DNA of 38,114 nt from Candidatus Obscuribacter phosphatis (GTDB taxonomy: Bacteria; Cyanobacteriota; Vampirovibrionia; Obscuribacterales; Obscuribacteraceae), in assembly GCA_001899315.1 (NCBI GenBank), contig MOYA01000001.1, forward strand, positions 2,822,195 through 2,860,308, given 5' to 3'. This document shows, in pieces, positions 1-38,114 of this stretch. Below the pieces are notes generated by a model that saw only the letters and a program-made list of their open reading frames with translations, was not told the origin of the DNA and searched no databases. The position numbers were made by a program, and so were the translations under genes. Within the stretch, counting starts at the first letter, position 1. Each line of letters starts with the position of its first letter.

Positions 1-84
1 CGCCTGCCTTTTCTTAAGATCTAGATAAAAGGCAATGACACAGCCAATGAACATGAAGATCGAGAAAATATCAAAAGCAAACAT
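1..84 (-). CDS. Membrane protein, N-terminal fragment (runs off the left edge)
   Basis: The minus strand opens with an ATG at 84 preceded by GGAG eight bases upstream, and stays open for 28 codons to the window edge. The peptide begins MFAFDIFSIFMF, is strongly hydrophobic for about 20 residues, then turns basic (DLKKRQ), as expected for a first transmembrane helix followed by a cytoplasmic loop. The family cannot be told from so short a piece. It is divergent from the next gene, so the roughly 180 bases between them probably hold both promoters. Confidence 0.5.
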   Translation of the reverse strand, partial: MFAFDIFSIFMFIGCVIAFYLDLKKRQA

Positions 85-262
85 CGGTGCAGCTCCAGAG
101 GAGATGCCTTCATAATACCAGCCAGCCTCTTGATAACACCTTTTTCTTCAACCCGTATTAACTATTACCGCCGCAAACCGTGATCGGCTAAAATTAGGAT
201 TCGTGGCAAAGCGGCGAGAATTAAAAGCACTATCAAGGCAATTGATAGAAACGAGGCTTGGA

Positions 263-1030
263 ATGAACGAAACGGCAATCTCTTCAGCCTTAAAAGCTCT
301 GCTTACAGGCTTCATAGATTACGCTGGCATTTTTCCTCCGGCAAAGCTAGAACTCGACAAAGCCTTAAGCAATTTCGATCACTATAGGCAAAGCCAATAC
401 GCCTGGATGCTGCGCTGGTTTGTACTGGGAGCGGCAGAACTGGAGCGCACCCCACAAAAGTTTGACGGCTGCCTTTCAGTGATTGCAACAGACGATAAAA
501 CAAGAGCGGCAACACTGGAAAGCACCGCCATTTTGAGCTCTAATCGCCCAGTCTATTGTGAAGTGAGCGCCCTCGACAAGCTAGAGGCAGTTAAGGCGGC
601 GGGTAATTTCGCCAAGATTAGAACCGGTGGGTTGAAACCGGAAGCGATACCGGAAGTACGTGTCGTTGCCGAATTTATCAGAGCCTGTGCCAAACTGAGG
701 TTACCCTTCAAAGCAACAGCCGGTCTGCACCATCCTATTCGCTCGCAGCAGCCGCTTAGCTATGAAGCCGATGCCCAAACAGCAACCATGCACGGCTTTA
801 TTAATGTCCTTATGGCCGCCTCTTTTGCCTGGCATGGTGAGGGAAATATCGAACCGATCATTGCCGAAACAGATGCCTCTGCTTTCCACTTTGACGACAG
901 AGCACACTGGCGCAACCTATCTCTAAGCGAAGCTCAAATCAAACAGGCAAGAGCTGAGTTTATGCATTCTGTTGGTTCCTGCTCATTTGAAGAACCTATA
1001 GAAGATCTAAAAAATCTCGGTTGGCTTTAA
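263..1030 (+). CDS. Conserved hypothetical protein (IDYAGIFPPA family)
   Basis: No function is known to me. The protein carries phrases I remember from a widespread family of uncharacterised soluble proteins: IDYAGIFPPAKL near the start, a KIRTGG stretch in the middle, then LPFKATAGLHHP and HGFINVLMAA. The alternating strand/helix pattern and the Lys/His-rich KATAGLHHP motif would suit an enzyme of TIM-barrel type, which is inference. I start at ATG 263, which has GAGG six bases upstream; an in-frame GTG at 203 would add 20 residues but its only ribosome-site candidate (AGGAT) is two bases away. The next gene follows after 17 bases, so the two are probably co-transcribed. Confidence 0.6.
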   Translation: MNETAISSALKALLTGFIDYAGIFPPAKLELDKALSNFDHYRQSQYAWMLRWFVLGAAELERTPQKFDGCLSVIATDDKTRAATLESTAILSSNRPVYCEVSALDKLEAVKAAGNFAKIRTGGLKPEAIPEVRVVAEFIRACAKLRLPFKATAGLHHPIRSQQPLSYEADAQTATMHGFINVLMAASFAWHGEGNIEPIIAETDASAFHFDDRAHWRNLSLSEAQIKQARAEFMHSVGSCSFEEPIEDLKNLGWL

Positions 1031-1047
1031 GCAGACCAGCATAGATC

Positions 1048-1989
1048 ATGACTAAAGATGAAATCAAAAACAATAGACTGCCGGGACTAGCACTACCGGC
1101 GGGGACACAAATTGTCACCACTGGTGAAGTCAGAGACGATCAAGGACTTCCGCGCAAAAGAACCGGTTCGGTAGGCAAAATTGTTGCCGCTGATACTTCT
1201 ACTTCGCCGCCACTATATAGGGTGCTTTTCCCTGATGGCTTTACCGCAAGTTTAAGCAGGCAAGAACTATCAGTCAGAAAACATGTTCAAAGCATCAATT
1301 TTGACCGCCCTCAAATAAACGACAACGATCTTTTTCAATACATCATCTATAAATGTCAGTTTGGCTCACGTGCCTATGGGCTGGAAGTGGAAGACTCGGA
1401 TTACGACATGAGGGGCATTTACTTGGCACCAGCCGATATGCACTGGTCAATTTGGGGACTGCCGGAACAAATCGAAAATTACGAGAATCAAGAGACCTAC
1501 TATGAGTTGCAAAAGTTTCTCGTCTTGGCGCTAAAAGCCAATCCTAATGTGCTCGAATGTCTTTATGCCTCCACGGCAGAAATAAAGACAGAGTTAGCCG
1601 ACGAACTGCTGCAAAACAGACACAGATTTCTTTCCAAGCTGGTTTATCAAACTTACAACGGATACGTGCTTTCGCAGTTTAGAAAGCTTGAAAAAGACCT
1701 GCAAAACAAAGGTGAGCCAAAATGGAAGCATGTCTTACATCTAATTAGGCTCTTGCTTTGTTGCATTCAAATCTTAGAAAGCAGCGATCTAGATTTACGG
1801 GTCTCTGAGCATAAGGCAAAGCTAATGGGTATTAGGCGCGGCGAAATAGATTTTGCCGAAGTTGATGCCTGGCGGCAAGAGTTACACAAGAAACTTGATC
1901 TCGCCCACGAAAGAACCAAGCTGCCTGAGCGCCCTGACTATGAATGGTGTAACTGGTTTCTTATAAAGGCAAGGCGAAGTATGGTTTAG
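1048..1989 (+). CDS. Predicted nucleotidyltransferase, COG3541 (YcgL-like), with N-terminal SH3-like extension
   Basis: Residues about 95-313 match the COG3541 family of predicted nucleotidyltransferases (DNA polymerase beta superfamily). The nucleotide-binding Gly106-Ser107 is followed by the metal-binding pair Asp118-x-Asp120 in SDYDMRGIY, then the family's NPNVLECLY segment and a helical C-terminus. The substrate is unknown for the family. Residues 1-80 are extra: a short beta-rich stretch with GSVGKIV and YRVLFPDGF, resembling a small SH3/KOW-like barrel, which might bind nucleic acid or protein (inference). It follows the preceding gene by 17 bases and precedes the Clp-N gene by 81. No clear Shine-Dalgarno is seen before the ATG. 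Confidence 0.7.
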   Translation: MTKDEIKNNRLPGLALPAGTQIVTTGEVRDDQGLPRKRTGSVGKIVAADTSTSPPLYRVLFPDGFTASLSRQELSVRKHVQSINFDRPQINDNDLFQYIIYKCQFGSRAYGLEVEDSDYDMRGIYLAPADMHWSIWGLPEQIENYENQETYYELQKFLVLALKANPNVLECLYASTAEIKTELADELLQNRHRFLSKLVYQTYNGYVLSQFRKLEKDLQNKGEPKWKHVLHLIRLLLCCIQILESSDLDLRVSEHKAKLMGIRRGEIDFAEVDAWRQELHKKLDLAHERTKLPERPDYEWCNWFLIKARRSMV

Positions 1990-2070
1990 TAGAGATTCTG
2001 AGGCGAAACTATAAAATAGACCAATAAAGCAATAGAGCAAAAGAACAAAAGTCTGAAGAGGTGCGAGTAA

Positions 2071-2559
2071 ATGTTCGAAAATTTCACAAAATCTGCGCTT
2101 GAATCGCTGGTTCTTGCTCAGGCAATCGCCTCTCTGCAAAACCATAAAGAAGCCAACTCAGAGCAACTTTTATTTAGTATGGGCACACTCGACGAAAGTC
2201 AGACAAAAGATCTGCTTGCCGCCGCCGGACTAACCAGAGAAAAAATATATGCCGCCATACAGAACAGCGCACAAAATCTAAGTTTTGATGACATCGAGAG
2301 AAGACTAATTCATTTAGATATGGCATTCATAGAAGAGCTTCCCTTGCATCAATCAATAACTGCCATAATTGAATTTGCCGGCAAGTTAGCCACTCAAAGC
2401 GATAGAACTTGTATAACAAACGAGCATCTCTTGCTTGCTTTACTAGAAACAGACAAAGGTACAGCCTCAGCTTGGCTCAGTGCAGATGGCATTGGTGAAA
2501 TGAAGGAAAGCCTTAGACAATGCTTGAACGCAAGCAAAACTGTCAGCCACAGCTCTTGA
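2071..2559 (+). CDS. Stand-alone Clp N-domain protein
   Basis: The whole 162-residue protein resembles the double Clp_N repeat at the front of ClpA/ClpB/ClpC. Repeat one begins FENFTKSALESLVLAQ, with HKEANSEQLLFSM; repeat two has AGKLATQSDRTCITNEHLLLALLE. There is no AAA+ module. In Clp unfoldases this domain docks substrates and adaptors, so a free-standing copy could act as an adaptor or decoy; that role is inference. The ATG at 2071 has a purine-rich site (GAGGTGCGAG) just upstream. A weak hairpin follows the stop. Confidence 0.7.
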   Translation: MFENFTKSALESLVLAQAIASLQNHKEANSEQLLFSMGTLDESQTKDLLAAAGLTREKIYAAIQNSAQNLSFDDIERRLIHLDMAFIEELPLHQSITAIIEFAGKLATQSDRTCITNEHLLLALLETDKGTASAWLSADGIGEMKESLRQCLNASKTVSHSS

Positions 2560-2923
2560 TTGAGTGATAAATATTTCGCCGCGATGCCGCACCATACTTG
2601 GTGCCTTTCAACAAGCACGGGTAGATTCATCTCAATAGAGACAATAGATAGAGACAATAGACAGAGCCAGAAAAGAGCAAGCGAAGCAGCCCAGTAAAGC
2701 CCCAATAAAGTCCCCCTATAAAGTCCCAATAGAGCCAATGCTAAGCCACATTAAGCAATGCTAAAGAGAAAGGTGGGGTTGTAAAGCACCGCCAGCGCTT
2801 CAAAACATCTAGAAAATCAACAACCATCACTAATACCGAGCCCAAATCGTCCCATCGAGCGATCAATAGAGATATCAATTAGATACAATTGCAGAGTACT
2901 TTTCCACTTGGGATTTACCTCTG
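2560..2923. other. Intergenic stretch with low-complexity CAATAGA-type repeats
   Basis: No credible gene lies here. A 6-bp perfect stem with a TACT loop (2589-2604) followed by CTTTC may be a weak terminator for the Clp-N gene. Between about 2635 and 2735 the sequence is an irregular run of short units of the type CAATAGA and AATAAAGTCCC. The leader of the next gene must lie toward 2880-2923, but I cannot name promoter boxes with confidence. Confidence 0.4.
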
Positions 2924-4105
2924 ATGAACTACAAATCGCTTTTTATTCAAGGTGCTCTTTCAATTCTCGTCTCGAGCGCTGCTATGTTTACGGTCGCTCC
3001 AGCGCAGGCGCAAGGTCAGCCAAATGTATCGGTAGTTCATCTGCAAGTGCAGCCAGGCGCCAACGGTCAACAGATGGTGCTCACACCGAGGGGTATGCTT
3101 GTGCCGCTGCCAGGTGCAGGCGTCAACAGTAATGTCGCCGAAATCTATATGGGCGCCGATGGTGGTTACTGGTACGTCGACAAGAACGGTCAGACCGAAG
3201 ACCTGACCAACTATGTACAACAGCTTAAGTCACGCGCCGGGCAGTTCCAAACAGCCACCCCGCCGCAGAACATGCCCTATGCTGCCCCACAAACCACAAA
3301 CAACACCACCAACAACTACAATTCTGGCGGTGGTGCCGGAACGGGTCTTGCCACCGCAGCAGCGGCAGGTATGGGGGCAATGGCAGGAGCCGCCATGTCT
3401 GGCATGTATTACAACAATGTTCCTTATGGCACACCGCTTTATTACGGTGCCAACGGCCGTCCCTATTACAACAACAACGGCAACAACGTGTTTGTAAACG
3501 ACAACGGCGATGTAAATTGGAACAATGTTGCCGCCGCAAACAATATGCACAACTACAATCAAGAGCAAAAAGCCAGCCAGGTGGCTTCTTATCAAAATCA
3601 AAATCAGCAGGAACGCCAGCAGTCAATGTCGAGCAATCAGCAAGCGAGACAAGCAGCTTACGCCCCGCAGCAGCCCGATTATGGCGCTCAAAGTCAGCGT
3701 TTTCAGCAACAGCAACAGTATTATCAATCGCAAATGCAAAACAAAGGTGAGCGCGCCCAGTCATGGCAACAGAGCAGCGGCAGCGACAACCCCTTTGTGA
3801 GACAGCAAGGTGAAGGCGGTCGCACTGCCCAAGGCCAAGGTGCTGAAGGCGAAGGCAACAGAGCCGGTGGACGCTTTGGTGGCGGTGGCGGCGACGGAGC
3901 TGCCGGTGCCCAAGGCGGCGAAGGGGCTCGTTCCGGCGGACGCTTTGGCGGTGGTGAAGGCGGCGGACGTTTCGGCGGCGGTGAAGGCGGCGGACGCTTT
4001 GGCGGTGGTGAAGGCGGTGGACGCTTCGGCGGCGGTGAAGGCGGCGGACGCTTTGGCGGCGGTGAAGGCGGTGGACGCTTTGGCGGCGGACGCAGAGGCC
4101 GCTAA
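2924..4105 (+). CDS. Exported Gly/Asn/Gln-rich protein with GGGRFGGGE repeats
   Basis: A signal peptide is plain: basic start (MNYKSLF), hydrophobic core, and a likely cut after APAQAQ near residue 30. A short ordered segment follows (to about residue 105, with GADGGYWYVDKNGQ), then a low-complexity body rich in Ala, Gly and Asn, a Gln-rich stretch around residues 205-270, and a Gly tail in which six units of nine residues (GGGRFGGGE) end in GRRGR. Arg-Phe-Gly tails of this kind are common in proteins that bind RNA, bind polyanions or self-associate; here the signal peptide argues for a surface or extracellular role (inference). The arylsulfatase starts 48 bases downstream on the same strand. 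Confidence 0.65.
   Translation: MNYKSLFIQGALSILVSSAAMFTVAPAQAQGQPNVSVVHLQVQPGANGQQMVLTPRGMLVPLPGAGVNSNVAEIYMGADGGYWYVDKNGQTEDLTNYVQQLKSRAGQFQTATPPQNMPYAAPQTTNNTTNNYNSGGGAGTGLATAAAAGMGAMAGAAMSGMYYNNVPYGTPLYYGANGRPYYNNNGNNVFVNDNGDVNWNNVAAANNMHNYNQEQKASQVASYQNQNQQERQQSMSSNQQARQAAYAPQQPDYGAQSQRFQQQQQYYQSQMQNKGERAQSWQQSSGSDNPFVRQQGEGGRTAQGQGAEGEGNRAGGRFGGGGGDGAAGAQGGEGARSGGRFGGGEGGGRFGGGEGGGRFGGGEGGGRFGGGEGGGRFGGGEGGGRFGGGRRGR
3941..4098 (+). repeat. 27-bp tandem repeat, six units, coding for GGGRFGGGE
   Basis: The Arg codon of each RFGGG unit begins at 3941, 3968, 3995, 4022, 4049 and 4076, an exact 27-base period. Units differ mostly at third codon positions (GGT/GGC, TTT/TTC, CGC/CGT), so the period is maintained while wobble bases drift. 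One more isolated RFGGG lies upstream near 3870. Copy number changes would keep the reading frame. Confidence 0.9.
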
Positions 4106-4153
4106 GACAGAGGCAAATCCTCCAGCGACTTAAACTTCACGAAAGAGATAAAA

Positions 4154-6622
4154 ATGAAAAATACAAAACTGAATAGCGCCGCCTCAAAAGGTCTGCGCAT
4201 TATTTCCTGCGCCCTTTTGGCAGGCTCGATAACGTTATCGGCTTGGGCTGCCGAAACATCGGCAGACAGTGCAGGCGGCTTTACAGTTGACCGAACCAGC
4301 CTGCCCATCAAAGAGCCGGTAGCACCGGAATCGCATGAGCTAGATGCTAGAAAGGCGAAGTTGCCGGAACTGTTTTCTGTAAAAGCACCGGCCAATGCAC
4401 CCAACGTCTTGATAGTACTCATCGACGATATGGGCTATGGTCAGTCTAGTGCCTTCGGTGGACCGATTCATATGCCCAACTTAGAAAAGATGGCCAACAA
4501 TGGTCTGAAATTCAACGGTTTTCACACCACTGCCCTTTGCTCACCAACAAGAGCGGCATTACTTAGCGGCAGGAATCATCATACCTGCAATATGGGTTCT
4601 ATCACTGAGATGGCCACAGGCTTCCCTGGGCAAACAGGCAAGAGACCAAATTCGGTGGCACCGCTGGCTGAGATCTTACGGCTCAATGGCTACTCTACAT
4701 CAGCCTATGGCAAAGCCCACGAAACAGCCGCCTGGGAAGTAAGCACATCAGGACCAACCGACCGCTGGCCGACACGCTCTGGCTTTGACAAGTTTTATGG
4801 CTTTATCGGCGGCGAGGCCAATCAATGGGCGCCTACTCTATATGAAGATATGACACCGGTAGAGAAGACCAGAGATAAAGACTATCACCTGGTCAACGAC
4901 ATGACCGAAAAGGCTATCAGCTGGGTAAAAGCTGAAAAATCATTGACCCCCGACAAACCTTTCTTTATGTACTTTGCCCCAGGTGCAACCCATGCGCCGC
5001 ACCACGTGCCAAAAGAGTGGATAGCAAAATACAAGGGTAAGTTTGATCAAGGCTGGGACAAAGTCAGAGAAGAAACCCTGGCTAAGCAAAAAGCTCTCGG
5101 TGTGGCGCCGGCCAACGCCACTTTGGCACCCAAACCACCGGGCATCAAAGACTGGGACAAACTAACCGCCGACGAGAAAAAACTCTTTGCCAGACAGATG
5201 GAAGTATTTGCCGCCTACGGTGAATTCACAGATCATAATGTCGGCAAACTGTTCAAAGCGATAGAAGATCTAGGACAGATGGACAACACCTTGGTCTTTT
5301 ATATTGCCGGAGACAACGGCGCCAGCGCAGAGGGTGGCTTTAACGGTCTCTTCAACGAGATGAGCTATTTCAACGCAGTGCCGGAAAAAGTCTCAGACGT
5401 GCTCAAGCATTATGACGAACTAGGCGGTCCCAACTCATACGGACACTATGCAGCCGGTTGGGCTGTAGCAGGCGATACGCCCTTTAGCTGGACCAAGCAG
5501 GTTGCCTCTAACTATGGTGGCACTATGAACGGCATGGCCGTGCACTGGCCAAAAGGCATCAAATCGAAAGGCGAGTTGCGCTCGCAATTTCACCACGTCA
5601 TCGATATTGCCCCTACTATTCTAGAAGCAGCTGGCTTGCCAGAACCCAAGTCGGTGAACGGCACGGCTCAGACCCCCATCGAAGGCGTTAGTATGCTCTA
5701 TGCCTTTAATGATCCAAAGTCTGAATCTAGACACAAGACGCAGTATTTTGAAATATTCGGCAACCGGGCCATCTATCACGACGGCTGGTTGGCAGGAACA
5801 GTGCACCGCGCGCCCTGGGCATACGAAGCACTAAACACGCTCGAAAACGATGTTTGGGAACTTTATGACACTCGCAACGATTTCAGCTTGACCAACGACC
5901 TGGCAACAAAAAATCCAGAAAAGTTGAAAGAGATGAAAGCACTGTTCATGAAAGAAGCAGAAAAATATCATGTGCTGCCCATCGATGACAGAACACTCTT
6001 GCGCATGAATGCTGCCACGGTAGGACGCCCGGAACTTCTAGCCGGCAGAAACAGCCAGACTCTTTATGAGGGTATGACCGGTCTTACCGAAAGCACTTTC
6101 ATGAGCACCAAAAACCGGTCCTACACAATCACAGCCGAAACCGAGCTGGACAACAATCAGACCAACGGCGTCATAGTCGCCCAAGCTGGAAAATTCGGTG
6201 GCTGGAGCTTCTATCTAAAAGATGGCAAACCAACCTTCTATTACAACTTCTTGGGCCAAGCAAACTACAAAATTGCAGCCAGCGAAGCCCTACCCAAAGG
6301 CAAAGCCACCATCAAGTTTGATTTTGCCTATGACGGCGGCGGCGCAGGTAAAGGCGGCACCGGCACCATTTATGTTAATGACAAAAAAGTCGCCTCCGGA
6401 CGCATAGACCAAACCCAGCTGGGAATGTTCTCTGCCGACGAAGGTGCTGACATTGGTATGGACTTGGCCACGCCAGTTTCAAGCGAATATCAAGCCCCCT
6501 TCAAGTTTGAAGGCAAGATCTCTAAAGTTATAGTCGAAGTAAAACCAATCAGCGAACTAGACAAAAGAGAGCATCAGAAAGCTCAGACCGATGCCCACAT
6601 AAAGAAAGCCATTTCCGACTAG
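4154..6622 (+). CDS. Exported arylsulfatase (sulfatase family, Cys-type)
   Basis: This enzyme should hydrolyse sulfate esters outside the cytoplasm. A signal peptide (about residues 1-32, ending SAWA-AE) leads into a sulfatase fold: metal-binding IDDMGYG near residue 93, then Cys129-Ser-Pro-Thr-Arg, the CxPxR site whose Cys becomes formylglycine, followed by AALLSGRNHH. Later come TDHNVGK and GDNGAS, both typical of the active site. At 822 residues it belongs with the long AtsA-like arylsulfatases, and the last 200 residues form an extra beta-rich domain (VAQAGKFGGWSFYLKDGKP onward). A formylglycine-generating enzyme is needed but is not in this window. The gene lies 48 bases after the Gly-rich exported protein; a hairpin terminator follows. 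Confidence 0.9.
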   Translation: MKNTKLNSAASKGLRIISCALLAGSITLSAWAAETSADSAGGFTVDRTSLPIKEPVAPESHELDARKAKLPELFSVKAPANAPNVLIVLIDDMGYGQSSAFGGPIHMPNLEKMANNGLKFNGFHTTALCSPTRAALLSGRNHHTCNMGSITEMATGFPGQTGKRPNSVAPLAEILRLNGYSTSAYGKAHETAAWEVSTSGPTDRWPTRSGFDKFYGFIGGEANQWAPTLYEDMTPVEKTRDKDYHLVNDMTEKAISWVKAEKSLTPDKPFFMYFAPGATHAPHHVPKEWIAKYKGKFDQGWDKVREETLAKQKALGVAPANATLAPKPPGIKDWDKLTADEKKLFARQMEVFAAYGEFTDHNVGKLFKAIEDLGQMDNTLVFYIAGDNGASAEGGFNGLFNEMSYFNAVPEKVSDVLKHYDELGGPNSYGHYAAGWAVAGDTPFSWTKQVASNYGGTMNGMAVHWPKGIKSKGELRSQFHHVIDIAPTILEAAGLPEPKSVNGTAQTPIEGVSMLYAFNDPKSESRHKTQYFEIFGNRAIYHDGWLAGTVHRAPWAYEALNTLENDVWELYDTRNDFSLTNDLATKNPEKLKEMKALFMKEAEKYHVLPIDDRTLLRMNAATVGRPELLAGRNSQTLYEGMTGLTESTFMSTKNRSYTITAETELDNNQTNGVIVAQAGKFGGWSFYLKDGKPTFYYNFLGQANYKIAASEALPKGKATIKFDFAYDGGGAGKGGTGTIYVNDKKVASGRIDQTQLGMFSADEGADIGMDLATPVSSEYQAPFKFEGKISKVIVEVKPISELDKREHQKAQTDAHIKKAISD

Positions 6623-6643
6623 AGGCAGCAAAAATCAAAGCTT

Positions 6644-6685
6644 GAGGCAGCGCACAGACCTACTGATGCGCTGCTTCCTCTTTTA
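6644..6685 (+). terminator. Intrinsic terminator between convergent genes
   Basis: GAGG-CAGCGCA (6644-6654) pairs with TGCGCTG-CTTCCTC (6667-6680), with a small bulge, and TTTTA follows on the plus strand. It ends the arylsulfatase transcript. The loop contains the stop codon of the minus-strand gene, and that strand meets a T-run about 20 bases beyond the stem, so it may work both ways. Confidence 0.6.
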
Positions 6686-8012
6686 GAGCCTGCGCACTAA
6701 GCGGCCACTTCACCCAAAGCTTGGTCCAAAGTTTGTTGGTGCTATCGCCATAGAGCTTAATAAAGTAAGCACCATAAACATAAACTGCCCGCCCCTCATA
6801 AAATTGAGGCGTCTTATAGGGAAAGTCATTATTCTCCATAGGGGGACGCACCGCCGGCGGCACCAGCCTGTCAATCAAACGCCAAGCCTGTTGCTCAGTA
6901 AAGTGCTGCTCTTTGGGATAGACAGCCGCAGCGTAGGGTCTGTCTCCATGGGCCTCTCGGTCATAGACGAAATACACCTGTGCATCAGCCAACTCGGTAC
7001 TATCGACAAAACCACGAGCCAGACCATGTGGGTGCAGAAAACGATAATGATAGGCAAGATGCCAGGCACATATGCGAGCGATAAAGTCATTTCCCGAATT
7101 AGCCAACTGCTCAAGCAAAGGCTGCAGACCATCAACGACAAAATCTTCCTCGGTGGCGGCCATAGCGGCGGTCTCTTCCGCACCATACTCAATTAACTTG
7201 GCAATCGACCGGCTATCTGTACTAAGATGCTCGTGCGCATAGAAATCAATACCATTATAGAAGGGAACGTCAGACTCAATCGACTTGCGCTTGGCAATAA
7301 TCTCGAGCATCCAGTCACCGATAACAATCCCCGAGCCCTGCAAGTCGGCATCGGTCAAACCATTCATCAAAAGTGGACCAATAAACGGTCCGGCAAATCC
7401 AGGTCTTTCAATCTCAATATCTCGCGCCCGCACTAAAAAGTCAGCAAGCGGCGGTAAGTGCGCGGCATCATTGTTATACATGTCACCAATAGCGGCGGCA
7501 GCTGCAGCTCGAACCAAATCAGACTGATGATCAAAAAGTGGCTCTAGAAACTCTCGACTCTTGCTCCAATCATCAGCATCGAACATTTCAGTCATAATCT
7601 TGCATACCAAAACTACATCAGCCGACAAAGCCTCTGCAACTGGTTTAGAGGCAAGCCACTTTTCCAGAAACTCTTTATGCTCGCCGTCATAATTACCCCA
7701 ACGCAAAAACGACATCAGCAAATAGACCGGTTCGTCAACCGACAAAATGCCGTCCAAAATGGGGGCAAGTCTATCGGCCGCCGCTGCAGGATTAAATCCA
7801 GGCTCTCTATATTTCTGACTATTCTCAGCCCATACAGCGTTTTGCATGCGATTGACAGCATAGTCGCGACACTCTAAATCATCAGAAGCCAAAAGTTTGA
7901 CTGTCTTGTCAAAATAACTGTCCCAATCTTCTGCACTATGAAGCTCTGAAAGCTCAAAAGACTCCACGTATTTTCTAATTTGCTCAATATCGCTTGCAAG
8001 CATTAAAGACAC
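6660..8012 (-). CDS. Hypothetical helical-repeat (HEAT-like) protein
   Basis: I do not recognise a named family. The 450 residues are mostly helical and include HEAT-like pairs, for example FDHQSDLVRAAAAAAIGDMY around residues 165-185 and a stretch around TAAMAATEEDFVVDGLQPL. No signal peptide, membrane segment or catalytic motif is visible. HEAT-like scaffolds bind proteins or nucleic acids, but nothing here says which. The ATG lies 148 bases from the divergent L,D-transpeptidase gene. Confidence 0.55.
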   Translation of the reverse strand: MSLMLASDIEQIRKYVESFELSELHSAEDWDSYFDKTVKLLASDDLECRDYAVNRMQNAVWAENSQKYREPGFNPAAAADRLAPILDGILSVDEPVYLLMSFLRWGNYDGEHKEFLEKWLASKPVAEALSADVVLVCKIMTEMFDADDWSKSREFLEPLFDHQSDLVRAAAAAAIGDMYNNDAAHLPPLADFLVRARDIEIERPGFAGPFIGPLLMNGLTDADLQGSGIVIGDWMLEIIAKRKSIESDVPFYNGIDFYAHEHLSTDSRSIAKLIEYGAEETAAMAATEEDFVVDGLQPLLEQLANSGNDFIARICAWHLAYHYRFLHPHGLARGFVDSTELADAQVYFVYDREAHGDRPYAAAVYPKEQHFTEQQAWRLIDRLVPPAVRPPMENNDFPYKTPQFYEGRAVYVYGAYFIKLYGDSTNKLWTKLWVKWPLSAQALKEEAAHQ

Positions 8013-8085
8013 CCGACCAAGGAAGAATAATAAAGGTCAAAACCAAAGAGCTGCTGAATTAGCCCGAAAGCAAAACAATAGCATA

Positions 8086-8116
8086 TTGGGCGGCATGAAA
8101 ACTTTGCCTATATAAT
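8086..8116 (+). promoter_or_regulatory. Possible promoter of the L,D-transpeptidase gene
   Basis: TATAAT at 8111-8116 is a perfect -10 box; the best -35 candidate is TTGGGC at 8086-8091, giving a 19-base spacer, longer than ideal. GGAG follows about 30 bases later, ahead of a TTG start. Confidence 0.4.
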
Positions 8117-8160
8117 GTCGAAACATAGAACCTGTGGTGTTTTATGGAGCGATCTAGCAA

Positions 8161-8949
8161 TTGAAATCAAACCGCGCAATAAAGTTTGCCTTCTCTCTTA
8201 CCTGCTGCTTTATAGCCCTTTCTCTGGGTTATCTGTTTGCCGAGCTAAGACAAAAAAGCCCAAGACAGATAGTCTCGCAGGCGGTTAGCATTTTTGGCGG
8301 CGAGAAGCTCAAGCCCTATATCAAACCCACTGTAGCCATGCAAATTGAGCAATATGGACAAGCTACAAGAGAACGTCTGCAAAATCAGTTTAGTGCCATA
8401 GACAAAACTTACCCGCCCGATACAGTTGCCTTTGTTGCTCTGAAAAACATAAAAGCTTTGCAAGTCTATGCCAAGGGTAAGGAAGATTCTTTCTATTATG
8501 TTTGTACTTATCCGATACTGGGCGCCAGCGGCTATCTTGGTCCTAAACTTAAAGAGGGCGACCGCCAGGTGCCAGAGGGCATTTATAAACTGACGCTCGA
8601 GCCCGATACCCCCTATCATTTAGCCTTGCGCCTCAACTATCCAAACCAGAGCGACTGGGCAAGAGCCAAAGCCGATGGGAGAGAGAGCCCCGGTAGCGAC
8701 ATTTTAATTCATGGCAATACAGGCTCAATAGGCTGCCTGGCAATGGGCGACATAGTGGCGGAAGACCTTTTTGTGCTAGTACACGACACAAAAGAAAAAA
8801 CGGCAAATCTAGTCATTGCCCCGGTAGATTTTAGAAGTGAAGAAGCCCCGACTATTGAAGCTCCTCCGACATGGCTGCCCGAGCTATACGATGAAATCAG
8901 ATCGGCGCTTTCGAAATTTCCCAAGCCAGGGCTTAGCAGAGCGCTATAG
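8161..8949 (+). CDS. L,D-transpeptidase, YkuD/YafK type
   Basis: A single N-terminal hydrophobic segment (residues 7-25, FAFSLTCCFIALSLGYLF) acts as signal or anchor. The catalytic YkuD domain follows: YPILGASG, then His184-Gly and Ser-x-Gly-Cys192 in HGNTGSIGCLAM, the motif carrying the nucleophilic Cys. The LAM following the Cys, and LKEGDRQVPEGIYKL earlier, resemble the YafK/DpaA group, which acts on murein peptide links in the periplasm. Whether it forms or breaks 3-3 or lipoprotein links cannot be read from sequence. The start is a TTG with GGAG 13 bases before it. The convergent amidohydrolase ends two bases beyond the stop. Confidence 0.8.
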   Translation: MKSNRAIKFAFSLTCCFIALSLGYLFAELRQKSPRQIVSQAVSIFGGEKLKPYIKPTVAMQIEQYGQATRERLQNQFSAIDKTYPPDTVAFVALKNIKALQVYAKGKEDSFYYVCTYPILGASGYLGPKLKEGDRQVPEGIYKLTLEPDTPYHLALRLNYPNQSDWARAKADGRESPGSDILIHGNTGSIGCLAMGDIVAEDLFVLVHDTKEKTANLVIAPVDFRSEEAPTIEAPPTWLPELYDEIRSALSKFPKPGLSRAL

Positions 8950-8951
8950 CC

Positions 8952-9911
8952 CTATACCCTAATTTTAAGCAGTCGCTCGGCATTTCTGAAACAAAGTTTC
9001 TCGCGCGTAGACTGGCTTAGCGGTACGTTCTCAATAAAGTCAGCGGCGATAGCACTGCTTTCATAGGGATAATCTACAGAGAACATAACATTGTCTTCAC
9101 CAAGCTCTGCGACCGTGCAAAGCAAAGGATTATTGGCGCAGGCACCAGATGTAGTGACAACAAAATGCTGACGAATAATTTCTGATGGCATCCGCTTTAA
9201 AGCCTTGGCAAAAGGCGTAGCTTTGATGCGGCTATCTAGACGCCAGAGCATAAAGGGTAGACCTTCACCCATATGCCCAAGAATCACCTTCAGGCCAGGA
9301 AAGTTATCAAAGACTCCACCAAAAACAAGCCTCAATGCATGAGCCGCAGTCTCACAGGTCCAGCTGTAAACAGCACCATTGAGCTCTGGACGCCCAGAGT
9401 AGACATGAGGCTCATCAAAGGGATTCATCGGGTGCAGATAGAAGGGCACATCTAACTCCTGCACTTTCTGCCAAAATGGCCAGTAGCGCTTATCATCGAG
9501 ATAGATGCCCTGTGTATGACCGTTCACAAGAGCTCCAACGAACCTATAATCGCGCACACAGCGCTCTAATTCACGAGCGGCAGCTTCTGGGTCTTGCAGA
9601 GGCAAACAGGCAAAACCTCGATATCGACTGGGGTGCCTTTCAATCTGCTCAAACAGAAAGTCGTTGCAGCGCCTAGCAGACTCTATAGCCACAGTCGCAT
9701 CAACCTCAGCCTGCAAGCCCGGCGCAGTCTGGGAAAGCACCGAGATCTCGATGCCGGCTTCGTCCATAGCCTTGAGCCTCTTATCATCGAAATCAGAGAG
9801 AAGGGCTTCCATTGAAGCTAGCACCGCACCCTCAAATAGACCTTTCATCACTGCCATGTACTTGCCAAAGCCGGGTCCAGAGAAGTGTTCCTCCAAGGCG
9901 ATTTTCTTCAC
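8952..9911 (-). CDS. Metal-dependent amidohydrolase, ACMSD/gamma-resorcylate decarboxylase type
   Basis: The protein starts MKKIALEEHF; the Glu-x-His pair at its tip is the first metal site of the amidohydrolase-2 family (COG2159). Further signatures are a His in FYLHPMNP, ILGHMGEGLPFMLWRLDSR, and an Asp in FSVDYPYE that closes the metal centre. At 319 residues it has the length of non-oxidative decarboxylases such as gamma-resorcylate decarboxylase and ACMSD, so it probably decarboxylates or hydrolyses an aromatic or semialdehyde acid. The exact substrate is open. It is cytosolic, with no signal peptide. No pathway partner is adjacent. Confidence 0.75.
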   Translation of the reverse strand: MKKIALEEHFSGPGFGKYMAVMKGLFEGAVLASMEALLSDFDDKRLKAMDEAGIEISVLSQTAPGLQAEVDATVAIESARRCNDFLFEQIERHPSRYRGFACLPLQDPEAAARELERCVRDYRFVGALVNGHTQGIYLDDKRYWPFWQKVQELDVPFYLHPMNPFDEPHVYSGRPELNGAVYSWTCETAAHALRLVFGGVFDNFPGLKVILGHMGEGLPFMLWRLDSRIKATPFAKALKRMPSEIIRQHFVVTTSGACANNPLLCTVAELGEDNVMFSVDYPYESSAIAADFIENVPLSQSTREKLCFRNAERLLKIRV

Positions 9912-10106
9912 AAATAATGACCTCTAAACTGGCTAGCCAGATTGAAGTATAGATGAGAGTAGGAATGACTTCATTAGAATCGCCTCTCTGAGACCTTAGG
10001 CAATGAATCATCAAAATAAAGTCTTAGACCAGCGATACTGCTACCATAAACAGAGCCCGAGAAATTCAATAAGCACAGAGCCAAACTAACAAGCAAGAAA
10101 ACAACT

Positions 10107-13100
10107 ATGAAAAGACCACTTTCAATCAATAGTTCCCAGCTAGTCGCCGTTTCATTAACCTTGTCCATCGGCTCAGTAACCTGGAGCCTTGCCCAGCGGT
10201 GCTCTATAGACAGCGCCCAAGCGAGCCCAGTTGTAAACAACAGACAAAGAAATCAACTCTCTTCTAGGGCAACTCAAAATTACACAACTGGGGAGCCTAA
10301 ATTTAGAGCGACGGTCAGAGAAGGCGCCGGAATACAGATAACTCTAATGCCAAGTGTTCCAGGCTTTCCCAGCCAAGCCTACTTGATCAAGATAAACAAC
10401 ACAACTCTATGCGGATTGAACCAAGAACAAATAGGCCTGCTACTGACCGGAAAAAACAAACTACATCTAATTTCAGACCAAGGCGAAGAAATTAGTGTCG
10501 ACGCTTCACCATATGAATTACCGACGCCAAACCAAGATTCAGACAGGGAAGCAATTCTAGCTAATTTCACCTCAAAATATAATGGTGCCAGCTCAGTATT
10601 TGAAAACGCTTTGAGAGCAAACAACTTAAAAGATGATGAGTTCTTTAGCAATACGCTCATGGCTGCGGCAGACGCTAATGAGCTAATTAACCTCGCCGAA
10701 GATGACAAAGAGAACTCCGATGCCTCACTTTCTGCGGCACTAACTTATTGCACTTCCACACAGCTCACTATGGGTATGATACCTGTCGCAAAGAAAAACC
10801 TGCAGAGACTGATAGAGTTACAAACAAAGCAGAATGCAAACGATACCTTATTTAACTCCAGGCTAAGAGAAGTATATATAAAAGCCGTTGCCTGCGGGCT
10901 CGACAAAGAAGCTGAAGCCTTAGGATGGGCGGTATGTCGAGGAATAGTTGGCAGTTCTTCCAAGCAATCGCAAAGAGAAACAAACAAGGAAGATGAAGAG
11001 CTGCTCTTTGTCAGAGCATTCGCCGGCAATCTAGCAAAGACATCACCCAAAGATGCCCTTAAGTTATTGGAAGACTGCGGCCAAATTGCTGGAAGAAATC
11101 CGCAGAGCTTTCCATGGCAAGGTCCTCTCAATTGGAATGCCGAATTCTACGCAACCTGTGGAAACTATAAACGGGCCTCGCAAGAATACGAGAACTCTTT
11201 GAAGGAATTTACAGGACCGGCTTTACCAAGCGGTCCGCAGAAATATAAAGCGCAAGATGTAAATGCGTTAAGCCGATACAACTATATACTGCTGCGACTG
11301 TCGGAGCTGGCGCTAAAGCTAGATCAAACTGACAAATCTGTTGAATATCTAGAACAATCAAGAGACAGCTATTTAGCAAGTTTAAAACCAGATATGCTTC
11401 CAAAACTGGAAGAGTTGCCGCTTTTGTGCCCGACTCCAAGACTGATTAATTATGCCTTGATAGAGTCATACTTGCGCAAAGGAGATGCAGGCTCAAAGCG
11501 CAAAGCAGAAAAACTGCTGGAAGAAACTCTAGCAGACAAGACTAGGAAACAAGCAACAACAACAACAACAACAAGATTGACGGAACTGAGGAATATTCAA
11601 AATGGAGGCTGGCGAAAAGAATTCTATTTTCCGGAAACCACCTTCACCAATACTGATGTTTTCGCGAGAGAGCTTAATAAGCTCTACGAAAAACTAGAAA
11701 ACACCAGCAACGCGTCAATTGCAAAAGACAAGAAGAACATCTCGCTAAAAAGCGCTATTGAAAGCCTAGTCAGCAAAAGTACTGAAAGGAGCTTTGACTA
11801 CGGGGTAGGCCAAAAGCAAATAGATTATTACTCCTGCCTTTTCTATCTAGCCAAGGAATTAGCTGCCTCTGGCCACAAAGCCGAATCGATAGCTTTGTTT
11901 GAAAAGCTTAAGGGCTCTGCATCAGCACTCAAAAACTCTCCATACATCAAGCTTCCTATTGAACTCGAAATAGCCGCCATCACCAACAATTTCAGCAAAC
12001 TAGATGAAATGCTAAAGCCTGTTTCTCACTGGTCTGAAGTCACCCCGATGAGAGGACTGGCAGATATCTATATCGCAACAGGTGAAACTGACAAAGCAGA
12101 AAAATTTCTTGCACATGCAGAACAACAGCTGCAAGAGAAAGAGTCATTGACAGCCTCAACCCAGAATCAGGACGATGAAGGAGTCACCGAAACACAACTA
12201 GTCAAACCCCTGATAGCTTTAGATCGCTGCAAAATCGCCGCTCTAAACGACGATATCTCAAATTTGATGAAGCAGTTCAACAAAAGCATATTCGATATCG
12301 ACGCCATTAGACTGACAGCACCATCAAGTCTTCTTGACTCATTCAATCAAAAGTATCTCAATCGAGTTATCGAAATCATCAATATTGTCAACAGAAAGGG
12401 ACACCGAGATAAAGCCATTGAAATTTGCAGTCTAACAATAGAGAAAATGAATGATAAGAGCTGCTGGCTTGGGGTCTTCCAAAATTCGGCAAACAGCATT
12501 AACTTGCTGCGCCCGCAGGCACATCTAAAAGCCAGCTTAGGCATACTACTCTTTGAAGCAGGCGAACAAGACAAAGCCTTGCCTTATCTAAAGACTGCTA
12601 GTTCTGAACTAAAGGACTGGAGCACACGCCAACTTCTTCTCACTCTTGCAAAGTGCGCTTATGCAAAAGGCGACTTTGTTGAGGCCAGTCAGGCGTATAG
12701 CAACCTGGCGAAAAACAGCTATTTTCCCCAAGCAATCTCATCGCCAAGATTGCTATCAGACTTAAGAAAGACCTACGCTCGAGAGTCCATTGCCTCTGCA
12801 CTAAAGGCTAAAGATTTTCCTGCGGAGCAGCTCATCCGACTTTATAAAGATCTAGCCGAAATGCTAGATGCACCAAACGAAATAGCGGAGAGAACTGTAC
12901 TTTACAAGAAAGCTCTTGCCCTTTCAGATCCAGATTCTGAATTCGCTAAAGACCTGAGTCTTAAAATTGCTCGCCTCGAAACGAAGTCTACCGATTCAAA
13001 ACTCAGAATTGATCTGCTTGCCAGAGCATCTAATGTCGCAATAAGAAGAAACAGCCCAGACGCTGCACAACTACAAATAGGTTTGGCTAATGAAGAGATT

Positions 13101-15383
13101 CAGGGAGGTCAATTTGATAACGCGGTCAAAAATTACTTGGAAGCAATCAGACAAATTCAAAGAAAGGTAAACAAAACTAACTACTGCGACCAAATCTTTA
13201 GCAGCCAGCCATGGGGGTCTTTACACCAACTAAGCAAAGCCGGCAGAGGTAGCGCTGTTGAAACAATCTACCTAGCTCTGCTCGATAAAGCGAAGGAGCT
13301 ATATGGGGAAAAAAGTGCTGAGACAAAAGAAGTACTATCTCTTTTGATTCCATTTTATGCAGAAAAGGGAAACCTAATCAAGGAAAGCAATTATCTTGAA
13401 TCTTATCTTGAGATTGATCCCAGAAAAATAGAACTCGGCACCTACAATACTTACGCCACTCCCAGCAGGCTAGAAGAGACCTTTGTTGCACTAGCCAAGA
13501 AAGCCAGCACTGCCGAGTTTTCCAAAACAGCCCTCAATAAGTTACTCGCTCGTACAAAGGTTTATTATGGCTCAGATAATATACACGTGGCACGTATATT
13601 AGCCTCTCAAGCCAAACTTGAGGTTAATTGCGGAAATCTATTGAAAGCAGAATTGTTGGCAAAAGAGGCGCAACGCATAGAAGAACTTTATGGAGCGGTG
13701 AATACATTGGGCTTAGGCTACAATCTTTCGAAGTCGCTTCTCTTTGAGATTTACTCAAAACAAGATAATAAGGCTAATCTAGCTGCCCTAGATGAATACT
13801 ATAAAGAAAGAAGCAAAGAAAGTGAGAAGCATTGGTCATTGGCACCGTCCGCAACAAGCAAACAAAAACAAGAGTACCTAAACTATTGGCGTCAAATCTC
13901 GCCATATCAACCAATGACTATTGCATTGCAGTATCAGATGCTCAATGAGGCCTACCAGGCTAAAAACTGGCAACAGATTAAACAAGATGCACCGTGGTTT
14001 CTACGGACCCTTGCTCACAATTCACTCTTTCTTTCAGGCGGTTGTATTTCTTCGCCTTCCCCAGCCACTCAGAAGTACTTTTGCTATAAGGCTCTAATTG
14101 AAGCATGCCAAAATACAAATGATCGTAGTAGCGCACTAAACTGGCTACAGCAAGCGAATTCTGAAAAATGCTATAACTCTTCGGTGGAAGAACTACTCTT
14201 TCTTGCGAAGATAGAGTATTTGTGCGGCAATAAAGACAGAACAAGAGAACTCTGCAAAGAAGCGAAACAAGAAGCTACCGCCAAGAAGCTTCCGCAATAT
14301 GCCAACTACCAATACGAAATTGCTGAACTTATGAAAATGACAGGTTCAGAGCAAGAGCAAAAACAAACTGCAGAACAGCAAGAGCTGCTTATGTACCAGA
14401 ATCAAGTGGAGATGTACAGACAGTATGCCAACTCGAAGCACAAGGAAAACCAGTCGAGCTTGGTGCTCAAAAAACCGCCGATAAGGCAAGCCAGTTCAAT
14501 AGACGACATAATTCCCGCCAACCCGGTCTCATTTCCGCAAGATGTAAAACAAGGCGAAGACAAATACTCGCTTAACTATGCGATTCTTTGCGAGAACCTG
14601 GTACTTGAAAATGGCGCGCTAGTGAAGCGCAACACTCAACAGGGGGGTATGTTTGAATACTCCTTTGCCGGAGCATTCAAATCTTTAAAGGCAAGTCAGC
14701 CCATCCATAAGGCGGGTTCCTTCCAATTCTTATTCGATGGAGGCAATCTAATTGTGCCACAGTCCACGCCAACACCAAACATACCGTGGAGCGGCGGCAC
14801 CGGCGCGGGCGGTACCGGCGTGGGAGGCAGTACTGGCGCCTTGTTTAATGGTCCAGTAGGCACTGCTGGTGGCGGATATATGGGCGGTCTCGGATATTCC
14901 GCACCACCAGCAGTAATGCCCTTGCCGCTAAAGCCAGCCCTTGAGGCACCAGCCAAAGCTCAGAGGCTAGACTCAACTTTAGAGGAGCTAGTTCCTCAAG
15001 AAGGCGACTACATAGCAGATAGCCTAGACCTAAGGAGCCTGATTATTTTAAAGACTCGAAAAATACGCATTTTTATCTCACCGAAATCAACTGCACCAAT
15101 TGTTCTAAGAACAGATATCGGCGCAAGTATCAATTCTGAGCCAAAGTGGCTTCAAGCCAGTCGAGCAGGCTTGTTAGAATTTTGGTACGACGGCAACGGA
15201 GAGATTAATCTTGGCGATTACACCGCCTTCTCCGGTATCATCTATGCACCAAAAGCAAGAATCAGATTAGGCAAAAGTTGTCAATTCACAGGAGCTATGG
15301 TGGCAAAAGATGTGATAGTTGGTGAAAATTCAGTCGTAACTTATGCAGCATCACTGGCACAATGGCAAGCCATGCAGAGATAA
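10107..15383 (+). CDS. Giant exported TPR protein with C-terminal beta domain
   Basis: An N-terminal hydrophobic segment (residues about 10-30) with a likely cut after DSAQA suggests export. Residues 65-135 resemble a PDZ-like domain (REGAGIQITLMPSVPG, NNTTLCGLNQEQI). Residues about 140-1500 are helical TPR-type repeats throughout, e.g. AEKFLAHAEQQLQEKE and EAGEQDKALPYLKTASSEL. A Gly-rich linker (about 1560-1600) leads to a final beta-rich domain (about 1639-1758) with LEFWYDGNGEINLGDYTAFSGIIYAP and FTGAMVAKDV, which I associate with DUF7305-like domains of pilus- or surface-type proteins. A (CAA)n run at about 11554-11575 codes for a short poly-Thr stretch. Function unknown; a cell-envelope scaffold is the plain inference. 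Start context is weak. Confidence 0.65.
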   Translation: MKRPLSINSSQLVAVSLTLSIGSVTWSLAQRCSIDSAQASPVVNNRQRNQLSSRATQNYTTGEPKFRATVREGAGIQITLMPSVPGFPSQAYLIKINNTTLCGLNQEQIGLLLTGKNKLHLISDQGEEISVDASPYELPTPNQDSDREAILANFTSKYNGASSVFENALRANNLKDDEFFSNTLMAAADANELINLAEDDKENSDASLSAALTYCTSTQLTMGMIPVAKKNLQRLIELQTKQNANDTLFNSRLREVYIKAVACGLDKEAEALGWAVCRGIVGSSSKQSQRETNKEDEELLFVRAFAGNLAKTSPKDALKLLEDCGQIAGRNPQSFPWQGPLNWNAEFYATCGNYKRASQEYENSLKEFTGPALPSGPQKYKAQDVNALSRYNYILLRLSELALKLDQTDKSVEYLEQSRDSYLASLKPDMLPKLEELPLLCPTPRLINYALIESYLRKGDAGSKRKAEKLLEETLADKTRKQATTTTTTRLTELRNIQNGGWRKEFYFPETTFTNTDVFARELNKLYEKLENTSNASIAKDKKNISLKSAIESLVSKSTERSFDYGVGQKQIDYYSCLFYLAKELAASGHKAESIALFEKLKGSASALKNSPYIKLPIELEIAAITNNFSKLDEMLKPVSHWSEVTPMRGLADIYIATGETDKAEKFLAHAEQQLQEKESLTASTQNQDDEGVTETQLVKPLIALDRCKIAALNDDISNLMKQFNKSIFDIDAIRLTAPSSLLDSFNQKYLNRVIEIINIVNRKGHRDKAIEICSLTIEKMNDKSCWLGVFQNSANSINLLRPQAHLKASLGILLFEAGEQDKALPYLKTASSELKDWSTRQLLLTLAKCAYAKGDFVEASQAYSNLAKNSYFPQAISSPRLLSDLRKTYARESIASALKAKDFPAEQLIRLYKDLAEMLDAPNEIAERTVLYKKALALSDPDSEFAKDLSLKIARLETKSTDSKLRIDLLARASNVAIRRNSPDAAQLQIGLANEEIQGGQFDNAVKNYLEAIRQIQRKVNKTNYCDQIFSSQPWGSLHQLSKAGRGSAVETIYLALLDKAKELYGEKSAETKEVLSLLIPFYAEKGNLIKESNYLESYLEIDPRKIELGTYNTYATPSRLEETFVALAKKASTAEFSKTALNKLLARTKVYYGSDNIHVARILASQAKLEVNCGNLLKAELLAKEAQRIEELYGAVNTLGLGYNLSKSLLFEIYSKQDNKANLAALDEYYKERSKESEKHWSLAPSATSKQKQEYLNYWRQISPYQPMTIALQYQMLNEAYQAKNWQQIKQDAPWFLRTLAHNSLFLSGGCISSPSPATQKYFCYKALIEACQNTNDRSSALNWLQQANSEKCYNSSVEELLFLAKIEYLCGNKDRTRELCKEAKQEATAKKLPQYANYQYEIAELMKMTGSEQEQKQTAEQQELLMYQNQVEMYRQYANSKHKENQSSLVLKKPPIRQASSIDDIIPANPVSFPQDVKQGEDKYSLNYAILCENLVLENGALVKRNTQQGGMFEYSFAGAFKSLKASQPIHKAGSFQFLFDGGNLIVPQSTPTPNIPWSGGTGAGGTGVGGSTGALFNGPVGTAGGGYMGGLGYSAPPAVMPLPLKPALEAPAKAQRLDSTLEELVPQEGDYIADSLDLRSLIILKTRKIRIFISPKSTAPIVLRTDIGASINSEPKWLQASRAGLLEFWYDGNGEINLGDYTAFSGIIYAPKARIRLGKSCQFTGAMVAKDVIVGENSVVTYAASLAQWQAMQR

Positions 15384-15411
15384 ATTTACCGAAAAGTGAG
15401 AGGAAACGCCA

Positions 15412-16539
15412 TTACAACTCACCGACCAAGGGATGTCCATCAGAGCCTGCCATCTGCATTGTTCGCAATTTGCCATCGGTTGCAGGGTAGCCGATAAAGC
15501 CAGTTTGCCCCGTTTGACGATTTGGCGGCAGTCCCAAATTCTGTAAAGTTTCTTCCGTCGAGTTATACCAAGTACCTATTTTAAGAATGCGGCGAGCATC
15601 ATCACCGGTGGCAACTTTTCGACCAAGCTCGTTAGCGATTCGCACATGTTTTTCAATCATCTGCACAGAAGTAAGTCGCTTGCCCTTTGTCGAATCCCAG
15701 AGGTTCTCTTCTATACCGGCACGTGTATGCTGACCAAGAGCAATCATCATGGCAGCAAGCGGGTGAGAAAGTCGATGTACAGATTGATAGGTGAACACTG
15801 AACCATGAGGAGTGCGACGCACAAGCTCCATCCAATCGAATGGATTTGCACCACACGAGCCACCACCGCCCATACTGAAAAATCCATTAACAGGCCCCAT
15901 ATAAAGCCCTCTCCGAATCAATCGCTCAACAATTTCAAGACTGTGAATATGCGCCAATGCGAAATAAGGCTGTATGCCATGCTGCCGGAGACGCTTCAGA
16001 TGCTCAATATAAAAATCAGGGGTGGCATCAACAACCATATTTGAGAATGCCCACAACATTTCCTCTGTAGCAACATGGGTATTAGCCCAGTCTTCCATTG
16101 TCGTCAATGATGTGATATCCCACTGACACGAACCTATAGCAACCGTGACCTGATCTGGCTTTGGGTCTAGCTCTGCCAACATGTGGCGGGTGTCGTAGCC
16201 TTGCCACTGCGCTTTACTGTGATCGTCCGGAGGCGAAAAACTAATTGAGCCGCCAACTTGCAAAATCATCTTTGGTACAGCTTCACGCAAGCGCCCGATC
16301 AGCTCACCGTACTCTTTGAAGTTCTTGGAAATCTTGCCGGTCTTGGGATCTCTAACGTGAATGTGCAAAATGGTTGCACCGGCGTTATAGCAATCGACAG
16401 CTTTCTGCACTTGCTGGTCCCAGGTTAGCGCAATGTCTTCAGGGTAATCTGACGGCAGCCACACCGGTCCATACGGCGCCGCTGTGATAATCAAAGGGTC
16501 TTGATTTTCAGGCAAGAGTGAATCATCAGTAAAATACAT
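15412..16539 (-). CDS. BKACE family beta-keto acid cleavage enzyme (DUF849)
   Basis: These Zn enzymes condense a beta-keto acid with acetyl-CoA and split it, as 3-keto-5-aminohexanoate cleavage enzyme (Kce) does in lysine fermentation. Seen here: the metal-binding His59-x-His61 in ILHIHVRDPKTGK, LQVGGSISF, TVAIGSCQW, a Gly-rich GGGGSCGANPF and HTRAGIEENLW, close to the family's GxEDN segment, then VRIANELGRKVA near the end. Kce usually has Asp where this protein has the second Glu of EEN. I start at ATG 16539, which has GGGAG eight bases upstream; an in-frame start at 16662 would add 41 residues that look unlike the family. The substrate cannot be told, and no other lysine-fermentation gene is in view. 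Confidence 0.85.
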   Translation of the reverse strand: MYFTDDSLLPENQDPLIITAAPYGPVWLPSDYPEDIALTWDQQVQKAVDCYNAGATILHIHVRDPKTGKISKNFKEYGELIGRLREAVPKMILQVGGSISFSPPDDHSKAQWQGYDTRHMLAELDPKPDQVTVAIGSCQWDITSLTTMEDWANTHVATEEMLWAFSNMVVDATPDFYIEHLKRLRQHGIQPYFALAHIHSLEIVERLIRRGLYMGPVNGFFSMGGGGSCGANPFDWMELVRRTPHGSVFTYQSVHRLSHPLAAMMIALGQHTRAGIEENLWDSTKGKRLTSVQMIEKHVRIANELGRKVATGDDARRILKIGTWYNSTEETLQNLGLPPNRQTGQTGFIGYPATDGKLRTMQMAGSDGHPLVGEL

Positions 16540-17002
16540 CGCTTTCTCCCATGGCCTGCAGCCAGTAACTGAACTGTAAATATCGAGCGCTGTCAAAAGC
16601 CCAAATAGAACTAGCCGGCAACATTGGTCATAGTTGCGCAAGTCCCAAAATTTTGAGCTCATTTATTGTAACTTGTATCTGTTTCTGAAAGGCAAACTCA
16701 TCGCTTGTCAAGATGCAATCCTGGCAGTGAGTAAAGGAAGGAAGTCAAAATCTCTCAAGAAGTCTCTTCCAGTTACACCACTGTTGATCCAGTTTTAGAT
16801 TGAACGGACCCTCCTTAAGCGGTAAGCTAAAGAAACAACTTCTAGAAGAAATGCCGATAGAAAAGACAAAGCACCTGAATCAGAATTCGCCTTACGAGGT
16901 ACAAACAAAGAGTACGAGGACAGAACAGTGCGGCCGCAGAAGTATCAGGTGGCTCGACCAGATGGACAAATGACCGCAATTGCATGAAGATCTATTGGTG
17001 AT
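16540..17002. other. Intergenic stretch, possible gene remnant
   Basis: No gene with a start codon is convincing. From about 16826 to the TGA at 16984-16986 a plus-strand frame stays open without ATG; its end reads RPQKYQVARPDGQMTAIA, which looks protein-like, and it is in the same frame as the following nucleotidyltransferase gene. It may be the tail of a lost partner gene. This stretch also marks the change from chromosomal-type genes to the toxin-rich region. Confidence 0.3.
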
Positions 17003-17512
17003 ATGATTCCACCTCTGATGCCTCACAAAAAGGTCTTACCCGATAAAGTTATGCTGGACAGGCACATTAACGCATTATCCATAGTCGTTCAACGACTTGA
17101 ATCGAGGGGTATAGCCTATCAAGTCACAGGTGGCATCGCTGGAAACATACACGGCTCGCTCTGGCCTCCTCACGACATAGACCTGGAAGTGGGAGCCGCC
17201 GATTTTGAGCGCGTTGCCGAATTGTTTGCGGCTGAACTTATAAAGCAACCTTATCACCATATCGATGAAGAATTCGAAATGTGCCTGATGACACTGATGA
17301 TTGATGACATCGAGGTTGACATAAACCAAGTTGAAGATTCATTTGCATTCACCAAAGACGGCAGCCGCGTACCGATTGTATTTGATCTAAAGAAGGCTGA
17401 ACGGCGAACCATCTCAGGACTATCGGTTATGGTGCAGCCACTGAAAGACCTAATTGCCTACAAGACCCTCATCGGCAGAGAGGCGGACGTGGCAGATTTA
17501 CTGAAACTTTAG
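17003..17512 (+). CDS. Nucleotidyltransferase-fold protein (MNT-like)
   Basis: The minimal nucleotidyltransferase core is visible: Gly43-Gly44 in YQVTGGIAGNIHG, then the metal-binding Asp58-x-Asp60 in PHDIDLEV, and a third Asp candidate in DIEVDINQVED. The C-terminal half (KDLIAYKTLIGREADVADL) matches the helix that closes the fold in AbiEii-like and related proteins. Such proteins act as toxins or as AMP- or CMP-transferring antitoxins, or modify antibiotics; which applies is open. No intact partner gene is adjacent, only an open-frame remnant just upstream. The ribosome site is poor (GGTG two bases before the ATG), so starts at 17018 or 17051 are possible. Confidence 0.65.
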   Translation: MIPPLMPHKKVLPDKVMLDRHINALSIVVQRLESRGIAYQVTGGIAGNIHGSLWPPHDIDLEVGAADFERVAELFAAELIKQPYHHIDEEFEMCLMTLMIDDIEVDINQVEDSFAFTKDGSRVPIVFDLKKAERRTISGLSVMVQPLKDLIAYKTLIGREADVADLLKL

Positions 17513-17587
17513 CTCAGCGGCAAGAAGCTAGGTCCTCAGCTGAATACCTGAGCAGACTCGGGATTGACTCCATCTCGTGGAAGCTCT

Positions 17588-18307
17588 CTACAGATAGAAG
17601 TGCTTATGGAGCCAAATGGATCCACAATTAGTAAGACAGGCATCTCTAACCGTAAACTTGCATGGAAAATGGTTGTTCGGATCAGTATTGAGCCATTCAT
17701 TACTTATAGGACCAGGCGCAGAGAGAACCTCTCTTTCTCCTTGGCGGTCGAGCATGATTTTGAACAGTAATTTGTTCTCTTTTGTCTCATCAACCATTTC
17801 TTCAAGAAAACCGATTCCAGCATCAAAGAACATAGAATCGTCTACATCGCTCTTATCGAGCAAAAGCCCTAAGTCCTTTAGAAATCGCACTCGCTGCCGC
17901 TCAGGCACAATATCGGTGACGACTGTATTAAATTCATAGTCCAAAATACCATACTTCAAGAATACACCAGCGCTCAAATCCCGCAAGTCGGCGACTTCAA
18001 TACCATGATGTCGAATGAAAGCACTAACTTCGTCGGGCGCTCTTTCAATGGAAGTCAGCTCCAATGTATGCCCAATTAGGGTGTCTATAGATCGATACCG
18101 CAATCCGCGAACTAGTTCCTTAATTACAGACAGACCAGGAATTGCATTTGGTGGTAGCCCTAAATTTGGTTTCGGCTCTCTGGTCAGATCGTACACCATC
18201 CGAAGATTCGTCACAGCAGGCTGTTGTTGCCCAGCCTGCTCTGATTTGCTAGCTCGGATTATCGACTGCAGCTTCCGCGCGAGCTTTTGCCACCAAACGT
18301 AAACCAC
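17588..18307 (-). CDS. Hypothetical protein, 239 residues
   Basis: I recognise no family. The ORF begins at a GTG with GGGAG six bases upstream, which supports it as a real gene. The first 25 residues are basic and Trp-rich (VWWQKLARKL); the rest is a soluble alpha/beta mix with DVDDSMFFDAGIGFLEEM and NKLLFKIMLDRQGE. There is no signal peptide or obvious catalytic motif. It stands alone between the nucleotidyltransferase gene (convergent) and hipB (divergent) and is probably island cargo. Confidence 0.5.
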   Translation of the reverse strand: MVYVWWQKLARKLQSIIRASKSEQAGQQQPAVTNLRMVYDLTREPKPNLGLPPNAIPGLSVIKELVRGLRYRSIDTLIGHTLELTSIERAPDEVSAFIRHHGIEVADLRDLSAGVFLKYGILDYEFNTVVTDIVPERQRVRFLKDLGLLLDKSDVDDSMFFDAGIGFLEEMVDETKENKLLFKIMLDRQGEREVLSAPGPISNEWLNTDPNNHFPCKFTVRDACLTNCGSIWLHKHFYL

Positions 18308-18597
18308 GAGTATCTCCCGGTGTAGAAAGTCTTGCTGCCATTGTACCTCTATTTATAGCGGCGAAAAGCGAAAACTCGAAGGTTGCTGCTATCTATCGAT
18401 TTCGAAAAACTGCGAGAATGGTGACTTCTACAGCCCCATCCAGAGTTGCGTTGATTTCAATACAACCAGGACTCCGGCTTGACTATGTCACTGCGCCGCA
18501 CAGACGGTAACCCACAATACGGTAAGGTCTCGTAAGTCAAATGAATCAATCGCGACCAATAAGTGGTAAAATATCTCATATTAACCTCGTTATTGCT
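18308..18597. other. Divergent intergenic region before hipBA
   Basis: No gene is supported. A sequence ACGGTAAGGTCTCGTAA near 18520 resembles the tail of the island's hairpin repeats (compare 25158 onward) but lacks a good hairpin. The hipBA promoter should lie near the right end; I cannot fix its boxes. Confidence 0.35.
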
Positions 18598-18627
18598 GTT
18601 TAACACGTAACATTTTACGTGTTAAAC
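18598..18627. promoter_or_regulatory. Perfect 13-bp inverted repeat, probable HipB operator
   Basis: GTTTAACACGTAA (18598-18610) and its exact reverse complement (18615-18627) flank the four bases CATT. The palindrome ends three bases before the ribosome site of hipB, the usual place for an autoregulatory operator bound by a HipB dimer or the HipBA complex. A GTG inside it could extend hipB upstream, but the operator argues for the ATG at 18640. Confidence 0.8.
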
Positions 18628-18639
18628 AAAGGAAAGAGC

Positions 18640-18945
18640 ATGGTTCATTTCGGATTAGCAACTACCGCCGAGATAGCCGAGGAACTCGCAGCTAAGCTAC
18701 GCGCGCATAGACTTTCACAAAACATTTCACAGAGAGAATTGGCGGCCCGTGCCGGAATTTCCAATAAGACACTAACAACCTTCGAGCAGTCTGGCAGAGT
18801 TTCGCTCGATGTATTTTTGCGTATTGTCGCGGCCCTTGGGCTATCTGAGTCACTGTCGACACTTTTCGAACTAAAGCAACAAACGATTAAGGAAATGGAA
18901 GCAACTCAACAGAGGCGACAACGAGCATCGCGAAGACATCCATGA
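18640..18945 (+). CDS. hipB: HipB-like antitoxin (XRE helix-turn-helix)
   Basis: A Cro/CI-type helix-turn-helix occupies about residues 15-70: LRAHRLSQNISQRELAARAGISNKTLTTFEQSG, followed by the dimer helix (LRIVAALGLSESL). HipB binds its own operator and neutralises the HipA kinase. I choose ATG 18640, with GGAAAGA directly upstream, over the GTG at 18619 that lies inside the operator. The C-terminal 25 residues are charged and basic (QRRQRASRRHP), perhaps flexible like the HipB tail. The stop overlaps the hipA start by four bases (ATGA), so translation is coupled. Confidence 0.85.
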   Translation: MVHFGLATTAEIAEELAAKLRAHRLSQNISQRELAARAGISNKTLTTFEQSGRVSLDVFLRIVAALGLSESLSTLFELKQQTIKEMEATQQRRQRASRRHP

Positions 18946-20171
18946 AAAAATTGAATGTCATTTATACGGGCTGGGGAGAACGGTTCACTCTAGGGGTCTT
19001 AGCCGACAACGGCAGAGATATTCTGTTCGAGTACACGGCTGAAGCTATTAAGCGGGGCTTGGAACTCTCGCCATTTAAAATGCCCCTGAGCAGCAAGTCC
19101 TTTGGAAATCATCCTGCGCATCAACTGGGACTGCCCGGACTAGTAAGCGACTCCTTGCCCGATGGTTGGGGCATGGAGGTGATGGACAGACTCTTCCGCA
19201 AGCAAGGACGAGATCCCGCTGAGGTGTCACCGCTTTTCAGACTGGGATGTATCGGCGAGACGGCGATGGGCGCGCTTGCATTTGAGCCTAGCGAGATCGA
19301 TAGTTTGCCAGCAGAAGACGTGGAGTTACTCGAACTCGCTCAAGACATTCGCCATGTATTCGAAGAAAATGAAAGCGAAGAAGTGCTTCGGAAGCTTGTA
19401 CTAATGGGAGGTTCACCGCACGGTGCGAGACCGAAGGTACTAGTCAATTTCGACAAGAATGCGAATCTAATTTCCACACCAGCGTCTGGCCGAGGAACGC
19501 CGATGATGGTTAAATTTCCGGCACAGAATGAGCACAAAGAAGCATGTGCTATCGAGGCGCTATATTGCGGGCTCGCAAAGGCGAGCGGCATAACCGTTCC
19601 GGCTTGTCATTTTTTCGATCTGGATAAAGATATTTCTGCCTTTGGTATCGAACGCTTCGACCGTGTTGAGGGCATGCGGGTGCCCATGCACACGGCCGCT
19701 GGCGCAGCGCATGTAGATTTCCGGCATCCACAACTTGACTATATTTCCCTGTTGCGATTGACCAAGTTTATGACGAAAGATATGCGCGAGGTGCTCCATG
19801 CATTCGAACGCTGCATCTTCAACGTGCTATTTAACAATCGGGACGATCACTCGAAGAATTTTTCGTTTCTTATGGAGAAGGACGGTCGATGGAGGTTTTC
19901 ACCAGCTTACGACCTAACTTACAGTCTAGGACCAAATGGTGAACACCAGATGGACATTTGCGGCGAAGCACGGACACCCAGCCGCAAACATCTATTGGAA
20001 TTGGCGGATAGAACTGGAATCAAGCGGAACGCAGCCAACAAATCTATCGATCGGATTGCGGCGGTGTCAGAATCTTGGCTTCAACTGGTTGGCGAGTTAC
20101 CCATCCGCGAGAAAACGCTGGAGCGGATCGAGAAAGCTATAGCGGCAAATCGAAAGCGTCTCAGAGAATAA
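18942..20171 (+). CDS. hipA: HipA-family Ser/Thr kinase toxin
   Basis: All parts of a full-length HipA are present in 409 residues. An N-terminal HipA_N segment (YTGWGERFTLGVLADNG) is followed by LPDGWG, a phosphate-binding loop GGSPHGARPKVLV that includes a possible autophosphorylation Ser, a kinase Lys region (MVKFPA), the catalytic loop NNRDDHSKNFSF with Asp301 and Asn306, and the metal-binding Asp of SPAYDLT. HipA of E. coli phosphorylates GltX and so halts translation; the target here is not known. Start overlaps hipB by four bases. No catalytic residue looks lost, so it should be active. Confidence 0.88.
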   Translation: MKKLNVIYTGWGERFTLGVLADNGRDILFEYTAEAIKRGLELSPFKMPLSSKSFGNHPAHQLGLPGLVSDSLPDGWGMEVMDRLFRKQGRDPAEVSPLFRLGCIGETAMGALAFEPSEIDSLPAEDVELLELAQDIRHVFEENESEEVLRKLVLMGGSPHGARPKVLVNFDKNANLISTPASGRGTPMMVKFPAQNEHKEACAIEALYCGLAKASGITVPACHFFDLDKDISAFGIERFDRVEGMRVPMHTAAGAAHVDFRHPQLDYISLLRLTKFMTKDMREVLHAFERCIFNVLFNNRDDHSKNFSFLMEKDGRWRFSPAYDLTYSLGPNGEHQMDICGEARTPSRKHLLELADRTGIKRNAANKSIDRIAAVSESWLQLVGELPIREKTLERIEKAIAANRKRLRE

Positions 20172-20218
20172 CGACCTTCAAGCCAATGCTCTTGCGGCAT
20201 CGGTATGCTGGTGCACGC

Positions 20219-20437
20219 TTACCATTGGTAAGATTTTCGCGAGTTACTAAAATTCATTACTCGAACAAGATCAGCAAGCGCACCAACAATAGCACTTGGG
20301 ATTGAACTTTTGAGGACGGCTGACTTAACTGCTATTTCCATGGCCATATCCTGGAGCTCAGATCTTGCAGGAATTTCCTGTCCCAGTACTAAGGGCTCAA
20401 GTAAAGCTACCGGCTCACCTCGATCGATGTCCGGCAA
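20219..20437 (-). pseudogene. Fic-family protein, N-terminal fragment
   Basis: The 72-codon frame reads ALLEPLVLGQEIPARSEL and IPSAIVGALADLVRVMN, which I recognise as the N-terminal helical part of one group of Fic/Doc proteins, where the text normally continues CYYSNLIEGH. Here it breaks off after RVMN into unrelated residues (FSNSRKSYQW) and a stop, so the catalytic HPFxxGNGR domain is missing. The only start is TTG at 20437. A truncated relic is the simplest reading. The upstream region holds regular GTCCGG iterons. Confidence 0.55.
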
Positions 20438-20550
20438 AAAGTCCGCTTTATTGTCCGGTTTCCTTCATCCCATAAAGTCAATATTAGCTGCCATTCTGCT
20501 CGCTGAACACCCCTAATAAAGTCCGGTAAAAAGTCCGGTAAAAATTCTGG
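20429..20550. repeat. Two clusters of 12-bp iterons (GTCCGG core)
   Basis: GTCCGG or a one-base variant starts at 20429, 20441 and 20453, and again at 20521, 20533 and (as TTCTGG) 20545; each step is exactly 12 bases. The spacer between cores is A/T-rich. They surround the region just upstream of the minus-strand Fic fragment, so they may be operator iterons of that former gene. Confidence 0.6.
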
Positions 20551-20691
20551 TAGAAACACTCAAGATTTAACGGTTAACTGAAGTACTGGATCGGTCAGTT
20601 TGCAGAAGTCGCAGAAGATTGCCTCGGGGATAGAACGAGCAAACAAAGGCATGATCTAAAGAATCGCTATTGAAGACCTGCCACATCAAGT

Positions 20692-21006
20692 CTATGCAAA
20701 GATTTTCTCGTACCAATACTTCTCTGGATCTTTGAACCAATGCTCGTTCTGTTGCGTGAGTTGCGAACGTAAAACAGACATCGGAACTTCATAACGACAA
20801 AGAAGTCCGATCAAATCACGCAACGCCGCATCAGACAGAACTGGGACCGACAAATAGACCGTCAAGTCAGTAAGGTGCCCGCGCACTCCGTTCACACCGT
20901 CGATCTCTTGCAGCCATTTGAAGAAGTGGTCCTCATCAAGTTGGCAATAGAAATGACTGGGTCCAGGAATTGTCAGCGTCGCTCTGTGCTCTGGTTCTTT
21001 CCCCAT
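20692..21006 (-). CDS. Small hypothetical protein, 104 residues
   Basis: Function unknown. The sequence looks like a real soluble protein: FYCQLDEDHFFKWLQEIDGV, a strand pair around HLTDLTVYLSV, then LRDLIGLLCRYEVPMSVL and a terminal WFKDPEKYWYEKIF. I have seen the pattern ...L..L..RY.v.m..L......WF.dp..YWy..iF in small hypothetical proteins of several phyla. The codon pattern fits neighbouring genes. It lies just left of the first ssrA-like attachment repeat. Confidence 0.5.
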   Translation of the reverse strand: MGKEPEHRATLTIPGPSHFYCQLDEDHFFKWLQEIDGVNGVRGHLTDLTVYLSVPVLSDAALRDLIGLLCRYEVPMSVLRSQLTQQNEHWFKDPEKYWYEKIFA

Positions 21007-21040
21007 AGATGCATTCTACATCACACAATAATCCGCGCGA

Positions 21041-21352
21041 AAACCAGGTGCTTTCGGTCCCCCCAAAAAAAAGAAACTGACGCAGAACAAAACGCCCACA
21101 CCTTCTCACATCCTTTTTTTTGAGAATGCTAGAAGGCATGCGCCTTGTATCGCCTGATCTCAATTTAGAAATGAAATTGGTGGAGTCGGCGAGAATCGCC
21201 TGCACCCTTATTCTCATTAAGACTCGTCAATTGATTTTGTTTGACGGTGCGGGTTTCGGAGTTTTGTCGCCTGCGCGGAGCGGCGCTAATGGTCCCAGAT
21301 GGACACATGAGATCCACAAAACGGGCCACAGCTCTAAAAGAATTTTGGGGTA
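21041..21352. repeat. Attachment-site repeat copy A (ssrA 3'-end copy with flanks)
   Basis: The core at 21178-21198 matches the 3' end of the tmRNA gene with one mismatch (T for G in GGAGTCGGC). From 21081 to 21352 the sequence aligns with 27164-27437 over nearly equal length. Its far left (AAACCAGGTG at 21041) matches the left flank of the ssrA copy at about 32856, at a similar distance from the core. This looks like an old junction between two integrated elements. Confidence 0.75.
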
Positions 21353-21378
21353 CCCGAGAGGCTGTTCAATGCACCAGC

Positions 21379-21408
21379 TTGACGCCATTGGCAACCCAAC
21401 GATATAAT
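21379..21408 (+). promoter_or_regulatory. Strong sigma70-type promoter, apparently leaderless
   Basis: TTGACG at 21379-21384 and TATAAT at 21403-21408 are separated by 18 bases. The expected start of transcription, about seven bases after the -10 box, falls on the GTG at 21415, which begins the DUF6932 frame; no Shine-Dalgarno precedes it. Confidence 0.7.
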
Positions 21409-21414
21409 TGGGTT

Positions 21415-21858
21415 GTGATACCTGAATTTGACGAAAACGGAAACCTCCCGGAGGGGGTTCATGATGCCACGGTTGAGGAGGTAAGGACCCGTTTCGCCTA
21501 CAACCCGGCGCGACAACGTTTGTTCGATGCGTTCCTAAAGGTTTTAGAGATTCTACAAGGCTGCAACAGCCCCGAAGTCCATCTGGATGGAAGCTTCATT
21601 ACAACGAAGGAAGAGCCGAGCGATTACGACATGTGCTGGGAGTCTACCGGGGTGGAACCGACAGACGAGTTGCGGACGTTTTTGGAATTGCGCGAGCAAA
21701 GAAAGGAGCGATACTTGGGCGATATCTTTCTTCGAATGCCTCAACCTCCATATTTTTACGATCACGTCGAACACTGGCAAAGCGATTCCAGGCAAGAAGA
21801 TGTAGTCAAAGGAATTATTCGCATTAGTTTGGGAGGTGAAGTCAATGATCAAGAATGA
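21415..21858 (+). CDS. DUF6932-type nucleotidyltransferase-fold protein, probable toxin
   Basis: The frame opens at GTG with IPEFDENGNLPEGVHDAT, a start I associate with DUF6932 proteins. The nucleotidyltransferase signature is clear: Gly59-Ser60 in LDGSFITTKEEPSDYD, then Asp70-x-Asp72. Members often sit beside an XRE regulator. I infer a toxin, perhaps transferring a nucleotide to tRNA or protein, as other MNT-like toxins do. The frame extends upstream to 21241, but that part lies in the attachment repeat and has a different character; the promoter at 21379-21408 fixes the start. The end overlaps the next gene by 14 bases. Confidence 0.7.
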   Translation: MIPEFDENGNLPEGVHDATVEEVRTRFAYNPARQRLFDAFLKVLEILQGCNSPEVHLDGSFITTKEEPSDYDMCWESTGVEPTDELRTFLELREQRKERYLGDIFLRMPQPPYFYDHVEHWQSDSRQEDVVKGIIRISLGGEVNDQE

Positions 21859-22414
21859 AAAGCAGTACAAAATGGCTAAAGTAAAGCTGGATAAGTGGCT
21901 TCAGACTCAAGGACAACTGCGAGAAGGCGCATCGGCTGGACAACCCGATTGGATCATTGAAGAACAGGCATTCGGTGTTGAGCAACAGATAAAACAATTG
22001 CAGGACGAGATAGCGGAATATGAACTTACTGAATCAGGGCAGCACGATCTACCAGACCCTACTTTGGTGCTCGACATTCCGTTCTTGCTTATTCGCTGGC
22101 GAATCGCTTGTCGTCTGACCCAGAAAGACTTAGCAACACGGCTAGGCCTGCACGAGAATCAAATTCAGAAATACGAGCGCGAAAATTACGGCTGTGCCTC
22201 GCTTGAGACCATCTCACGGGTTGCGAACGTCCTGCAACAAGTTCTCGTGGAGCACAAAACTGCACCTAGTTCGACGCAAGCTTCGCGGCTACCGTCATCG
22301 GACCTGGCACAAAAGGTCCAGTCAAGATGGTTTGGGCGTTCCGATGTTATGGGATTCAACGGCAGTCGAGAAATTCTTATGGATGCCGAGGAAACCTTCT
22401 ATCGGGAAATGTGA
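21845..22414 (+). CDS. XRE-family regulator with N-terminal coiled coil, probable antitoxin
   Basis: ATG 21845 has GGAGG eight bases upstream, inside the end of the DUF6932 gene. Residues 1-65 form charged helices (KNEKQYKMAKVKLDKWL; EQQIKQLQDEIAEYEL), then a helix-turn-helix follows (LTQKDLATRLGLHENQIQKYE). The last 45 residues seem flexible. Toxin-first order with an XRE partner recalls higBA-type modules. It probably both neutralises the upstream protein and represses the operon promoter. The stop touches a GTG that could start the next gene. Confidence 0.75.
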   Translation: MIKNEKQYKMAKVKLDKWLQTQGQLREGASAGQPDWIIEEQAFGVEQQIKQLQDEIAEYELTESGQHDLPDPTLVLDIPFLLIRWRIACRLTQKDLATRLGLHENQIQKYERENYGCASLETISRVANVLQQVLVEHKTAPSSTQASRLPSSDLAQKVQSRWFGRSDVMGFNGSREILMDAEETFYREM

Positions 22415-22422
22415 GTGCACAA

Positions 22423-23796
22423 ATGACGACTAAGCACAAGGTAAACGACTCTGAGCGATGGCAAAAGCTTGTAAGCGAAGGCAAAAATGCCGGCCGCGCA
22501 AGAGATGTTCATGGTTCTGCATCAAAGTTTCAGGACGCCTACAATGTCAGTCGCTCTTTTGAACGGAACGATCCACGCCGTGGTGAAAGCGCCTATTATC
22601 TGGCATACGCTCGCTATGTCGAACAAAAGCCGGAAGTGGCCACCGGATTATTCGAGGAAGCTCTGGAATATATGCTTCCCGACAAATCGCAAGCGCAAAG
22701 ATGCGGACAGATACACTCAATCCTTTCAGCTATCTACTTTGGATTGAGTGAACTAGATGATGCTGAGAAGCACATTCGAGCATCAATGAAGATCGGCGAC
22801 GAGCTATCTCAAGAAAGCTGGGAAAATGTTCAGATGCTCGCCTCGATCATGATGATCAAAAAGAACTACAAAGAAGCAGTTCCTCTATTGGAAAAGCTTG
22901 TTTTGATTTATCGAGATAAGGCTCCTACCGAACTTCCCAAAACAATTCAGATTCTTGCCTACGCTCAACGCGAACTCGGCAATGCTGACGAAGAGACACG
23001 CTGGCAAAAGGAAATCTTGCGCGTCCGTGAGTCTCAATCAGCGGGACAAATCACTAAGATCGAGTTACCAGAAGAGATGCCGGAAGGGTGGGGACTGGAT
23101 CGTATAACGCACTTCATTGAAGCTGCGCGGCAAAACGAAATAGCATCCTTCCACAACCAAAAAGAGCAGTTTGAAAAACTCCTCCAACTGAATGAGCGTT
23201 TTTGGACGACGCGGCGCAATCTGACTCTGCATATAGTAGACGTGATTAACAAGAAACACTCAAACAAATCGTTTGATCAGCTGAAGCTGGATCCTGAAGA
23301 CTGGCTTGAGCTGTATTTCTTCATGCGTGCGCACTCATCATTCCTGGGCGCCGTTCGCTTGGCGCTCAGTGCGCAGTGCCCCGAGGCATACACTTTGCTG
23401 CGCGGCGTGATTGAGAACGCTCAGTACGCATTCTATGTTTCCACGGATGAGAGTCTAAAACGAACTTGGCTTGATAGACACAAAGACGACGACGCCAGAA
23501 AGGAAGTTCGGAAGAAGTTCGGCCCATCTAAGATTGGTGAAGCGCTAGAAACCAGGGACGCGGCTTTGGCAACCCAGGTCTCGGACTTGTACGACGAGAC
23601 AATTGATTTGGGCGCTCATCCGAACGTGAAGGCGTTTCTGGCCAATGCTGTTCAGACGAATACAAAGGGAGAAATTATTCTGTCCCTTGCCTATCTCAAT
23701 CCTGGTGAAATGGAAGAACTCCTGAAGCGGACTCTAGAAGTAGGCAACGTCACCTTAGATCTGTTTCGTGCAACCTTTCCCAAGTTAGTTGACTAG
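22423..23796 (+). CDS. TPR protein with C-terminal helical domain (DUF5677-like)
   Basis: The first 210 residues are TPR-like pairs (GESAYYLAYARYVEQKPEVATGLFEEALEY and similar). The C-terminal 200 residues contain LRGVIENAQYAFYVS, RTWLDRH and IDLGAHPN, which I recall from DUF5677-like helical domains of unknown role. RTWLDRH could fit the loose R-x(4-6)-H motif of HEPN RNases, but that is weak evidence. It is the third gene of the operon with DUF6932 and XRE. I use ATG 22423; GTG 22411, overlapping the previous stop, is equally possible. Confidence 0.6.
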   Translation: MTTKHKVNDSERWQKLVSEGKNAGRARDVHGSASKFQDAYNVSRSFERNDPRRGESAYYLAYARYVEQKPEVATGLFEEALEYMLPDKSQAQRCGQIHSILSAIYFGLSELDDAEKHIRASMKIGDELSQESWENVQMLASIMMIKKNYKEAVPLLEKLVLIYRDKAPTELPKTIQILAYAQRELGNADEETRWQKEILRVRESQSAGQITKIELPEEMPEGWGLDRITHFIEAARQNEIASFHNQKEQFEKLLQLNERFWTTRRNLTLHIVDVINKKHSNKSFDQLKLDPEDWLELYFFMRAHSSFLGAVRLALSAQCPEAYTLLRGVIENAQYAFYVSTDESLKRTWLDRHKDDDARKEVRKKFGPSKIGEALETRDAALATQVSDLYDETIDLGAHPNVKAFLANAVQTNTKGEIILSLAYLNPGEMEELLKRTLEVGNVTLDLFRATFPKLVD

Positions 23797-23817
23797 AATC
23801 GAATGAGCCTGTAAATA

Positions 23818-24366
23818 TCAGTCTACTCCGAGATCTCGCGTGATCGATGCACCCAGCACAACTTCTTCGGGACGAACGTTTGCTTGGCGCACGAAGACTC
23901 TTACTAAACGATCCCAAATCTCCCGCTCAGATTCATGCTGAGGGGCGAACTCTTCATCATTGAGCTTGATCAACGATTGAACTAGTTCCCTCATGGTGAG
24001 GCTCTGTTCTGACAGTCGATATCCAAGAAACTCATTAGCCACCTTGAATGGGGGCGTCTTTAAGTCGATGAACATTTGGAGAAATGGCCAGCCCTCCTCA
24101 ACAACGCTAAGCGGCAACAACTCCGTAAGCCGGGTGTCCGGTGAAATCGTATGTCGGCTTACATTGTAATTCTCAATCAAAGCTCGTCTAAGCTTATAAA
24201 AGACTCTCTGAGTTAGACAGGCGCGAGGATCGGCGGTGGAAAGGCGAACCCTCAGCCACTCGAAAACATCTCCAACGGTAATCATCTTCTCTGCATCGCG
24301 GTCGGGAATATCCAGACCGAACTCTTCCTCAATAGCCATTACAAGCTCGACTGAATCAAGTCCCAT
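23818..24366 (-). CDS. Acyl-carrier-like protein with permuted halves
   Basis: The N-terminus begins with what is normally the middle of an acyl carrier protein: [19 protein letters not shown], with the phosphopantetheine Ser at residue 5, then [15 protein letters not shown]. The C-terminus ends with the normal beginning of one: [20 protein letters not shown] to TRDLGVD, stopping where the DSL motif should come. A helical insert of about 100 residues lies between ([28 protein letters not shown]). I recall similar proteins annotated merely as ACP in other phyla. I start at ATG 24366, two bases after the dioxygenase stop, with GGAGG upstream. It probably carries an acyl or aminoacyl group for the adjacent dioxygenase (inference). 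Confidence 0.7.
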
Positions 24367-24368
24367 TC

Positions 24369-25073
24369 CTATGCCTCCCCCCATTCCATTCCCGGAGGAA
24401 GAGCAGTACCGGCATATTCCAGATGCAACACTCTTCTATGATCTGGAGTCTCCGCTACGTTGGAGCTGTGCAGAATGAGGGGGCGCATCGCAATAATGTC
24501 ACCACGTTCGGCTGAGCAAACAACTGGAACATGATTGTCGCGCAACTGTCCGAGTTGATCAGGATCAAGAATTCCTGCAAGATGCGAACCGGGAATGAAC
24601 TTGATCGCACCATTTGCTTCGGAGCATGCATCAAGATGTATTCGCAGCGAAACCATCTGCTCCAAAATCGAGGCTGGCGGCTGCACGTGCAATATCCCAT
24701 CCTTTATTGACCAGGGACCGTATCTTTCTGAATCAACTCTGTTCTTAACGGGGATATTCAAGTCTTGATGCCAAGTCACATACCAATTAGACGCGGGCGT
24801 TTTGTCGAACAGAATTGCCCTTACCGGCAACGGCGCAACACCAAGAATCTCCTCTGCAATCCTGAATGCAACACTTGAATTAGCAAAAGTCCTAATTGAT
24901 GAACAACGTTTGAGCATATTTCGCAGACCAGGCGCTGCTTTCTCGTTGCGCGTCTCTTCTACGCCATCGATCAGCTGCTCAATTTGCGGGGCTGGCACAA
25001 CAGCCTTGAGGAGCGCAAAACCATCTCTCCTAAAGTCAGTAAGTGTTTGTAAGACCTGTTGCATAAATGTCAA
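24369..25073 (-). CDS. Phytanoyl-CoA dioxygenase (PhyH) family protein
   Basis: This should be an Fe(II)/2-oxoglutarate hydroxylase. The first metal pair is His102-x-Asp104 in TWHQDLNIP, the distal His is His202 in PLILHSS, and an Arg after PDHRR can bind 2-oxoglutarate. Between them are LRIHLDAC and [10 protein letters not shown], typical of PhyH proteins. At 234 residues it is a compact member. PhyH enzymes hydroxylate acyl-CoA, free or carrier-bound substrates; the carrier protein encoded two bases downstream suggests an acyl- or aminoacyl-S-carrier substrate. A palindromic repeat lies upstream of its start. Confidence 0.8.
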
Positions 25074-25139
25074 ATTCTATCACTCTGGACGCGAGACTTG
25101 AGAACCTCAAACTCGAAAGCGCAGTCCGAACTGGGCGAA

Positions 25140-25165
25140 CCGATGGTGGCGCACCATACGGTAAG
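25140..25165. repeat. Hairpin repeat, copy 1
   Basis: CCGATGGTG and CACCATACGG flank GCG, forming a stem with one bulged base. GGTAAGATATCG follows in place of the usual tail. It lies between two minus-strand genes and resembles copies at 30686 and 30964. Confidence 0.6.
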
Positions 25166-25186
25166 ATATCGTGATCAAAGTCAAGT

Positions 25187-25720
25187 TCAAGAGTTGCCAA
25201 CGACATTAAAAAGCACTTCGCAGTCACAGTAGCCACCGGATTTTCGAAGGGCTTCAAGTACGTGAGCCTGGTTGCTCGTGATGTGAGACGCCAACCAGCT
25301 TTTAGTCAGCCGAAGAGAATGATCGCAGCTTGATTTAGCAAGTTCTCCGTCAAGAAACACCCCTAGACTTTCCAAATTATCAGGGCTTAGCATGAGCTCT
25401 GCCCACTTCCTCCCATACTCTTTTAAGCTGGCGAGCCTCTTGAGAGTTTTCTTGTTCCTCTCACCACCGAGCGCAAGAAAATGCTCAAGAGATTGTAATG
25501 CTGCCGGATAGTTAAGCAAGCATTCTTCGGCAAGTGACAGTAATAGCCACGCCTCCGCTGATTTGGGTTGCTCTCGTAAAAATTGTCGCAGGTCTTTCCG
25601 GCTCTCAGTTAAATATGGGACCGCCTCTTTGTGTGGGGTCCTCCGCTCATAGGACCCCTGCCTAGAAAGGCGTTGCCCCGTCTCCAAAATTTTTTGCAGT
25701 CGTGCAAGTTCCTCTGGCAT
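25187..25720 (-). CDS. TPR-like protein with C-terminal DUF2695
   Basis: Residues 40-100 form a TPR-like pair (LRQFLREQPKSAEAWLLLSLAEE; YPAALQSLEHFLALGG). The end matches my memory of DUF2695: CDHSLRLTKSWL, then GGYCDCEVLFNV with its conserved Cys pair. DUF2695 has no known function. No export signal is visible. The dioxygenase gene starts 113 bases downstream, so the three minus-strand genes may form one unit, although a hairpin repeat intervenes. Confidence 0.6.
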   Translation of the reverse strand: MPEELARLQKILETGQRLSRQGSYERRTPHKEAVPYLTESRKDLRQFLREQPKSAEAWLLLSLAEECLLNYPAALQSLEHFLALGGERNKKTLKRLASLKEYGRKWAELMLSPDNLESLGVFLDGELAKSSCDHSLRLTKSWLASHITSNQAHVLEALRKSGGYCDCEVLFNVVGNS

Positions 25721-25780
25721 CTAAAGTTCATCCAAGATCGTCATCCAATCTACAATCCTACATCCTAGACGACGACACAA

Positions 25781-26498
25781 TCAAACTCTTTGCAAGCGCA
25801 GCTTGGCATTGAACGGATTCTCGGACTTGAGCACGCCATCTATGATGTGCAGTAACTTGCGCATGACGCCGCCCAATGCCACCATCTTGTTCTTCCCAGT
25901 CGCTTCGATTCTATTACAGAAGGCGATCATAAATGGGTTATAGCGCTCCCCAGAAACGGTTGGAAAAATAACCGCTTTCGTATGCGGGTGCTCCCAACTT
26001 TCGAAAGTCGTGTTTGCCCGCGCAACGTAACGGAAGATCTTTCGCTCAGCACAAAACCGGCATAGGCGACCATTTTCCGAACGCTACTAAAACGATGGAT
26101 ATCCGGTATCTCTGCCAACAGGGCATTGGCCGTCGGCTCGCCAATACCAGGAATTCTGACAAACAGCTTTCGTTGCTTTCGGAGCTTTGGCGTATTGTCG
26201 ATGTGGGACTCGATCTCACTCTCGATCGCCTCTATTTGCTCCTCCGGCAAGTTTATCCTTGATTCTATAGAGGACAGCATCGGAGGAAACATGCAAGCTG
26301 CTCGCCGTATCTGCCGGTCGCCTCCATGCAGAAGCGCGCTTCAGACACCAGCAGCTCGCCCTCCAACCAAAGGAGCAGCATTTCGAAGCCTTCCTGGTCA
26401 TTGGTGAAAGCCCGATGCTTCGTGGGTATGTGCTTCGAAATTACTGCGACATCGAATTGGAATTTGCCGATGTCGATTCCTGCAAAACCATCAATCAT
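25781..26498 (-). pseudogene. IS110-type transposase remnant
   Basis: The N-terminal piece (26498 to about 26280) reads MIDGFAGIDIGKFQFDVAV and MEATGRYGEQLACFL, the DEDD start of IS110 transposases. The C-terminal piece (from about 26290) reads IPGIGEPTANALLAEIPD, the Transposase_20 domain. About 90 residues between them are gone, and a frameshift near 25970 separates off the last 60 (NPFMIAFCNRIEATGKNKMVALGG). It is therefore inactive. IS110 elements lack long terminal repeats, and I see no element ends. Confidence 0.85.
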
Positions 26499-26783
26499 TA
26501 GGGAGTCATTTCTTCTTTGGGGATGCTGTGCTCAGGCTAACCTTATGGAAAACACAGGCTCATGACATACCCCAAGATATAGTCCAGCCTCTACTCAACA
26601 GCGAAAGCGACGGGAGATCGAATCTTAGCGTGGCAGTCTCTCTGGACTAAGGCAAGATGCAGATTCATCCCATCGCTTTGAGCTTCCCGGTCGATCGGTT
26701 CAAAGTCACCGCAGAATTGGCCATGAGGCGGGACTGATTCCCAAAGTCCGATACGCGTTAGCGCATAAGGCAAGATAAACTGA

Positions 26784-27107
26784 GCAAGTGGGGGAACAAA
26801 GCAACATTCGGTTCGAGAGCAAGCTTTAGGTAAAACCGCAGGCTCAACAAGTAGAACCGACATTGCAATCGAGGAGTTAGGAACTCTAGTCGAACTTAAA
26901 TAAGTCCACGGGCCGACCGACCAGCAGAGAACAATAGAAGAATTCGCCGAGGACGCCATGCTCTACACGGCATGTCACTGGCTAAAACACTTCATTTACG
27001 TTGTCGTCAACTCAGAAGACTTACGAGTTCCTGAGGCGCTTGAAAAACTGGCGGGAGTAAAGCGGTTCGACGATCATGAATTCATTGGGCACGTTGTACT
27101 CGTCTGA
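26784..27107 (+). pseudogene. Nuclease remnant (PD-(D/E)XK type) with internal stop
   Basis: One frame reads ALGKTAGSTSRTDIAIEELG, then VELK, an in-frame TAA at 26901, then VHGPTDQQRTIEEFAEDAML and on to FIGHVVLV and a stop. Asp (26859) and Glu-x-Lys (26892-26900) have the spacing of a PD-(D/E)XK site, and the text after the stop continues as I would expect from restriction-type nuclease domains. There is no start codon context and no upstream part in frame. It looks like the C-terminal end of a dead nuclease gene. The part from ATG 26958 (49 codons) could be read as a small ORF. Confidence 0.45.
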
Positions 27108-27134
27108 GCATCACCCAAAATCCGAGCGCCCCCC

Positions 27135-27437
27135 CGTGATTCCAGCTGAGAAAATATTATTTACGCAGCACAAAAAGCCCAAACCTTCGCACATCCCTCT
27201 TTTGAGAATGCTCGAAAGCATGCGCCTTGTATCGTCTGCTCTCTATTTAGAAATAAAAATGGTGGAGGCGGCGAGAATCGTCTGGGCAGCCGATCTCATT
27301 AAGACTCTTCAATTGATTTTGTTTAATGGTGCAGCTTTCGGGCTTTTTGTCGCTCGCGCGAAGCGGCGCTAATTGTCCCGAATGGACACAGGAGGGTCCA
27401 CAAAGTGGGTTACAGTTTTTGAAGATATTTTGGGGTA
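27135..27437. repeat. Attachment-site repeat copy B
   Basis: The 29 bases 27252-27280 are identical to 32980-33008 at the 3' end of ssrA, and 27164-27437 aligns with 21081-21352. The sequence just left (27135, GTGATTCCAG) resembles the left flanks of copies A and C. It probably marks the junction between two tandem elements. Confidence 0.8.
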
Positions 27438-27523
27438 GGACCGGGCAGCCAGTTTCACCTATTACACATATTGCATATATTTCAGTTATCCGCTAAACTT
27501 GATACAGAAACCGGAGGTGTGGC

Positions 27524-27973
27524 ATGGCAACAGTTCTCGACAGACCACTAATACCAACCGAACCAGAGGTCGCGCAGGCGAAGCATTCGTTCAAATTGCT
27601 GAGCGAGGATAACTCTAGCTCGCATTACATCATGGGCAGTGAAACAGGTGTCAAAGTGCCGATTCCGGAATCGGTATTTAACCTGTTTGTGACGGTGCTG
27701 GCAGAACTTTCAAAAGGAAACGCTTTACAGCTTGTCCCGCTCAATGCTGACATCACCACCATAGAAGCTGCTGAAATAATTGGCGTATCGCGGCCGTTCC
27801 TCGTCAAACTGCTTGAACAAGGCAAGATCCCGTATCGGATGGTTGGACGCCATCGCCGAATCTTGTTCAAAGATTTGATGGAGTATCACGAAAAGAGCAA
27901 GAAAAGCCAACTGACGGCAATAGCAGAAATGACCGCTGAAGATGATGCAGCCGGTCTGACGTTCAGGGAGTGA
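27524..27973 (+). CDS. Excisionase-type HTH protein, probable antitoxin
   Basis: The ATG follows a strong GGAGG. Residues 1-85 are acidic and partly disordered; residues 85-135 are a MerR/excisionase-like winged helix (TTIEAAEIIGVSRPFLVKLLEQGKIPYRMVGRHRRI). Such proteins directly upstream of PIN toxins are a recurring antitoxin type. The PIN gene starts five bases later. It probably represses its own promoter, which must lie in the A/T-rich region about 27460-27510. Confidence 0.75.
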   Translation: MATVLDRPLIPTEPEVAQAKHSFKLLSEDNSSSHYIMGSETGVKVPIPESVFNLFVTVLAELSKGNALQLVPLNADITTIEAAEIIGVSRPFLVKLLEQGKIPYRMVGRHRRILFKDLMEYHEKSKKSQLTAIAEMTAEDDAAGLTFRE

Positions 27974-27977
27974 TTGA

Positions 27978-28607
27978 GTGGAGCGGCCAACGAGCTACAC
28001 CGCGCTGTTGGACTCATCAGTTCTGTTTCCTGCCTTCATCAGCAGTCTGCTGCTTTGGATCGCTTCGACAAGATTGTTCCGAGTCAAATGGACTGAGCAG
28101 ATCCACACTGAATGGATCGAACGCAGACTTGCACGATATCCGGATCTAAGCCGAGCACAGCTTGAAAGGCGGCGGCAACGCATGGATGCGGAATTCCGCG
28201 ACAGCCTTGTACTCGGCTACGAAGGACTTATCGAAAGTCTCACGTTGCCAGATCCAAACGACCGCCATGTTCTTGCGGCCGCCATCACTTGCCGCGCAAA
28301 CGTCATAGTTACTGCCAATTTGCGCGACTTTCCAGAATCCTCTTTAAGCCAGTATTCAATATTTTCTCAGCATCCTGACGACTTCATTCTCGATCAAATG
28401 GATCTTCATTCCGATAGTGCCCGCCTCCTCGCAACTGCTATCGCACAGCACAAGCTCAGTTTGACTGACTCCCGGCCGACCTGGACAAAGTATCTGGAAT
28501 TCATGGCGCGAGAAACTGTCCTGCCTAAAAGCCATCAAGCGGCGACAGGCAAGGAGTTCAAAACGCTCATAAGTGCGGCGCTTCAACAACTCCAAGCAGG
28601 TAAGTGA
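27978..28607 (+). CDS. PIN-domain protein, probable RNase toxin
   Basis: A VapC-like fold is visible: Asp12 in ALLDSSVLFP, a Glu in IHTEWIERRL, the acidic cluster LPDPNDRHVLAAAI, and IVTANLRDFPE near the end of the domain. These acids bind Mg or Mn and cut RNA in PIN toxins. The C-terminal 70 residues (SARLLATAIAQHKLSL onward) are helical and match the extended PIN family with DLHSD-type tails. GTG start, GAGTG upstream. It follows its antitoxin by five bases and precedes the IF2_N-like gene by five. Confidence 0.8.
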   Translation: MERPTSYTALLDSSVLFPAFISSLLLWIASTRLFRVKWTEQIHTEWIERRLARYPDLSRAQLERRRQRMDAEFRDSLVLGYEGLIESLTLPDPNDRHVLAAAITCRANVIVTANLRDFPESSLSQYSIFSQHPDDFILDQMDLHSDSARLLATAIAQHKLSLTDSRPTWTKYLEFMARETVLPKSHQAATGKEFKTLISAALQQLQAGK

Positions 28608-28611
28608 AAGC

Positions 28612-28926
28612 ATGACGCGGAGAAAGAAAGTAAGAATCGTCAATCATCTAACAGCTAAAGAGTTAGCTGATCTCATCGGCGTGAGTGTGACAGAGGTCAT
28701 CAAGTCTCTGTTCCCAAAGAGAATAATGCGCACAGTTCACAAAATCGTTGAGCCTGAGACTGCTCGCGCACTCGCGATAGATACGGGTTGTCAACCGACT
28801 AATGATGAAGACCCTCCTGATGAACATGCAGCTGCTGTTCCCAAGAAACCAATTATTCCCCAAGATGGAGAGCAAATGGCGCTGCCAGAGCCCGAACCAG
28901 AGCCTAATTCGGAACAAGACACTTAA
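28612..28926 (+). CDS. Small protein with IF2_N-like domain
   Basis: Residues 5-60 (VRIVNHLTAKELADLIGVSV, TEVIKSLF, EPETARALAIDTG) match the small three-helix domain at the N-terminus of translation factor IF-2. Nothing else of IF-2 is present; the rest is acidic and Pro/Glu-rich (EPEPEPNSEQ). ATG 28612 lies four bases after the PIN stop, so the two are coupled. I do not know any function for such stand-alone copies. A DNA- or ribosome-binding adaptor for the neighbouring genes is speculation. Confidence 0.6.
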   Translation: MTRRKKVRIVNHLTAKELADLIGVSVTEVIKSLFPKRIMRTVHKIVEPETARALAIDTGCQPTNDEDPPDEHAAAVPKKPIIPQDGEQMALPEPEPEPNSEQDT

Positions 28927-28944
28927 ACGCGAGCAAAGTAATTT

Positions 28945-30660
28945 ATGTCTGTAGAGACAAATACATCGAATAAAAGGCTAACGAAGCAACAGCTGTTAGA
29001 CCTCGACGAACGCTTGGAGCAGGGCATTCCCAAGGACCTTCTCTCCGGAATACCAAGAAATGTCGCGGTAATGAATCTTTTGCGCTACTACGAGGATCAA
29101 TTCCGCCTATACAACCCCCAACTACTCCAGGGCGAAGTCGTTGGCCTGCGTGAACTGATAAAGCAAGGGCAAGACAGTATCCACTTTGCCATGTGGTGGA
29201 TACACCGATACTGCAAGAATGATGCTTCCCTTTCCGCGATTCGCAGGACGGACGACGCAGTCTATTTCCTAATGAAAGAAATCATGGATTTCGCCTTAGC
29301 GTATTCCGGAGCCTGGGATTACATGGGATTGTTGTGGCGCGGCAGTCACTCCGCGAGTTTCAAAGACGACAATAGCGTTGAAATTTCGTACTTCGATAAG
29401 ATCACGGAGGAGTTCGAAATAGCGGATCAGTTGTTGAATGCGCCTTATCCGCCGAATCTCTTAGACTCACCACGTCCAGACTTAGACATACGAGCATTCT
29501 TAGACGAGGCCCGTCCTCGTCGACGAGGCAAAGGACAAGTAGAGTACTCATTTCCAAATCAGCAATTTGAGAAGATTCGTGCCCATTTCGATAAGGACTC
29601 GGAGCCGCTTTGGGAAATGCCACCCGCTTGGGATATCGGAGGATACACGTTCGCCGAGTTGCGGCAATTTTGGACTGCACTAACCGCATGGTGTTCCGTC
29701 CATCAGTTAGCCTGCTACTACTCTGGAGTGGAAGGTGTAGGCGTTGACAGCCTTATTGAGAGGCGACCGGAACGGCAATGGATCGACGAACTCACAATGC
29801 GCTCCGGGCTTCCATTTGCTAAGGTCAAACAAATCGTCACAGATTTGACTTATGCTCCTGAACTCTACGACCGGCCAAAGAAACCAAACCCAAACGTGCT
29901 TCAACAACCCTTCTTTCGCGTTGCACGAGATGAACTCGCCCTTGGAAATCAACTTGTACTCGGCTCTAACGCGGACAGGAATACGTGGTCCTTGATTGGT
30001 ATCATCCGTCAGCCAATTCAGGATCGACTCAAAAACAAAAAGGAAGATTACTGGCTTGAAGAACTACGCAGAAAACTGAGCGGAAGAAACATTGACGTAT
30101 TTGGTCCTTTCGAATTCAGTGTTGATGGTGAACCAAGCGATCTAGATGCCTTAATTTATGATTCAGCCAGCAACTCCGCTATGGTTACACAGCTTAAATG
30201 GCACGTCGCTCCCGACAGAATTAACGAAATTGCTCACACTGCCGAGGAATTGAATGACGGCATCCGTCAGGCTCTACTGGCAATGAAATGGATTGCGAAG
30301 AATCCTGAAGAACTGGCAGCTAGGATTAAAATCGACGTCCAAAGACTAAAGACATGTCAGATGAGGCCCTTGGTTTTGTCGAAAAACATGATGGGCAAAG
30401 GACGAGCAACCAATGATGCAGTCCCTATCTGTAGCGAACGTCTGTTCGATTGGATAATACTCGACCCACATCAAAAGTCTCTTGAGATTCTTTGGCAGGT
30501 CTTGGTCAAGCGCCGATTCCTTCCCAAGCTAGGCAAGCATTACTCGGAAGAGGATGCAGACTTTGAATTTAATGGCGTGCAACTCATTGGTAAGAACATG
30601 GGTCTAAAGCTTATCGGCCCGTGGAATCCGAAAGATGACATTGACTTTGAGGGACTTTAA
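28945..30660 (+). CDS. 571-residue protein with predicted PD-(D/E)XK-type domain
   Basis: The N-terminal 370 residues are helical and not recognised (RYYEDQFRLYN; FAMWWIHRYC). From about residue 375 a nuclease-like core appears: the helix YWLEELRRKL, then Asp399-x-Asp401 in SDLDALIYDS and Gln416-x-Lys418 in VTQLKWHV. A Gln replacing the Glu of ExK is known in Mrr- and NERD-like members. The final part (ERLFDWIILDP) may be a substrate domain. It follows the IF2_N-like gene by 18 bases without a visible ribosome site. I infer a nucleic-acid-cutting effector, probably defensive. Confidence 0.6.
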   Translation: MSVETNTSNKRLTKQQLLDLDERLEQGIPKDLLSGIPRNVAVMNLLRYYEDQFRLYNPQLLQGEVVGLRELIKQGQDSIHFAMWWIHRYCKNDASLSAIRRTDDAVYFLMKEIMDFALAYSGAWDYMGLLWRGSHSASFKDDNSVEISYFDKITEEFEIADQLLNAPYPPNLLDSPRPDLDIRAFLDEARPRRRGKGQVEYSFPNQQFEKIRAHFDKDSEPLWEMPPAWDIGGYTFAELRQFWTALTAWCSVHQLACYYSGVEGVGVDSLIERRPERQWIDELTMRSGLPFAKVKQIVTDLTYAPELYDRPKKPNPNVLQQPFFRVARDELALGNQLVLGSNADRNTWSLIGIIRQPIQDRLKNKKEDYWLEELRRKLSGRNIDVFGPFEFSVDGEPSDLDALIYDSASNSAMVTQLKWHVAPDRINEIAHTAEELNDGIRQALLAMKWIAKNPEELAARIKIDVQRLKTCQMRPLVLSKNMMGKGRATNDAVPICSERLFDWIILDPHQKSLEILWQVLVKRRFLPKLGKHYSEEDADFEFNGVQLIGKNMGLKLIGPWNPKDDIDFEGL

Positions 30661-30685
30661 GCCAACGCGACTACCGTTTGCCGAA

Positions 30686-30720
30686 CCGATGGTGGCACAC
30701 CATACGGTAAGGCAAGATAA
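30686..30720. repeat. Hairpin repeat, copy 2
   Basis: CCGATGGTG and CACCATACGG around GCA form a bulged stem, followed by the tail TAAGGCAAGATAA, shared with copy 3 and with a variant at about 26750-26780. Confidence 0.65.
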
Positions 30721-30963
30721 AGAAAATTTCTTCTTATCCCGAAATCCGCCAGCAGGCACGGTCTTAAGAATCAACAAAGGTAGGGCATTGACTCATTCTG
30801 CTCTTTCTATTTCGGGCGACGGCGATTCGATGTACAGCAAGTCAACAAAGCCTCGTCGCCGTCGCGAGTTGAATGCTAGCAGAACGGTCAAGCCGAATTT
30901 TTTTCGATGTTCGGGCTCTGGACGAAAGTGATACCAGCAAGTGTCGCAGCGAAGCAAGCCAAG

Positions 30964-31000
30964 CTGATGGTGGCACACCACTCGGCAAGGCAAGATAAAG
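30964..31000. repeat. Hairpin repeat, copy 3
   Basis: CTGATGGTG and CACCACTCGG flank GCA; the conserved tail CAAGGCAAGATAAAG follows. Changes against copy 2 occur in both arms. Confidence 0.65.
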
Positions 31001-31251
31001 AGTAAATGTTAAAAGCGCAAATACCGTACAGGGTCAGGGCTGAGTGCCATGCACCGATGAAGTCGCGCATCTCTGCCGCCATGCACGTCCGCCGCACTAG
31101 TACATTACTTAGCTGTCATCGCGCATGGACAAGGCTGATGCACGCATTCAGTAATTTCCCTAGAGACAGAAAATCGATCAGGCGAGGACAATTGAGATAA
31201 CGACTGCGCAATGACATGCGCGAACGTTGATAAACATTTCTCTTCATTTCT

Positions 31252-31282
31252 GATCGCCGACATTCGTTCCGGCGATCTTTTT
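31252..31282 (+). terminator. Intrinsic terminator
   Basis: GATCGCCG (31252-31259) and CGGCGATC (31270-31277) form a perfect 8-bp stem with a 10-base loop, followed by TTTTT. It ends transcription from the left, 69 bases before the Xis-like gene. Confidence 0.8.
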
Positions 31283-31351
31283 GTTCAAACGGTCGCATCA
31301 GGGTGCCGCAAATTTCCCGCCTTCAAGGAATTACGCGGGAAGGAGATCACC

Positions 31352-31570
31352 ATGTCCGAATCACTTCCAAAACTTCATTCAGTAGCCGCAGCAGCAGACC
31401 CTCTCTGCGTGCCGCTGAAGACAAAGTGGCGCCTCATCAACTCCCGTCAAATATCGTTCATCAATATCAATCGTCGTGTTCTCATCTCAAAAGACACAAT
31501 GAACAAGTTCATTCAAGCAAATACAATCAACAAACCTGCTCCCGATGACATTGCTCAGAATTTCGTCTAA
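31352..31570 (+). CDS. Small Xis-like (excisionase-type) protein
   Basis: ATG 31352 has GGAG seven bases upstream. Of 72 residues, the second half (KWRLINSRQISFININRRVL followed by ISKDTMNKFI) resembles the wing and recognition part of excisionase-type winged helices. It stands 75 bases before the integrase, the usual place for a directionality factor. The frame is open further upstream to 31211, but the ribosome site supports 31352. Confidence 0.55.
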   Translation: MSESLPKLHSVAAAADPLCVPLKTKWRLINSRQISFININRRVLISKDTMNKFIQANTINKPAPDDIAQNFV

Positions 31571-31645
31571 CGCTAACGGAACTGACACACCTCGCATTAG
31601 CTAGCGTCGAGTCCTAATGCTGATTTTCTAACTAGCAAACACTCA

Positions 31646-32821
31646 TTGAATGCGCGATCATTAGAGCACCGCATACAGTGCCTCGCAAATCGCGCACCGA
31701 AGGAAGAATCCACGGCAGGCGTCAAAGATGGTATCTGGAAACGTGGTAACAATTGGTACATCTCGGTAAAGATCAATGGCCACCGCCGAGTGAAATCTTT
31801 CGGACGCGACCGCAAAGCCGCGGAGCTTGCGCTAGCCAAAATCTTGAAGCATCGTGCAGTTGCGAATGCCACAAGTGATTGGTCTGGGTTGACTGAATTC
31901 ACCAAGCCAAAGACACGCGAAATGTTTGCAGAAGTGGCAGAAGACTATCTCGCGGAAAGAGCGAGTTTGAAATACAGCAGCTTGCGCGGCTACCGCAAAG
32001 TGCTGAAGAACTATTTGCTTCCTGCGTTCGGCAAGATGGAAGTGAGCGACATCACAGAAGAAGACATCGCCCACTTTCAGGCTGAAGTATCGAAAAATGT
32101 TTCAGCAGTCAGAACTTATAACATCATGGGTCTGCTGCGGTACATCATGAAAGTCTGTTTGCGAAGAAAGTTGAAAGCCGAAAATCTCACTGCCGGAGTT
32201 CGCCAGCTCACGGAAAAGAAACCAGACATCGATGCGCTGACCAAAGAGGAACTCGAACTCGCGCTTTCAAAAATCGTTCCACACTATCGAGCTTTGTTTA
32301 CCGGCCTCGCATGGACCGGAGCCCACCCGAATGAACTATTTGCTCTCCGCTGGAAAGACATCGATTTCAAGCGAGGCGAAATCCGCATCAACAAAAGTAG
32401 AGTACGCGGATCGGAAGACCTGCCGAAAACAGCATCGAGTTCGAGAATTGTTCCGATGCTAACCGTCGTGCGCGTTGCACTAGAGCAGGAAAAATAGAAG
32501 GGCGCTACCAATCTAGACGGACATGTATTCACGACCAAGAGCGGCCAGCCCATAGACAAAAATCTTGATCATGTATGGCGTACAGCATTACGGAAAGCCG
32601 GTCTTCGACATCGGCCCTCATATCAGCTCCGGCACAAGTTCGCTTCGCTTTGCTTGGAGAATGGAGTCACGCCAGGATGGCTAGCCAATGTGCGCGGCCA
32701 CTCGACTCTGCAAACGACATTTAAACACTACGCACGATTCATCAAAGACACGTCGCGCGAGAATGAGGCTCGTTTGGAACATCTACTTACTCCTGGCTCT
32801 CACCGCGAAAGGAAGGTATGA
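31646..32821 (+). pseudogene. Tyrosine integrase, interrupted by in-frame TAG
   Basis: The N-terminal part has an AP2-like arm (GIWKRGNNWYISVKINGHRR) and a SAM-like core-binding domain (FAEVAEDYLAERASL). The catalytic domain starts TGLAWTGAHPNELFALRWKD, where the first catalytic Arg is His227 (CAC; one transition from CGC). At 32495-32497 a TAG ends the frame; reading on gives the rest of the enzyme, QLRHKFASL, GHSTLQTTFKHYARF with the nucleophilic Tyr, to TGA at 32819. Two lesions indicate decay. Start: TTG 31646, uncertain. It lies next to the ssrA attachment copy C. Confidence 0.85.
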
Positions 32822-32987
32822 ACCAAGCTGAAGATTACCCAAAAAATCCTTACCAAAACCAGGTGATTTCAGTTCCCAAAAATAAATTGACGGGCCACAA
32901 AAGGGGCCACACTTGCATGCAAACGCAAAAACGCGAATACTCAAAAGTGTGAACCAGTGACGCTTTGAAGCCTGTTCTTAATAAAAA

Positions 32988-33381
32988 TGGTGGAGGCGGC
33001 GAGAATCGCACTCGCGTCCAAAGTCGCCGAGAAGCAAGTTACTACAAGCTTAGTCTGATATTTCCTCAGTCACCTTGTGGGTCCGCTGAAGGCGGCTCAG
33101 ACCGCCGACCGGGTTCGCGATTATGGCTTAACAGGTGCTAGCACTCGCTAACTTTGCACCCGGGCAACTACCATGGTTTACCCTTGCGCTTCGGGTAGTC
33201 AGGAAGCGGTCGAGTACCGCGCCTAAGTTAAATTAGGCAGCAAGCGCAAGCTTAGCTTGACGCTTGGCGGTGAAATCGATGACGTTATTGGCATCTTTGT
33301 TTTTGCTTATTTATTAACGAGGCACAAGCTCCCCGGCTTGCAACTTACGACCCAACAGCCCTGTCGAATCTAAACGCCCCC
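32988..33381 (-). ncRNA. ssrA: tmRNA (transfer-messenger RNA)
   Basis: The 5' end GGGGGCG (33381-33375) pairs with the acceptor 3' strand CGCCTCC before ACCA (ending at 32988); the invariant GATTCGACAGGG follows the 5' end, and the T-loop GCGATTCTCGC precedes the 3' end. The tag frame starts at GCC and reads ANNVIDFTAKRQAKLALAA, then TAA (about 33235-33295). tmRNA with SmpB rescues stalled ribosomes and marks peptides for proteolysis. CCA is encoded and a T-run follows. It is one-piece. The 3' 21 bases are the attachment site of the island. Confidence 0.95.
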
Positions 33382-33406
33382 ATATAAAAATGGAGTCAGT
33401 TGCTTA

Positions 33407-33435
33407 CTTATCTCTTCAGTTTTCAGGTTGCACAA
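33407..33435 (-). promoter_or_regulatory. Possible ssrA promoter
   Basis: On the minus strand TTGTGC and GATAAG are 17 bases apart, placing a start about 20 bases before the mature tmRNA 5' end, which RNase P would remove. The boxes are imperfect. Confidence 0.3.
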
Positions 33436-33600
33436 AGTCGCCGACTGACGACCTATGTCTAGTTTATACCAGAGCTTGTCCCTCGACAAACCCCCAACCT
33501 AAAGTCTTTATTGTTGCGCCACAAATAGGCGAAATGGCTTAGATTTCATTGCGTCCAGACAAAGCGATAACAGCTCAGCCCCTTGTGTTGCCGCCCACAA

Positions 33601-33617
33601 AAGCCGAAACGGCTTAG
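33601..33617 (-). terminator. Weak terminator of prmA
   Basis: On the minus strand AAGCCG-TTT-CGGCTT forms a 6-bp stem that overlaps the prmA stop, followed by TTGT. A similar degenerate copy lies at about 33523. Confidence 0.4.
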
Positions 33618-34540
33618 CCTTTCTGCAAAACAATCCCGACCCAATGCCCGATTGTCTCAGACTGCACAATCCTGAAGCCCTTCTCGCCAGCAGCCTTTTC
33701 CAGCAGGGGCAGTTTCTCGGCGAGAATGCCGGCACAGAGAACAACACCGCCATTAGAAAGCATTTTGTAATAATCAGGCAAGAGTGCCACGATGTCTTCG
33801 CAGGTCAAATTAGAGAGCAGCATGTCAAAAACGCGATCTTTGACCACATCGGTGCTGCCGGTGAGCAGTTCAATGCGACCGTCCACTTCATTCAGCTCAA
33901 AGTCTTTAGCGGCGAAATCAACCGCCACCTGGTCAATATCGACCGCGCAAATACGGCTGTCTTTATTCATTAACGCCGCAGCTATAGCCAAAATACCGCT
34001 GCCGGTGCCGACATCCAAAATGCGTTCACGGGGCGGAAAAGATTCAAGGGCGCGAAGGCAAAACTGCGTGGTTGCATGCAGCCCGGTGCCAAAAGCCATA
34101 CCCGGCTCAATATAGATAACGTGTCGATTACTCTTAAGTTCTTCATCAAGCTTACCAGCGCAGTCTCCGTCAGCCTGCGGGTGGTACCAGGACGGTGCCA
34201 CAACAAACCGGGTACCGACACGGAAAGGCTCAAACCCCTCTTTCCACCGGGCTAGCCAGTCTTCCTCGGGCACATCCTTGCGCCTTAGTGACTTCAAGGT
34301 CTCGGCTAATCCATACTCTTCAAAGGCAGCAGAGATCTGAGCGAACTGCTCTTCGCTCAGGACCGGCACGTCGTAGGTGGCGCGCACCCGCACCTTCCCG
34401 CCGGCCTCTGGCTGGCCTGGCAGACCTTCCACCTCACAGCCGGCGGCACCCGACTGCATGAGCACCCAGCAAGCCAGGTCTTCGTCCACCTGCTTGACTT
34501 CAATCTCAAGCGCAGCCCAGCTCTTGGTAGTTTCGGTCAT
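33614..34540 (-). CDS. prmA: Ribosomal protein L11 methyltransferase
   Basis: PrmA adds methyl groups to ribosomal protein L11 using S-adenosylmethionine. The N-terminal substrate-recognition domain (about residues 1-105) ends in EDWLARWKEGFEPFRVG; then come WYHPQ and EPGMAFGTGLHATT, the family hallmark, motif I ILDVGTGSGILAIAA, AVDIDQVAV, and the SNLTCEDI segment in place of NIL. At 308 residues it is of normal length. The ATG has GGAGG seven to eight bases upstream. It is transcribed away from the hydroxylase gene and toward ssrA. Confidence 0.93.
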   Translation of the reverse strand: MTETTKSWAALEIEVKQVDEDLACWVLMQSGAAGCEVEGLPGQPEAGGKVRVRATYDVPVLSEEQFAQISAAFEEYGLAETLKSLRRKDVPEEDWLARWKEGFEPFRVGTRFVVAPSWYHPQADGDCAGKLDEELKSNRHVIYIEPGMAFGTGLHATTQFCLRALESFPPRERILDVGTGSGILAIAAALMNKDSRICAVDIDQVAVDFAAKDFELNEVDGRIELLTGSTDVVKDRVFDMLLSNLTCEDIVALLPDYYKMLSNGGVVLCAGILAEKLPLLEKAAGEKGFRIVQSETIGHWVGIVLQKG

Positions 34541-34674
34541 TTTCTAGCCTCCAGAAATCGCCATTTAATATAACCTATCGATTTAATCTAAATCTTGAGA
34601 ATCAGTTGAAACTTTTTGCCAGCCAGTTCGTATGCATCCATGTGAGCATTTTTCTTAATGGCGGAGACAAAATC

Positions 34675-35460
34675 ATGTACGAAGGGGCGAAGGCGGTTTT
34701 TGTGCCATTTCTTGTGGCGGCGCTTCTGTGTGTGGTGGCAGAACTAATCTGGGCGGCTGTCAAAAAGAGAGAAGTTTATAACTTCAAAGAAACACTCTGT
34801 AATCTCTCGATGCTGGTAATCAACCGGTCTACCCAGTTTATGTTCTTAGGCTACACCTATTGGGTGCTTTCCCTTATGGAGAAACTGCAGCCCCACCGAC
34901 TGGCGGATACCCCACAGAATGCCATTCTAGCGATAATCTTTGTCGATTTTCTGTACTACTGGGAACATCGGGCGCTGCATACCAACCGCCTGCTCTGGTG
35001 CCTGCATCAGGTGCACCACTCCAGTCCCTGGTTTAACTTTACCGCCAGCTTTAGGTTGCACTGGCTGGGTCGCATTATCACACCAATTTTCTTTGCCCCA
35101 GCAGTAGTGGCAGGCTTTTCGCAAGATCAGATAATTCTCTTTGCCACAATCAATCTTATCTATCAGTTCTTCTTGCATACCGAAATGGTCGGCAAACTCG
35201 GCTTTCTTGAAGGCATTATCAACACACCATCGGCGCACCGGGTGCACCACGGCAAAAACGAGATTTATCTAGACAAAAACTTTGGCGGTTTATTTATGAT
35301 CTGGGATCGCCTTTTTGGCACCTATCAGGCTGAAGAAACCAAACCAGTTTATGGCGTTACCGAAGGCTATTTTGGAGCCAACCCTTTTGTGGTGCAATCG
35401 GCCCTTTTTCGTCGTTTCTTCAAAGAGTTGTTCAAAAATGCTAAGCAAGCCATTCGCTGA
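34675..35460 (+). CDS. Fatty-acid hydroxylase superfamily membrane protein (sterol desaturase-like)
   Basis: An integral membrane di-iron hydroxylase. Hydrophobic segments lie near residues 8-28, 45-65 and 130-155. The His clusters are HRALH (after YYWE), HQVHH, and HRVHH after TPSA, as in ERG3/COG3000 proteins, with LHWLG between. Its lipid substrate is unknown; in bacteria relatives act on ether lipids, carotenoids or sterol-like molecules. I take ATG 34675, preceded by GGAG nine bases away; the frame extends to TTG 34606, but the added part lacks a ribosome site. Confidence 0.8.
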   Translation: MYEGAKAVFVPFLVAALLCVVAELIWAAVKKREVYNFKETLCNLSMLVINRSTQFMFLGYTYWVLSLMEKLQPHRLADTPQNAILAIIFVDFLYYWEHRALHTNRLLWCLHQVHHSSPWFNFTASFRLHWLGRIITPIFFAPAVVAGFSQDQIILFATINLIYQFFLHTEMVGKLGFLEGIINTPSAHRVHHGKNEIYLDKNFGGLFMIWDRLFGTYQAEETKPVYGVTEGYFGANPFVVQSALFRRFFKELFKNAKQAIR

Positions 35461-35814
35461 TTCATTTGCCGCTCAAATTTAGACTCAAAAGCAAGTAAAG
35501 TCTCACTAAAAGCATATAGCCAGACTGCCTCACTGGCTGCCAAACAAGCCATCTCAATGACTACCCAGCTAAATGACTGTGCAATAGCACATTAACCGGG
35601 CGAGGCGAAAATCGTATTATTCAATCACAAAGGGGACATGGTGATGGACCAATTGCGGTGATTGAATTTTCTTCGATTCCTCCAGGCAATCGCCCGATTT
35701 TCCTCCGCCATCACCATGCAGAATAGAGCTTGCTTTGCCGCTCAAAGGGGTGGGGAAAAGGCAAGCTCAATTCTGCGTCGTTATTGATAGAACCAACTAG
35801 GGCTTTGCAGTAGG
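35461..35814. other. Convergent intergenic region with two abutting hairpins
   Basis: No gene is seen. Two strong inverted repeats occupy 35637-35776 (see the separate entry). Neither has a clear T-run, so a simple terminator role is doubtful. Confidence 0.5.
35637..35776. ncRNA. Candidate structured RNA: two adjacent long hairpins
   Basis: Hairpin 1: CATGGTGATGG (35637-35647) pairs perfectly with CCATCACCATG (35708-35718); an inner stem CGGTGATTG / CAATCGCCCG (35656-35664, 35687-35696) is nearly complementary. Hairpin 2: GCAGAATAGAGCTTGC (35718-35733) pairs with 35761-35776 at 15 of 16 positions, plus three more pairs toward the loop. The loop is G-rich (GGGGTGGGG). Strand is unknown. Confidence 0.4.
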
Positions 35815-37200
35815 TCAGGATTTGGCGCCTACCAATTCTGCGCTGCTTGCCTTTATACAACCGAGCTTGGCTGCCATTCTACGAAAGAAGGCAGGCATAT
35901 GCAAATAGGCACCATGGGCAGAGACAGCATCCAAACCCGACTCAAAGACCTCATCATCTAGATTTTCACTGATAGCTCTGGCACTATAACTAAATAAATC
36001 AGAAGGGTCCCAAACATTCCAGAAATAGCCGAGATGTCTGTTTCTAGCTAGCACATCGACACCTGCAGCACCAATAGCAGTGGCACCAACTCCGGCGGCA
36101 CCAGTACCAGTACCAACACCATTACTAGTGAGAGCAGCACCACTTTCGAGGAAAAGCTTCAATTCATGAAACAACCCCACTTGTGAAGCAGTGGCACACC
36201 AGAAATCTATCACTATCTGACTACAATGGGGCAAGCGCGGCAAAAAGTGAGTAACCACGTCATAGACAATCTGACCGCCCATGCTGTGACTGACCACGAC
36301 AATGGGTTCGCCGCCGCGCTTCAGCTTGGTTTGCTGGGCTGACTGCAAAGCATTGATGAAAGCACGCGGGATAGCACCAGGTTTAGTATCGCTTCCCCGG
36401 GTAGAAAGATAAGACCAAATATCATAAACAAACTTGGCGGCAGCAGATTGTGCTAATTTCTCCAAGGGACTTTTACCAAAGGTTGCAGTGCTACTCAAGA
36501 GATCAACCATCACCGAATCTTTTATTGTCGGCATACTTAGCCGATCACGATAGAGCGGTTGATATTCAGCCCTAAGTAAATCAAAGCGTGCGGACATCAA
36601 GCTGCGCAAAAGCTTCATTTCGTCACAGACTGTTTTGCACTGGCTCATCTGCATAAATGTATCTTCGTCAAATGCCACTTCATCGGCAGCTATACAAGCA
36701 ACAAGCTCGTCAATACCAGAAAGCTTCCCACTCTTCCTAATGCCTTGACACAGCAAATTGCTGAGCGCCTCGCGGCTAAGACGGGTAAAACTGCAGGTAG
36801 TCCTACCGCCGTCTGAGAGCTTTTCTCTAAGGGCTTGAAAGCGACCACTCTCGGTCAGTCTAGCCGAAACAGGACTTTTGATACCGACTGCTTTCACCGG
36901 TCTGAGTTTTGAAAGTGCCTGGGACTTGTCTTTGATACCAGAGAGCCCTTCGCCGACAAGCTCACTCAAACCGCTTGTTTGCATAAAGCGCGAAAGACCT
37001 AAAAGAGTCAACCAACGGGCACCTGATTGGTCCGATAGGTCGCTCCAATTGCAACGGCTAATTTCGACACCGGCAGGATCATCAGAGATACATGGAGCAA
37101 CAAATCGGCGAAGCAAAACTTCTATCTGTTCCCAATCACGCTCATCGCGAACAGACACGCCGTGCAAATATATTATCGGCAAGATCAAGTCTCCATGCAC
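35815..37200 (-). CDS. Alpha/beta hydrolase-fold protein
   Basis: The start MHGDLILPIIYLHGVSVRDE resembles the first strand and oxyanion region of lipase-like folds. The nucleophile elbow is VVVSHSMGGQIVYD with Ser306. An acid may be Asp in NVWDPSDLF, and the His may be in SAHGAYL. Residues 80-280 form an unusually large helical insert, and a Gly/Ala/Thr-rich low-complexity loop (GVGTGTGAAGVGATAIG) lies near residue 365. No signal peptide is seen. Substrate unknown; relatives include esterases and lipases, some linked with phage defence, but nothing shows that here. Confidence 0.6.
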   Translation of the reverse strand: MHGDLILPIIYLHGVSVRDERDWEQIEVLLRRFVAPCISDDPAGVEISRCNWSDLSDQSGARWLTLLGLSRFMQTSGLSELVGEGLSGIKDKSQALSKLRPVKAVGIKSPVSARLTESGRFQALREKLSDGGRTTCSFTRLSREALSNLLCQGIRKSGKLSGIDELVACIAADEVAFDEDTFMQMSQCKTVCDEMKLLRSLMSARFDLLRAEYQPLYRDRLSMPTIKDSVMVDLLSSTATFGKSPLEKLAQSAAAKFVYDIWSYLSTRGSDTKPGAIPRAFINALQSAQQTKLKRGGEPIVVVSHSMGGQIVYDVVTHFLPRLPHCSQIVIDFWCATASQVGLFHELKLFLESGAALTSNGVGTGTGAAGVGATAIGAAGVDVLARNRHLGYFWNVWDPSDLFSYSARAISENLDDEVFESGLDAVSAHGAYLHMPAFFRRMAAKLGCIKASSAELVGAKS

Positions 37201-37437
37201 AATGCTATAGACTACCGATTCCTATTTCTGTCATACCACATCCACTAATCGGCGATGGTTGACTGCATCGTTATAGAGGGATTGTGTTTCGATTCCTTTA
37301 CTTTTCAACTCTCAAAACGGACTGACTGCAGAAAATCGCCGGGCAATTCTCATCTTGCTGTTTGGTTCAGGCTAAAATTGAAAATAGAGCGAAAGCCAAA
37401 AATATAGAGCCCAAAAACCAACCATCCGAAGAGAAAA

Positions 37438-38055
37438 ATGATCGCAAAAAGCCTGCAAGAGTCTGACAAACAGCCCCAAAAGTCATTCAGCGCTGCAGAG
37501 ATAGGATTGATTTTGAAAGCGGCGCACTTTGCCGCCAACAAACACAAAAGCCAAAAGCGCAAAGGCGCAGAAGCCTCGCCATACATTAACCACCCGCTGG
37601 AAGTAGCCGACCTCATTTGGAATGCCGGCCAGTATCACGACCCAGAAGTAGTATGCGCCGCTATATTGCACGACACTGTTGAAGACACTGAGACTACATT
37701 CAACGAAATTGAAGAGCTTTTCGGCAAGCGCATTGCCTCACTCGTTAAGGAAGTAACCGACGATAAGTCTCTGCCGAAAGCCGAGCGCAAGACTTTGCAA
37801 ATTGAACATGCCCCTCATTTAACCGAGGGGGCTTCACTAATTAAGCTCGCCGATAAGACAAGCAATGTTAAAGACATAGTCAATGACCCGCCCCCAGACT
37901 GGAGCGAGGAAAGACAGCATGACTATGTGGAATGGACTAAGCTTGTGGTAAACAAGCTGGCGCCGGTGTGCCCGCCTCTGAAAGAACATTATGAAAGAAA
38001 TTACCAGAGCGCAAAAGCAACTCTGGCAAAACAAGCTAAAAAGATTCGAGATTAA
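37438..38055 (+). CDS. HD-domain hydrolase, MESH1/SpoT-hydrolase type
   Basis: A single HD domain of the RelA/SpoT family without synthetase: His52 in SPYINHPLEVA, His78-Asp79 in ILHDTVEDTE, and Asp139 in LIKLADKTSN. The spacings of 26 and 60 residues equal those of the Mn ligands of MESH1. EDT is the hydrolase-type signature. It probably removes pyrophosphate from (p)ppGpp or a related nucleotide (animal MESH1 also acts on NADPH). GAAGAG lies before the ATG. Confidence 0.8.
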   Translation: MIAKSLQESDKQPQKSFSAAEIGLILKAAHFAANKHKSQKRKGAEASPYINHPLEVADLIWNAGQYHDPEVVCAAILHDTVEDTETTFNEIEELFGKRIASLVKEVTDDKSLPKAERKTLQIEHAPHLTEGASLIKLADKTSNVKDIVNDPPPDWSEERQHDYVEWTKLVVNKLAPVCPPLKEHYERNYQSAKATLAKQAKKIRD

Positions 38056-38060
38056 AAACT

Positions 38061-38114
38061 TGCCGAAGGTCGGAGTCGAACCGACACGGAGTGTTTGCTC
38101 CGGCTGATTTTGAG
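38061..38114 (-). tRNA. tRNA-Leu(CAA), 3' part (cut by the right edge)
   Basis: On the minus strand the visible part has an anticodon loop CTCAAAA, a long variable arm (CGGAG...CTCCG), the T arm GTCGG-TTCGACT-CCGAC, and the acceptor strand CTTCGGC with discriminator A at 38061. CCA is not encoded. AGTTTTT follows as a terminator-like run. The long variable arm and CAA anticodon indicate leucine. Confidence 0.85.

Follow-up and report, generated by a model that had tools for sequence, protein, structure and literature searches.

A candidate activator-driven small RNA gene between convergent genes of Candidatus Obscuribacter phosphatis

What is the role of a short, strongly folding stretch of DNA that lies between the ends of two convergent genes and resembles neither a standard terminator nor a catalogued RNA family? 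The question is raised by a locus in Candidatus Obscuribacter phosphatis (contig MOYA01000001.1 of assembly GCA_001899315.1), which we analysed within a window of 38,114 nucleotides, this being the whole stretch of DNA under study and the one to which all positions given here refer. The reading that we favour, with a probability of roughly 0.6, is that the locus contains a stand-alone small RNA gene of about 151 nt whose transcription would be driven by an activator protein. The genome from which the window comes is referred to as G000, and its two genus-mates in the search set as G001 and G002.

Two hairpins between convergent genes

The features on which the argument draws are as follows, with the strand given where one applies.

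34606-35460, + strand: fatty acid hydroxylase gene (PF04116), the upstream neighbour, common to G000, G001 and G002
35577-35592: palindromic promoter box defined from family copies, consensus CTGTGCAATWGCACAG, here CTGTGCAATAGCACAT
35578-35591: family motif TGTGCAATAGCACA, the core of the box and the left end of the conserved unit
35592-35597, + strand: weak -35-like hexamer TTAACC, adjoining the box (TTAACA in G002)
35615-35620, + strand: -10 hexamer TATTAT, at offset 37 counted from the first base of TGTGC; kept in G002, replaced by TATTCT in G001
35627-35777, + strand: predicted small RNA of about 151 nt, its start placed from the -10 position and its 3' end from the hairpin
35637-35718, + strand: stem 1 (35637-35647 with 35708-35718), with an inner stem (35657-35664 with 35687-35694)
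35665-35686, + strand: CU-rich loop AATTTTCTTCGATTCCTCCAGG, inside the stem 1 element
35702-35706, + strand: second CCTCC motif, inside the stem 1 element
35718-35776, + strand: terminal hairpin, which includes stem 2; 24 pairs, -34.4 kcal/mol, z -6.65
35815-37200, - strand: convergent neighbour encoding an alpha/beta hydrolase-like protein (weak match)

An earlier note on this DNA, made from the letters alone, had described two abutting inverted repeats between convergent genes, a reading that is partly supported by the present analysis. The hydroxylase gene on the + strand does face a gene on the - strand, the product of which matches the Pfam alpha/beta hydrolase family at 23.4 bits (cut-off 26.3). 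The arms of stem 1 are complementary at 11 of 11 positions, those of stem 2, GCAGAAT-A-GAGCTTGC (35718-35733) and GCAAGCTC-A-ATTCTGC (35761-35776), pair at 15 of 16, and the G at 35718 is common to both stems, all as had been described. The G-rich loop reported for stem 2 is not simply a loop, being partly paired (CCGCTC with GGGGTGG), so that the terminal hairpin consists of 7+9+2+6 = 24 pairs closed by a loop of 4 bases. The palindrome and the promoter formed no part of that description, and the feature begins at 35577.

A region of 206 nt around the two stems folds with a z score of -4.95, none of 200 shuffles being equally good, and the reverse complement of the same region also folds well (z -3.09, 1 of 200 shuffles equally good). 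Because the reverse complement also folds better than its shuffles, folding is not decisive as to strand, and the + strand was assigned to the element from its promoter. Positions 35626-35778 have z scores of -4.41 in G000 and -4.86 in G002. Much the strongest signal is that of the terminal hairpin, which taken alone reaches z -6.65 in G000 and -7.37 in G002 (0 of 300 shuffles equally good in each) and is the lowest in energy of 6342 windows of 64 nt sampled every 6 bases on the + strand. The stem 1 half taken alone is not significant in either genome, with z -1.32 and 34 of 300 shuffles equally good in G000, and z +0.29 and 168 of 300 in G002. One of its pairs is broken in G002, where G35641 has become T, and the addition of sequence 5' of the predicted transcript start replaces stem 1 by another fold. 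Stem 1 is less certain than stem 2.

A hairpin of this strength between gene ends suggests at first sight that it serves only as a terminator or 3'-end protector, possibly bidirectional, for the two convergent genes, the rest of the locus being incidental. The element does lie between convergent genes in G000, G002 and G001, and its hairpin is the strongest sampled in the window, but no T-tract follows it, and sites with a GC-rich stem followed by a T-tract number zero on either strand of this region, both here and in G002, by which an ordinary terminator was rejected, in agreement with the earlier note. Such a role is also at odds with the 140 bases that precede the hairpin, which are more conserved than the hairpin itself, and it leaves the box and the -10 hexamer unexplained; we regard it as unlikely.

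The earlier note had recognised no RNA family here, which is borne out by a search of the window against Rfam, where a tmRNA at 32988-33381 was the only match at or above the gathering cut-off; at E values up to 5, the only models matched in 35400-35900 were two of microRNAs, with scores well short of their cut-offs. The 3' end of this tmRNA gene, which is on the - strand, is repeated over 29 of 29 and 27 of 30 bases at two sites to its left (32980-33008, 27252-27280 and 21170-21199). A phage-integrase-like gene (31646-32497) lies near these repeats, a gene for a HipA-like protein (HipA_C and Couple_hipA; 18942-20171) is found to the left of the left-most one, and a related tmRNA-end repeat is present in G002. 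From its sequence, the arrangement resembles a pair of integrative elements that have inserted in tandem at ssrA.

A conserved unit with sharp ends

When positions 35580-35800 were compared by BLASTN with 60 relatives, matches were obtained in only two, the genome itself and G002. A covariance model built from these two sequences likewise found only G000 and G002 among 50 family genomes, together with weak reverse-strand matches of the element to itself. Other weak BLAST matches, of 17-44 bases and E values of 0.012-0.094, fell in 12 further genomes and in G001. A match in G027 was rejected as an RNA homologue, since it is the box preceding a gene for a GGDEF-domain protein.

Between G000 and G002, positions 35577-35776 are identical at 189 of 200 sites, with 11 substitutions and no insertion or deletion. 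Fourfold-site identity is 37-69% in the eleven window genes that have matches on the G002 contig, and the binomial chance of 189 in 200 is at most 6e-19 against 69%, the fourfold identity of the least diverged gene. The best 100-nt window of the unit is 97% identical, the median of 1764 aligned 100-nt windows being 80%, and windows as high or higher occur only at the tmRNA and near 37971-38011. The conserved block starts at the palindrome and stops at the hairpin. To its left, the intergenic DNA gives no alignment to G002, and to its right, the DNA from hairpin to gene end can be aligned only with gaps, at 52-68% in 40-base steps. Conservation inside the unit is lowest, at 77.5%, over the 3' part of the hairpin (35741-35780). 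The locus thus has the conserved, structured and sharply bounded form of a bacterial small RNA gene.

Sharp ends and high identity amid diverged flanks could also mark a mobile or selfish DNA element, or a recent transfer that has left high identity without selection. Such an origin is highly improbable and was rejected, given that the unit is present in single copy in its own genome, occupies the same place in both species, flanked in G002 by orthologues of both neighbours (the hydrolase-like gene being present there with one in-frame stop), and carries its promoter within the conserved block; no plasmid or phage matches were found, nor any in viral contigs for one exact 18-mer.

The predicted transcript (35627-35777) differs from that of G002 by ten substitutions and no indel. 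On the structure used, three of these fall on paired positions of the hairpin and one disrupts a pair of stem 1, the remaining six being at unpaired positions. The earlier note had proposed that homologues be sought in related genomes and covariation tested. The element is indeed kept in a close relative, the sequence search finding few genomes. Pairing is maintained at all three changed hairpin positions, each altered on one side only, and there is no two-sided change among the pairs counted in the two sequences.

In all six frames, the substitution pattern summed over segments of at least 12 codons gives 14 synonymous against 40 nonsynonymous changes, and no segment of at least 20 codons has more synonymous than nonsynonymous ones, two shorter segments (14 and 18 codons) having 2 against 1. 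The constraint on 35577-35776 therefore does not look protein-coding, on a test of 11-13 changes only, and in this respect too the locus is like a small RNA gene. The longest frames after the predicted start are of 41 aa at +35 in G000, 52 aa at +102 in G001 and 112 aa at +108 in G002, the last of which starts inside the hairpin and extends past the conserved block. A coding peptide was rejected on the substitution pattern. That the unit is the gene of a short peptide or leader peptide, such as MVMDQLR after AAAGGGG, is very unlikely: the ribosome-binding-site-like AAAGGGG does precede ATGs in the window and in G002, and protein genes follow most sites at which the box and a -10 hexamer occur together, but the peptide would have only 5-7 codons, with no gene in the same direction after it, and the coding test speaks against it as well.

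A palindromic box at a fixed distance from a -10 hexamer

The left end of the unit coincides with the palindrome, which is predicted to be an activator-binding site; judged from its sequence, 35577-35592 probably has this function, with its centre about 42 bases 5' of the start predicted for the RNA. The -35-like hexamer beside it is a better one in G002 (TTAACA) than in the window (TTAACC), and matches of this kind occur at chance level over the whole window. Since both terminator-like and promoter-like patterns are at chance level window-wide, the promoter is argued from its conservation and from a spacing common to the family.

The box was searched for in 50 family genomes of 24 genera with the reversed pattern as control. 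The motif TGTGCWATWGCACA has 34 copies in 21 of the 50 genomes, as against none for the reversed control, which differs in dinucleotide make-up, and in 18 of the 34 copies it is both preceded by C and followed by G, though neither base was required in the search. These 34 sites were collected without requiring a -10 hexamer. At exactly offset 37 from the box's first base, 25 of them nevertheless have TANNNT on one strand or both, the other nine having it on neither. Counted by strand, offset 37 is occupied in 27 of 68 strand-sites, whereas the other offsets from 16 to 79 are occupied 0.92 times on average and at most 5 times. When box and -10 were sought jointly with any four-base spacer, 57 sites were found in 18 of the 50 genomes and 10 of the 24 genera, most of them in g12, g5, g1 and g21, compared with 3 for the control. 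By sequence, then, the predicted small RNA gene has a promoter of its own, of a build shared by 25 of 34 family sites.

Most of these sites appear to serve protein genes. At 38 of the 57 sites, the longest ORF that starts in the stretch scanned is at least 90 aa long and begins no earlier than -4 and no later than +40 relative to the predicted start; random positions taken from these loci give 124 of 570. Among the 19 sites that lack one are the three of the genus; seven of the 19 have an ORF at +61 to +116, L153(-), L175, L193, L199 and L204 have short ORFs only, and L156, L157(+), L182 and L208 distant ORFs only. No hairpin comparable to that of the window was found at the 16 sites of these 19 that lie outside the genus.

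Thirty box-adjoining proteins were scanned against Pfam; L096 among them adjoins a variant box, and several, for example L099, L134(+), L142, L143, L145, L150(+) and L159, are on sides without a -10 hexamer at offset 37. Matches were obtained for 20 of the 30 and none for the remaining ten. They comprise seven helicase-like ATPases, three TPR proteins, two RadC-like proteins and one each of a YhcG nuclease, an ECF sigma factor, DUF2314, GGDEF, a phosphatase, FHA, DUF3800 and a sub-threshold Tcp10_C; two further ECF sigma factors lie behind boxes at L184 and L206. The genes found behind TGTGC-N4-GCACA with a -10 at offset 37 include those of TPR proteins, helicase-like ATPases of about 490 aa, ECF sigma factors and proteins without a Pfam match. 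Each of G000 and G002 also has a second exact copy of the box, at G000:C3:163241 (L099) and G002:C6:61303 (L095), in similar surroundings: a DUF2314 protein gene lies on one side, and on the other an ORF of 121-126 aa with a -10 at offset 37.

To which class of regulator might such a box belong? In the cyanobacterial CRP-activated genes described in PMC2633013, the 16-bp site TGTGAN6TCACA is followed, at a distance of about 22 bp, by a TAN3T hexamer. The class II CRP promoters presented there share with the window a palindrome followed by a TAN3T -10 and a distance of 30 bp from box centre to hexamer (PMC2633013), which leads us to infer a class II activator of CRP/FNR-like kind. The box found here differs in its half-site and spacer, being TGTGC with N4 (14 bp) rather than TGTGA with N6 (16 bp). 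As in class II CRP/FNR promoters, the palindrome stands at a fixed distance in place of a -35 element, with offset 37 in 25 of 34 sites and 57 joint sites against 3 controls.

The SOS box bound by LexA in E. coli is CTGT-N8-ACAG. The consensus of the present box can be read in the same way, and some of the proteins beside it are RadC-like or helicase-like. Genes with a LexA DNA-binding domain are present in six of six genomes, and the best match to the box in each 3.2-kb lexA-like locus is 10-12 of 16 positions, the one with 12, in G024, being situated about 200 bases upstream of the match. The six loci thus hold nothing closer than 12 of 16, and the LexA identity of the box was dropped because none has a close copy of it. 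The upstream sides of five of these lexA-like genes (L162-L166) were read, and they share ACTATACTTACGTATG upstream of position 1501, a candidate SOS box of the lineage.

The third genus member and the predicted RNA

In G001, an exact copy of the 14-base box is located 1.4 kb downstream of the fatty acid hydroxylase gene, and between the two lies a gene for a glycosyltransferase of the MGDG synthase family, the 3' end of which extends into the box. The hexamer TATTCT follows at offset 37, and the longest frame after it, of 52 aa, lies inside a hairpin of -37.4 kcal/mol at +90, which ends within 1-2 bases of the distance from the start seen in the window. The three strongest hairpins among the 57 sites are those of the genus (-35.9, -37.4 and -41.5 kcal/mol, located at +87, +90 and +90); none of the remaining 54 sites has one stronger than -32.6, and 1 of 171 random positions attains -35.9. 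Hairpins of -37.3 and -37.1 occur beside two boxes on a strand that lacks the -10, at L145(-) and L150(+), and lie inside the frames of the protein genes that follow.

The transcript predicted for G001 can barely be aligned to that of the window (shuffle p 0.006-0.05), and its locus is taken as the orthologue by place and build, that is, by synteny, box, spacing, length and hairpin and not by sequence identity. When the hairpins of G000 and G001 are set against each other helix by helix, both sides have changed in 10 of 15 compared pairs, which is not taken as proof because two unrelated hairpins would look alike.

Another reading is a cis-antisense role, in which transcription from the box would continue beyond the hairpin, enter the convergent gene at its 3' end and limit its expression. 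The promoter does point at that gene, the stop-codon end of which is 39 bases past the hairpin. The convergent genes themselves differ, however: the hydrolase-like gene of G000 and G002 was not found in a search of G001, where the convergent gene encodes a protein kinase-domain protein instead. Together with the poor conservation of the DNA between hairpin and gene end, this makes such a role quite unlikely.

For the stand-alone small RNA gene, the following course of events is proposed. An activator, probably of the CRP/FNR kind, would bind the palindrome and stand in for a good -35 element, so that RNA polymerase could use TATTAT and start near 35627 on the + strand. The RNA of about 151 nt would end in or just past the terminal hairpin, which may protect its 3' end. 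Because the same box would drive many protein genes of the family, the RNA would be made together with that regulon. Its mode of action is a matter of speculation. Most likely it would act in trans, through exposed CU-rich loops with two CCTCC motifs, for which ribosome-binding sites are conceivable pairing partners.

LhrC of Listeria and RsaE of Staphylococcus are described in PMC4132741 as stem-loop sRNAs with CU-rich unpaired stretches able to pair with Shine-Dalgarno sequences, and the loop AATTTTCTTCGATTCCTCCAGG and the second CCTCC of the window resemble the Shine-Dalgarno-binding stretches reported there (PMC4132741). The predicted RNA differs from both in having CCTCC and not UCCC, in lacking a T-tract after its terminal hairpin and in being present in single copy. 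The transcript of G001 has ATTTTCTT...CCAGG between GGTG and CACC arms.

A search for the complement of the loop with at most 2 mismatches returned 39 matches in G000 and G002, roughly the level of the controls, with 21 in the former against 9 controls and 18 in the latter against 16, the element itself being included in each. Of 30 loci examined, two are the element itself and 24 fall within frames longer than 150 codons. One match, with 2 mismatches in 15, is placed immediately before the start codon of a gene in G000 (L122) as well as in G002 (L109), and covers the ribosome-binding-site region of a gene (L122:1480-2495) for a protein with FHA and adenylate/guanylate cyclase domains. It is a lead and not a result, because it ranks 6th of 184 gene starts by duplex energy; if true, such a target would suit a CRP-like circuit.

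More broadly, the RNA may represent a class that is kept by its box, length and terminal hairpin while its sequence turns over almost entirely between species of the Obscuribacterales, and that works through shape or short loops within a CRP-like regulon. In the boldest form of this doubtful proposal, the RNA would be part of a feedback loop: turned on by a CRP-like regulator, it would restrain the synthesis of cyclic nucleotides by way of the FHA-cyclase gene.

Activator-driven small RNA genes are already known as a kind, and the box, its regulon and this RNA were not found described in the open-licence literature searched. There, a full-text search for small RNAs of Obscuribacter returned no paper, nor did the string TGTGCAATTGCACA, and papers on noncoding RNA in Melainabacteria were off the subject by title and abstract. 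The RNA would be an early candidate for a regulatory RNA in an uncultured sister group of the cyanobacteria, and the strict spacing of its promoter box yields testable predictions about the regulator and about the conditions under which it acts.
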